From the IMG/VR virus record IMGVR_UViG_3300022221_000014, positions 1-42,269 of that record: 42,269 nt of DNA; one strand, 5' to 3'. Under the pieces are notes generated by a model that was not told the DNA's origin, searched no databases, and saw only the letters and a program-made list of their open reading frames with translations. The position numbers were made by a program, and so were the translations under genes. The stretch is from a virus. How positions within the stretch are numbered: position 1 is the stretch's first letter; every line of letters begins with the position of its first letter. Below, one piece after another: positions 1 through 42,269 of the stretch.

Positions 1-131
1 TGGCTCTTGTGGAGATTATGGATGACTTTACAATTGGGAGATCTTGGCAGGGATTCCTTAGACCAGACTCTGTGAAATATTTCACAGACTCAGCCCAGGC
101 AGTCCATGGGATCTCTTATTTTAAGGCCAGC
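1..131. repeat. Terminal direct repeat, left copy
   Basis: Bases 1-131 recur at 42139-42269 with one difference: T at base 5 against C at base 42143. The difference is at a third codon position and is silent (Ala). The exonuclease frame runs from the right end into the left end without a break. The simplest reading is an assembly overlap of a circular, or circularly permuted, genome of about 42,138 bp rather than a true phage terminus. Confidence 0.9.
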
Positions 132-548
132 ACTTTCCCAGAGGCAAAAGAGACAATGATTGAGATGCTCCATTGGCTTGCTCCTCTGCAGAATGAATTC
201 AAACTTGCAGTCACTTATTGGGGATCTTGGAACTTTGATCTCAAATGGATCCAGACAACAATGGAAAGATGCGAGCTCACAACCTCTTATCTTAAGGCTT
301 TTTTACCAGGAAAGGAGAGTCATCATAATGCTCTTAAGCTTGCAAAACAGAAACTTAAGCATGTCCCAATCCCAGACCTTGGGACTGATAATGAATCCAG
401 GAAAGGCCAGTATAAGCTTGATAATGTTGCCAGGTTTTATGGCCTTAATCACAACCATCATGACGCTCTTTCAGATGCAATGGTCACAGCTCAGATCTAT
501 TGCAACATTATGAAAGGTGAGAATGTGTGGACAGGAGAGTTGTTTTGA
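1..548 (+). CDS. DnaQ-like DEDDh 3'-5' exonuclease (C-terminal part; start lies at 42063)
   Basis: Joined across the circle, the gene starts at ATG 42063 and encodes 207 residues. The ExoI motif is D10-A-E12, the ExoII acidic residue is D105 in a WNFD context, and the ExoIII motif is H179-D-A-L-S-D184, so the full DEDDh set is present. Family knowledge: such proteins are Mg-dependent 3'-5' single-strand exonucleases, used as stand-alone proofreaders or in DNA processing and host DNA recycling. It overlaps the metzincin-like gene at its start and the next gene by TTGA at its end, so it belongs to the early operon. No polymerase domain is attached. The GTG at base 9 is only an internal Val codon and not the true start. 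Confidence 0.9.
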   Translation, partial: ALVEIMDDFTIGRSWQGFLRPDSVKYFTDSAQAVHGISYFKASTFPEAKETMIEMLHWLAPLQNEFKLAVTYWGSWNFDLKWIQTTMERCELTTSYLKAFLPGKESHHNALKLAKQKLKHVPIPDLGTDNESRKGQYKLDNVARFYGLNHNHHDALSDAMVTAQIYCNIMKGENVWTGELF

Positions 549-802
549 ATGATGTTTCAGACTTGTCACATGTTAGCTTTGTAAAAAGGGCCAATCAAAA
601 TGGTGAGAAACTCAGAAAGGGAATCATCATAAATAATGTTTTTTATGCAACCCTAAGAGAGGCGAATGGCAAAACAGGAATTGCATCAACCAGGCTCACC
701 TCTACTTATAAGAAATTACTTAAGACCTCAATGAGCTCTATTGAGGAGGATATTCCAATAAAGCAAAAGTTTATTTTTAAGCTGCCAAAAGAGGAAAGAT
801 GA
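545..802 (+). CDS. Small protein with NUMOD/HTH-like repeat, function unknown
   Basis: 85 residues from TTG 545, which overlaps the exonuclease stop as TTGA and has an AGGAG at 533-537, 7 bases upstream. An upstream in-frame GTG at 527 has no comparable ribosome site. The middle segment (KGIIINNVFYATLREANGKT) resembles the NUMOD1 pattern of a short beta unit followed by a helix-turn-helix, a DNA-recognition module found in homing endonucleases and phage regulators. No catalytic domain follows. The resemblance is by eye and weak, so a DNA-binding accessory role is only a suggestion. Confidence 0.6.
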   Translation: MNDVSDLSHVSFVKRANQNGEKLRKGIIINNVFYATLREANGKTGIASTRLTSTYKKLLKTSMSSIEEDIPIKQKFIFKLPKEER

Positions 803-1317
803 AAGAAATTAAAATATTTAGAATGGGAGATGAGATTCCAAACAATGCCAAGTTTTTGTCTATGGATTCAGAAACTGTGATCCATCAAAGCAGACATATA
901 CCAGGGACCAACGTCACTCCAGAGAGCAAGAAAGTCATTAGGACCTTTCTCTATGAGGTGCCAATCAAAGATGAGCAGGCAGCAGTCAAAAAGGAATCAA
1001 GCATCAATGAAGTTCTCACAATGACAAGAGCAGTCCTTGACCATCTCAATAATAGGACTGGGAGAAATTACAAAGCGATAGGACAAAATGTGACCCTAGT
1101 ATCTGCCAGGATGGGGACCAACAGAGCAACCTTTAAAGACTTTAAGACTGTTATTGATAATATGTGTGATGCCTGGCTTGATGATCCAAAATGGAGTAAG
1201 TACCTAAGGCCATCAACATTATTCAAGGCCAGTAAGTTTGATGATTATCTCAATCATAAGTCAGAAAACCAGGAGGCAGCAGATGCCTTTGCAGAGCTTG
1301 AGGAATATATTAAATGA
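799..1317 (+). CDS. Phage replication protein with Phg_2220_C domain
   Basis: 172 residues; ATG 799 overlaps the previous stop (ATGA). Residues ~80-155 match the conserved C-terminal domain of phage replication proteins (TIGR02220/Phg_2220_C): the LNNRTGRNYK start, then the aRmG...F..VID core, then W..D...YLRPSTLF..SKFDDYLN. In the family this domain ends lambda-O/DnaD-like replication initiators. The N-terminal ~75 residues lack an obvious winged helix, so this is a shortened version. The helicase gene lies 220 bases downstream, consistent with an initiator-plus-helicase module and no phage DNA polymerase. Confidence 0.8.
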   Translation: MKEIKIFRMGDEIPNNAKFLSMDSETVIHQSRHIPGTNVTPESKKVIRTFLYEVPIKDEQAAVKKESSINEVLTMTRAVLDHLNNRTGRNYKAIGQNVTLVSARMGTNRATFKDFKTVIDNMCDAWLDDPKWSKYLRPSTLFKASKFDDYLNHKSENQEAADAFAELEEYIK

Positions 1318-1538
1318 GGTGGGATATAGATAATAGGATTTATAAACAGCCAGTCATCTTGATTAAAAAAGATGGTGATCAATCTGCAGATGAGATGAAT
1401 TGTTGTGCTGTAAAGTTTGGCAATGAAAAGTTTTTGCAATACCCAAGAACACTCATCAGGGATGGCATTAAATATGGACTCTTAAAATATAGTGAGCATA
1501 AGAATATTGTCTTTTATAAAATCAAGAGGAGACAATAA
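1314..1538 (+). CDS. Hypothetical protein
   Basis: 74 residues, basic; overlaps the replication protein stop by ATGA and ends directly before the GTG of the helicase gene. It has alternating hydrophobic strands, an internal Cys-Cys pair (residues ~30-31) and a basic C-terminus (KIKRRQ). I recognise no family. Its position between initiator and helicase suggests a replication accessory protein, for example a small loader or winged-helix adaptor, but no motif shows this. Confidence 0.6.
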   Translation: MRWDIDNRIYKQPVILIKKDGDQSADEMNCCAVKFGNEKFLQYPRTLIRDGIKYGLLKYSEHKNIVFYKIKRRQ

Positions 1539-2414
1539 GTGCTTAAGGATCCAGTCTCAGACTTTGAAATTGAAATGCATTCACAGCTCAAAGACAGGGT
1601 CATCTTTGATTCCAGATATGAATTCTTAAGAGCTCACAATGGGTTGAGGCCAAACTGCTTGCATGGCCTTATTGGGACAACAGGATGTGGAAAATCAACT
1701 CTCTTTAAATGCGTTATCACTGAGGCAGCAGCAGGCCACAAAGTTCTTGTCTGGCTCTCTGAGGAGAATGTTGTTGAATATCAAGAGCTCATCAACATGC
1801 TTGATAAAAGCGTTCTTAAGAATATTAAATTTATTGAAGAGAAAGAGATCCCTGGAGAATATAGAGATCATCAAGAGAACTTTTTAGAATATTTTGAGCA
1901 GATGGTTGAGGAGAGTGAGGCCTCAATGGTTTTCATCGACAACATCACAACCTCTGCATTCTACAATCAACGCTTTGGCTTTGGTGGACAGCAAAAGACT
2001 GCTGAGTTCTTAATCAACTTTGTTAAAAGAAAGTGCTCAGTGTTTTATGTTGCTCACACAAGATCTGAGGTCACTGATAATTATGGGAAAGTCGTCACTC
2101 CAGAGGACATAAGAGGCTCCAAAGAGCTCCCATTGGTGACTGAATATTTTTATATCATTCAAAAATTTACAACAGAGGACAAGCAATTCAATGTCCTAAG
2201 AGTTGCCAAGTACAGACATCATGAGCTTGCAAAAGGATGGTATGGACTTAAATATGAAAAGCAATCATATATTGGAGACAATAAAGTTCCTTTTGCTGTC
2301 ATTAATAAGATCTTTAAGATGAGAGATCACTTTGGGAAAAAACTCCCAACAAAGCCAAAAGAGGAGCCAATGAGGCCAAAAGAGGAAAAAAGTGAACAGT
2401 CAAAGCTTATCTGA
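1539..2414 (+). CDS. RecA/DnaB-fold hexameric helicase ATPase (AAA_25/RepA-like)
   Basis: 291 residues from GTG 1539, seven bases after a GGAG. Walker A is GTTGCGKST (residues 46-54) and Walker B is MVFID (130-134). A sensor histidine lies in FYVAHTR (~169-175), followed by the DIRGSKELPLV segment where DnaB-like and RepA-like helicases carry their arginine-finger region. The catalytic glutamate probably lies in SEEN (~74-77). The C-terminus is a charged Lys/Glu/Pro tail. The length fits single-domain RepA-type helicases rather than full DnaB (~450 residues), so there is no primase-interaction domain. Likely the replicative helicase, acting with the Phg_2220_C protein and host polymerase. Confidence 0.8.
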   Translation: MLKDPVSDFEIEMHSQLKDRVIFDSRYEFLRAHNGLRPNCLHGLIGTTGCGKSTLFKCVITEAAAGHKVLVWLSEENVVEYQELINMLDKSVLKNIKFIEEKEIPGEYRDHQENFLEYFEQMVEESEASMVFIDNITTSAFYNQRFGFGGQQKTAEFLINFVKRKCSVFYVAHTRSEVTDNYGKVVTPEDIRGSKELPLVTEYFYIIQKFTTEDKQFNVLRVAKYRHHELAKGWYGLKYEKQSYIGDNKVPFAVINKIFKMRDHFGKKLPTKPKEEPMRPKEEKSEQSKLI

Positions 2415-2823
2415 GAGATATCAAGAAACAGAGATCTACATGAGCTCAATCCTGGATCTCAACATCCAGGAACAGAGAATTATTGTTGAGGCAAGTGATC
2501 ACTATCGTCCAATCATTGAGGATCCTCATCACGTCCTGAATAAGCATGTCATGAAAATTCATGTTGCAGATAAGATGAAATTTAATAAGATAAAATTTTC
2601 TTATATTAAATATATCAAGGGCCGTCCCAATCCAGATGACAGAGTTGCTGACTTTGAATTTAGAGACAAGAGAGGCTTGCCAGATTTTGACAAGCTTGAG
2701 AGGCTCATTGAAATGAGAAAAACCAGAGAGGAAAAACAGACAGAGCTCGATGATGAGATCAATATTAAAAACCTATGTGAAAAACATAATGTCAAATACC
2801 ATGGGCCGCTAGGGAGGGATTAA
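2392..2823 (+). CDS. Hypothetical protein, charged
   Basis: 143 residues from GTG 2392, which lies inside the end of the helicase gene (23-base overlap) behind AGAGGAA; a later in-frame ATG exists at 2431. The stop overlaps the ParB-domain gene as TAATG. The first half is beta-rich with several histidines (DHYRPII, DPHHVLNKHVMKIHV). The second half is a highly charged helix rich in Glu, Arg and Lys (residues ~95-130). No catalytic motif or known family is recognised. The tight coupling to helicase and ParB genes suggests a replication or DNA-metabolism role. Confidence 0.65.
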   Translation: MNSQSLSERYQETEIYMSSILDLNIQEQRIIVEASDHYRPIIEDPHHVLNKHVMKIHVADKMKFNKIKFSYIKYIKGRPNPDDRVADFEFRDKRGLPDFDKLERLIEMRKTREEKQTELDDEINIKNLCEKHNVKYHGPLGRD

Positions 2824-3497
2824 TGACAAGGAAAATAATTTCAATACCAACACAATTAAGAGAGCATATGATTCCAATTGAGAAACTTGTTCCATATGAC
2901 AAGAATCCAAGAAAACACAGCAAGCAAGGAATCCAGGAGCTCTGCAGAGCAATGGAGAGAACAGGATTCACTCATCCAATTTTAATTGATGAGCATGACA
3001 GAATTGTCGCTGGACATGGGCGCAGGCTGGCAGCAATAGAGCTCAAAATGAAAGAGGTCCCATATATCAGGGCCTTTTATACTGATGAGGCAGAATATAT
3101 TGAAGCAGTCCTCTCAGACAATAAAGTTGCTGAATATTCTAAATGGGACAAAGGCCTCATGAAAGAAATTGGAGAGATCCTTGAGGAGCTCAGTGGAGCT
3201 GACTTTCAGGTTGCTGGCTTTAGCAATGAGGATATTGATAAGATGTTTGGCCATGAGTACAATGAGACTCTTGAGAACAAAGCTGATTTTGGAGACTCAG
3301 GAGAGGTTGATGTGATGGATGAAAACACAAGAGTAACATCAATGACTTTTAAGATGACTGTCACTCAACACAAAAAGATCAAGGCAACAATTGGAGCCGT
3401 GATGAGAGAGAATGATTATGAGACTCCAGGGGAGGCCTTACTCTATATGTCCAGCAAGTTCAAAGGACCTGGCAAAACAATTAGGAGAAACGCATGA
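2823..3497 (+). CDS. ParB/Srx N-terminal-domain protein
   Basis: 224 residues. Residues ~15-125 form the phage version of the ParB/Srx nuclease domain: IPIEKLVPYDKNPRKHS at the start, then HPILIDEH, then the nucleotide-binding signature GHGRR (64-68), then ...AVLSDNKVAE. In chromosomal ParB this domain binds and hydrolyses CTP. In phages it often precedes an adenine methyltransferase or serves as a nuclease or regulator. Here no methyltransferase follows; the last ~70 residues are a separate small domain of unknown type. No ParA-like ATPase gene is next to it, so plasmid-style partition is not supported. Confidence 0.8.
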   Translation: MTRKIISIPTQLREHMIPIEKLVPYDKNPRKHSKQGIQELCRAMERTGFTHPILIDEHDRIVAGHGRRLAAIELKMKEVPYIRAFYTDEAEYIEAVLSDNKVAEYSKWDKGLMKEIGEILEELSGADFQVAGFSNEDIDKMFGHEYNETLENKADFGDSGEVDVMDENTRVTSMTFKMTVTQHKKIKATIGAVMRENDYETPGEALLYMSSKFKGPGKTIRRNA

Positions 3498-3889
3498 CTG
3501 TAAAATCAAATGATATGATAAAATTTCAAGGTGTTTTCACAAAACAACTCAAGGGAGTTCAAAAAGATCTTAATGATTTTATTGAGGAGTGGGAGAGCTG
3601 TGACTTTACAGGAGAAAATGCATCTCCTGATAAGTTTATGAGCATGTTTTTTGAGCAGATCTGCTGGGTCAACGCAACTGCAGTTTGGCATAATGTCCTC
3701 CAGAGGACCCTTGACATCCTAGAGCAAGATGAGCATCAGACACTTGGGGACATCGACCTCCAGGACTTATTCATGCATGAGGCAGTGACTCTCAAAAATG
3801 AACAGATGAAAAAAATGGATGTTGATATTTACAGCTCGCCTGGCACCATCAAGAGAGAGAAAGAAAGATCTGCTAGGAGAAAGCAATGA
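3494..3889 (+). CDS. Hypothetical protein
   Basis: 131 residues; ATGA overlap with the ParB-domain gene. Mostly helical by composition, acidic in the middle, with a strongly basic tail (IKREKERSARRKQ) that could bind nucleic acid. It carries two cysteines and several tryptophans (EEWESCDF, ICWVNATAVWH). No recognisable family. It is part of the early operon, and its stop overlaps the membrane protein gene. Confidence 0.6.
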   Translation: MTVKSNDMIKFQGVFTKQLKGVQKDLNDFIEEWESCDFTGENASPDKFMSMFFEQICWVNATAVWHNVLQRTLDILEQDEHQTLGDIDLQDLFMHEAVTLKNEQMKKMDVDIYSSPGTIKREKERSARRKQ

Positions 3890-4080
3890 GCTTAATTTTA
3901 TATGTTGGACTGCTCTTATTATCGTTTGGCTCAATAACAATATTAAATAAATGGATTCACACAGGCCTGGCCCTGCTTAGCAAAAAAGAGATTACAATTG
4001 AAAATAACACGATCTCTTTATTTGAATTAATGATTTTTGCCATTGGCCTGGCCACAACAACCTGGAGCTTTATACAATGA
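3886..4080 (+). CDS. Small two-helix membrane protein
   Basis: 64 residues. A hydrophobic helix spans ~3-21 (LILYVGLLLLSFGSITIL) and a second ~46-62 (LFELMIFAIGLATTTWSF), joined by a charged loop with KKE. This is a typical early inner-membrane phage protein: possible roles include superinfection exclusion or membrane anchoring of replication, neither shown by sequence. It overlaps both neighbours by ATGA. Confidence 0.6.
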   Translation: MSLILYVGLLLLSFGSITILNKWIHTGLALLSKKEITIENNTISLFELMIFAIGLATTTWSFIQ

Positions 4081-4295
4081 AAACAAAAGATATGACATCC
4101 ATTGAGACCTCCATTGAGGACTTTTGTGACCTCTTTGGGACAACAGTGGTGATCACAAATGCCAAAGGCCTCTGGATGGCCAGGGTCACAAGAAAGGCAG
4201 TCCAGATCCTGGTTGCAACAGGAGACTCTCTTTTGGAGGTCCAGGTCAACCTTGCTGAAAAATGCAATAAGAAGAGAAAGGAACTTGGAAAGTGA
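4077..4295 (+). CDS. Hypothetical protein
   Basis: 72 residues; ATGA overlap with the membrane protein gene and GTGA overlap with the next gene. It combines an acidic N-terminal helix (IETSIEDFCDLFGT), a short strand-turn-strand (TVVITNAKGLWMARV) and a Lys/Arg-rich C-terminus. Not assigned to a family. Overlap with both neighbours and normal codon use for this genome support it as real. Confidence 0.55.
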   Translation: MKTKDMTSIETSIEDFCDLFGTTVVITNAKGLWMARVTRKAVQILVATGDSLLEVQVNLAEKCNKKRKELGK

Positions 4296-4573
4296 AAACA
4301 GGATATATGATTCAAAGAAAAAGAAATGGCAATATGGTTGCAGTTGGAAAGCATGGGCCAATCACCATTAGCGATAAAAGAAAATGTCTCAGATTTTATG
4401 ATGAGAGATCTGCCATGTTGTTTATGCATTTTATGATTTCAAATTATGGTGTAATAGCAACTGATTACATAATAGGAATGGAGCACTCCCTGAGAGATCC
4501 TGATAAACCAGAAAGATCTTTAGTGGGAATCAATAATGATAATCCATCAGTAGAAAATAGGTTCAAGAAATGA
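4292..4573 (+). CDS. Hypothetical protein
   Basis: 93 residues from GTG 4292 (GTGA overlap). The N-terminal ~30 residues are basic and beta-like, the middle is Met/Phe-rich (AMLFMHFMISNYG), and the C-terminus is polar and probably disordered. No family recognised. Ends in an ATGA overlap with the next gene, consistent with translational coupling in this operon. Confidence 0.55.
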   Translation: MKTGYMIQRKRNGNMVAVGKHGPITISDKRKCLRFYDERSAMLFMHFMISNYGVIATDYIIGMEHSLRDPDKPERSLVGINNDNPSVENRFKK

Positions 4574-5046
4574 AAACAAGAAAACCAGACTTTAATGGCC
4601 ATGCAAAAGCATGGAAAATGAACTGGGGGAATGAGGGCTCTGCACCTGCGCACCTTGTTCACTACCTCATAGAGGGGAACTTTCATCCACTATGGAATCA
4701 GTGGGCATTGTCCTTAGTGAGCCTTGCAGATATTTCTGGGATTCCACCTGCAGCAAAGCATCATCCAGACAATACTCATGAGATTATGATTATATCAGTC
4801 AATCCTGACTTTAAGATCAACCCAGACAAGTCTCCAGGGCGTGGATGGATGCTCCATCCTTTTGATGTTGCTAAGCAATTCAAAGTTCCAATGGATATGG
4901 ACGCAGAGGATCTTGCTAAGAATTGTGTTAAAGCAATATGTGATGGAGCCATGTCACCTGATCAAGACTTTAGATCCATCTGGAATAAGATCATTGATTC
5001 AACAGCAGAGCACTACTTTGGAAAACATAAGGATGTAAAGCAGTGA
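4570..5046 (+). CDS. Conserved-looking phage hypothetical protein
   Basis: 158 residues. The central WNQWALSLVSLADISGIPPA...THEIMIISVNPDF segment resembles uncharacterised phage early proteins that I recall near recombination genes; no function is known to me. It has two Trp-rich patches at residues ~15-20 and ~42-45 and a conserved-looking HHPDNTHE. Overlaps the RuvC-like gene start (GTGA), which suggests coupling with DNA-junction processing. Confidence 0.65.
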   Translation: MKTRKPDFNGHAKAWKMNWGNEGSAPAHLVHYLIEGNFHPLWNQWALSLVSLADISGIPPAAKHHPDNTHEIMIISVNPDFKINPDKSPGRGWMLHPFDVAKQFKVPMDMDAEDLAKNCVKAICDGAMSPDQDFRSIWNKIIDSTAEHYFGKHKDVKQ

Positions 5047-5594
5047 AAATAATTGGAATAGATCCAGGTCTTGACGGTGGCATTGCAATTATGATTGGTG
5101 GGAATATTATCAACCTAATTGAAATGCCTACATATGAAGAGACAACAAAAACAAAACTTAAATCAGGAAAGTATAAAAAGCAAAGACATATTGATGCTCA
5201 TGCTTTTGCTGACATTATCTTTGCTCATAAAGAGGCCAAGATCTACATGGAGAAAGTCAATCCCTTTGCAGGGATGGGATCTGCCTCATCAACCAGGATG
5301 GCAATTAATATTGGGAGACTTGAGGGAATCCTTATCGGGATGGGATTCACATGGGAATATGTGACTCCAGGCCGATGGCAAAAAGCCTTATGGAAAGACT
5401 CTGACTGGGTTGAGAGAAAGAATCCAAACAAGAGAACTAAACAAGGCAACACTGACACAAAGAAAACATCATTAAATGCAGCTCAAAGATTGTTCCCATT
5501 AGTGAACTTTATTCCAAGAGGAAAGCAAGTCCCTCATGATGGACTCTTTGATGCTGCTCTAATAGCCGAACATGGCAAGAGACAGGAGGCTTAA
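5043..5594 (+). CDS. RuvC-like Holliday-junction resolvase
   Basis: 183 residues from GTG 5043. The RNase-H-fold acidic residues are visible: D7 in IIGIDPGLDGG, E70 in IYMEKV, and D166/D170 in PHDGLFDAALIAEHG. This is the standard phage RuvC-like layout. Family knowledge: it cuts four-way and branched DNA before packaging, and resolves recombination intermediates made by the Sak4/SSB pair encoded at 38-40 kb. The basic stretch at ~120-142 probably contacts DNA. Length is normal for the family. Confidence 0.88.
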   Translation: MKIIGIDPGLDGGIAIMIGGNIINLIEMPTYEETTKTKLKSGKYKKQRHIDAHAFADIIFAHKEAKIYMEKVNPFAGMGSASSTRMAINIGRLEGILIGMGFTWEYVTPGRWQKALWKDSDWVERKNPNKRTKQGNTDTKKTSLNAAQRLFPLVNFIPRGKQVPHDGLFDAALIAEHGKRQEA

Positions 5595-5595
5595 A

Positions 5596-5895
5596 ATGGA
5601 TTTAACTAAGCAGACAATTACACTGGAGATGAACAATGAGCCAGTTGCATCCCTAATGAAAGGACATGTTGATGAGAGGGCATATGTCATTGCTCATCAT
5701 GCTGAGGGTTGGGGGAATGATGGATCTCCATTGAGTGAGGAGGACATCAGAGTGATGGCCAAAGACCTAGAGGGATGCCTTGTCCACACTTATTGTCTTG
5801 AGAGCTACAATGAGGATGGAGAGGTCCTTTATTCATGGGGACATAAAGCAGATGATGCTGACACTTATCCAGTGACAGTTGAGGAGATCTATTGA
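5596..5895 (+). CDS. Hypothetical acidic protein
   Basis: 99 residues from ATG 5596, chosen because AGGAGG (5584-5589) stands six bases upstream. An in-frame ATG at 5572 lacks a ribosome site. The protein is acidic, beta-rich at the start (KQTITLEMNNEPVASLM), and contains HHAEGWGNDGSPLSEEDI. No family recognised. Starts two bases after the RuvC-like stop. Confidence 0.6.
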   Translation: MDLTKQTITLEMNNEPVASLMKGHVDERAYVIAHHAEGWGNDGSPLSEEDIRVMAKDLEGCLVHTYCLESYNEDGEVLYSWGHKADDADTYPVTVEEIY

Positions 5896-5896
5896 G

Positions 5897-6166
5897 ATGT
5901 ATAAGATCAACCTTAAGCATCCAATCAAGGCAAGTTCAATCATTCCTGGCTTTAATCGGTCCATTGATTATATCACCATCAGACAGGCCACCTTTGCAGA
6001 CATCATCAAAGTGGAGTCACAGCACATGTCATCAATTGAAAAAATAATGGAATATGCCCATATACTTAATGGGGAGAATTTAAGGCCAAAAGACCTGGCA
6101 GCATTAATGGGAGAGGACACTCACATTTTATGTCAGACAGTATCAATGGCAATAGGAGGAAAGTAA
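5897..6166 (+). CDS. Hypothetical protein resembling a small tail assembly chaperone
   Basis: 89 residues from ATG 5897, with AGGAGA about nine bases upstream; the frame also opens at TTG 5879. The pattern INLKHPIKASS...IDYITIRQATFADIIKVE...LRPKDLAALMGEDTHIL looks like the Mu gp41/P2 gpE-type chaperone family (Phage_TAC_7): a beta hairpin, then a helix, then L..D. A bona fide chaperone pair already sits at 25159-25589, so the meaning of a second one in the early region is unclear. The family call is a weak judgement by eye. Confidence 0.55.
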   Translation: MYKINLKHPIKASSIIPGFNRSIDYITIRQATFADIIKVESQHMSSIEKIMEYAHILNGENLRPKDLAALMGEDTHILCQTVSMAIGGK

Positions 6167-6390
6167 TGAATTCAGCATTTATAAAAGACAATGAGGTGAT
6201 CCCTTTTGATTCAGTGGAGTATGTTGAGGATGTTTCATCAGATGAGGAGCATGTCAACATTGAGATTCATATGAGGGAGAGCAGAAAATCAATGAGACTT
6301 AATTCGGACACTGCTCTTGAGTTTTTAAGCCAGTATCATAAATATTTAACAGCAATTAATAAGGCCCTCACGGGATTGGAGCAATCATGA
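6166..6390 (+). CDS. Hypothetical protein
   Basis: 74 residues from ATG 6166, which overlaps the previous stop as TAATG, with AGGAGG a few bases upstream; an in-frame ATG at 6130 is less likely. Acidic beta-hairpin first half (FDSVEYVEDVSSDEEHVNIEIHM) and helical second half (ALEFLSQYHKYLTAINKAL). No family recognised. Confidence 0.6.
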   Translation: MNSAFIKDNEVIPFDSVEYVEDVSSDEEHVNIEIHMRESRKSMRLNSDTALEFLSQYHKYLTAINKALTGLEQS

Positions 6391-6629
6391 AAAAAGCACT
6401 AGATGTCCAGGTGGGCGGTGGCCATTATAAAGATATGGCCATTCAGCCAGTAGAGTTTTGCTTTAAGAATAATCTCAACAACTGCCAATCTAACATCATT
6501 AAATATGTGACCAGATATAAGAGCAAGAATGGCCTGGAGGATCTTAAGAAAGCCAAACACTATATAGATCTGCTGATCTCATTGGAGTATGGTGATGAGG
6601 GCCAGGCCAGGCCAGGCCAGAGACCTTGA
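6387..6629 (+). CDS. DUF3310 family protein
   Basis: 80 residues; ATGA overlap at its start. The core GGGHYKDMAIQPVEF...NNLNNCQSNIIKYVTRYK..NGLEDLKKAKHYIDLLI is the DUF3310 signature: a substrate-like HY pair, the N-I-I-KYV-R helix and L-D-L-KA-HY. Such proteins are widespread in phage early regions and have been called putative nucleotide kinases or HAD-linked proteins, but their reaction is not established. The last residues (GQARPGQRP) are encoded by a GGCCA tandem repeat. Confidence 0.85.
   Translation: MKKALDVQVGGGHYKDMAIQPVEFCFKNNLNNCQSNIIKYVTRYKSKNGLEDLKKAKHYIDLLISLEYGDEGQARPGQRP
6600..6619 (+). repeat. Tandem GGCCA x4
   Basis: Four perfect head-to-tail GGCCA units at the 3' end of the DUF3310 gene. 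They create overlapping GGCC and CCAGG sites and encode the Gly/Pro/Arg tail. A repeat-count change would alter the frame of the tail. Confidence 0.85.
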
Positions 6630-6790
6630 CCGTTAAAAGCAATGCAGGGGAGACTGAGGTCAAAATCTCCACTTGCAGGTATTGTGGAGAGCCTAGCAGT
6701 TCAACATGGAGCTATTGTATTTTTTGCAACAAAGAGAAATGGCAACTCAACAAATATGGAACAATAGGAATCAATGATGAAAACAATTAG
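6626..6790 (+). CDS. Small zinc-ribbon protein
   Basis: 54 residues from TTG 6626, overlapping the DUF3310 stop as TTGA, the same coupling seen at 545 and 40632. Residues C17-x2-C20 and C31-x2-C34 make a CX2C-X10-CX2C zinc ribbon (TCRYCGEP...YCIFCNK). The frame is blocked just upstream by two TGA codons, so no longer start exists. It fills an otherwise empty gap between two genes and overlaps the SEC-C gene by 17 bases. Probably a nucleic-acid- or protein-binding early protein. Confidence 0.6.
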   Translation: MTVKSNAGETEVKISTCRYCGEPSSSTWSYCIFCNKEKWQLNKYGTIGINDENN

Positions 6791-7037
6791 TATTAAAGAG
6801 GCAATTGAGCAAAGCCTTGTGAGAAATCCTCTCACTGAGGGACAATATAGAAACATGAAATGTCCATGTGGATCTGGAAAGAAAACAAAGAAATGCCATG
6901 GCATCAAGACAGCAATCACAAAAGATGAATTCAAAGAGATTGTTGAAATGGGAAAGGCCGCCAATAAGGCCTGGACTGAGGCATTAAAAAAACAAGATAA
7001 GAATAAAGAGTCAAGCTCTCAAGGTCCCGTTGCCTGA
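6774..7037 (+). CDS. SEC-C motif zinc-binding protein
   Basis: 87 residues; ATG 6774 or 6777, behind AGGAA. Residues ~29-44 carry the SEC-C motif MKCPCGSGKKTKKCHG (CPCGSGKK...KCHG), which binds one zinc ion in SecA and many small proteins. The rest is two charged helices. As a stand-alone SEC-C protein it may be an adaptor that contacts host SecB, ribosomes or other proteins; the sequence does not say which. It is the last gene before the early-operon hairpin. Confidence 0.8.
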   Translation: MMKTISIKEAIEQSLVRNPLTEGQYRNMKCPCGSGKKTKKCHGIKTAITKDEFKEIVEMGKAANKAWTEALKKQDKNKESSSQGPVA

Positions 7038-7051
7038 TTGCTTGATATAGC

Positions 7052-7086
7052 CTCCCTATCATCTTGCATCCTTGGATGATGGGGAG
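7052..7086 (+). terminator. Strong hairpin ending the early operon
   Basis: A 12-bp stem (7052-7063 with 7075-7086, including one G-T pair at 7057/7081) encloses an 11-base loop. The downstream sequence is only mildly T-rich (GTGCTTATTTA), so this is an imperfect intrinsic terminator or an RNA-stabilising 3' end. It follows the last overlapping early gene, which supports an operon end here. Confidence 0.65.
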
Positions 7087-7134
7087 TGCTTATTTAGACT
7101 GGATATTCTTTCAGACATCCACTACTATTAATCA

Positions 7135-7371
7135 ATGAGCCAAGATGATGATAAAAAAACCAGAATAATATCTGATGACCTACTCGATGATCTCTCAAAG
7201 CTGCCTGATCTGTTTTATGGTGAGGACATGGACAATCTGTCCAAGGCCAAGCTCAAAGTTGTTCTTGAGGCTTTAGATGATGCTGCAGACTTCATTAATG
7301 ATTATCTTACAGAAAACCATTTCTCAATCACTCACCATTATCCAGACTTTGTTGATAAAAAGATTCAATAA
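7135..7371 (+). CDS. Hypothetical acidic protein
   Basis: 78 residues, very acidic (MSQDDDKKTRIISDDLLDDL...DLFYGEDMDNL) and helical. No ribosome site is obvious at ATG 7135, which lowers confidence. It stands alone between the early-operon hairpin and a terminator, opposite the - strand RHH gene. Acidic size and composition would suit a DNA-mimic or anti-regulator, but nothing specific supports that. Confidence 0.5.
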   Translation: MSQDDDKKTRIISDDLLDDLSKLPDLFYGEDMDNLSKAKLKVVLEALDDAADFINDYLTENHFSITHHYPDFVDKKIQ

Positions 7372-7375
7372 TATT

Positions 7376-7396
7376 GTCCATCAGTTGGACTTTTTT
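7376..7396 (+). terminator. Intrinsic terminator for the + strand gene at 7135
   Basis: GTCCA (7376-7380) pairs with TGGAC (7386-7390) around a 5-base loop and is followed by six T residues (7391-7396). It overlaps the 3' end of the convergent - strand RHH gene. Confidence 0.65.
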
Positions 7397-7593
7397 GCTT
7401 TTGTTGGATCCTCTCCAATTAGATCAGGCTTGACCTGCTCGATTTTATTTAGACCTATTGTGATCAGCATTCTTAGAATTGAGGACCTTTCTTCCTCTGA
7501 GCCTAATAGCTCCAAGGCCAGATCTGAGATCTTTTTGTCCATCTCTGCTGTAATAACCAGGGAGAGACGTTTTTTTCTTTCTAAGCCTCCCAT
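7381..7593 (-). CDS. Ribbon-helix-helix regulator candidate
   Basis: 70 residues, one of only two - strand genes. The start ATG at 7593 has GGAGG five bases upstream; a longer TTG start at 7605 is possible. The basic strand KKRLSLVITAEMDKKISDLA, followed by helix-turn-helix EEERSSILRMLITIGLNKI, matches the Arc/CopG-type RHH layout, where a beta strand enters the DNA major groove of a dimer. The tail is Lys-rich. It faces the HTH gene at 7998 across a ~400-base control region, an arrangement typical of a phage regulatory switch. It would most likely bind sites in that region. Confidence 0.7.
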   Translation of the reverse strand: MGGLERKKRLSLVITAEMDKKISDLALELLGSEEERSSILRMLITIGLNKIEQVKPDLIGEDPTKAKKSN

Positions 7594-7997
7594 ATTCACC
7601 TCCAACGTGCATCTTGGCCCTGCTGTCTCTCCATGACTTAATCAACCCATCAAGGATCTTTTGAAAAGAGTCAGTATAAAAAAAGTAAGACAATTCAAAG
7701 AGATCACTCTCCTCAATCCTACATGCTTTTAATATTTTTGGTTTAGATCTGCTCATAAACAACTCTTACCATAGGCAGAGCAGCTCACAAGCCAATTGAT
7801 GCATCCATGTAAATTAATCATCCAATAATAGGGACAGTATAACACACACTGAGTCATCCCGTATCATACAAAGCCATAAGTGAGTAAAGATTACATAAAT
7901 GACACACAACTGCACAGAAAGGTTAGATATGGGCATGAAAGCGCATATTCACACATATGAGCACCAATCAACCCATCAACGCACAAAGGAGCAAAGG
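7594..7997. promoter_or_regulatory. Divergent control region between RHH and HTH genes
   Basis: About 400 bases separate the - strand RHH start (7593) from the + strand HTH start (7998). It is A+T-rich and contains a GATGCATC palindrome (7798-7805), a weak TATAAC -10-like box (7838-7843) and the 16-base element at 7878-7893 shared with the other divergent region. Frames remain open in parts of it (- strand to 7762; + strand from 7899) but have poor starts, so I treat it mainly as regulatory DNA. Confidence 0.5.
7878..7893 (+). promoter_or_regulatory. Shared 16-base control element, copy 1
   Basis: AAGTGAGTAAAGATTA here matches AAGTAAGTAAAGATTA at 38107-38122 in 15 of 16 positions and in the same orientation. 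Both lie in the only two divergent intergenic regions of the genome, each upstream of a helix-turn-helix gene. Probably an operator or a phage-specific promoter part. Confidence 0.55.
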
Positions 7998-8555
7998 ATG
8001 AGCATCAACAACAAGTATCAGGCATCAATCAAGAAATGTAGAAAGCTACTAGGTAAGTACACATCAAAAATGAAAGAGGCCGCACAGATCAGACATGAGA
8101 TAGCACTAGAGGCCATCAAAGTGAGGGAATTCGCAAAGCTTACCGTCCTAGCTGATGACCTTGAAATCAAGTACACAACCCTAATGAACTGGATCACAGA
8201 GGCCGAAAAGCCTACCAGAGAGCTTGAGGCCAAAGAGGGAGAGGACATTGACAAGCCTGCTCTTAAGAGGACCAAAAAGAAAATCAACAAAGGCTCAACC
8301 AATAAAGAGGTGAGAGACATTTACACCAATGAAAAAAAGAAAGCTCCAGAGGATCTGCAGCTTGAGGCTTATGTCCAACAGATGGGAGCCATTGAGTTTT
8401 TTATCTGCAACCAGGCAGTCCTCTCAATGTTGAATAAAGATGATTTAATGTTGATAGAAAAAAGGGCCATTAAGATTGCTGATAAACTGCTCTCTTTCTT
8501 AGTACCAGTTGGACCATCAGAGGAGATTGATCTCACTGAGAACTCAGTCCATTAA
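7998..8555 (+). CDS. Helix-turn-helix regulatory protein candidate
   Basis: 185 residues from ATG 7998, with AAAGGAG six bases upstream. The frame opens at 7899 but that leader is low-complexity control DNA. Residues ~46-68 (KLTVLADDLEIKYTTLMNWI) read as a helix-turn-helix like that of small terminase or Cox-type proteins. A long Lys/Glu-rich linker follows (~72-115), then a helical C-terminal domain. Divergent from the RHH gene and first of the accessory block, so a transcription activator is the best guess; a TerS-like fold is an alternative. Confidence 0.6.
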   Translation: MSINNKYQASIKKCRKLLGKYTSKMKEAAQIRHEIALEAIKVREFAKLTVLADDLEIKYTTLMNWITEAEKPTRELEAKEGEDIDKPALKRTKKKINKGSTNKEVRDIYTNEKKKAPEDLQLEAYVQQMGAIEFFICNQAVLSMLNKDDLMLIEKRAIKIADKLLSFLVPVGPSEEIDLTENSVH

Positions 8556-8564
8556 GTAATATTT

Positions 8565-8580
8565 AAGGCTTTCATGCCTT
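8565..8580 (+). terminator. Weak hairpin after the HTH gene
   Basis: AAGGC (8565-8569) pairs with GCCTT (8576-8580) around six bases, 10 bases after the HTH stop. Only a short, mixed A/T tract follows (GAATTTATG), so termination would be partial. Confidence 0.35.
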
Positions 8581-8744
8581 GAATTTATGTAATGTTTATA
8601 AATTGGCCCCTTTAAGACTTGCCATGTTAGAATTCTTTTGCAATAGAAAGAGTCACACAGCAACATCTTAAAAGAGGGGCCAATATAAAAGCATCCATCA
8701 AGCTCATAATTAATCTGATTAAAAGTCCAAGGCTCACTCTTGAA

Positions 8745-8927
8745 GTGATCACCAGGGCCAGGATTCTCAGGTTAGAACTCAAACACAACTCCATCACATT
8801 GAGACAGGATGTCCTATACACTCCAGATCATAATTCATTCCAATATGCATTCCTTGAATTGCACAAAGCAGTCCTGGAGTTTTTAATTGAACTTAATAAG
8901 GCAATGCTGCCAGGAGGTCCAAAGTGA
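8745..8927 (+). CDS. Small hypothetical protein, possibly longer
   Basis: 60 residues from GTG 8745, helical and rich in Leu (RILRLELKHN, LELHKAVLEFLIELNKAML). No good ribosome site precedes the GTG. The same frame is open 39 codons further up, to a TAG at 8628, and its translation there also looks protein-like, but it has no ATG, GTG or TTG. Either a rare start is used or the true start is this GTG. Its stop overlaps the next gene (GTGA), and an AGGAGG near its end serves that gene. Confidence 0.5.
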   Translation: MITRARILRLELKHNSITLRQDVLYTPDHNSFQYAFLELHKAVLEFLIELNKAMLPGGPK

Positions 8928-9349
8928 GTGACTCAGTAAACACTCCGCTTGAATATGTTCCTGCCAATGATGATTTTAAAAAAGCTTTTAATGGCAAAAA
9001 GATCATTGAGACAAGGTTCTGCACAAAGCTGAGATATGAGTGGGAGAACTCAGCCCCAAGTGAGCACATGGCAGAGGGGGGACTGACTTTCATCCTTGAG
9101 GATGATGATGGCAATAAGACAATGGTCATTCTCGGATACACTGAACTTGGAGAGTGGATTGAGTGGGAGGGCCCATTGCCAAGAGAGCTTGTTTTTGCAG
9201 ACAAGGTATGCTCAATATGTGGATGGCATGTAAAGTGTACAAGGTGCCAGCGCTGCCAAAATTGTCAAGATGGTTACTCAGGAGATTGTTGCAAAATTGC
9301 ATCAGATGAGCTCGATAAAATAATCAAAGGAATCAACAATGAACGCTAA
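8924..9349 (+). CDS. Cysteine-rich zinc-binding protein
   Basis: 141 residues from GTG 8924 (GTGA overlap, AGGAGG upstream). The N-terminal ~85 residues are a beta-rich acidic domain. Residues ~95-126 hold nine cysteines in CSICGW..KCTRCQRCQNC...GDCC spacing, enough for two zinc knuckles. A short helix ends the protein. Domain identity is unknown. It may be a protein- or DNA-interaction factor in the accessory block. Confidence 0.65.
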   Translation: MSDSVNTPLEYVPANDDFKKAFNGKKIIETRFCTKLRYEWENSAPSEHMAEGGLTFILEDDDGNKTMVILGYTELGEWIEWEGPLPRELVFADKVCSICGWHVKCTRCQRCQNCQDGYSGDCCKIASDELDKIIKGINNER

Positions 9350-9728
9350 GCCAGAACAAATTGAAATGCTCTCAACTGGAGCTGACTTCAAAATAATCAA
9401 TGAGGCCAGGCCAGCAAAAACAATGGCAACTCTCCTCAAAATAAAATATCTCTTTTGGTGCTCAGACTTTCACAAGATCGACTTTAAAGAGATGATGAGC
9501 TCCCTTGGGATTCATGCTTGTCCTGAGACGCTTGACGTGCTCCAGATGATTCCTATCAGTGAGAGGAGCCTTAATGCCATAGAATATCTCTATGCATCCA
9601 GGAGGCAGATTGATTGGCTTGAAAGGCTCGATATTCCAGACTCGTTTGGGCTGTGCCGAGCCGAAAAAAAAGAGACAGCAATAAGACTTGCCGATTATAA
9701 AAATATAGACGGTCTATATTTAGGCTGA
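9339..9728 (+). CDS. Hypothetical protein
   Basis: 129 residues; ATG 9339 lies 11 bases inside the previous gene. Helical, with three cysteines spread out and a Trp-rich segment (YLFWCSDFHKI). No recognisable family. Composition matches the rest of the phage, unlike the next two genes. Confidence 0.6.
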   Translation: MNAKPEQIEMLSTGADFKIINEARPAKTMATLLKIKYLFWCSDFHKIDFKEMMSSLGIHACPETLDVLQMIPISERSLNAIEYLYASRRQIDWLERLDIPDSFGLCRAEKKETAIRLADYKNIDGLYLG

Positions 9729-9749
9729 TTAGAGTTAGGAATACTATTT

Positions 9750-10034
9750 ATGAAAAAGAGAACCAAACAAATCAAGGTCTACATGAGCGACCATATGAGG
9801 GATATTGTTACGAGAGATTGCCACTTCAGGAATGATAAAAGCCTTAGCTCCACGTACCACACGGACACACCCCACGAAGGGATATTGACCGTGAACTTAC
9901 CAATAAGAAAGACAATAATAACCGAGGAGGAACTGGACAACATGCTTAGTGACTTCAATGAGAACGATACTAGTAAGTTTGATGATTCGCAGACTGAATA
10001 CTTAAGACATAAATTATTTGAGATTAAAAAATAA
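9750..10034 (+). CDS. Hypothetical protein with atypical codon use
   Basis: 94 residues from ATG 9750. Strongly basic start (KKRTKQIKVYMSDHMRD), acidic C-terminal half. Codons such as ACG, TCG, TAC, CAC and AAC are frequent here but rare in neighbouring genes, which suggests recent acquisition. No ribosome site stronger than a GAGTTAGGA is seen. No family recognised. Confidence 0.55.
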   Translation: MKKRTKQIKVYMSDHMRDIVTRDCHFRNDKSLSSTYHTDTPHEGILTVNLPIRKTIITEEELDNMLSDFNENDTSKFDDSQTEYLRHKLFEIKK

Positions 10035-10049
10035 AACTAGGTAAACTAT

Positions 10050-10262
10050 ATGATTAAAGTGAGCGACGCAGGAAAGAGACATACAACATGTATAAGTTGC
10101 TTTGAACCCTTAAACTGTAAAGTTAAAGAGATTCAGTTCTCGATTAGCGATCAAAACAGTTCAACATGTATTCATCTCTGTGAAAAATGTTGCTTGCATT
10201 TGGGTTGGATAATAAAAAGTAAAATTTGTAAAAGTGATGATTCTAGGGGAGATAAAAAATGA
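10050..10262 (+). CDS. Small zinc-binding protein
   Basis: 70 residues. CISCFEPLNC (residues ~14-23) and the later C..LCEKCC (~44-51) provide two cysteine pairs for one zinc site. Basic C-terminus. A+T-rich codons differ from the bulk of the genome, as in the previous gene. Overlaps the following gene by ATGA, so it is translated with it. Confidence 0.55.
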   Translation: MIKVSDAGKRHTTCISCFEPLNCKVKEIQFSISDQNSSTCIHLCEKCCLHLGWIIKSKICKSDDSRGDKK

Positions 10263-10654
10263 GAATGTTTATAATTTATATTTTAGGATGCATTACTGTA
10301 ATGACAGGATTCAAACAATGCACAGAGGTTATTAAGTCCAGGATATCAAGGGACTCAGTTGTTCATTGCAGACTCCTGGGAGAGCTATACACTCACAGCT
10401 CTGAATTCCATCTGAATGATGCCCTCTCTATTGAGGAGAGGTGGCGCAAGATACCAGAGAGTGAGCAAAGAGTTATATGGACGTGTAACTGCAGGCCTCA
10501 AGACAACTTTGGCAGCAGTTCATGTAGGATTAAGCCTGATCTTATCTCCATGGCCAGGAGAGAGGCAGTGATTGAGCTCCATGAGATGATTAATGATCCA
10601 ATTAAGTATATCAGACAGGCTAGCACGGACCAGCAATTTATGATTTATAACTAA
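10259..10654 (+). CDS. Membrane-anchored or secreted hypothetical protein
   Basis: 131 residues. Residues 3-17 (MFIIYILGCITVMTG) form an N-terminal hydrophobic helix that could be a signal anchor; a Cys at ~11 is not in a convincing lipobox. The remaining ~110 residues are soluble with five cysteines (VHCRLL, WTCNCRPQ, SSCRIK), suggesting periplasmic disulfides. Function unknown. Codon use returns to the genome's norm. Confidence 0.55.
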   Translation: MRMFIIYILGCITVMTGFKQCTEVIKSRISRDSVVHCRLLGELYTHSSEFHLNDALSIEERWRKIPESEQRVIWTCNCRPQDNFGSSSCRIKPDLISMARREAVIELHEMINDPIKYIRQASTDQQFMIYN

Positions 10655-10728
10655 AGTCTTGGGCTTGATCTTGGAATCGGTTGATTTATCTCTGGCCCCA
10701 ACAGACAATTATCTCAAGGGAGATATTT

Positions 10729-11322
10729 ATGGGATTATTGGACATTTTTAAAAACCGTAGACGATCAGCAAGAGCAAGAGAGACTGTCACTCAAATCTCG
10801 GCTATTCCTGCAGACAAAATCAATGAATGCACAAATAGGCTTGTTAAAGGGCCAGGTGCCAATGATCATCTTATGAGTGTTGATGGATCAATCACTCCAG
10901 TTGACTTTGTATGGGGGCCCTCTGCAGGTGATATCATGACTATTACAAGCCTTTCAGCAATTCTCTTGGATGAGGGTACGATGACCCACACTGTCTTTGG
11001 ATCCTTGTTAGCTCCCTTAACTAATGGAATTCATCTCCTGACAAAAATAAAAGGTGTTGAAAGAGAAATCGCCTTGCTCGTTGACAACAGTTGCATGGTT
11101 TTATGCTTTTTTACTGGAAATGTTGGCATAGGTGGAGGAGCTGGTCTTGATGGTTTCTTCAATACCAATGATGTTGCAGCAGCGCAAAGGAGAATGGGAT
11201 ATCCTATCACTCTCAATGGAGATGATGGTGATCAGATCATTGTAAGAATCCAGGATGACTTGACTGCTATTGACTTGCTAAGAGTCCAGGCCAATGCTAA
11301 CCACATCATAGAATCAATATAA
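10729..11322 (+). CDS. Probable virion structural beta-protein
   Basis: 197 residues from ATG 10729, six bases after AAGGGAG; an in-frame ATG at 10681 has no ribosome site. The segment MSVDGSITPVDFVWGPSAGDIMTIT...ILLDEGTMTHTVFGSLLAPLTNGI resembles a beta-sandwich protein that I recall from several phage virions (DGS.TPV.F.. and FG.L..LTNGI signatures). A capsid decoration, head-fibre or tail accessory role is inferred. It sits by itself among control sequences far from the head genes, so it may have its own promoter. Confidence 0.55.
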   Translation: MGLLDIFKNRRRSARARETVTQISAIPADKINECTNRLVKGPGANDHLMSVDGSITPVDFVWGPSAGDIMTITSLSAILLDEGTMTHTVFGSLLAPLTNGIHLLTKIKGVEREIALLVDNSCMVLCFFTGNVGIGGGAGLDGFFNTNDVAAAQRRMGYPITLNGDDGDQIIVRIQDDLTAIDLLRVQANANHIIESI

Positions 11323-11484
11323 CTCACTGCAATTGCTTTAGAAATGAAACGATAAGAAAATAAAAGAGAGATCATCATGATGCATTCACTCCATAATGTC
11401 TCTCTGATAAACTCTCATTAAGGTAATTCTAGGATGGAATGCCTTTTTTATTGAGACCAATGAAAATAAGACCTAGAATATCAC
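11323..11484. promoter_or_regulatory. Intergenic region with long inverted repeat before the gpZ-like gene
   Basis: No gene is seen here. Two structures are visible: AGAGAGA pairing with TCTCTCT (roughly 11367-11407), and an exact 8-base inverted repeat ATTCTAGG (11426-11433)/CCTAGAAT (11472-11479) whose loop includes a T-run. The second ends five bases before ATG 11485, which has no Shine-Dalgarno site, so the structure could control translation or terminate transcription from upstream. Confidence 0.5.
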
Positions 11485-12108
11485 ATGAGCTTAAAAATCA
11501 ATATATGGCAGAATATGTATGACCTCACTCAGATGATGGAGGAGATGGCAACTAAAGATCTTGTCAGTGCTGCCAGGGCCGCAATGAACTCCTCAGTCAG
11601 GAGGACCAGGCAGCTTGGATCCAAAGAAATCAGAAAGAGACTCAATTTAAAGGCCACAGAGATCAAAAAAAGAATTGTCCTGATCAAGGCAAGGGGTGGG
11701 AGCTTAAGAGCTCTTGAGGCCTCTCTTATCGTCTCAGGAGCACCAATCTCAATGCTCAACTTCATTGTTGGATCTAAACAGCCAATCAAGCAAAAGGGAG
11801 TTGCTGTCAAAAAGAGGAGAAAGCTCAAGGCCAGAGTGAATCCAGGAAAGACAATCAAGCTCTCTGGAGCATTCATCCAAAACATCCAGTCAAAGCATGT
11901 CTTTAGGCATAAGGGATCTGGGAGACGTGCCAGAAAGCTCTCAGTGAAGTCCTTGGCCAAGACCATCATGGAAAGACAGCTCCAAAAACAATTGGATCTC
12001 ATATTCCAAAAGAGATTCAACAGAGAGTTCGACAAGCAGATCAGATGGAGATGGGAGAAATCAGGACAAAAGTTCTCCAAGAGCCCAATGAGAAAACTGC
12101 CAAGATAA
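11485..12108 (+). CDS. Prophage minor tail protein Z (gpZ)-like
   Basis: 207 residues, very basic. The pattern AARAAMNSSVRRTRQLGSKE..KRLNLKATEIKKRIVL..ARGGSLRALEASLIVSGAPISMLNF matches the gpZ minor tail family: alanine-rich helix with N-R, then IKKRI, then a beta pair. In the family gpZ acts in tail completion and the tail-head connection. A protein of this type would normally sit beside the tail terminator at ~22.5 kb; here it lies 10 kb upstream in the accessory block. No ribosome site is visible at ATG 11485. Confidence 0.75.
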   Translation: MSLKINIWQNMYDLTQMMEEMATKDLVSAARAAMNSSVRRTRQLGSKEIRKRLNLKATEIKKRIVLIKARGGSLRALEASLIVSGAPISMLNFIVGSKQPIKQKGVAVKKRRKLKARVNPGKTIKLSGAFIQNIQSKHVFRHKGSGRRARKLSVKSLAKTIMERQLQKQLDLIFQKRFNREFDKQIRWRWEKSGQKFSKSPMRKLPR

Positions 12109-12158
12109 GTTGCCTTATTGCAGCAACATGGCTCCTCAGAAATTGTAGAAAAACTCTA

Positions 12159-12172
12159 ATTTCACATGAAAT
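12159..12172. promoter_or_regulatory. Perfect 14-base dyad, candidate operator
   Basis: ATTTCACATGAAAT is a perfect inverted repeat (6+2+6). It lies about 55 bases upstream of the extended -10 box for the PAPS-reductase-like gene, within a gene-free stretch. A homodimeric regulator could bind here; which one is unknown. Confidence 0.45.
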
Positions 12173-12223
12173 CATGTAATTCTTACACCTTATACCTGCA
12201 GGCAATATTGTAGATGATTGTCG

Positions 12224-12232
12224 TGCTACAAT
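12224..12232 (+). promoter_or_regulatory. Extended -10 promoter candidate for the PAPS-reductase-like gene
   Basis: TGCTACAAT fits the extended -10 consensus TGnTATAAT with one mismatch. The -35 position has only AATATT, as is acceptable for extended -10 promoters. It stands 26 bases before the ATG at 12258. Confidence 0.5.
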
Positions 12233-12257
12233 AAATAAAAGAAACAAGGAGCCAGGC

Positions 12258-13082
12258 ATGACAGCATTTAATAAGCCAGAGCAAGCAGATCACATCATTG
12301 TATCAGTATCAGGAGGAAAGGACTCTGCAGCTCTTATGCAATATGCAGTTGATACTTATCCAGCAGACAAATTGATCTGTGTCCATGCAGTGATTGATAT
12401 TGATTGGAAAGAGACCATTGATGTTGTGAGAGCTCAGTGTGATCACTTTGGACTCCCATTGGTTGAGGTCCAAGCGGTGGACAAGAAAGGCAACAAGAAA
12501 GGCTTTATTGATCAGCTTAAGGCTCCAAGAATCGACAGGAAAACTGGAGATACTAAGGAATATATGGTCCCAGACATGGCCAATAGATGGTGTACTTCAA
12601 TTCTTAAGACAGGACCGATTGATAAGTATGCAAGGGCCCTCAGAGGCAATGTTTTAGTTCTTATTGGAGAGAGGGCTGAGGAGAGCTCTCAGAGGGCCAA
12701 GCTTGAGGCCTGGAGACCAGATATCAAGAACACTCTCAAAGATGGCTCAAGAAATATTGTTAAATTCTCACCAATCCTGGAATATAAAGAGAGAGAGGTG
12801 TGGGACATCATCAACTCAAATGGGATTCCTACTCATCCATGTTATTCCTGGGGAGTCTCAAGGGCCTCATGTGCAATCTGCATATTTTCATCACCTAAAG
12901 AGATTGCCATTGCAGCAGAAAGAGCTCCAGAGATTGTGAAAGATTATATTAATGCAGAGGAAAGCCTTTCAACAACTTTCAGATATAAAGCAGCAACCAA
13001 AACAAGACCAGAGATGAGAATCTCTTTGATTGATATCCTTAATGGTGAGGGTGTTGATGTCAGTAAAATAATGGAGGGATAA
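12258..13082 (+). CDS. PAPS reductase/DndC-like PP-loop protein
   Basis: 274 residues; AAGGAG six bases before ATG. The PP-loop SGGKDS (18-23) binds and activates ATP. Other family marks are RWCTS (110-114), GERAEES..R (137-146), the W-x-I helix (182-185), HPCY (193-196) and CAIC (205-208). C112, C195, C205 and C208 could form an iron-sulfur cluster as in CysH or DndC. Family members reduce PAPS/APS or activate sulfur transfer, including DNA phosphorothioation by DndC. Many phages carry such a gene alone, and its substrate is unproven. No DndB/D/E neighbours are present. It has its own promoter-like sequence. Confidence 0.85.
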   Translation: MTAFNKPEQADHIIVSVSGGKDSAALMQYAVDTYPADKLICVHAVIDIDWKETIDVVRAQCDHFGLPLVEVQAVDKKGNKKGFIDQLKAPRIDRKTGDTKEYMVPDMANRWCTSILKTGPIDKYARALRGNVLVLIGERAEESSQRAKLEAWRPDIKNTLKDGSRNIVKFSPILEYKEREVWDIINSNGIPTHPCYSWGVSRASCAICIFSSPKEIAIAAERAPEIVKDYINAEESLSTTFRYKAATKTRPEMRISLIDILNGEGVDVSKIMEG

Positions 13083-13083
13083 G

Positions 13084-13284
13084 ATGATTATAAAAACAGT
13101 AAGGCCATGGAGACTGAAAACCAAAAAAACCAGGGACTGGGTGGATATCCTGGAGCTGCATGATGGCTCTGATCATTCTCAGGCTCCATCAGTGTGCATC
13201 CCAATTGAGGCCATTGATGAAGTAATTGAGGCCCTTGAAAAGGCAAAAAAAGAAATCTTAAATGGAGGCAAAAATGGCAATTAA
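13084..13284 (+). CDS. Small hypothetical protein
   Basis: 66 residues; the ATG follows the PAPS-reductase-like stop by one base. A basic strand-rich start (KTVRPWRLKTKKTRDWVDILEL), then a helix (IDEVIEALEKAKKEIL). The strand-strand-helix outline resembles PC4/YdbC-type small nucleic-acid-binding proteins (TRDWVDI...I..L), but this is a weak impression. Confidence 0.55.
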   Translation: MIIKTVRPWRLKTKKTRDWVDILELHDGSDHSQAPSVCIPIEAIDEVIEALEKAKKEILNGGKNGN

Positions 13285-13624
13285 ATATCCCAAGTACAGA
13301 GGTCAATTGAAATATCCACATGAGCTCAACACGGCCCAACTAAAAGCAGTCATTAAGCATTATGAGAGGGTGTGCGAGTGGGCCCTGGATGATGATGGCA
13401 GGAACAGCGAATATGACAGGGCCATTGTTCTCTTGCAAAGTTATGTGGATGCTCTCCAAAAGAGAGGATCTCAAGGGAGACCTAAAAAGGATGGACCGAC
13501 AAAAGAGTCATATTCCATCAGGTTGATACCAGGAGATCACAAGATCCTCACTCAGGACTTTGGAAAGCTCCAGGCAGCAATTGATCACATAATAAAAGAG
13601 TATAAAAAGGCCAGGCCTGAGTAA
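13274..13624 (+). CDS. Hypothetical protein with AT-hook-like GRPKK motif
   Basis: 116 residues from ATG 13274, which has GGAGG five bases upstream; ATG 13262 in the same frame is less likely. Helical N-terminal half, a central basic GRPKKDGP (about residues 71-78, AT-hook-like), and a C-terminal helix. Possible small DNA-binding protein. Overlaps the previous gene by 11 bases. Confidence 0.6.
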   Translation: MAIKYPKYRGQLKYPHELNTAQLKAVIKHYERVCEWALDDDGRNSEYDRAIVLLQSYVDALQKRGSQGRPKKDGPTKESYSIRLIPGDHKILTQDFGKLQAAIDHIIKEYKKARPE

Positions 13625-13687
13625 AATTTACAAAGCAAGAAAAAATTGACCAATAGTCATGATAAACCAAAGCGACAAGGAGGCCCT

Positions 13688-13951
13688 ATGTGGGAATTAT
13701 TCAAAAAGAAAAAAGAGATTGTTGATGATCATTATGACCTGGACTTTGTCTTGGCAACTTTAAAGATGAAAGACTTTATCTCTGAGCGTAGGGAGGGAGT
13801 CTTTATTCTTAATTTGAATGAAGTTAGAATGATGGCCTTTGATGCCTGTGATGAGAAAATGATTAGAATCATTGATTATTGTGACAAGCATGACCTGACA
13901 GAAAATGTCTTTAATACTGCAATGAGAATGCTGAGGACTGAGGCAAAGTGA
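13688..13951 (+). CDS. Hypothetical protein
   Basis: 87 residues from ATG 13688, with AAGGAGG four bases upstream. The frame opens at TTG 13646, but no ribosome site supports that. A basic start (FKKKKEI), then an alpha/beta pattern with FISERREGVFILNLNEVRMMAFDAC. No family recognised. GTGA overlap with the next gene. Confidence 0.6.
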   Translation: MWELFKKKKEIVDDHYDLDFVLATLKMKDFISERREGVFILNLNEVRMMAFDACDEKMIRIIDYCDKHDLTENVFNTAMRMLRTEAK

Positions 13952-14163
13952 AAATATTAGAGAAATCAAAAAAGCATTACACAGTCAAGATCACTCAGCA
14001 GGAATGGGCATCAGTGATTGTTGCTGCCAGGTATTTTCTCAAAGGCCATGATAAGACCAATGAGAACAATGCTGAGATCTCAAGACTGTTAAGATCCATG
14101 TACAATGCAGACATGAATTATGAGACTTGTGGGCCAGGCCCAGAGTCCATTGATAGGAGGTGA
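13948..14163 (+). CDS. Small hypothetical protein
   Basis: 71 residues from GTG 13948 (GTGA overlap). Helical: KITQQEWASVIVAARYFLKG, then NAEISRLLRSMY. Polar C-terminal end. Its stop is three bases before the next ATG, and its last codons contain that gene's AGGAGG. No family recognised. Confidence 0.55.
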   Translation: MKILEKSKKHYTVKITQQEWASVIVAARYFLKGHDKTNENNAEISRLLRSMYNADMNYETCGPGPESIDRR

Positions 14164-14166
14164 GGG

Positions 14167-14517
14167 ATGAGCACAATCACAGCAAGAATTCCATATGAGA
14201 CCATTGAGGAGCTTAAGGATAGGTCAGGATCAAAGACGGTCCAGGGGGCCATTGTATGGCTCATTGAAGAGGAAAAAAGACTCAGAGAGAGTGAGAGAAA
14301 ATATAGATCTCTATGGCATAATAAACAGATGGGAGAGAGGATCAAAAGAATGAAAGCAAGAATGAAAGCAAGCAGAGAGCAACATGAGGAGAGATCTTGC
14401 GATTGTGGAGACTGTAAATATTGCAATGCCTACTTATCAAGTGATCATGATTATGAGACAGATGAATATGTGTGCTCATCTTGCAATGGTGCTGGATGTG
14501 GAAAGTGTGAGGATTAA
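14167..14517 (+). CDS. RHH-like domain fused to a zinc-binding cysteine cluster
   Basis: 116 residues. The start STITARIPYETIEELKDRSG...VQGAIVWLIEEEKRL follows the ribbon-helix-helix plan (short strand, then two helices). A long charged helix spans ~38-75. Residues ~78-116 contain CDCGDCKYC and CSSCNGAGCGKC, eight cysteines in DnaJ-like knuckles, probably binding two zinc ions. A DNA-binding regulator is likely; the fusion is unusual. Directly followed by the next gene. Confidence 0.65.
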   Translation: MSTITARIPYETIEELKDRSGSKTVQGAIVWLIEEEKRLRESERKYRSLWHNKQMGERIKRMKARMKASREQHEERSCDCGDCKYCNAYLSSDHDYETDEYVCSSCNGAGCGKCED

Positions 14518-14850
14518 ATGCTGAGCAGAGCAGAAAAAACAAAGCAGAAACGACTTGAGAGAAAGGCCACACAGATCCTCAAGAAAGACACTATCAAGAA
14601 AGCTCGCAAGAGGGCCAAAAAAGGAAAGGGTCTCAATGACAATGAGGCAACTCCAAAGCAGGTTGCTTTCATCATGTCGCTGCTTAAGGATCTCAACAAG
14701 GATGCCATGACTGCCAAGAGCATTAGGGCATTAGGAAAAAAGAAAGCAGGAAAGATGATTGCTGATCTTGGAGCTGAGGCCAGCAATAAACCTGAGCCAA
14801 TAGCAGTCAAAACAACCAGAAAGAGCACGATATTAAGAAAAAAGGAATAG
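14518..14850 (+). CDS. Highly basic protein with DUF3072-like C-terminal helix pair
   Basis: 110 residues with a Lys/Arg-rich first 40 residues that should bind nucleic acid. The later part ATPKQVAFIMSLLKDLN...ALGKKKAGKMIADL resembles the TPKQ...L...L-K-A--LI-L pattern of DUF3072-like domains found at the ends of nucleases and ssDNA-binding proteins. Starts on the base after the previous stop. Last gene of the accessory operon. Confidence 0.6.
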   Translation: MLSRAEKTKQKRLERKATQILKKDTIKKARKRAKKGKGLNDNEATPKQVAFIMSLLKDLNKDAMTAKSIRALGKKKAGKMIADLGAEASNKPEPIAVKTTRKSTILRKKE

Positions 14851-15578
14851 AAAGGCCCTCCCTTGCATAGCTTAGATGGGCTCCAAAACACGTCCAGATA
14901 GGAAAAAACCAAAATTGGATTGGGCATTCAGTTGCTGAGGGAGGTCTTTCGACATGCATATTCAACTGCTAAGATCACTGGCTTAAGATGATCAATACTC
15001 TTTCCAATTAATATCTCTATGATGAGACTTTACATGAACACTCTCAACTGCCTTGCTATACAGCATTACATATTCATGGGCTTGATTAGCTTTCCGCCTA
15101 ATTCGAGAATCATTCTCTTGCTCAGTTGTTCATTCATCCTAGGGAGAACAATCTGAAAAAAACCTGTGAGTTTTACATTGAGATAGGTTGATCTTTGTGG
15201 GATATTCTATTCAATGTTTATCGTCGTACTAATCACCATGCCCTTGGACTTATTCAATGACAAGACCTGGGTGTGGTGGTTTATCTACAAAGACTTAAGA
15301 ATTCAATAGCTTATCTACTGTAAAAATATTATACACACATTATCCCAGGCAATATGTGCAACTATATGTTTTTCGGTGGGTCCTCTCTGCCTTATAACTA
15401 CATCGGGCGGCATCGGCTGCGTTTATGCACGTTTTTTTAATCAATTCTGTCACCTCCCAATATTGTCAATAAATTAGACAAAAAGTGCCAATATCCATCA
15501 ACAAAACAGTGACCAATGACAAAAGCTTTGTTAGTCTTTTATATATCAATAACTTGGACAAGATGAGGACTGCATCAA
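14851..15578. other. 728-base gene-free region before the terminase genes
   Basis: I see no credible gene on either strand. Only short frames occur, such as a 20-codon frame at 14875. The sequence is A+T-rich apart from a CpG island at 15401-15421. It contains repeated TTCAATG words and, close to the terminase start, promoter-like words such as TTGTTA and TATATC that do not form a clear pair. By analogy with lambda-type phages, the cos/packaging site and late promoter should lie in this position. Confidence 0.6.
15401..15421 (+). other. Candidate cos core
   Basis: A short G+C- and CpG-rich island in otherwise A+T-rich non-coding DNA. It contains GGGCGGC (15405-15411), identical to the first seven bases of the lambda cohesive end, and two CATCGG words ten bases apart (15401, 15411). 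It lies ~160 bases before the small terminase gene, where gpA-type phages keep cos. Inference from position and composition only. Confidence 0.35.
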
Positions 15579-16127
15579 ATGTCAAACAAACCAGGATCAG
15601 ATTGGATTGGACCATCAGACTTTGCAAGATATCGGGGAGTTAGCCTCAGAACGGTCAAGGACTGGATCCAAGAGGGACGACTTGAAAACTGTTTTAAGGT
15701 CGGGAATAACAAAAGAAAAAAGATCAATTGGCAGCTTGCTGATCAGGCCCTAAGCAACACATCTGGAGACAGAGATAATGATAATGCTGCAGGTGACAAA
15801 AATACTGGTCCCTCAACATTAGTGAAAGCCAGGACTGCCAAGACTGCCATGGAGGCCAAGGCCGCACAGATTAAATATGAGCAACTTGCTGGATCTCTGG
15901 TCAAAGCTGATGAGGTTGTTGATGTGGCCAAGAAAATGGGGAGGCTCACAAGAGAGAGCTTGATGACCTTGCCAGACAGATTGGCTCCTGTCTTAGCAGG
16001 ATTGGATGATATTGATGAGATTCACACACTACTTTTCAAAGAGCTCAACACTGCTTTAAGAAACTTAAGCACTAAGAATTATGAATTTTTCAAGGACAAA
16101 GAGAATGGGCCTGGCCAAAGCGAGTGA
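15579..16127 (+). CDS. terS: Terminase small subunit, Nu1-like
   Basis: 182 residues. Residues ~10-35 (GPSDFARYRGVSLRTVKDWIQEGRL) form the MerR-like winged helix-turn-helix of Nu1, which binds the packaging site. The segment ARTAKTAMEAKAAQIKYEQLAGSLVKADEV (~84-113) is the classic Nu1 helix preceding the large-subunit interaction region. It overlaps the large subunit gene. Role: cos recognition and handing DNA to TerL. Confidence 0.88.
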   Translation: MSNKPGSDWIGPSDFARYRGVSLRTVKDWIQEGRLENCFKVGNNKRKKINWQLADQALSNTSGDRDNDNAAGDKNTGPSTLVKARTAKTAMEAKAAQIKYEQLAGSLVKADEVVDVAKKMGRLTRESLMTLPDRLAPVLAGLDDIDEIHTLLFKELNTALRNLSTKNYEFFKDKENGPGQSE

Positions 16128-18036
16128 GATTTTTGAATCTGCTTTTTTAAAGGCCTTTGAGCCACCTCCAATTGTGACTGTCTCTGAGTGGGCCGATGCC
16201 AATAGAATGCTGCCACAAAAGACATCATCAGAGCCTGGTCGATGGAGAACAGAGAGAACTCCCTATCTCAAAGAGATAATGGATGAGCTTTCCCATATGA
16301 GCAAAACAAAAGAGGTTGTGTTTCAAAAGGGGGCCCAGGTGGGAGGGACAGAGGCAGGCAATAATTGGCTCGGATATATTGTTGATTACATGCCATCAAC
16401 AGCAATGGTTGTGTGGCCAGCCCTGCCAGATGTTAAAAAGAACTCCAAGCTCAGAATTGACCCTCTCTTTGAGCACACTCCAAAGCTTGCAGACAAAGTT
16501 GCTCATGGAAAAAATAAAGATAAAAAAAACACTGCTCTTTTTAAAGATTTTGATGGGGGAGCTCTTATTCTTACAGGTGCCAACTCAGCATCTGGGCTGA
16601 GATCAGTTCCTGCCAAATTTCTTATGCTGGATGAAATTGATGGATATCCAGATGATGTTGAGGGAGAGGGAGATCCTATCTCCCTGGTTGAGGCCAGGAC
16701 AAGAACTTTCTCCAGGAGAAAGGTTTTCAAGATTTCAACTCCCACCATAAAAGGAAAATCAAAAATAGAGAAAGCATTCTTAAAAAGTGACCAGAGATAT
16801 TTTCATGTCCCATGTCCTCATTGTGAAAAAAAACAAAAGCTCAATTTTAAAAGCCTGGAATATGACACAATCCCAGGATCGAGTGGAGACATTGTCAATT
16901 ATGCAGCATATTTTTGTGAGCATTGTGGAGAGGAGATCAAGGAAAGCAATAAGACCTGGATGCTTTCCAATGGAGAGTGGGTCAAAGAGAATCCGATCTC
17001 TGTAATAGCAGGTTTTCACTTATCGGGACTTTATTCTCCATTAGGATGGTTCTCCTGGAAAGAGGTTGCTCAGCTCTGGGTTGATGCCCAAGGGAATTTT
17101 GAGCTCTTGATGGCCTTTCATAACACTGTCCTTGGAGAGGCTTATGAGGATCATGGAGAAAAACCAGAGCATGACAAGCTATATCAAAGACGTGAGCAAT
17201 ATGACATCGGGACAGTTCCTAGTGGTGTGATTTTCCTTACCTGTGCAGTGGATGTCCAGAAAGACAGACTAGAGGCAGAGGTCATTGGCTGGGGCCGCCA
17301 TCGTGAGAGATGGTCCATTGATCATAAAGTCTTGCCTGGAGATGTCCAAGACCAGGAGACATGGGATGATCTTGAAAGATATATAGGAACAACTTTCTCT
17401 CATGCCAATGGATATGAGGTCCCCATCAAGATGGTGGGAATTGATTCAGGATATGAAACATCAAGAGTTTATTCTTTTTGTAGAAAATTCTCTCCAAAGA
17501 GAGTCATCCCATTAAAAGGTGAGATGGCCCTGACTCAACTTGTTGGGATTCCAAAAGCAATTGATGTCAAGGAAAATGGAAAATCAATCAGGCGTGGCCT
17601 TAGGCTTTGGAAAGTCGGGACCAATCTCTTAAAGTCGGAGCTCTATGGAGATCTTAAAAAGTCAGAACCAGATGATATTTTTGATGGATATCCTCCAGGT
17701 TTTATTCATTTTCCACAATATGAAATGGAATATTTTCTCCAGTTAACTGCTGAGGAAAGAAGTGTAAAAAAAGACTCCAAAGGGTACACAAAAATTATCT
17801 GGGAAAAAAAGAGAGAAAGAAATGAGATTCTTGACTTACATGTTTACAACAGAGCACTCGCATCAATTATTGGAATTGACAGGATGAATGAGGAGCAATA
17901 TTTGAAATTAGAGTCCAATATTGGGGTTGTAAGTAAACTAGAAAAAAAGGATAATGAGCAAAGAACAACCAAAACCAGAAAACGTGACCGAACCAAAAAG
18001 GGATCCTCATGGCTACAAAAACAGCATTTACCTTAG
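16105..18036 (+). CDS. terL: Terminase large subunit, lambda gpA family
   Basis: 643 residues from ATG 16105, overlapping terS; ATG 16081 in the same frame would give 651. Numbering from 16081: the gpA-type P-loop region is KGAQVGGTE (83-91), Walker B is FLMLDEID (180-187), and two CX2C pairs follow (CPHC, CEHC). The nuclease acidic residues lie in VDVQKDRLEAEVIGWG and GIDSGYET. Length matches lambda gpA (641). It pumps DNA into the prohead and cuts at cos. The last ~35 residues are Lys/Arg-rich and overlap the gpW-like gene. Confidence 0.93.
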   Translation: MGLAKASEIFESAFLKAFEPPPIVTVSEWADANRMLPQKTSSEPGRWRTERTPYLKEIMDELSHMSKTKEVVFQKGAQVGGTEAGNNWLGYIVDYMPSTAMVVWPALPDVKKNSKLRIDPLFEHTPKLADKVAHGKNKDKKNTALFKDFDGGALILTGANSASGLRSVPAKFLMLDEIDGYPDDVEGEGDPISLVEARTRTFSRRKVFKISTPTIKGKSKIEKAFLKSDQRYFHVPCPHCEKKQKLNFKSLEYDTIPGSSGDIVNYAAYFCEHCGEEIKESNKTWMLSNGEWVKENPISVIAGFHLSGLYSPLGWFSWKEVAQLWVDAQGNFELLMAFHNTVLGEAYEDHGEKPEHDKLYQRREQYDIGTVPSGVIFLTCAVDVQKDRLEAEVIGWGRHRERWSIDHKVLPGDVQDQETWDDLERYIGTTFSHANGYEVPIKMVGIDSGYETSRVYSFCRKFSPKRVIPLKGEMALTQLVGIPKAIDVKENGKSIRRGLRLWKVGTNLLKSELYGDLKKSEPDDIFDGYPPGFIHFPQYEMEYFLQLTAEERSVKKDSKGYTKIIWEKKRERNEILDLHVYNRALASIIGIDRMNEEQYLKLESNIGVVSKLEKKDNEQRTTKTRKRDRTKKGSSWLQKQHLP

Positions 18037-18245
18037 AGAACCTGTCATTGCTTGAGGAGGCACTAGTTGAGGGTGCCAAGCGTGTCAAATACACAGACAA
18101 AGAGGTTGAATATAGATCTCTTGATGAAATGGTCAAGATCAGAAACTTGATGAAAAAAGAGCTTGGACTTGACAAAGGAACGGCCAACAAGGGACTCTTT
18201 GGTGGCCGACGTATCAATGCAAAACACAGCAAGGGACTTTCTTGA
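18009..18245 (+). CDS. Head-tail joining protein, lambda gpW-like
   Basis: 78 residues, the usual gpW size. The pattern LENLSLLEEALVEGAKRVKYTDKEVEYRSLDEMVKIRNLMKKELG matches gpW: helix, short beta hairpin with V.Y.DK.V.YRS, then helix. In lambda gpW docks below the portal and stops DNA leakage before tail joining. It begins inside terL and its stop overlaps the portal ATG (TGATG). Confidence 0.88.
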   Translation: MATKTAFTLENLSLLEEALVEGAKRVKYTDKEVEYRSLDEMVKIRNLMKKELGLDKGTANKGLFGGRRINAKHSKGLS

Positions 18246-19678
18246 TGAGTAAAAAACAAAGTGGACTGTCAAAGTTCTTTGGCAGATTTAGCAAGAGAAA
18301 ATATGAGGCCGCATCAAAATCCAAAAGAACCTCTGGCTGGCTCACTGGCAATGGTGATGCCAACTCTCAAGTCGGTGGCAGCCTTTCAATTTTAAGAGAA
18401 AGATCCAGAGACTTAAGAAGAAACAACCCAATAGCAAAGCGAGCCATTGAAGTCACAACCAATAATGTTGTTGGAAAGGGCATTCAAACCAGGATTACTG
18501 GGAAAATGGGAGATGCTCTCCAGATCAAATGGAAAAAATGGGCAGGGACAACTCGATGTGATTACAATGGCAGGCATAATCTTGCTGGACTTCAAAGAGT
18601 GATCATGGATGCCATTCAAGAATCTGGAGAGGTTCTGGTTAGAAAGAGGTTTGTAAATGACAAAGAATTCCCAACTCAATATCAAATTTTAGAGTCTGAT
18701 TTTATAAACTCCAATAAAAGTGATGGACAAGAGTCCAAGAATGGGAACACCATCATCCAGGGAATAGAATTTGACTCTAATGGCAAAAGGGTTGCTTACC
18801 ATTTATATGCATCTCATCCTGGCAGCTTTACAACCACATTAAAAGTCAAAACAAATAGAATTCCAGCAGACCAGATCCTCCACTTATTCAGGCAAGAAAG
18901 GCCAGGCCAAGTGAGAGGAGTCCCATGGTCATCATCAATAATGATCAGATTGAAAGATCTGGATGATTTTCAGGACGCTCAGCTTATGAGGCAAAAAATT
19001 GCAGCCTTATTCACAGCCTTTGTGCATGACATATCAGCAGATGTTGATAATGGAGACACATCAGACTTTGGAGAAAGCCTGGAACCAGGGACCATTGAGG
19101 AGCTGCCTCCAGGAAAGACCATCACCTTTGCAGATCCACCATCAGTTGAGAATTATAAAGAATTCACAAGTGTTGAGCAAAGAAGTATTGCATCAGGCTT
19201 TGGCCTTTCATATGCGGCTTTGACTGGAGATCTCTCTGATGTCAATTTCAGTGCAGGGAGAATGGGCCACCTTGAAATGAACAGAAACATTGAGGCCTGG
19301 AGGGAGGCTTTTATGATACTTGGATTTTTGGATCCAGCCTTTGATGACTTCAAAAAGATGATGGAGATCACTGGCCAGGCCGTTCCAAGTGATACTGAAT
19401 CCAAGCATATTCCACCAAAAAGAGAGATGATTGATCCCACAAAAGAGATCCCTGCATCAATCAAGGCAATCCGAGCAGGACTCTCATCATTGTCTGATGA
19501 GATATCTGCAAGTGGAAAGGATCCTGATGAAGTAATGGACCAATTGGAGAAAGATCTGAAAAAACAAGAGGAGAAAGGGTTGATATTGGACTCGAATCCA
19601 AAATATACTAATATAAGCGGAAAGCTACAAGAGGGAGATGTTTCAGATGAAACGCAAGAAAACAATCAAGATTCCTAA
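18245..19678 (+). CDS. Portal protein, lambda family
   Basis: 477 residues from ATG 18245. Recognisable lambda gpB features: LRERSRDLRRNNPIAKRAIEVTTNNVVGKGI near residue 50-85; the ILESDFI and IIQGIEFDSNGKRVAYHLY segment (~140-185); IPADQILHLFRQERPGQVRGVPWSSS (~208-233); LPPGKTI..ADPP; and FGLSYAALTGDLSDVNFSAGR (~315-340). It forms the dodecameric DNA channel at the head vertex. Polar Glu/Asp-rich tail. The next gene starts inside it. Confidence 0.93.
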   Translation: MSKKQSGLSKFFGRFSKRKYEAASKSKRTSGWLTGNGDANSQVGGSLSILRERSRDLRRNNPIAKRAIEVTTNNVVGKGIQTRITGKMGDALQIKWKKWAGTTRCDYNGRHNLAGLQRVIMDAIQESGEVLVRKRFVNDKEFPTQYQILESDFINSNKSDGQESKNGNTIIQGIEFDSNGKRVAYHLYASHPGSFTTTLKVKTNRIPADQILHLFRQERPGQVRGVPWSSSIMIRLKDLDDFQDAQLMRQKIAALFTAFVHDISADVDNGDTSDFGESLEPGTIEELPPGKTITFADPPSVENYKEFTSVEQRSIASGFGLSYAALTGDLSDVNFSAGRMGHLEMNRNIEAWREAFMILGFLDPAFDDFKKMMEITGQAVPSDTESKHIPPKREMIDPTKEIPASIKAIRAGLSSLSDEISASGKDPDEVMDQLEKDLKKQEEKGLILDSNPKYTNISGKLQEGDVSDETQENNQDS

Positions 19679-21716
19679 AAATGGACTCTCAGTGAGGGCC
19701 TCATTTACTCCAGACACTTTTGATGAGGAAAATCGAACAATTGAAGTTGTTTTTTCTACAGGAGCAAAAGGAAAGAGAGGCTATTGGGAGCCATATTTTG
19801 AAGAGCTCTCAATGAAAAAATCTGATGTCAGAATGGAGAGGCTTAATCAGGGAGCTCCAGTTCTCAATAATCATTCAAGATATAATGGACTTGAGGGGAT
19901 CATTGGAGTTGTAGAAAAGGCCTGGATTAGAAACAAAGAGGGTATTGCAACATTAAGACTCTCATCAAGAGATGAGCTCCAGGGTATTGTTAGAGATATC
20001 CAGGATGGAATTATAAGAAATGTCTCAGTTGGTTACACAGTCCATAAATATGAGGATGTGTCTAAAAAAGGTGATGAGGTGCCAACGTACCGAGCAACTG
20101 ACTGGGAGCCAATGGAGATATCTTTTGTTGATATTCCTTTTGACAAGGATTCTCAATCCAGATCATTAGATGATCAAGAAACATATGAATGCATAATCGA
20201 AAACACAGAGGAGAGCAAAATGCTTAAGGAACAAGAAATTAGAGAGGCAGGAAAGACTGCAGGGCTTAGTGAGAAATTTATTGAGGCCATGGTTGCAAGA
20301 ATCACAGAGATCACTGATCTTGATGGGGAGATTAAAAGATCCCTGGCGACTCAAGAGAAAGAAGAGAAAGACCCAGTAATTGAGCCAGAGATTCCTGCTG
20401 AGCCAGTAAGAACTCAAAAGACTGAGCCAGTTGTTGATGTTGATGAGGCAAAAAGAGTTGCTGCTGAAACAGAAAGGGCCAGAGGGATGGACATCAGAAA
20501 GCTTGCAAAAGATCTTGGCCTGGATGATACTATTGCCAATGAGCATGTTGAGAAAGGAACAGACCTTGACTCTTTTAGAAATTTTGCAATTGAATCAAGA
20601 GCAAAAATGGATGAATTAAATAAAACAACTGGTCACAGCATAGAGGTAAATGACATGGAAAATAGACAATCAAGAATGGCAGCAGCAGAAAACGCTCTTT
20701 TACATAAGTTTGATAGAAAGGCTTATGAACTAACTGAAAGTGGAACAGATTTCAGGTTCTCAAGACTTACTGAGATTGCAAGAAAATTTCTTGAGTCAGA
20801 GGGTGTGAGCACATCAGGCATGGCAGATGCTCAGGTTGCAGAACGTGCATTGCATTCAAGCTCTGATTTTCAAGAGATTCTTGCCAATGTTGCCAATAAA
20901 ACATTAAGAGACGCTTATGATATGGGCCGCCAAACCTTTGGAGCCTTTGTGAGAGAGACTGAAGTTTCAGATTTCAAAGAGATCTCAAGAACTCAATTGC
21001 ACTCAGGAGCTGGCCTTTCAGAAGTGAAAGAAAGTGGAGAGTATGAGCACACAACTATGAGTGAAAGTGCAGAGAAATATTCAATCAAGGAATATGGGAA
21101 AATCATAGGCCTTACAAGAAAAACATTAATCAATGATGATCTTAATGCCTTTACAAGAGTTCCAGCTCAAATGGGACTTAAGGCAAGAGCTCTTGAGTCG
21201 AAATTAATTTGGGCCATCATCACAAGCAATCCTTTGATGGCAGATGGCAACGCATTGTTCTCAGCAGCCCATGGGAACCTTGGGACAGCAGGTGCCATCT
21301 CTGTCACAACTGTAAATGAGGGTATCAGCAAGATGATGTTGCAAAAAGATCTTGATGATGAGTTGCTTGACATCACTCCATCATATATGGCTGGTCCATC
21401 AATACTAGGAGCCACTATTAAGTCTTTCCTTGGAGCAACAATTCCATCTCAAGACTCAAATGTGAATCCATTTAAAGGTGACTTAGATCCAATCATTGAG
21501 GCAAGACTTGATGCAAGCTCTGTCACTGCCTGGTATTTAATGGCAAGCTCTCAAATGATTGACATGATCGAGATTGCAAGACTTGAGGGTCAAAATGGTC
21601 CATCGATTACTCAGAAAGAGGGCTTTGAAACTTCAGGGCTTAAGCTAAAAGTTTCTTATGACTTTGGAGCCAAGGTTCTTGACCATAGAGGATTCTTTAA
21701 AAACGCAGGTGCTTAA
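19647..21716 (+). CDS. Prohead protease fused to major capsid protein
   Basis: 689 residues from ATG 19647 (GGGAG nine bases upstream; ATG 19638 is too close to it). Residues ~10-165 are an S78-type prohead protease: catalytic H76 in NNHSRYNG, S127 in RNVSVGY, and a third acidic residue probably in WEPMEISFVDIP. Residues ~180-330 are a charged, coiled scaffold-like linker. Residues ~345-689 are a Mu gpT-like HK97-fold capsid domain (FKEISRTQLHSGAGLSEVKESGEYEH, NDDLNAFTRVP). The single chain thus supplies protease, scaffold and shell, and must cut itself during maturation. Confidence 0.88.
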   Translation: MKRKKTIKIPKNGLSVRASFTPDTFDEENRTIEVVFSTGAKGKRGYWEPYFEELSMKKSDVRMERLNQGAPVLNNHSRYNGLEGIIGVVEKAWIRNKEGIATLRLSSRDELQGIVRDIQDGIIRNVSVGYTVHKYEDVSKKGDEVPTYRATDWEPMEISFVDIPFDKDSQSRSLDDQETYECIIENTEESKMLKEQEIREAGKTAGLSEKFIEAMVARITEITDLDGEIKRSLATQEKEEKDPVIEPEIPAEPVRTQKTEPVVDVDEAKRVAAETERARGMDIRKLAKDLGLDDTIANEHVEKGTDLDSFRNFAIESRAKMDELNKTTGHSIEVNDMENRQSRMAAAENALLHKFDRKAYELTESGTDFRFSRLTEIARKFLESEGVSTSGMADAQVAERALHSSSDFQEILANVANKTLRDAYDMGRQTFGAFVRETEVSDFKEISRTQLHSGAGLSEVKESGEYEHTTMSESAEKYSIKEYGKIIGLTRKTLINDDLNAFTRVPAQMGLKARALESKLIWAIITSNPLMADGNALFSAAHGNLGTAGAISVTTVNEGISKMMLQKDLDDELLDITPSYMAGPSILGATIKSFLGATIPSQDSNVNPFKGDLDPIIEARLDASSVTAWYLMASSQMIDMIEIARLEGQNGPSITQKEGFETSGLKLKVSYDFGAKVLDHRGFFKNAGA

Positions 21717-21733
21717 TTAATTAAAATAAAATA

Positions 21734-21750
21734 GGGAGGCCTGGCCTCCC
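21734..21750 (+). terminator. Intercistronic hairpin after the capsid gene
   Basis: GGGAGGC and GCCTCCC form a perfect 7-bp stem with a 3-base loop, 18 bases after the capsid stop. No T-run follows, so it more likely protects the capsid RNA 3' end or reduces read-through than terminates fully. Confidence 0.6.
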
Positions 21751-21770
21751 ACATATTAAGGAGATTAAAA

Positions 21771-22109
21771 ATGAACAACTTTAAATATTCAGGCCAAAGC
21801 ATACCATTCACAGCAGCAGCAACTCATCTTGCTGGATCTGTCCATGTTATTGGTGATTTTACGGGCGTTGTTGCTTATGATGTCTTAAATGGAGAAGAGG
21901 GCCAACTCAATATCACAGGTGTTGTTGAGATTACAAAAGCTGCTCCTCTTGTTATTGCTCAGGGAGCTGAGGTTTATTGGGACATTGCCGATGGTGAGGT
22001 CAATGCTGACAATCTTAATCCAATTGCAGGAATTGCTTATGCAGCGGCCGCATCAGCAGACACAAAGATTCTTGTATTGCTTAAAGCAGGTCCAGCATCT
22101 TTTAACTAA
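21771..22109 (+). CDS. DUF2190-like capsid cement/decoration protein
   Basis: 112 residues with AAGGAG before the ATG. The sequence pattern NNFKYSGQSIPFTAAAT..AGSVHVIGDFTGVVAYDV..GEEGQLNITGVVEITKA, then the A.A.G...V.WD segment, fits the DUF2190 family: small beta-rich proteins coded right after the major capsid gene that stabilise the shell. Flanked by a hairpin on each side, suggesting a separately adjusted, abundant transcript. Confidence 0.85.
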   Translation: MNNFKYSGQSIPFTAAATHLAGSVHVIGDFTGVVAYDVLNGEEGQLNITGVVEITKAAPLVIAQGAEVYWDIADGEVNADNLNPIAGIAYAAAASADTKILVLLKAGPASFN

Positions 22110-22134
22110 TTTTTAAAAAAAAAACAACAGCCAT

Positions 22135-22161
22135 GGGCCCAGCTTTGAGGGGCCCTTTTTT
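22135..22161 (+). terminator. Intrinsic terminator inside the late operon
   Basis: GGGCCC (22135-22140) pairs with GGGCCC (22150-22155) around a 9-base loop and is followed at once by six T. It ends only three bases before ATG 22164. The GAGG that would serve as that gene's ribosome site is within the hairpin (22147-22150). Confidence 0.85.
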
Positions 22162-22163
22162 CT

Positions 22164-22529
22164 ATGAAAAGAGATTTTAGAGACAGAGTAAGTAAAGTTT
22201 TACGACACTGCACCAACAATTTTGGTGAGGATGTTAAATATTATCCTCAGCATGGAGGCTCTTATCCCATTAGAGGAATTTTTGACAATGATTATGAGAC
22301 AATCGATCCTGAGACAGAGCAGGTCATCAGCTCCAATCAGCCAGTCCTGGGAGTAAATCTCAATGATCTTAATTTTGAAATGAAAAAAGATGACATGATT
22401 CAGATCAGGAATTTGAAATTTAAAGTAATTGAAATCAGAGAGGACGGCCAGGGCGGTGCTCAGTTGATTCTCCACAAGAGTGAACATGATAAAAAAATAT
22501 ATAAGAAAAAAGGTTCAACAAGTCCTTAA
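22164..22529 (+). CDS. Head-tail attachment protein, gpFII-like
   Basis: 121 residues. The beta-rich pattern IRGIFDNDYETIDPETEQVISSNQPVLGVNLNDLNFEMKKDDMIQIRNLKFKVIEIREDGQGGAQLILHK (read in segments) matches the FII-type attachment family (Phage_attach, PF05354): FD..y..vd......s..P.l.v...dl....GD.I.i....y.V.....dG.G...l.L. In lambda FII forms the tail docking surface under gpW. Its ATG follows the terminator directly, so its level is likely far below the capsid's. Confidence 0.82.
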   Translation: MKRDFRDRVSKVLRHCTNNFGEDVKYYPQHGGSYPIRGIFDNDYETIDPETEQVISSNQPVLGVNLNDLNFEMKKDDMIQIRNLKFKVIEIREDGQGGAQLILHKSEHDKKIYKKKGSTSP

Positions 22530-23037
22530 GGCTGCCAATATCAAGGGAGTCGGTCAGGATGTTTTTTGCAGGCGATCTTTCAATGCGAGTGAGGAGGAGC
22601 TGCCTCTCATTCTTGTATATGCCAATCAAAATATTAAAGAGCCCTTTGACAGCTCTCCAAAATCTTATAAAAATATGTATGAGATTGTCATTGAGGTCAT
22701 GACAGCTCATGATTCAGATGAGGAGCTCTGTGATGAGATGGATGATCTTGAATATGAGGTCGAGCAGGCCATTGAAAATGATCCAATTCTTAGAGGGTGG
22801 CAACCTCTCCACAAAGATGGCCAATATTTAGAGGAGACAATTGCAGGTGGGACTCAGTATGACTCTCAAGGCAACGGGTCCTCTCCAATGGGAGCTGTAA
22901 GAATGAACTTTGTTTCAGTTTTCATTGAGGATCCATCCAATAAAAAGGCCATTGATGACTTCTTGGGAGTTGATATTGAATGGAATATCGGTGATCATGG
23001 AACTAATAAGGCAATAGACAAAGTTGACATAATATAA
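22486..23037 (+). CDS. Tail terminator/gpU-like protein
   Basis: 183 residues from ATG 22486; GTG 22480 is also possible. It overlaps the FII-like gene by 44 bases. Mixed alpha/beta: KKVQQVLKAANIKGVGQDVFCRRSF, PLILVYANQ, YEIVIEVMTAHDSDEELCDEMDDLEYEVEQAIE (segments). This helix-strand-strand-helix order and its place between the attachment protein and the sheath fit tail completion proteins of the gpU class. Identity rests on location and fold pattern, not on a strict motif. Confidence 0.7.
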   Translation: MIKKYIRKKVQQVLKAANIKGVGQDVFCRRSFNASEEELPLILVYANQNIKEPFDSSPKSYKNMYEIVIEVMTAHDSDEELCDEMDDLEYEVEQAIENDPILRGWQPLHKDGQYLEETIAGGTQYDSQGNGSSPMGAVRMNFVSVFIEDPSNKKAIDDFLGVDIEWNIGDHGTNKAIDKVDII

Positions 23038-23050
23038 TTAGGAGACTGCA

Positions 23051-23269
23051 ATGAGCAAAAGCGTGAAAATTAAGCCAATAGAGGGTGTCAAGGTTTTTAA
23101 TCCTGCCACAAAGCTGCACATCGACTCAGAGGGTGCTGAGGTTATTCTCTCAACATACTGGAGACGCATCATCAAAAGTGGAGATGTTGAGGTCATTCAA
23201 GAAAAGACAAAAGAAAAGGTGTCAAAACCAAAGAAAACAAAAAATAATATTGAAAAATCAGAGGAGTAA
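23051..23269 (+). CDS. DUF2635 family protein (Mu gp38-like)
   Basis: 72 residues; TTAGGAG before the ATG. The segment VKIKPIEGVKVFNPATKLHIDSEGAEVILSTYWRRIIKSGDVEVI (two parts) is the DUF2635 signature: V-P-G--V-P-T---L--G--V----YW-R---GDV. The Lys/Glu tail is disordered. In Mu-like phages this small gene always lies directly before the sheath gene; its role in tail assembly is unknown. Confidence 0.85.
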   Translation: MSKSVKIKPIEGVKVFNPATKLHIDSEGAEVILSTYWRRIIKSGDVEVIQEKTKEKVSKPKKTKNNIEKSEE

Positions 23270-23272
23270 AAC

Positions 23273-24742
23273 ATGCCTATCTCATTTAATGAAGTCCCAG
23301 CGTCCATAAGAATTCCTTTTTTGTATGCTGAATTTGACAATGCAGCAGCAGTCCAGGGAGCAGGGAGTCAACCTTATAAAGTTTTGATGATTGGACAAAA
23401 GCTTGTCGGTGGGACAAAACCTGCTGAAGAAAAAAATCTAGTCACAAGTGCAGCACAGGCCAAGACATATTTTGGAGCTGGATCAATGCTTGCAAAAATG
23501 GCAGAGTCTTATTTTAAGGCCAACACAATCAATGAACTTCATTGCATTGCTTTAGATGATAATGTTGCAGGAGTTGCCTCAACAGGATCAATCACCATTG
23601 GCGGAGCTCCAACAGCAGCAGGGACTTTAAAAGTTTATATTGCAGGGAAAAAAGTGGAGGTTGCAGTTGCAGTTGGTGAAACTCCAGCACAGATTGCATC
23701 TAACTTGCATGATGTGATTGTGGCAGATAGTGATCTTGTCATCTCATCTGTCATCAATGTTGCTCCAGAGAAACTTGACTTCACGGCCAAGAACAAAGGT
23801 GTTGTTGGTGATGATATTGACATTCGTGTCAACTATTACTTTGGAGATGAGCTCCCTGCAGGTATAACTGCAGCAATCGTGGCTATGAGCGGAGGAGTTA
23901 GCAACCCAGATGTAGCAGATGCCCTGGTTGTCCTAGATGATGAGCAGTTCATTCTTTTTGTTACACCATATGCAGATGCTGCCAACCTTGTTGTCCTAGA
24001 AGCAGAGCTCACAAGTCGCTTTGGACCTCTTAAGCAAAATGATGGATATCATATAACAGGAGCAAGAGGGACTCTCTCTGCACTAAATGCCATCGGCAAT
24101 GCAAGGAATTCTCAATTTACAACCATTAAAAGATGTTCTGGACCATCGAGTCCATATGAGCACTCTGCCTGTCTTGCAGGTGTTATTGCAAAAGCTGCTG
24201 AAATTGATCCTGCAAGACCGTTTCAGACTTTAGCCTTGCCAGGAATCTTGGCAGAAAGCGAGTCCGAAAAACTAACACTTGAAGAGAGAAATATTCTTTT
24301 ATTCAATGGGATAGCAACTGACAAAGTTGATGCAGGTGGGAACGTAAGAATAGAAAGAGTCATTACAACTTACAAGAAAAATCCTGCAGGTGCTGATGAT
24401 GTTTCATATTTGGATCTTAATACTCTGCTAACTCTGTCTTACTTAAGATATGATTTCAGAAACTTTTGGCTGCTTAAATATCCTAGACATAAGCTTGCCA
24501 GTGATGGAACTCAGTTTGGTGCTGGACAGGCCATCATGACTCCAAAAGTTGCAAAGGCTGAGGCCATTATTAGGTTTAGACTTTGGGAGGAGCTTGGATT
24601 GGTTGAGGATATGGACCAATTCAAAGAGCAACTAGTTGTTGAGAGAAATGCAGGTGACGTGAATAGGTTAGACTTTTTACTCCCACCGAATATTGTTAAT
24701 CAACTACGAGTTGTAGGTGCTAAAATCGGATTTTTACTATAA
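23273..24742 (+). CDS. Contractile tail sheath protein, Mu gpL-like
   Basis: 489 residues, the size of Mu gpL (495). It starts with ISFNEVPASIRIPFLYAEFDN, typical for Mu-like sheaths, then the PYKVLMIGQKL strand and the PF17482/PF04984-type core with FGAGSMLAKMAES. The C-terminal region carries the conserved DDVSYLDLNTLLTLSYLRYDFR and LDFLLPPNIVNQLRVVGAKI end. It polymerises around the tube and contracts on infection. Predicted to be among the most abundant virion proteins. Confidence 0.93.
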   Translation: MPISFNEVPASIRIPFLYAEFDNAAAVQGAGSQPYKVLMIGQKLVGGTKPAEEKNLVTSAAQAKTYFGAGSMLAKMAESYFKANTINELHCIALDDNVAGVASTGSITIGGAPTAAGTLKVYIAGKKVEVAVAVGETPAQIASNLHDVIVADSDLVISSVINVAPEKLDFTAKNKGVVGDDIDIRVNYYFGDELPAGITAAIVAMSGGVSNPDVADALVVLDDEQFILFVTPYADAANLVVLEAELTSRFGPLKQNDGYHITGARGTLSALNAIGNARNSQFTTIKRCSGPSSPYEHSACLAGVIAKAAEIDPARPFQTLALPGILAESESEKLTLEERNILLFNGIATDKVDAGGNVRIERVITTYKKNPAGADDVSYLDLNTLLTLSYLRYDFRNFWLLKYPRHKLASDGTQFGAGQAIMTPKVAKAEAIIRFRLWEELGLVEDMDQFKEQLVVERNAGDVNRLDFLLPPNIVNQLRVVGAKIGFLL

Positions 24743-24753
24743 AGGAGTAAGAC

Positions 24754-25110
24754 ATGAGAGTTGGTGGAATAATCAATTTGAAAATTAATGGACAGCTATA
24801 CAAGGCCAAGGGTGCTTTTGATTATGATCTGGGCATTGCAAAAAAAGAGGGGATTGTTGGAATGGACAAAGTTCATGGATATAAAGAGATCCCAGTTGTT
24901 CCCTACATAGAGGGATCAATTACTGATGACTCAAATATCTCTTTTGAGCAGCTTGCCAAAACAACTGAGGCCACAATCACGCTTGAACTTGCCAATGGAA
25001 AAACTATTGTTCTGAGAAATGGATGGTGGGCATCGAACTCCAAAGGGAACACTGAGGAGGGGGAGATTGAGGCTCGTTTTGAGGGATTAAGTGCAGAAGA
25101 AGTAAGATAG
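24754..25110 (+). CDS. Tail tube protein, Mu gpM-like
   Basis: 118 residues, matching Mu gpM (118). GGIINLKINGQLYKAKGAFDYDLG..KKEGIVGMDKVHGYKEIPVVPYIEGSITD is the gpM-type tube pattern: beta hairpin, G.D..hG....P..P.I.G.I.D, followed by the ITLELANGKTIVLRNGWW strand pair. Stacked hexamers form the inner tail tube. A hairpin follows the gene. Confidence 0.92.
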   Translation: MRVGGIINLKINGQLYKAKGAFDYDLGIAKKEGIVGMDKVHGYKEIPVVPYIEGSITDDSNISFEQLAKTTEATITLELANGKTIVLRNGWWASNSKGNTEEGEIEARFEGLSAEEVR

Positions 25111-25117
25111 AAATAAA

Positions 25118-25135
25118 GGGGAGGATGACCTCCCC
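25118..25135 (+). terminator. Intercistronic hairpin after the tube gene
   Basis: GGGGAGG (25118-25124) pairs with CCTCCCC (25129-25135) around ATGA, eight bases after the tube stop; a weak TCTTGTATAAAA tract follows. Likely a partial terminator or RNA 3' shield separating abundant sheath/tube from scarce tape-measure expression. Confidence 0.6.
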
Positions 25136-25158
25136 TCTTGTATAAAAAGGGGACCGCT

Positions 25159-25452
25159 ATGCAAGACAATAATGAAAAAACAAAAGAAGAGATTCTTTCT
25201 CAATTTGACTTTAAAGATGGAAAGCATGTCCATGAACTTAAAGAGGCAATTGTTTTTGGATCTGAAAATATCACAGAATTTATTCTGGACAAGCCAAAAG
25301 CCAAACACATTAGGAAAATGCCAACTGAGCCAAGTATGGATGCAATTCTTAAAGTGATTGGAGCACTTGCCAATCAGCCAGATAAGGTGATTGATGAGCT
25401 TTGTCTTGATGACATGAATATCTTAGCAGAATATTTTTCAGCTTTCAGCTAA
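25159..25452 (+). CDS. Tail assembly chaperone (Mu gp41-like)
   Basis: 97 residues from ATG 25159; an earlier in-frame ATG at 25138 lies inside the hairpin's tail and is less likely. The plan ILSQFDFKDGKHVHELKEAIVFGSENITEFI..K followed by PSMDAILKVIGALANQPDKVIDELCLDDMNIL fits the Phage_TAC_7/gp41 family. It lies between tube and tape measure, the canonical place. It coats the tape measure during tail assembly and is not in the virion. Confidence 0.82.
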   Translation: MQDNNEKTKEEILSQFDFKDGKHVHELKEAIVFGSENITEFILDKPKAKHIRKMPTEPSMDAILKVIGALANQPDKVIDELCLDDMNILAEYFSAFS

Positions 25453-25589
25453 CCTGGCCAAGCAATTGGAGACACTCACTGGGAACTTTGGCCAGGTGTT
25501 TTAAGTTTCAACCCAGTGAGCTTGATGAGATGGACGATGATGATATTTATTTTTGGATGGAACGTGCAGAGGAGCAATATTCTAAATGA
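25159..25589 (+). CDS. Predicted -1 frameshift product of the chaperone gene (gp41-gp42/gpE type)
   Basis: A -1 shift near the T-run 25434-25438, before the TAA at 25450-25452, gives a 143-residue fusion ending at TGA 25587-25589. The extension has no usable start codon and reads ...FKFQPSELDEMDDDDIYFWMERAEEQY, the gpE/gp42-type pattern in which P-S-E-L--M is followed by W---A. The extension overlaps the tape measure start as ATGA. Such a pair is conserved across long-tailed phages. The slip site is not a perfect heptamer: T TTT TCA re-pairs well only at the TTT codon. Confidence 0.75.
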
Positions 25590-27412
25590 GTTCAATTGTT
25601 GACAAAAAACTAAGATTTAAAGCAGTTGATAATGTCTCAGGTGTTGTTGACCGATTATCAAGCAAGTTCCCGAAACTTACAAAAAATGCAATAAAATCCC
25701 AAAGAGCTTTTGAGAGAGTTCAAAAGTCCTCAGCAAAAATGAGGCAAAATCTCTCAAGAGTTGGGAATGGAATGAAATCCACAGGCCTGGCCATGACCAT
25801 GGGCCTCACCTTGCCGATTGCTGCCTTTGGTGCGAGCGCATTTAAAACAGCAGCAACTTTTGACAAGTCAATGAACAAAGTCCAGGCCCTGACTGGAGCC
25901 TCAGAAAAAAGCTTAAAGTCCATGAGAGAGGAGGCCAAAAGACTTGGATCCACAACAGCTTTCTCAGCAAGCCAGGCAGGTGATGCCATGGCATTCTTTG
26001 GACAGGCAGGATTTAACACAAATGAAATACTAAAGGCCACAGGGCCAACTCTTGCCCTGGCAGCGGCCTCCTCAACAGATCTTGCCACAACAGCAGATAT
26101 TGCATCCAACATTATGGGTGGATTTAATATCAAGGCATCAGAGATGGGGAGAGTCGCAGATGTTCTTGCTCTTGCAACTGCCAAAGGGAATATAAATCTC
26201 TCTATGATGGGAGAGACTTTTAAAGATGCAGCTCCAGTTGCTTTGAAATATGGATCAAGCCTTGAAGAGGTCTCAGCACTCACAGCAAAATTAGGGGACG
26301 CAGGGATCCAAGGATCCAAAGCAGGAACAACTCTTAAAAATATGTTTTTAAAAATAACAGCAGCAGGCCCAAGAGCACAAAAAATATTAAAAGCATTAGG
26401 TGTCCAGGCCATTGATCCAGCAACTGGAAAAATGAGAAAGATGACTGACATTTTGGTGATGATGAATAAAGGCTTTAAGTCTAAAAATGTTGGGGAGGCA
26501 AAAAAGCTTGCTATCCTTAATGAGATCTTTGGAAAGCGGGCCATTGCAGGTGCTGGGGTTCTCTTGAATGCAGTTCAACAGATGGATCCAGCAACTGGGA
26601 AAGTCACAAATGCAGTTGCTGATCTTGAAAAGAAACTGAAAGGGTCGACAGGAGCCGCCAAAGAGATGCAAAAGACAATGCAGAAAGGATTGCCTGGAGC
26701 AATTGCCTCAGTAAAATCTGCCTTTGAGGGCTTTCAGATTGCATTTATGGATTCTGGCATAAAAGAATTTATTGCAGATATTATAAATGGAATAGCTAAA
26801 TTTTTCAGATGGATGTCAAAACTTAATCCTACGCTCCTTAAGTGGGGAGGGATTATTGCAGCAGTGGTTGCCGTGATGGGACCTCTTGTCTTAATCATGG
26901 GGACAATAATTGCAGCATTGCCAATGCTGATCACAGGTTTTGAGGCCTTAGCAGTAATTTTCCCAATTATGCAAGCAGGCCTGGCCCCGACTTTGTTACT
27001 GTTTGCAAAGTTTGCACTAGTCGCAGGTGCCATTGCCTTTGTGGCCTTTTCAATAATTAAAAATTGGGAGCCAATTAAAAACTTTTTTGCAGATCTTTTC
27101 ACTAGTCCAATTCAACAGATTAAAGACATGATCTTTTGGCTTGGCAAAATATCAGGAATATCAAGCTTACTTGGGATTGGAGATGACACTGATGAAAAGC
27201 TCAAGGCCCAAGGATTTAAGTTCCAGGGAGAGCCTGCAGGGGATCCCACAAAATCAGAGGAGCTCACCAAAAAAAATAGTGAGTTCTTATTAAGAAAACA
27301 ACAAGCATCAGTTGATGTAAAATTCAGCAACATGCCAAAAGATACAAGAGTCATGTCAGAGGACAGAGAATCCATCCTCAACATTGACACTGGACTCATG
27401 GGAGCAATCTAG
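25586..27412 (+). CDS. Tail tape measure protein
   Basis: 608 residues. Residues ~70-330 are the phage tape-measure core (TIGR01760-like): ATFDKSMNKVQALTGASEKSLKSMREEAKRLG, AFSASQAGDAMAFFGQAGF and LGDAGIQGSKAGTTLKNMF (segments). Two to three hydrophobic helices lie at ~410-495 (IIAAVVAVMGPLVLIMGTII and following). At about 0.15 nm per residue it predicts a tail near 90 nm, short for a Mu-type tail. The N-terminal 60 residues are Lys/Arg-rich and helical, suited to chaperone coating. Both ends overlap neighbouring genes. Confidence 0.92.
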   Translation: MSSIVDKKLRFKAVDNVSGVVDRLSSKFPKLTKNAIKSQRAFERVQKSSAKMRQNLSRVGNGMKSTGLAMTMGLTLPIAAFGASAFKTAATFDKSMNKVQALTGASEKSLKSMREEAKRLGSTTAFSASQAGDAMAFFGQAGFNTNEILKATGPTLALAAASSTDLATTADIASNIMGGFNIKASEMGRVADVLALATAKGNINLSMMGETFKDAAPVALKYGSSLEEVSALTAKLGDAGIQGSKAGTTLKNMFLKITAAGPRAQKILKALGVQAIDPATGKMRKMTDILVMMNKGFKSKNVGEAKKLAILNEIFGKRAIAGAGVLLNAVQQMDPATGKVTNAVADLEKKLKGSTGAAKEMQKTMQKGLPGAIASVKSAFEGFQIAFMDSGIKEFIADIINGIAKFFRWMSKLNPTLLKWGGIIAAVVAVMGPLVLIMGTIIAALPMLITGFEALAVIFPIMQAGLAPTLLLFAKFALVAGAIAFVAFSIIKNWEPIKNFFADLFTSPIQQIKDMIFWLGKISGISSLLGIGDDTDEKLKAQGFKFQGEPAGDPTKSEELTKKNSEFLLRKQQASVDVKFSNMPKDTRVMSEDRESILNIDTGLMGAI

Positions 27413-28620
27413 TGGGATATAAAGATGAATTAAGAGAGGCATCGTTTAGAGGATTTAATTTCTTTGTGGATGGATCTCAGGTTGCAGGTGGCCGACGTGC
27501 CATTCAACATCAGTTCCCAAATAGAGAGACTCCCTACACTGAGGATCTTGGGAGACAGGCCAAGTCCTATCAAATAGAGGGCCACATTATTGGCACCGAT
27601 TATCTCCAGGCCAAAAAAAGATTATTTGAAGTTTTTGAAAAGAAAGGGCCAGGAGAGTTGATCCATCCTTTTTATGGATCCTTAATGGTCCAGGTGGGAG
27701 CTCTCAATGTTAGCGAGTCCATGAGACAGGGAGCCATTGCAACTTTCTCTGTCACTTGCCTAGAACTTGGAGATGCCAAGTTCCCAAAAGGGAAAAATGA
27801 CAAAGGTGCTATTCTCTCAGAGAAAAAAACAAAAGCACTTGCATCCATTAAGGATGATTTTGATAAAAATTTCTCCATTGCATCCATGCCTGGCTTTGCA
27901 ATTCAATCTGCCAGAGATCTTGTTGCAAAGGTCCAGGAGACTTTTGACTCAGTAACAAAACCATTATCAGACACATCTGAGGGCATTGCTAACTTAGCTT
28001 TTGCCACAAGGAATCTAATAGCCGAGACCAATGATCTTTTGCAGTCCCCTGGGTTATTAAGTCAAAGGCTATTGGATTCCTTTAAACTTATGGAGGATGC
28101 CATTGGTGGGAACAAAGATAAAACAAAAGCATACTCATCTTTCTACTCTTTTGCAGGTGATGAGGCCGTGACTGGAGACACTCCCACAAGGCTGCAAGAG
28201 AGAAAAAACTCTGAGACTTTTGAAAACTTTATGAGGAGGGCGGCTGCAGTGAGCTCAACAGAGACTGCCATTGTTGCTGACTTTGTTTCAATTGATGAAT
28301 CACAAAAAGCAAGAGAGGATATATCAGCAGTTATTGAGGCCCAGATTAGGGCCATTAATATTGATGAGACCAACACTGGGCTATATCAGGCCATGATTGA
28401 TATTAATGCCTCCATAATTGATGCCTTACCAGACATTGATGCAGACTTGCCATCAATAAAAGAGCTCACTCCAAAAGGAGATGAGATCTCACTTTTACTT
28501 GCCTATGATCTTAATGGGTCCCTTGAGAATGAACAGGATATCATAAACAGAAACAAAATCAGACATCCTGCTTTCATTAATGCTGATGAAAAATTGGAGG
28601 TCATTGGTGGCAAAGGATAA
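27412..28620 (+). CDS. DNA circularisation/tail protein, Mu gpN-like
   Basis: 402 residues from GTG 27412 (TAGTG overlap, GGGAG upstream). The first ~110 residues carry the DNA_circ_N domain: LREASFRGFNFFVDGSQVAGGRRAIQHQFPNRETPYTEDLGRQ (in two parts), then YQIEGHIIGTDY, then FEKKGPGELIHPFYG. In Mu, gpN is a baseplate/distal-tail hub-linked protein despite its old name. The rest is long helices. Overlaps the hub gene by 14 bases. Confidence 0.9.
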   Translation: MGYKDELREASFRGFNFFVDGSQVAGGRRAIQHQFPNRETPYTEDLGRQAKSYQIEGHIIGTDYLQAKKRLFEVFEKKGPGELIHPFYGSLMVQVGALNVSESMRQGAIATFSVTCLELGDAKFPKGKNDKGAILSEKKTKALASIKDDFDKNFSIASMPGFAIQSARDLVAKVQETFDSVTKPLSDTSEGIANLAFATRNLIAETNDLLQSPGLLSQRLLDSFKLMEDAIGGNKDKTKAYSSFYSFAGDEAVTGDTPTRLQERKNSETFENFMRRAAAVSSTETAIVADFVSIDESQKAREDISAVIEAQIRAINIDETNTGLYQAMIDINASIIDALPDIDADLPSIKELTPKGDEISLLLAYDLNGSLENEQDIINRNKIRHPAFINADEKLEVIGGKG

Positions 28621-29731
28621 TGCAAAAGTAAAACATAAGCCAGTTGTCCCTTTTGATTATGGGACGCTCAGGCAAGATGCTGCCACATTTTATGTCAACA
28701 ATAAAATATTTGAGGGCTTTAAGAATATAAAAATCACTAGAAACTTGCTTGCAATATCTGGATCTTTCTCAGTCACAACTGCAGACAAGTGGAGAGTCGG
28801 CCAGGCCAACTTTGAGATCTTGCCAGAGGACAGAGTTCATTGCCACCTTGGAAAACATGCCATCTTTGAGGGATGGGTTGACAAGCTCAACCTGGCCATC
28901 ACAGAGGCCTCAAGAAATATCACCATTCAAGGCAGGGACAGGACAGGTGATCTTGTTACGTGCTCAATCACTAATGCAGCAGAGTTCAACAATCTTGACT
29001 TTGCTGGAATTGCAGCAGAACTTTGTAAGCCTTTTAATATTAAAGTTTTGGTCCAGGCAGATGTTGGGGCCAAGTTCCCAAAGTTCTCAGTCAGACAAGG
29101 GGAGACAGTTTTTGAGGCCCTAGAAAGGGCAGCAAAGGAAAGGCAGCTCTTACTTTTATCCAGCACACATGGCAATCTTATCATCACAAAAAAAGGCAGC
29201 AAAAGGGCCGTCTCAGCACTTGTTGAGGGTGTCAACTGCAGGGTCTCAACAGCAGGCTTTGATCACAGTGAAAGATTTTCAGAATATATTGTAAAAGGAC
29301 AAAGCACTGGACTCCTGGGGACTCCAAAAGATGCGACTCAAAACAAGGGCGCTGCCATTGATAATGGTGTCAAAAGATATCGGCCCACAGTCATAATTGC
29401 AGAGAATGCAGTTGATAATGATGGAGCTCAATCAAGGGCCGAATGGGAGTCATCCTACAGGGCCGCCAAGTCATCAGCAGTCAGTGTGGTTGTTGTTGGA
29501 TGGAGCCAGGAGGATGGATCTCTTTGGGATGTCAACATGCTTGTCCAATTGGATGCCAGATCAGTGGGAGTAAAATCTCAAATGCTTATCGAGAAAGTGA
29601 TCTTTGAGCAGGCCAATGATGGTGGCCGAACAGTGGAGCTCTCTCTTATCAGACCAGATGCACTGGACTTTAAAAAAGAAATTAAAAAAGAGGATGATAT
29701 TCTCAGCAGCCTGGGATGGAAAGAATCATGA
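28607..29731 (+). CDS. Baseplate hub protein, Mu gpP-like (gp27-type)
   Basis: 374 residues from GTG 28607, with GGAGG six bases upstream; ATG 28580 would give 383. Pattern: FYVNNKIFEGFKNIKITRNLLAISGSFSV, then W..G..NFEILPEDRV..HLG...IFEGWVD, then the GRDRTGDLV motif and FPKFSVRQGETVFEALERAA with a LysM-like/late-control D fold. It forms the trimeric hub that holds the spike. ATGA overlap with the spike gene. Confidence 0.9.
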   Translation: MAKDNAKVKHKPVVPFDYGTLRQDAATFYVNNKIFEGFKNIKITRNLLAISGSFSVTTADKWRVGQANFEILPEDRVHCHLGKHAIFEGWVDKLNLAITEASRNITIQGRDRTGDLVTCSITNAAEFNNLDFAGIAAELCKPFNIKVLVQADVGAKFPKFSVRQGETVFEALERAAKERQLLLLSSTHGNLIITKKGSKRAVSALVEGVNCRVSTAGFDHSERFSEYIVKGQSTGLLGTPKDATQNKGAAIDNGVKRYRPTVIIAENAVDNDGAQSRAEWESSYRAAKSSAVSVVVVGWSQEDGSLWDVNMLVQLDARSVGVKSQMLIEKVIFEQANDGGRTVELSLIRPDALDFKKEIKKEDDILSSLGWKES

Positions 29732-30279
29732 GAATTGAGGATGTGATTAAAATTGCAAAAAAAGTCATAGATCCAATCAGGAGAAAGACTCTTTTAATGA
29801 TCGGCCATGGAATAATTGAGGCCGCCAAAGATGGAGGACCTCTCCAGGCCATCCAGGCCACCTTTTTGGCAGATGAGACAAAAGATGATGTCAGAAAGAT
29901 GCATCACTTTGGATTTTCATCCAATCCTCCAGTTGGCAGTGAGTGCATTGCCGTATCAGTGGGAGGGAACAGAGAGTCATCGGTTGTTATTGCCTCAGAG
30001 CATAGAGATTTTAGATTTAAAAACCTTGCTCCTGGAGACTGTGTTTTCTACAATAAAAATGGAAAGTTTATTCATTTAAAAGGAGGCAATGCTGAGATGC
30101 TTGTTTCTAAAATAAAAATAGACAATGGCAGCAATGAGCTAATTGCAGTCCTTGTTGAGTGGATGGATGAAATGATTATCGCTAAGAATATTACTGGGAT
30201 CGGCCCACAGCCATTAGATCCTGAAACAATTACGGCCTTGACAGCAGTCAAGACAAAGCTTGAGACTTTTAAAGTCTAA
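29728..30279 (+). CDS. Baseplate spike protein, Mu gp45-like
   Basis: 183 residues from ATG 29728 (ATGA overlap; ATG 29716 in frame is possible). The segment QAIQATFLADETKDDVRKMHHFGFSSNPPVGSECIAVSVGGNRES..VIASEHRDFR..NLAPGD (in parts) is the gp45 (PF06890) OB-fold. The late half should form a triple-beta-helix tip, with an iron-binding H-x-H replaced: I see HLKGGNAEML only. It punctures the outer membrane during contraction. Confidence 0.9.
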   Translation: MRIEDVIKIAKKVIDPIRRKTLLMIGHGIIEAAKDGGPLQAIQATFLADETKDDVRKMHHFGFSSNPPVGSECIAVSVGGNRESSVVIASEHRDFRFKNLAPGDCVFYNKNGKFIHLKGGNAEMLVSKIKIDNGSNELIAVLVEWMDEMIIAKNITGIGPQPLDPETITALTAVKTKLETFKV

Positions 30280-30293
30280 ACAGGAGAGATCTC

Positions 30294-30500
30294 ATGGCAA
30301 TGAGCGCATCAATAATGGCAGATAGTATCACAGCAGCAATTAAGGCCGTGAATCCAGATGCTATTGAGGCAGATCTGAAAATATACTGGGAGCCTATATG
30401 CCAGGGCATCATTGACGAGATTGTTGCAAGTGCAGTGACCTCAACAGTTGTGACAGGAGGATCCTCAGCAGGAACTTATCCAGGGACAGTAACATCATGA
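30294..30500 (+). CDS. Small baseplate-cluster protein, function unknown
   Basis: 68 residues, ATG 30294 behind AGGAGAG. An amphipathic Ala-rich helix (SASIMADSITAAIKAVNP), then EADLKIYWEPICQGIIDEIVASAV, and a Thr/Ser/Gly tail. Similar small proteins lie between spike and gp46 genes in other phages; I know no function. ATGA overlap with gp46. Confidence 0.65.
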   Translation: MAMSASIMADSITAAIKAVNPDAIEADLKIYWEPICQGIIDEIVASAVTSTVVTGGSSAGTYPGTVTS

Positions 30501-30949
30501 CAGATATAGCCTTAATACTAGATAACAATTCCTTTGACATCGGCTCAGATAATGGAGACCTTATTGCAGACAAAGGACTTGAAACTGCAGTGACCATCTC
30601 TCTTTTCACAAATAGGAGAGTATCAGATGAGGAGCTCCCTGATCTTGAGACAGATAAAATGGGATGGTGGGCCGACTCAACACTGGACCAGGATCAGGAT
30701 CAAATTGGATCCAGGCTTTGGACACTCAACAGGGCCAAGGCCACATCTGAAACACTCAGGAGATCAGAGGAGTTATGCATTGAGGCATTGGCCTGGATGA
30801 AAGATGATGGAATTGCAGATGAAATTGGAATTAAAAGTGAGTACAATAAAAATAATAATTTAATCATCGGAATTGAGATTGTTCGTCCTGATGAGGAGAC
30901 CGAAAGATTCTCAGTCCTTTGGGATGAACAAAAATTGAGGAGAGTGTAA
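30497..30949 (+). CDS. Baseplate wedge protein, Mu gp46-like (gp25 type)
   Basis: 150 residues. FDIGSDNGDLIADKGLETAVTISLFTNRR at the start, GWWAD (residues ~56-60) and IGSRLWTLNRAK (~70-81) are the gp46/GPW_gp25-type markers. It initiates sheath assembly at the baseplate together with gp47. Followed at once by the gp47-like gene with no gap. Confidence 0.9.
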   Translation: MTDIALILDNNSFDIGSDNGDLIADKGLETAVTISLFTNRRVSDEELPDLETDKMGWWADSTLDQDQDQIGSRLWTLNRAKATSETLRRSEELCIEALAWMKDDGIADEIGIKSEYNKNNNLIIGIEIVRPDEETERFSVLWDEQKLRRV

Positions 30950-32059
30950 ATGCCTTTTGAAAGACCAGAACTTGACACACTAGTTGAAAGAGTCGAGACA
31001 GATATTAAAGGTGGGCTCAATTTAACAAATATTTTAAGACGCTCTTTCCTGGGAACAATAGCAAGGGCCATTGCAGGAATGAGTCATTTATTGCTTGGAT
31101 ATTTGACATGGGTCTCAAAGCAAGTCTTTCCAGACACAGCAGAACTTGAATATCTCAATAGATGGGCCTCAATATGGGGAGTCACTAGAAATGAGGCCAC
31201 CTTTGCTCAATTTAGCTTAAAATTCACAGGCAATGATGGAGGGATAATCCCTGCAGGAACAATTGTCCAAAGAGATGATTCCTTTCAATATACAACAGAT
31301 GCTGAGGGGACAATTGGCTCAACAATACCTGGAGAAATCACAGTCCAGGTGACAGCATCAGAGTCTGGATCCAATGGAGACATGACAATCACTCAAAAGC
31401 TCACTCTCTTATCACCAATTGCCAATGTCAACTCAGAGGCAGAAATCACAGCAATTATCACAGATGCTGATGACACAGAGTCCGACAGCTCCCTTAGAGA
31501 CAGATTGATCAATAGGTTGCAACTCCCTCCGCTTGGAGGCTCTGCCAATGATTATATTCAATGGAGCAGAGAGGTGACAGGAGTCACAAGATCATGGGTC
31601 CTCCCATTATTTACAGGGCCAGGAACAGTTGGTGTGAGCTTTGTTGTTGATAATGAGGATCCGATCATCCCGATTCCTGCCAAAGTGACAGAGGTCCAGG
31701 ACTATATTAATGTAAGAAAACCAGTCACAGCACTTGTGACAGTCTTTGCTCCCACAGAGGCAGCAATGGATATGAATATCTCTATCAAGCCTAATATTGT
31801 TGCAGTTCAACAGGACATTATCACAGAGCTTGAGGATCTTATTAAGAGAGATGTCAACCTGGCTGGATCCTACGGTGGGCCAGGAGTGACTCTTGATGGA
31901 GCTCTATTGCTTTCTAAAATTAGACAGGCAATATCTATTGCTCCAGACATTGAGGATTATGAAATCAACACAATAAATGGATTGGCCCCTGCCAATGTTG
32001 TCCCATTGACGGGGGAACTTATCACACTTGGAACAATAACATGGCAGACATTGGCTTAA
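30950..32059 (+). CDS. Baseplate protein J-like, Mu gp47
   Basis: 369 residues. LLGYLTWVSKQVFPDTAELEYLNRWASIWGVTR (in parts) opens the Baseplate_J domain, followed by AGTIVQRDDSFQYTTDAEGTI and the SDSSLRDRLINRLQ..P.GGSANDYIQWSREVTGVTRSWV hallmark. It forms the wedge ring with gp46 and gp48. Overlaps the gp48-like gene by 19 bases. Confidence 0.93.
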   Translation: MPFERPELDTLVERVETDIKGGLNLTNILRRSFLGTIARAIAGMSHLLLGYLTWVSKQVFPDTAELEYLNRWASIWGVTRNEATFAQFSLKFTGNDGGIIPAGTIVQRDDSFQYTTDAEGTIGSTIPGEITVQVTASESGSNGDMTITQKLTLLSPIANVNSEAEITAIITDADDTESDSSLRDRLINRLQLPPLGGSANDYIQWSREVTGVTRSWVLPLFTGPGTVGVSFVVDNEDPIIPIPAKVTEVQDYINVRKPVTALVTVFAPTEAAMDMNISIKPNIVAVQQDIITELEDLIKRDVNLAGSYGGPGVTLDGALLLSKIRQAISIAPDIEDYEINTINGLAPANVVPLTGELITLGTITWQTLA

Positions 32060-32667
32060 GGTCAAAATATTCTAAAGTAATTAGGAGGCTCTTTCCAAAA
32101 GGTCTGGCCTGGTTGGGCCTGCAAGATTTTGAGTCTAACCTTTACAAGCTTTTAGACTCATATTCAAATGAGCCATATAGAATTGATAAAAGATCAACTG
32201 AGCTCATCAAAGAAGTGGACCCAAGAACAACACTTGAATTGCTTAGAGACTGGGAGAGATTGCTCGGCCTGCCAGATGAGTGTGACTCAGCCCCAGAGGA
32301 TCAATCCATCCAGGAGAGGAGAACTCGGATCATCCAGGTTCTCACAACCAGAGGTGGCCAAAATGAATCTTTTTATCAACAACTTGCTGCCAATTTTGGC
32401 TTTGATGTTGACGTTATATCAGCAGAGGATCAGCCTCCATTTTTAGCTGGCCAGGCCAGAGCAGGTGACAGGTTGACCAATGGGCTTTGGAGGTATGCTT
32501 TTGTTATAAAAGCGCCTGCAGAGTTTTTAGTTCTTTTTAAAGCAGGCCAGGGAGCTGCAGGAGATCCACTTGTGAAAGTTGGGAACTCTGTCCTTGAGTG
32601 CTTAATGGAAAAGCATAAGCCTGCTCATACGGTTGTTTTATTTAGTTTTGGAGATGATTCTTTTTAG
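32041..32667 (+). CDS. Baseplate protein, Mu gp48-like (DUF2313)
   Basis: 208 residues. Marks of the DUF2313/YmfQ family: LFPKGLAWLGLQDFESNLYKLLDS near the start, RSTELIKEVDPRTTLELLRDWERLLGLPDECD (~43-80, in parts), then QERRTRIIQVLTTRGGQNESFYQQLAANFGFDVDV. Ends with a CLMEKHKPAHTVVLFSF strand as in the family. It links the baseplate wedge to the fibre. Confidence 0.92.
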   Translation: MADIGLRSKYSKVIRRLFPKGLAWLGLQDFESNLYKLLDSYSNEPYRIDKRSTELIKEVDPRTTLELLRDWERLLGLPDECDSAPEDQSIQERRTRIIQVLTTRGGQNESFYQQLAANFGFDVDVISAEDQPPFLAGQARAGDRLTNGLWRYAFVIKAPAEFLVLFKAGQGAAGDPLVKVGNSVLECLMEKHKPAHTVVLFSFGDDSF

Positions 32668-32678
32668 AGGAGAGTAAT

Positions 32679-33272
32679 ATGTTTAGAATAGATTCAGAGG
32701 GAGCCACGGTCGGCAATAGATTCACAGAGGGAGATCCAGGTCTCTCAATTCCTGCAACAGTGGTAAGTGCAGACTGGCTCAACAGTGTGCAAGAGGAGTT
32801 GATCAAGCCAATTGAAGAGATGGGACTTGCTCTTTCCAAGCCAAGTGAGACTCAGTTTTGGGAGTCACTCCTGGAGTTCTCTTTAAGAGGTGGGAGAAAG
32901 TTGCCATTCTTAGCAACCTTGGCCAACAACACTGGGCCAGCAGATGTCTTAGACAACAATAACGCTGGGGCCGTTCTTAAAGTTGATCGGACAATCACAA
33001 AAAACAAGATCATGTTTTTTGACATTGAAAGAAAGACAGATACTCAAATTGTCAAAGAATATGGGATCTTATTTTTGTCTTACAACTCAAAGGATAATGT
33101 TTTTGAATCTCCAAAATATTTCTCCTTAAATGGAGACGCTGGAACAGTTTTCACTCTTGTTCAAATTGGAGCAACAGATGAATATAAGCTCCAATATACA
33201 ACTGGAGACTTGACTGGGACATCCTATATTGGAACACTAGACATGACATCAATAATTGAAATCAAACAATAA
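32679..33272 (+). CDS. Tail fibre-type protein (collar-like N-terminus)
   Basis: 197 residues behind AGGAGAG. The N-terminus NRFTEGDPGLSIPATVVSADWLNSVQEELIKPIEEMGLAL (in parts) is the typical fibre attachment motif: G-P---PA-VV-A-WLN-VQ-EL---I---G--L. The C-terminal ~110 residues are beta-rich. It is short for a full fibre, so it may be a connector carrying the longer secreted-type protein that follows. Confidence 0.8.
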   Translation: MFRIDSEGATVGNRFTEGDPGLSIPATVVSADWLNSVQEELIKPIEEMGLALSKPSETQFWESLLEFSLRGGRKLPFLATLANNTGPADVLDNNNAGAVLKVDRTITKNKIMFFDIERKTDTQIVKEYGILFLSYNSKDNVFESPKYFSLNGDAGTVFTLVQIGATDEYKLQYTTGDLTGTSYIGTLDMTSIIEIKQ

Positions 33273-33283
33273 CAGGAGGACCA

Positions 33284-35068
33284 ATGAAAAAATTAATTGT
33301 TTTACTTTTTTTTGGCCTAATCTTATCAACTGCCTTTGCTGCCAAGATTCTTGATAATGCTTTAATTATCAATGATCCAGGGAATGCATCTGCTGACAAG
33401 ATAATCAAATTAGGTCCTAACAGAATAATCAGATCAAATGAGACATCAGGAGAGATTGAGTTCTCCTTTGATGGAGGGACCAATTACTCAACCATGGGCT
33501 CAGGTGGCGGTGGCGGAGGTGAGAACTTCAATAATATTTTTGTTGATAGCGACAACCCGAACTCAGAGAAAGGGGAGGCAGGATGGACTGGGACAGGAGG
33601 GACTTTTGTTTCTCAGACAACTGATCCACTAGAGGGAAAGGCCTCTTTTGAATTTACTCCAGCAGCTCAAAATGATGAGAGATGCTCTGCACTTCTTGAC
33701 TTTGACAAAGATGTTGTTAAGGGTCGCTCATGTGAGGGCCGAATTGATTACATTGGAGGAGATCTCAACCTTGATCTTTTGGTTGTTGATGGGAATGGAA
33801 CAATCCTGAATCCTCTCTTTGGAACAACAACAACAGATGGCAACAACAGATCCTTGCCAGTTCATACAATAGCAGCTCCTCATTCAGTAAGTTTTTTATG
33901 TCCATCAGCAGCAGACATTGCAGGTGATTCATTAAAAGGTGATATCAAGCTTTGTGTGAAAAACGTGGGAGCATCGGCCTCTCCAATTATAAAGTGGGAT
34001 AAGTCTTATATGGGAACCTTACAAGGGCTAACCGAGACAACTACGCCCGACACGTTAACCGCAGTCATGAACGGGGTATCGTGTGCAGTAATAAGCGAAA
34101 ACGTAAGCGGATGGGTGACTTCAACAATTGACTCGGCGGTCGGGGATTGTTTTGTCGACTATTCAGGACTCGGATTGACATATACACCATCAATAAGCGC
34201 ATCTATAACATATTCAGGTGGCGTGAAATTTGCCTCTGCAAATTCTGCAACATCATCGGGAGTTTCCTTAAACTCTTTCAATGCAGTAAACACTTTAGAA
34301 GACCCGGCTCTTTACTTTATAACCTTAACAAAGCAAGAGTCAGAGGCAAAACAATCCGTTCAAGTTTATAAGTCTATTCCTAAAGTTAGTGAGAACGAGA
34401 ACGAGTTTAACATACAGCTTTCCACGACTGACACAAGCGCAACGTGCGGACAGTCAAGTGAGAATGTACCTTGGACAAACGGATGCTCCACTGCTGGGGG
34501 AACTGGTGACAATAAACTGACATTCAAATCTGGAGTCTTTACGGCTGCACCGAGGTGTTCTTGCACAGTTGAAAACGCGGGGGACAGAGAGTGTACTCTG
34601 GAGACAGCTAGCACTTACCTTGTGTATCACGTTAGAACGTCGGCAGGGACAGGGGTAAATGATACCGTTAACATTTTTTGCAGTAAATCAAAAGACGACT
34701 ACAAAAAACCAACCGTTCAACCAATAATAGTTGGTCAAGTCGTGAACTCTTACGCTGAAAATGCGAGTAAGAATGTTAGGGTTGAGAGTTGCTTGATTGC
34801 AAATTCTGGAACTCCTTCGGCGGTAGGGGGTATGTGCGCAGGATGGGTTGATTCGATTGTTGACACTGCGCTAGGCACTGCCACCGTAAATTTTAAACCA
34901 GGTATTTTTAATGGTGCTCCAGAGTGTACGTGTTCAGCGAAAACATCGGCAGGCTGGGGATGCAATCCTAATACAACACTTTCTACATCGGCATTGTTTT
35001 ATACTGTAAACTCCACTAATAATTTAGCAGATGCGGATTTTATAATAAACTGCAAGGGAGAAAGATAA
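33284..35068 (+). CDS. Signal-peptide-bearing, cysteine-rich fibre-like protein
   Basis: 594 residues behind ACAGGAGGACC. Residues 1-20 (MKKLIVLLFFGLILSTAFAA) are a clear Sec signal peptide, unexpected for a tail protein. A beta region and a GSGGGGGG linker (~71-79) follow, then a beta domain to ~245. From ~246 the codon use changes sharply (CpG-rich). The last ~220 residues hold two related ~100-residue units with repeated cysteines (GVF..APRCSC at ~415, GIFNGAPECTC at ~540, each ending in a D..IN/IFC strand), and a weaker first copy at ~265. Probably a receptor-binding or host-surface protein. Confidence 0.75.
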   Translation: MKKLIVLLFFGLILSTAFAAKILDNALIINDPGNASADKIIKLGPNRIIRSNETSGEIEFSFDGGTNYSTMGSGGGGGGENFNNIFVDSDNPNSEKGEAGWTGTGGTFVSQTTDPLEGKASFEFTPAAQNDERCSALLDFDKDVVKGRSCEGRIDYIGGDLNLDLLVVDGNGTILNPLFGTTTTDGNNRSLPVHTIAAPHSVSFLCPSAADIAGDSLKGDIKLCVKNVGASASPIIKWDKSYMGTLQGLTETTTPDTLTAVMNGVSCAVISENVSGWVTSTIDSAVGDCFVDYSGLGLTYTPSISASITYSGGVKFASANSATSSGVSLNSFNAVNTLEDPALYFITLTKQESEAKQSVQVYKSIPKVSENENEFNIQLSTTDTSATCGQSSENVPWTNGCSTAGGTGDNKLTFKSGVFTAAPRCSCTVENAGDRECTLETASTYLVYHVRTSAGTGVNDTVNIFCSKSKDDYKKPTVQPIIVGQVVNSYAENASKNVRVESCLIANSGTPSAVGGMCAGWVDSIVDTALGTATVNFKPGIFNGAPECTCSAKTSAGWGCNPNTTLSTSALFYTVNSTNNLADADFIINCKGER

Positions 35069-35069
35069 T

Positions 35070-35576
35070 ATGAAATTTTTAATTTTACTTTTAATAAGTT
35101 TTTCAGCAATGGCAAGCTACTTGCCAGAATCAAAAGTAGGAAAGAGTACCGATGGCTTGACTATTTATTCTAAAAAAGAAAAATGCGAGCAAGTTTACAG
35201 TGAGCCTTGTATTTCAATTAGAAAAACCGGAAACAATTCATTCCATAAAATTCAACCAGAAGCACAAATGAAACAAGATGTTGAATCTTGCATTGATGGA
35301 TCTGACTGCCAAGCAAAACTTGAAATTAAAGTCTGCTCACACCCAGGGGGCCAGGCCATCAAGAATCTTGACCTAATGGAGATTTATTGCACATGGACTC
35401 GAAAGAAACAAATTGTTGAGGACGCTGCCTTGAAAGCTCAATATTTATTCCAAGAAAATAAAAACAAGCAAGATAAGATTGACGCTAAAAATGCTGTAAA
35501 AGCCTTAAAAGATGAGGCAGTCTTGACAGATGCCCAGCGAGATCAAGTTCTTAAATACTTACTGGAAAAACTTTAA
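35070..35576 (+). CDS. Secreted hypothetical protein
   Basis: 168 residues; ATG 35070 directly follows the previous stop. Residues 1-15 (MKFLILLLISFSAMA) form a signal peptide with an AMA cleavage site. The mature part has six cysteines within ~85 residues (KCEQVYSEPC, ESCIDGSDC, VCSHP, YCTW), implying disulfides, then a Lys-rich helical tail of ~60 residues. Likely periplasmic, and a partner of the preceding cysteine-rich protein. No family recognised. Confidence 0.7.
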   Translation: MKFLILLLISFSAMASYLPESKVGKSTDGLTIYSKKEKCEQVYSEPCISIRKTGNNSFHKIQPEAQMKQDVESCIDGSDCQAKLEIKVCSHPGGQAIKNLDLMEIYCTWTRKKQIVEDAALKAQYLFQENKNKQDKIDAKNAVKALKDEAVLTDAQRDQVLKYLLEKL

Positions 35577-35617
35577 AAAAGAGATAGTTGGAATCTACTT
35601 TTTATAGGTGATAAAAT

Positions 35618-35842
35618 ATGACAATGAGTGACAAAGAGCTTAATGCGATAGTTAAAAATGAGATTGAGTGGAGAAAGCAGCTCTGGAAAAAACTTGAAAG
35701 CACTGAGGAAAGCCTCAATGCTTTTAAGCTGGACATGACTGAGACAACCTCAACAATGAAAGTAAAACTTGGCTTTATTGGATCCTTTTTTGGATTTATT
35801 GGTGGAGCCGTGGTTGCAATAATTGCTGCCATAATTAAATAA
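35618..35842 (+). CDS. Coiled-coil protein with C-terminal membrane helix (XhlA/holin-associated type)
   Basis: 74 residues. Residues ~5-48 are a charged helix (DKELNAIVKNEIEWRKQLWKKLE), and ~50-73 (LGFIGSFFGFIGGAVVAIIAAIIK) a single hydrophobic helix at the C-terminus. The layout is that of small holin-associated XhlA-like proteins. First gene of the lysis-type cassette upstream of the amidase. Confidence 0.7.
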   Translation: MTMSDKELNAIVKNEIEWRKQLWKKLESTEESLNAFKLDMTETTSTMKVKLGFIGSFFGFIGGAVVAIIAAIIK

Positions 35843-35856
35843 TAGGAGACTGTAAA

Positions 35857-36213
35857 ATGAACAAAGTAATTCAAATGATCTTGGGAGTGATTTCAATGAT
35901 TGCTCCTCAACTTAAAAAAGAGGACTCAACAGAGGGAATCAAAGAAACAAAAGAGATGCTTATTGGTGTCAATGAAGTTTCTCTTTCTCTTTGTGAAAAG
36001 CTAAAAGATGGAATTCAATTCCAAGATGGAGTTGAGTTTTATAATGAGCTCACAAAAGATGAAGAGTTCAAAGCAAAAGTTATTGCTGCTTATGATGGCC
36101 GTCAAAAGATTCCTGCAGAGGTCAAAGATGTTGACACAGGTGAGGGCCTGGAGCTTGTAGCAGTTCAATTGGAGTACATGCCAAAATATGTTGAAACTTT
36201 CAAAAAAGGATAA
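35857..36213 (+). CDS. Hypothetical protein of the lysis region
   Basis: 118 residues, AGGAGA before the ATG. N-terminal amphipathic/hydrophobic helix (VIQMILGVISMIAPQL), then acidic helices (STEGIKETKEMLIGVNEVSLSLCEKL) and EFYNELTKDEEFKAKVIAAYDGRQKIPAEV. No family recognised. It may be a membrane-associated partner of the holin-like neighbours. Confidence 0.6.
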   Translation: MNKVIQMILGVISMIAPQLKKEDSTEGIKETKEMLIGVNEVSLSLCEKLKDGIQFQDGVEFYNELTKDEEFKAKVIAAYDGRQKIPAEVKDVDTGEGLELVAVQLEYMPKYVETFKKG

Positions 36214-36334
36214 TCCCTTTTATAAAAGATTTTCTTTTTGGCTTAAGATGGCCTTAATATTGGGAGCATCAATTGCTCCCTTTTTTGATCCTGAGACCAG
36301 GAGAGCAATAATATTTTTAATCATAGGAGCCTAG
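36188..36334 (+). CDS. 48-residue membrane protein, holin candidate
   Basis: ATG 36188 lies inside the previous gene in another frame; the TAG at 36332-36334 directly touches the next ATG. Residues ~13-28 (FSFWLKMALILGASIAPFF) and ~38-48 (AIIFLIIGA at the end) are hydrophobic, with DNPFYKR and DPETRR as charged turns. Small size, two hydrophobic stretches and position before the amidase fit a holin or pinholin. The GGAG is 13 bases upstream, a long spacing, so translation could be coupled. Confidence 0.5.
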   Translation: MLKLSKKDNPFYKRFSFWLKMALILGASIAPFFDPETRRAIIFLIIGA

Positions 36335-36553
36335 ATGGAATATTTACTGATAGCCCTTAATCTTGCCAATGAGATCATGAAACAAATACCAGACTATGAC
36401 CAAAGAAAGAGAAAGGAATTTTATAAGAAAGTTCTCTCCCTCCAGGATGAATGGCATAAACCATATGACCAGAGAGATGATGACCTCATTCTCAATCTAA
36501 GAGATGAGCTTGGGACGTTTCTTAAAGCATTTTATAAGGAGGTTCGGCCATGA
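36335..36553 (+). CDS. Hypothetical protein of the lysis region
   Basis: 72 residues, ATG right after the preceding TAG with AGGAG five bases upstream. A slightly hydrophobic start (EYLLIALNLANEIMKQI), then a very charged helix (DQRKRKEFYKKVLSLQDEWHKPYDQRDDDLI). It could be a cytoplasmic antiholin or i-spanin-like helper, but it lacks a true transmembrane segment. ATGA overlap with the lipoprotein gene. Confidence 0.55.
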   Translation: MEYLLIALNLANEIMKQIPDYDQRKRKEFYKKVLSLQDEWHKPYDQRDDDLILNLRDELGTFLKAFYKEVRP

Positions 36554-36861
36554 GAGGCTTTTTAACTATATTCTTAGCAGTCACATTGATCACACTCATT
36601 GAGGCATGTGCAATGGGTGGAAAGTCCATCAAGCCAAGAAAGATGCAGGATAAGATGTGGCATTTATGCCAGGACTCTGAGATGCAATATCACAACAACC
36701 TGGATCCAGTTGGGAAAGTATGCAATCAGACCTGCCTTAAAAGAAAGAAAGGAAAATGTAATGAATGGCAGAGAAACATCAAGGATCTCAATAAAAAAGA
36801 GGATTTTCTTTTTTTCAGGAATGGTGCTTTTGTTCTTATTGATGAGGATCAGCTTAAGTGA
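36550..36861 (+). CDS. Small lipoprotein, o-spanin-like candidate
   Basis: 103 residues. Residues 1-19 are a hydrophobic signal (GFLTIFLAVTLITLIEA) with C20 in a lipobox-like IEAC. The mature part is small, basic and has four further cysteines (LCQDSE, VCNQTCLKRKKGKC), so disulfides are likely in the periplasm. Placement directly before the amidase suits an outer-membrane spanin subunit, although no proline-rich segment is seen. GTGA overlap with the amidase. Confidence 0.6.
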   Translation: MRGFLTIFLAVTLITLIEACAMGGKSIKPRKMQDKMWHLCQDSEMQYHNNLDPVGKVCNQTCLKRKKGKCNEWQRNIKDLNKKEDFLFFRNGAFVLIDEDQLK

Positions 36862-37313
36862 GACCAATAAACTTTCTAGTCATTCATTGTTCGGCCTCAG
36901 ACAATCCAGGAGACGATTCTCCAGAGAGGATTCACTTACTCCACACAGGCAATAAAAAGACTCCCATCATCTGGGGGAGATATCACACTCATTGCTTTGG
37001 CTGGAAAGACACAGGATATCAATTCATAATTACTCAAGACGGGGTCACTCATCGGGCCAGGCCCGTGGAGAAAGCAGGAGCCCATTGTAAGGGATTCAAC
37101 AAGACATCCATTGGGATATGCCTCACAGGTGATCAGGAGTTTACAGAGGCTCAATTTAGAGCTCTTGCGGTCCTGGTTGATAAGTTGATATTGGAGCATG
37201 ACCTGAGTATCATAGACGTAATGGGACATCGTGACCTTGATAAGACAAAGCCTTGTCCAAATTTTGATGTCCATGAAATCTTAAGAAAATATAAGGCCCA
37301 GGAAAATGATTAA
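36858..37313 (+). CDS. N-acetylmuramoyl-L-alanine amidase (T7 lysozyme-like endolysin)
   Basis: 151 residues from GTG 36858, the length of T7 lysozyme (151). Amidase_2 zinc ligands: H10 (VIHCSAS), H124 (MGHRD) and C133 (KPCPNF); catalytic K131 and Y54 (GYQF) are also present, with AGAHCKGFNKTSIGICLTGD between. It cuts the amide bond between MurNAc and L-Ala in peptidoglycan. No signal peptide, so it needs a holin. Overlaps the next gene by 8 bases. Confidence 0.93.
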   Translation: MRPINFLVIHCSASDNPGDDSPERIHLLHTGNKKTPIIWGRYHTHCFGWKDTGYQFIITQDGVTHRARPVEKAGAHCKGFNKTSIGICLTGDQEFTEAQFRALAVLVDKLILEHDLSIIDVMGHRDLDKTKPCPNFDVHEILRKYKAQEND

Positions 37314-37530
37314 TTACAGCATCCATTCACAGCTTGCTCCAATTGTGGAGAGTGTAACAGGCCAAGACCTGGAGGCAAGTTTCTATCAATCAAAGATGCT
37401 CAATGCAGAGGTCTCATCAAAAGAGATTGTCATGGAGTCGATTGATGGCCAGGCCATAGAGGCCACATTTTACATTGATGACTTAGAATATTTTTTAGAC
37501 AATACAGAAATCATAGGAGACGCATCATGA
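37306..37530 (+). CDS. Hypothetical protein
   Basis: 74 residues; ATG 37306 overlaps the amidase end. Acidic and beta-rich, with two internal echoes (DLEASFYQSKMLNAEV and AIEATFYIDDLEYFL). That internal repeat suggests a small beta structure. No family recognised; likely part of the late region's last transcript. Confidence 0.55.
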   Translation: MINYSIHSQLAPIVESVTGQDLEASFYQSKMLNAEVSSKEIVMESIDGQAIEATFYIDDLEYFLDNTEIIGDAS

Positions 37531-37874
37531 AATGCTCAGTAAAAAACTTAATCAAAATCACTCAAGGATCCAAAGAGGATGTCATCATCAGACTTTCAGA
37601 TCCAATCAGTCAGGAGCGTTTTGACCTTACTCCCTTTGAGAGTGCAAAGGCCTGCTTTAAGACAACTGCAGGAATAAAGATTGAGAAAATAATTGCATGG
37701 CCAACAGCAGAGCCAAAACTTGGAAAAATTGAATTCACTTTAGACTCAGCAGACACAGCTCAATTTGACAAAGAGATGAGGAGCTTTGAGCTTGAACTTG
37801 TTTATACTGGAGCTGCCAATAATCATATTGTTGTCCTTGAAAATGCTTTAGAAATATCAGAAAGAATTTGTTAA
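37527..37874 (+). CDS. Small Ig-like/BppU_N-like protein
   Basis: 115 residues; ATGA overlap. ITQGSKEDVIIRLSDPISQERFDLTPFESAKACFKTTAG...GKIEFTLDSADTAQFDKEMRSFELELVYTG (in parts) fits the pattern of baseplate or fibre Ig-like N-terminal domains such as BppU_N: alternate strands with a G-D--I-L-L-D---P-DLT motif. It could be a small virion surface protein. Last gene before the bidirectional terminator. Confidence 0.6.
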   Translation: MKCSVKNLIKITQGSKEDVIIRLSDPISQERFDLTPFESAKACFKTTAGIKIEKIIAWPTAEPKLGKIEFTLDSADTAQFDKEMRSFELELVYTGAANNHIVVLENALEISERIC

Positions 37875-37883
37875 AAATAAAAG

Positions 37884-37904
37884 GGCTCCATCTCTGGAGC
37901 CTTT
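37884..37904. terminator. Bidirectional intrinsic terminator of the late operon
   Basis: GGCTCC (37884-37889) and GGAGCC (37896-37901) form a stem with a 6-base loop. On the + strand TTTAATTAA follows. On the - strand the tail is CTTTTATTTTT, serving the convergent small gene at 37907-38074. It separates late from early transcription. Confidence 0.8.
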
Positions 37905-37906
37905 AA

Positions 37907-38074
37907 TTAAGAATTGATTAATGACTCAGCTCTCAAGAGCTCCTTTGTGGCCCTAACAAGATCATAAGCTGATGATGTTTTTTGTTCTGCAAGTTTTTTT
38001 GCCTCAACAATAATGTCCTCTTTAAGTTGCTCAATCCCTTTTGGCTCGGTTGATTTCTTTTTTGCTCCTGACAT
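37907..38074 (-). CDS. Small helical protein on the minus strand
   Basis: 55 residues: MSGAKKKSTEPKGIEQLKED at the start, then helical IIVEAKKLAEQKTSSAYDLV and RATKELLRAESLINS. ATG 38074 has GGAGG five bases upstream, and codon use matches the phage. A longer frame on the same strand (37933-38145) reads as noise. Convergent with the late operon and divergent from the early HTH gene, so it may be a regulator, but no DNA-binding motif is certain. Confidence 0.6.
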   Translation of the reverse strand: MSGAKKKSTEPKGIEQLKEDIIVEAKKLAEQKTSSAYDLVRATKELLRAESLINS

Positions 38075-38106
38075 GCAGTCCTCCATGTTTTGTTGATATT
38101 AATAAC

Positions 38107-38122
38107 AAGTAAGTAAAGATTA
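38107..38122 (+). promoter_or_regulatory. Shared 16-base control element, copy 2
   Basis: AAGTAAGTAAAGATTA, matching 7878-7893 in 15 of 16 positions and in the same orientation. It lies 33 bases from the minus-strand gene start, where a repressor could block that promoter. Confidence 0.55.
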
Positions 38123-38208
38123 AGTTCCAAGGACCCATCAGTCAAACATGTCTAAATGCATCAAGTTGCTTAATTTATAAGAGTTCCATAAGTTTTATCA
38201 GAAAGTTT

Positions 38209-38237
38209 TTGACACAGAATAACACTTTGAATATCTT
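38209..38237 (+). promoter_or_regulatory. Sigma70-like early promoter
   Basis: A perfect -35 TTGACA (38209-38214), a 17-base spacer and -10 TATCTT (38232-38237, 4 of 6 consensus bases). The start point would be ~30 bases before the ATG at 38272. The best-looking promoter in the genome. Confidence 0.7.
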
Positions 38238-38271
38238 TGTTTCATATTGATTCAAAAAGTATGGAGTATTA

Positions 38272-38454
38272 ATGAAAGATATTTTCAAAGTCTTAGACAG
38301 GCTTGTGAAAGAGAGAGGCATCTTACAAGTTGCAGATCTCTTGGGCCATTCTAACAGCTTAAGACTTAAAAGATGGATTGCAGCAGGCAGCATCCCAGAG
38401 TCTCAAAGAGAGGGGGTCAAAGCGATCCTGGAACTTAGAGGAGAGCTGGAATGA
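38272..38454 (+). CDS. Cro-like helix-turn-helix protein
   Basis: 60 residues, GGAG five bases upstream. A single DNA-binding fold: FKVLDRLVKERGILQVADLL, GHSNSLRLKRWIAAGSIPES (recognition helix ~28-36) and REGVKAILELRGEL. Small size and place directly behind the early promoter suggest autoregulation in the manner of Cro. Overlaps the Sak4-like gene by ATGA. Confidence 0.7.
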   Translation: MKDIFKVLDRLVKERGILQVADLLGHSNSLRLKRWIAAGSIPESQREGVKAILELRGELE

Positions 38455-39380
38455 GCATCTTTAATCAGATCACTAAAGGCAGAATTAAAAAGCCATTGTT
38501 TTGCTGCCTTTACTCAGGGCCAGGTGTTGGGAAAACTGATTTTGGATCATCTTTCCCAAAACCATTATTCTTTGACTTTGAGGAGTCAACTCACAATATT
38601 GATGTTGAGAGAATCGACAACCTCAGATCCTGGGAGGATATAATTAATGGCCTCACAGAGATCCTGGAGTCCAACACAGATCTTGGATTCAAGTCCATCA
38701 TCTTTGACACTATAGATGAGCTCGAAAGGCTTATGCATGTTTATGTTGCTCAACAGGCCAGCAAGGCAACCATTGAGCATATTGGATGGCAGAAAGGATA
38801 TGACCATGCTGTCAACTTATGGGCAGAGTTTATCTCCATCTGCAGGCAGATTAGAGATAAACATAAGATCCACTTTTGCTTTTTATGTCACTCAATTGAT
38901 AAGGCCAAGACTGAATTTGAAAAGCAAGAAACTTTTACAAGACATCAAATGAATCTGCACAAAAAAGCAGCAGCCTTTCTTTTTGGCCAGGTGGAGATGG
39001 TTCTCTTTGCAAAAAAAGAGGTCTCATTCAGGAAAGATTCTGATGGGAACACTTTTGCAAAAGACCTGGACAAGAGGGTTCTCTGTGCATCTCTCTCAGC
39101 TCATTATGATGCTAAGAACAGAGTCGGCCTGCCTGCCACAATGCCAATGCCAGTAAGAAATGGCTTTGATGTTTTATGGGGAGCTTATAACACTGCTTTT
39201 GATGAGACTCCAGATCATGCCCTTAAGAAATGCCTGGCAGCACTTGAGAAAGTAAAGGACAAAATAAAAGCTAAGAGCATTTATGAATATATCAAGAAAT
39301 TTGATCAAGACATTGCTGTCTTAAGGTCATCACTAATAAGAATCAATGAAATCATAGGAGATCAAAATGAGTCAGTATAA
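38451..39380 (+). CDS. Sak4-like RecA-fold ATPase (AAA_24), recombinase
   Basis: 309 residues. Walker A is GPGVGKTD (23-30), Walker B is IIFD (83-86) with a TIDE extension, and a sensor-like FCFLCHS lies at ~142-150. The pattern matches AAA_24/Sak4 single-strand annealing or strand-exchange proteins of phages, which work with an SSB; that gene follows with a 14-base overlap. It carries ~80 extra C-terminal helical residues. Likely role: recombination-dependent replication or end repair. Confidence 0.85.
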   Translation: MSIFNQITKGRIKKPLFCCLYSGPGVGKTDFGSSFPKPLFFDFEESTHNIDVERIDNLRSWEDIINGLTEILESNTDLGFKSIIFDTIDELERLMHVYVAQQASKATIEHIGWQKGYDHAVNLWAEFISICRQIRDKHKIHFCFLCHSIDKAKTEFEKQETFTRHQMNLHKKAAAFLFGQVEMVLFAKKEVSFRKDSDGNTFAKDLDKRVLCASLSAHYDAKNRVGLPATMPMPVRNGFDVLWGAYNTAFDETPDHALKKCLAALEKVKDKIKAKSIYEYIKKFDQDIAVLRSSLIRINEIIGDQNESV

Positions 39381-39873
39381 GAGAGTGCTAAAAGTTGGTG
39401 AGCAGGTTGAGGCCAGGCTTAGATCCTGGACAATGGGAAAGACAAAAGGAAAGGGCTCCCCATATATTAAAGTATCTTTTGAGGGATTCATCTCAAGAAA
39501 TCTTTGGCTTTCAGATAAGGCCATGGAGCAGACAATGAAAACCTTGGAGATCCTTGGCTTTAATGGGTCCAATCTTAAGATGATTGCTCAGGACGGTGCT
39601 CTTAATGCTGGAAAGATCTTTTTAGTGACCATTGATGAGGTGAGACATGTTGATAAGAAAATCTATTATGAGGCATCATGGATCAATGATCCTGATAAAA
39701 TCTTATCAGGCTTTAACAATAAAGACGTGACTGAGGATCTGCTTGATGAGCTCAACATTGATACCAGGGCATATATTGAAAATGCCCAAGACATCGAGCC
39801 ACCTGCAGCAACACAGCCTGAATATAATGTTTCATCAGATCCAGGCTTTGCATCTGATGATATTCCTTTTTAA
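39367..39873 (+). CDS. ssb: Single-strand DNA-binding protein (phage SSB/DUF669-like)
   Basis: 168 residues. The N-terminal ~115 residues are an OB-like, beta-rich domain (VGEQVEARLRSW, KGSPYIKVSFEGFISRNLWLSD). The C-terminus ends in acidic DPGFASDDIPF, an exact SSB-type tail that binds host replication proteins. The middle is Pro/Ala-rich and disordered. Coded directly after the Sak4-like ATPase, as in many recombination modules. Confidence 0.88.
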   Translation: MSQYKRVLKVGEQVEARLRSWTMGKTKGKGSPYIKVSFEGFISRNLWLSDKAMEQTMKTLEILGFNGSNLKMIAQDGALNAGKIFLVTIDEVRHVDKKIYYEASWINDPDKILSGFNNKDVTEDLLDELNIDTRAYIENAQDIEPPAATQPEYNVSSDPGFASDDIPF

Positions 39874-39914
39874 TTAAATATATTTCTAATGTATGGGACT
39901 GCATTAGGGCTTTT

Positions 39915-39959
39915 GGGAGTGTGGAATCTTGACTCCTTAATTAGACACTCCACACTCCC
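39915..39959 (+). terminator. Long stem-loop after ssb
   Basis: GGGAGTGTGGA (39915-39925) and TCCACACTCCC (39949-39959) are exact inverse complements, an 11-bp stem with a 23-base loop. No T-run follows, so it may be an attenuator, RNase shield or protein-binding RNA that sets ssb/recombinase apart from the genes behind. Confidence 0.6.
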
Positions 39960-39970
39960 TCCTTAATATC

Positions 39971-40303
39971 ATGGAGAGAAATATGCAAGAGATCAGAGAT
40001 CTCAAGACCAGAGACGCAAGCATCCTGGCCGACACAATAAGAGAGATGATGAATGTCCATGGACATCACAACCCAATTGGGGATCTGGACCTGCTTACAC
40101 AGGCAGTTGAGAGACTTCAATTTGACAGTTATATCATTTACTCGAAAGAACTTAGAAAATGGGTTTTTACTGACATCCTTGATGATGATTTATTTTATCA
40201 AGAGTTTTTTAGAAATCTCAACTTTGTGATTGTTGAAACTGATCTCAACATGGCATTGGCCAGAGGGATTCATTATCTATATCACAAAAAGGTAAGACCA
40301 TGA
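39971..40303 (+). CDS. Hypothetical protein
   Basis: 110 residues. Mixed helical sequence (RDASILADTIREMMNVHGHHNPIG), with a His cluster HGHH at ~31-34, followed by a hydrophobic, Phe-rich part (DDLFYQEFFRNLNFVIVETDL). No family recognised. ATGA overlap with the next gene; located between SSB and methyltransferase. Confidence 0.6.
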   Translation: MERNMQEIRDLKTRDASILADTIREMMNVHGHHNPIGDLDLLTQAVERLQFDSYIIYSKELRKWVFTDILDDDLFYQEFFRNLNFVIVETDLNMALARGIHYLYHKKVRP

Positions 40304-40635
40304 CAGAGCAAGAAACTAACCTGGATCCAGACCCATTAAATGGCCAAGACCAAATGGCCAAAGAAACAAAGATGATCAGCCATGCATTGATCAATATCAC
40401 AGAGATTCTGGAGAGACTTGAGGAGGGTGGCCTCAAGGGTGTCCTTGAGGAGCTGAGAGAGATGCATTCAAAAGAGTGCAGGCCAATGATCTTATCAGAG
40501 AAAGAGATCCTGGATGGCACCTCACTATTAATGAAAGAGGCAGCAGCAACTGAGGATGAGCTCACAGATAAAATGTTGAGGATCTTTTGGGGCCATGCAG
40601 ATGCATCACTTAAAAGGACAGGGATTTTACATTGA
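40300..40635 (+). CDS. Hypothetical protein
   Basis: 111 residues. Polar N-terminus, then two to three helices rich in Glu and Leu (HALINITEILERLEEGGLKG, VLEELREMHSKE), probably a coiled coil or helical bundle. Overlaps the methyltransferase start as TTGA, so the two are translationally coupled; an accessory role there is only a guess. Confidence 0.6.
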   Translation: MTEQETNLDPDPLNGQDQMAKETKMISHALINITEILERLEEGGLKGVLEELREMHSKECRPMILSEKEILDGTSLLMKEAAATEDELTDKMLRIFWGHADASLKRTGILH

Positions 40636-41396
40636 AAGTTTTAGATCTGTTTTCAGGCATTGGTGGATTTTCTCTTGGACTCGAAAAAGCAGGAATGGAG
40701 ACAGTTGCATTTTGCGAGATAGATCCTCACTGCAGCAAGGTTCTTGAAAAGCACTGGCCCAGAGTTGACAACTTTAGAGATATTAAGCAGCTCACAGGAA
40801 AATATCTCAATGGAGTTGTGGACTTAATTTGTGGAGGATATCCATGCACTGGCCATTCAGTTGCTGGACAAAAGAAAGGATTCAAAGATGAAAGATCAAA
40901 CTTATGGCTGGAATATCTTAGGCTCATTAAGGAAATTAAGCCTAGATATTGCATTATTGAAAACTCGCCTAATCTCAGGAGCACTGGAATGGGACAGCTC
41001 CTCAAAGATGTCCATGCGGTCGGGTATAATGCTGAATGGTCAATTATATCAGCTTACTCCATCGGCTCCCCTCATCAGAGGGAGAGACTTTTCATTGTAC
41101 TTTGGAGAGGAGACGTTCCCTACTGTAACCCGTTTCGACTCTGGCAGGCCGATCCTCAAAAAAAGAAAATCTCATCCAGGTGGTGGTCAGAAAGACTCTT
41201 TAAAAGATCACCTTTGTTCAAACAAGCATCAAAGATTGAATCCAGAGTTTTGCAGTTTGATGATGGGATATCCCAAGAATTATCTGAAAATGAAATTAAA
41301 ATAAAGATGCTCGGCAACAGCTTGCTCCCACAGATCCCAGAACTCATAGGGAGAGCGCTGATGGAGCATGAGAGGAGTTTATCATGCCAGGACTAG
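40632..41396 (+). CDS. C5-cytosine DNA methyltransferase (Dcm-like)
   Basis: 254 residues from TTG 40632 (TTGA overlap). Conserved motifs: I LDLFSGIGGFSLGLE (4-18); IV GGYPCTGHSVAGQ with catalytic C72; VI IEN (109-111); VIII SPHQRERLF (146-154); X GNSLLPQ (228-234). It transfers methyl from AdoMet to cytosine C5. The target-recognition region (~160-225) is short, as in other phage enzymes, and its site cannot be read from sequence. All catalytic motifs are intact. Probably protects phage DNA from host restriction. Confidence 0.92.
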   Translation: MKVLDLFSGIGGFSLGLEKAGMETVAFCEIDPHCSKVLEKHWPRVDNFRDIKQLTGKYLNGVVDLICGGYPCTGHSVAGQKKGFKDERSNLWLEYLRLIKEIKPRYCIIENSPNLRSTGMGQLLKDVHAVGYNAEWSIISAYSIGSPHQRERLFIVLWRGDVPYCNPFRLWQADPQKKKISSRWWSERLFKRSPLFKQASKIESRVLQFDDGISQELSENEIKIKMLGNSLLPQIPELIGRALMEHERSLSCQD

Positions 41397-42070
41397 TCTC
41401 ACATATCCATGAGCTCACAGGTGGGACAGAGAGAACAAGAGAGCTTTATGAGCTTGGCCTGGCCTGTGCATTGACTGCCATCAATTCTGATGAGTTTGAA
41501 TATGCTGTCAAAAATTATAAGTTCATAGATCCATATATTGGAAAGATTAGAAATGGATTTCATGAGAATAGCTACAAATATGTAAAAGTGACAGAGGATG
41601 GATTCTTTCCTCATGTAAATCTTAAAATCACCTATCTCAATAGGGCTCAAATTTATAACCTCATAATGTCTGGATGGGATAAGTATGACCAAAAGCATGA
41701 TGGAGATATGGATATTGAGGCAACCATCTTTTATAAAAGATGGAGCTCATCGGTGGGATATACTTATTCAGACCAAAGAGGGACCTGGATCAACACAAAA
41801 TTCTGGACAGGAACAGAGCTTGAAATTATTGCAAGAATTGCTGCCAATATAGTTCATGAGTACATGCACAACCTTGGCTTTGGCCATGATAGAAAATGGA
41901 ATCCTTTAAGAGATTTTACAGTTCCATATGCCATTGGAACAATTGTCCACAATATGATTCTTGGAACTCATGATCCTGATAAAAATCACACTTATATTAA
42001 ATATTTTACAAGAACGTGGAGATCTCTTTGGTTGACCAAAGAAACTAAATGGAGACGCATCAATGACTAG
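41384..42070 (+). CDS. Metzincin-motif zinc protease-like protein
   Basis: 228 residues, GAGGAG before the ATG; overlaps the methyltransferase by 13 bases and the exonuclease by 8. The motif H158-E159-YM-H162-NL-G165-FG-H168 is the full HExxHxxGxxH metzincin signature with D169 after it. M191, 23 residues later in IVHNMILG, may be the Met-turn. PYAIGTIV follows the motif. No signal peptide, unlike most metzincins, so it acts in the cytoplasm if it is active. A host-protein or defence-protein target is possible; nothing shows the substrate. Confidence 0.75.
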   Translation: MPGLVSHIHELTGGTERTRELYELGLACALTAINSDEFEYAVKNYKFIDPYIGKIRNGFHENSYKYVKVTEDGFFPHVNLKITYLNRAQIYNLIMSGWDKYDQKHDGDMDIEATIFYKRWSSSVGYTYSDQRGTWINTKFWTGTELEIIARIAANIVHEYMHNLGFGHDRKWNPLRDFTVPYAIGTIVHNMILGTHDPDKNHTYIKYFTRTWRSLWLTKETKWRRIND

Positions 42071-42269
42071 GCTGCACTCTCTTGCTATTGATGCTGAATT
42101 CACATCCTTTGACATGCTTGGAGGGGACATGATCTCCCTGGCCCTTGTGGAGATTATGGATGACTTTACAATTGGGAGATCTTGGCAGGGATTCCTTAGA
42201 CCAGACTCTGTGAAATATTTCACAGACTCAGCCCAGGCAGTCCATGGGATCTCTTATTTTAAGGCCAGC
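42063..42269 (+). CDS. DnaQ-like DEDDh exonuclease (N-terminal part; continues at base 1)
   Basis: The true start of the gene described at 1-548. ATG 42063 lies 8 bases inside the preceding gene. The first residues include the ExoI motif AIDAEFTSFD (D10, E12). Translation runs through the terminal repeat into the left end. Confidence 0.9.
   Translation, partial: MTRLHSLAIDAEFTSFDMLGGDMISLALVEIMDDFTIGRSWQGFLRPDSVKYFTDSAQAVHGISYFKAS
42139..42269. repeat. Terminal direct repeat, right copy
   Basis: Matches bases 1-131 except C at 42143 (T at base 5). See the left copy for interpretation as circular or permuted ends. Confidence 0.9.

Follow-up and report, generated by a model that had tools for sequence, protein, structure and literature searches.

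A predicted Sec-exported, cysteine-rich fibre-like protein encoded in the tail-fibre slot of a phage and its environmental relatives

Results

A fibre-like protein with a Sec signal peptide is encoded behind a short virion anchor

The DNA analysed here (the window) is a 42,269-nucleotide viral sequence (IMG/VR record IMGVR_UViG_3300022221_000014, positions 1 to 42,269). Its + strand gene at 33284..35068 encodes a fibre-like protein of 594 amino acids with 18 mature cysteines, which is predicted to be exported. Export, paired cysteines, a jelly roll followed by repeated beta units, and the position of the gene in the fibre slot are each well supported by sequence analysis. We infer that the protein would act as a tail fibre, that the product of the next gene (35070) would be its partner or chaperone, and that docking would occur after lysis.

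The reading frame comprises 594 codons, and its ATG lies 5 nt past a strong ribosome-binding site, AGGAGG (33274..33279, + strand). A preliminary description, made from the letters of this DNA, had assigned exactly this reading frame and a 20-residue signal peptide; both are borne out, with a cleavable-type Sec signal of 19 residues (33284..33340). The N-terminus, MKKLIVLLFFGLILSTAFA with AK directly after the predicted cleavage site (AFA/AK), is of textbook type, with a positive n-region, a hydrophobic core and small residues at −3/−1, as expected of a Sec/signal peptidase I substrate under our own rule. This rule is crude (charge, an uncharged hydrophobic 8-mer and small residues at −3/−1); it passes 2 of 68 ORFs in the window, namely 33284 and its neighbour 35070, and 1.4% of random stretches of the window proteome. 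The protein sequence showed no sign of outer-membrane targeting such as a lipobox or an autotransporter barrel.

Tail fibres normally fold, assemble and attach in the cytoplasm, and the hydrophobic N-terminus could on these grounds be no Sec signal at all but a stretch that stays, uncleaved, on a fibre assembled there. We regard this as very improbable, since every relative retains the n-h-c architecture and the small −3/−1 residues despite changes in sequence, and the paired cysteines and the adjacent second exported protein also argue against it.

The mature protein combines a predicted jelly roll with three cysteine-rich units

Alignments delimit an N-terminal shaft-like segment (residues 21–71, 33344..33496) that is absent from two relatives (L019 and L030). 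It is followed by the glycine linker that had been noted before (residues 72–79, 33497..33520). The next domain, which the preliminary description did not contain, is a predicted jelly roll of the carbohydrate-binding-module (CBM) type (residues 83–247, 33530..34024) with two invariant cysteines (150 and 206), assigned from VIA-align, Foldseek and the cysteine columns. In VIA-align, the low-confidence model of this domain matched 8xmz with Z 11.8 (rmsd 2.6 over 128 residues), CBM4-2 with Z about 11, and the CBM4/22 type over a range of Z 9.7–11.8; the phage tailspike CBA120 TSP4 has the same fold (Z 10.5). CBM4/22-type modules, which also occur in tailspikes such as TSP4, share only about 8–18% identity with residues 83–247, and the likeness is known here by predicted fold. 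The best matches in a viral structure library include tail fibres; no function is shown by these folds alone.

The rest of the protein consists of three cysteine-rich units, of which "two to three" had been proposed: unit A (residues 257–349, 34052..34330), degenerate in the window protein; unit B (residues 374–467, 34403..34684); and unit C (residues 496–594, 34769..35065), which ends in CxGxR/K as in most relatives. An HMM built from unit C also matches residues 389–467 (4.7e-10) and 268–341 (1.1e-5), and a weak AlphaFold2 model (mean pLDDT 61) repeats one strand pattern three times, at 257–349, 374–467 and 498–593. By profile and model, the three are predicted to be homologous beta-sandwich units. 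The cysteine motifs reported earlier (GVF..APRCSC and GIFNGAPECTC) lie at residues 418–427 and 540–550. Units A and B are joined by a linker motif, AKQSVQVYKSIPK (residues 355–367, 34346..34384), most of which is invariant among proteins that are otherwise about 40% identical or less. The constraint acts on the protein, because the codons vary while the residues stay. Repeated beta modules and a receptor-binding-type jelly roll are domains of the fibre type, albeit at low model confidence; the protein has no Pfam or PHROG match and is filed in no named fibre family.

Cysteines are present in even numbers and change in pairs

Mature cysteine counts in 14 family proteins are 18, 16, 18, 12, 12, 20, 14, 16, 16, 18, 12, 4, 10 and 2. 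All 14 are even (p 6e-5 if independent; the members are related, and the value serves as a guide only), compared with 36 of 60 other ORFs with at least 4 cysteines. The second exported proteins carry 6 or 8 mature cysteines, even in all eight that were aligned when signal-peptide cysteines are left out. Across the family, cysteine columns are gained and lost pairwise, and five pairs of columns share an identical presence pattern (366/376, 389/442, 496/506, 520/576 and 217/307). The exported protein is also rich in cysteine (3.1%) relative to the upstream structural proteins (0–1.1%).

The gene lies in a late tail-to-lysis run next to a second exported protein

The + strand run reads baseplate J (30950), a gp48-like gene (32041), the anchor (32679), 33284, 35070, a holin-like gene (35618) and an intrinsic-terminator-like hairpin that closes the run (36262..36280), with upstream gaps of 2–12 nt. 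The anchor gene (32679..33272, + strand), directly upstream of 33284 in the tail module, encodes a short virion-anchor fibre with no cysteine and no signal peptide. Its N-terminus belongs to a short-tail-fibre family (phrog_2617, 1.6e-14 over residues 1–105), and its C-terminus (about 32904–33269) forms a beta domain, here called a1, whose HMM matches other phages. The second exported protein (35070..35576, + strand; 168 aa, 6 mature cysteines), likewise absent from the preliminary description, begins with the signal peptide MKFLILLLISFSAMA, followed by S, and is a possible partner or chaperone of the exported fibre. No fold match was found for it, and its alignment contains no stretch conserved enough for a pattern scan. 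The holin-like product (35618..35842, + strand) is a small membrane protein with one C-terminal hydrophobic helix and no Pfam or PHROG family match. Past the hairpin are a lipoprotein gene (36550, LIEAC) and an amidase gene (36858); a diderm host is suggested because the lipoprotein adjoins the amidase. Elsewhere in the window, 41384-42070 encodes a predicted zinc metallopeptidase-like protein (HEYMHNLGFGH motif), and an ORF of similar appearance occurs in the lysis region of the relative L004 (11104-11700).

The position in a late run bears on whether the protein benefits the host, as an adhesin made by lysogens and displayed on their surface. There are precedents for such lysogenic conversion: lambda Lom is exported and encoded between tail-spike and fibre genes (PMC12309495), PblA/PblB of S. 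mitis function on the host surface as well as in the tail (PMC7600539), and the MATs of Bdellovibrio are exported phage-fibre-like proteins (PMC10769870). Against it, the genes of the run are packed too closely for this one to have a promoter of its own, and the 26 promoter-like sites counted in the region differ little from the shuffle mean (19.3, within about 1.4 sd). Scans of GTDB contigs found no homologue of the protein either, though their exact peptide patterns could miss one. On balance, lysogenic conversion appears improbable.

The signal peptide is retained in a divergent family

Pattern-based scans of IMG/VR yielded 15 distinct family members, of which 11 are close (the window, L002–L005, L017, L018/L019, L020, L024, L029 and L030/L033) and four distant (L036, L037, L038/L039 and L040/L041); the reading frame of L029 is broken within its contig. 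The proteins diverge to 27–44% identity and below. A signal peptide opens every one of the 15, and its sequence has diverged while the feature is kept; the observation is not a matter of chance. No relatives were found in Pfam, PHROGs, a PDB sequence search, or named phage and plasmid collections. The second exported protein is present in 9 of the 11 close members, all nine with the shaft segment, and is absent from the two that lack it (L019 and L030), a distribution that hints at contact between this protein and the shaft. In the reverse complement of L024, a small baseplate-module ORF (3640-3885) has a signal-peptide-like start, MKYLIMATLLISLNSHGALN.

In L003–L005 and in the window, the exported-fibre cassette lies within tail modules of differing composition; the sequences suggest that the cassette moves as a unit. 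The nearest terminase and capsid relatives of the phage are scattered over Wolbachia, Rhodobacter, Bordetella and Silvanigrella phages, so that no host is assigned, and the Silvanigrella phage gave no match to the exported fibre.

Exported proteins occupy the slot of ordinary tail fibres

In Mu-like phages, the slot after the gp48-like gene holds the same anchor N-terminus with a partner gene next to it, as in the window. In SfV (orf21/orf22), the gene after gp48 encodes the short tail fibre and the next one its assembly protein; in phage B23, the anchor is carried on a single 697-aa tail protein. These fibres are not exported, whereas the distal part in the window is separate, exported and cysteine-rich. 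In 12 other phages, HMM searches found a gene that encodes the a1 domain by itself, immediately ahead of the gene for an ordinary long tail fibre that is not exported; the exported protein therefore appears to occupy the fibre slot. In all six loci of the shaftless exported type, the anchors have four unrelated N-termini and one common C-terminal domain (40–57% identity), which linkage alone could explain. The window-type exported protein is found behind two unrelated anchor classes, and a specific docking partner is for this reason not obvious. The post-signal segment was also compared with the N-termini of non-exported fibres; the match was not significant (hhalign P 0.02). As in SfV, the anchor at 32679-33272 could also be a complete short fibre on its own.

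Some members of a separate, classic fibre family also carry predicted signal peptides

In GenBank phage MW202898, a T7-type anchor is encoded by a gene of its own, and the next gene encodes an exported fibre of classic build. A better start, behind the RBS AAAGGAG, gives this protein the N-terminus MFNKILIAIVFIITCLNAFS, then DGN after the predicted cleavage site, followed by a classic fibre shaft and C1q-like tips; its odd cysteine count speaks against the mechanism proposed below. In MW202898.1, the annotated start of this gene (35733-38486, 'caprin-2 domain protein') probably lies 33 nt upstream of the true one and masks the signal peptide. About 60 distinct fibres share the MW202898 shaft, and five of them have convincing signal peptides (L051, L068, L072, L099 and L111); two further calls are marginal and L058 is doubtful. 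These five contain about 0.7% cysteine, compared with 0.2% in the 55 that have none (p 3e-4). The start of L051 consists of a signal peptide and 112 aa that are 50% identical to the start of the non-exported fibre L060 (E 3e-33), and apart from the signal peptide the two are collinear there. In L099 (1689-3802), an exported shaft-type fibre is directly followed by a second exported, LamG-type-lectin-like protein within a structural gene cluster.

The slot, the anchors, MW202898 and L051 together make a fibre more likely than a passenger gene. The main rival to an exported fibre is a soluble adhesin or decoy that never enters the virion: released with the burst or reaching the cell surface, it would mask receptors on debris or on the infected cell and so prevent progeny loss or superinfection. 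Such a protein would also have a cleavable-type signal peptide, disulfide-type cysteine pairing and a glycan-binding fold (here predicted), could work behind unrelated anchor classes, and has a counterpart in free receptor-binding proteins, which can block adsorption (PMC12946066). However, the window protein carries neither a lipobox nor an outer-membrane barrel for surface display before lysis, its gene position predicts late expression, and it is always in the fibre slot; the co-travelling anchor domain and the L051/L060 pair point the same way. We therefore consider the soluble adhesin possible but rather unlikely.

Discussion

Fibres are known to join finished particles outside the cell in the case of T4 fibres and P22 tailspikes. 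For the phage described here, we propose that the baseplate receives its short anchor (32679-33272) in the cytoplasm, while the 33284 fibre and its small partner (35070-35576) would be exported to the periplasm, where their signal peptides would be cleaved off and their cysteines joined in disulfides. Released at or after lysis, both would meet the virions and join the anchor, probably via the a1 domain. We give this mechanism as a whole, in which a distal host-binding fibre is Sec-exported, oxidised in the periplasm and added at or after lysis, an even chance.

The earlier proposal of an exported, fibre-like protein representing a recurring and little-known mode of fibre use is supported by the signal peptide in 15 of 15 loci and by the fibre-slot position. 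It had offered two modes of use. Action on the host surface before lysis is less supported, given no lipobox or barrel, late genes and no promoter room; acquisition by the virion in the periplasm or after lysis best fits the comparative evidence and is favoured because of fibre-slot synteny, co-travelling anchor domains and a signal peptide added to a collinear fibre. Neither is proven by these sequence comparisons.

PblA and PblB of S. mitis phage SM1 are not known to carry a signal peptide. These tail proteins also occur outside the virion, on the host, and are released by phage lysis (PMC7600539). Lom is an exported protein whose gene lies between those for tail tip and fibre, but it is an outer-membrane beta barrel and not fibre-like (PMC12309495). 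Lom and PblA/PblB are the nearest phage precedents that act on the host. The MATs are the nearest known exported fibre-like proteins and likewise have swappable beta-rich tips, but they are cell-encoded, whereas the window family consists of phage genes in tail operons; in the MATs, a conserved ~130-aa beta domain follows the signal peptide (PMC10769870). The S74 chaperone (PF13884) was absent from the five records searched; it occurs in 13 of 21 MATs and is thus optional there (PMC10769870). None of these systems pairs a virion anchor with a fibre part that is encoded separately and exported. Literature searches, of partial coverage and thus weak evidence of novelty, found no description of exported tail fibres.

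Our analysis suggests that the host-binding tip is produced beyond the cytoplasm and added to the virus late, which is not expected of tailed phages. More broadly, and a little more tentatively than the mechanism itself, this phage group may build its particles in two compartments, with head, tail and anchor made in the cytoplasm and the receptor-binding fibre and its exported partner in the oxidising periplasm, the two sets of parts not meeting until lysis or later; through the acquisition of a signal peptide and cysteines, fibre families would have adopted this mode on more than one occasion. If this is true, exported disulfide-bonded fibres have been missed by annotation, and their exported and non-exported homologues offer a ready comparison for when and where fibres join virions. 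The part of the virion that binds the host would then mature outside the cell interior and might be exchanged between co-infecting phages in the lysate.
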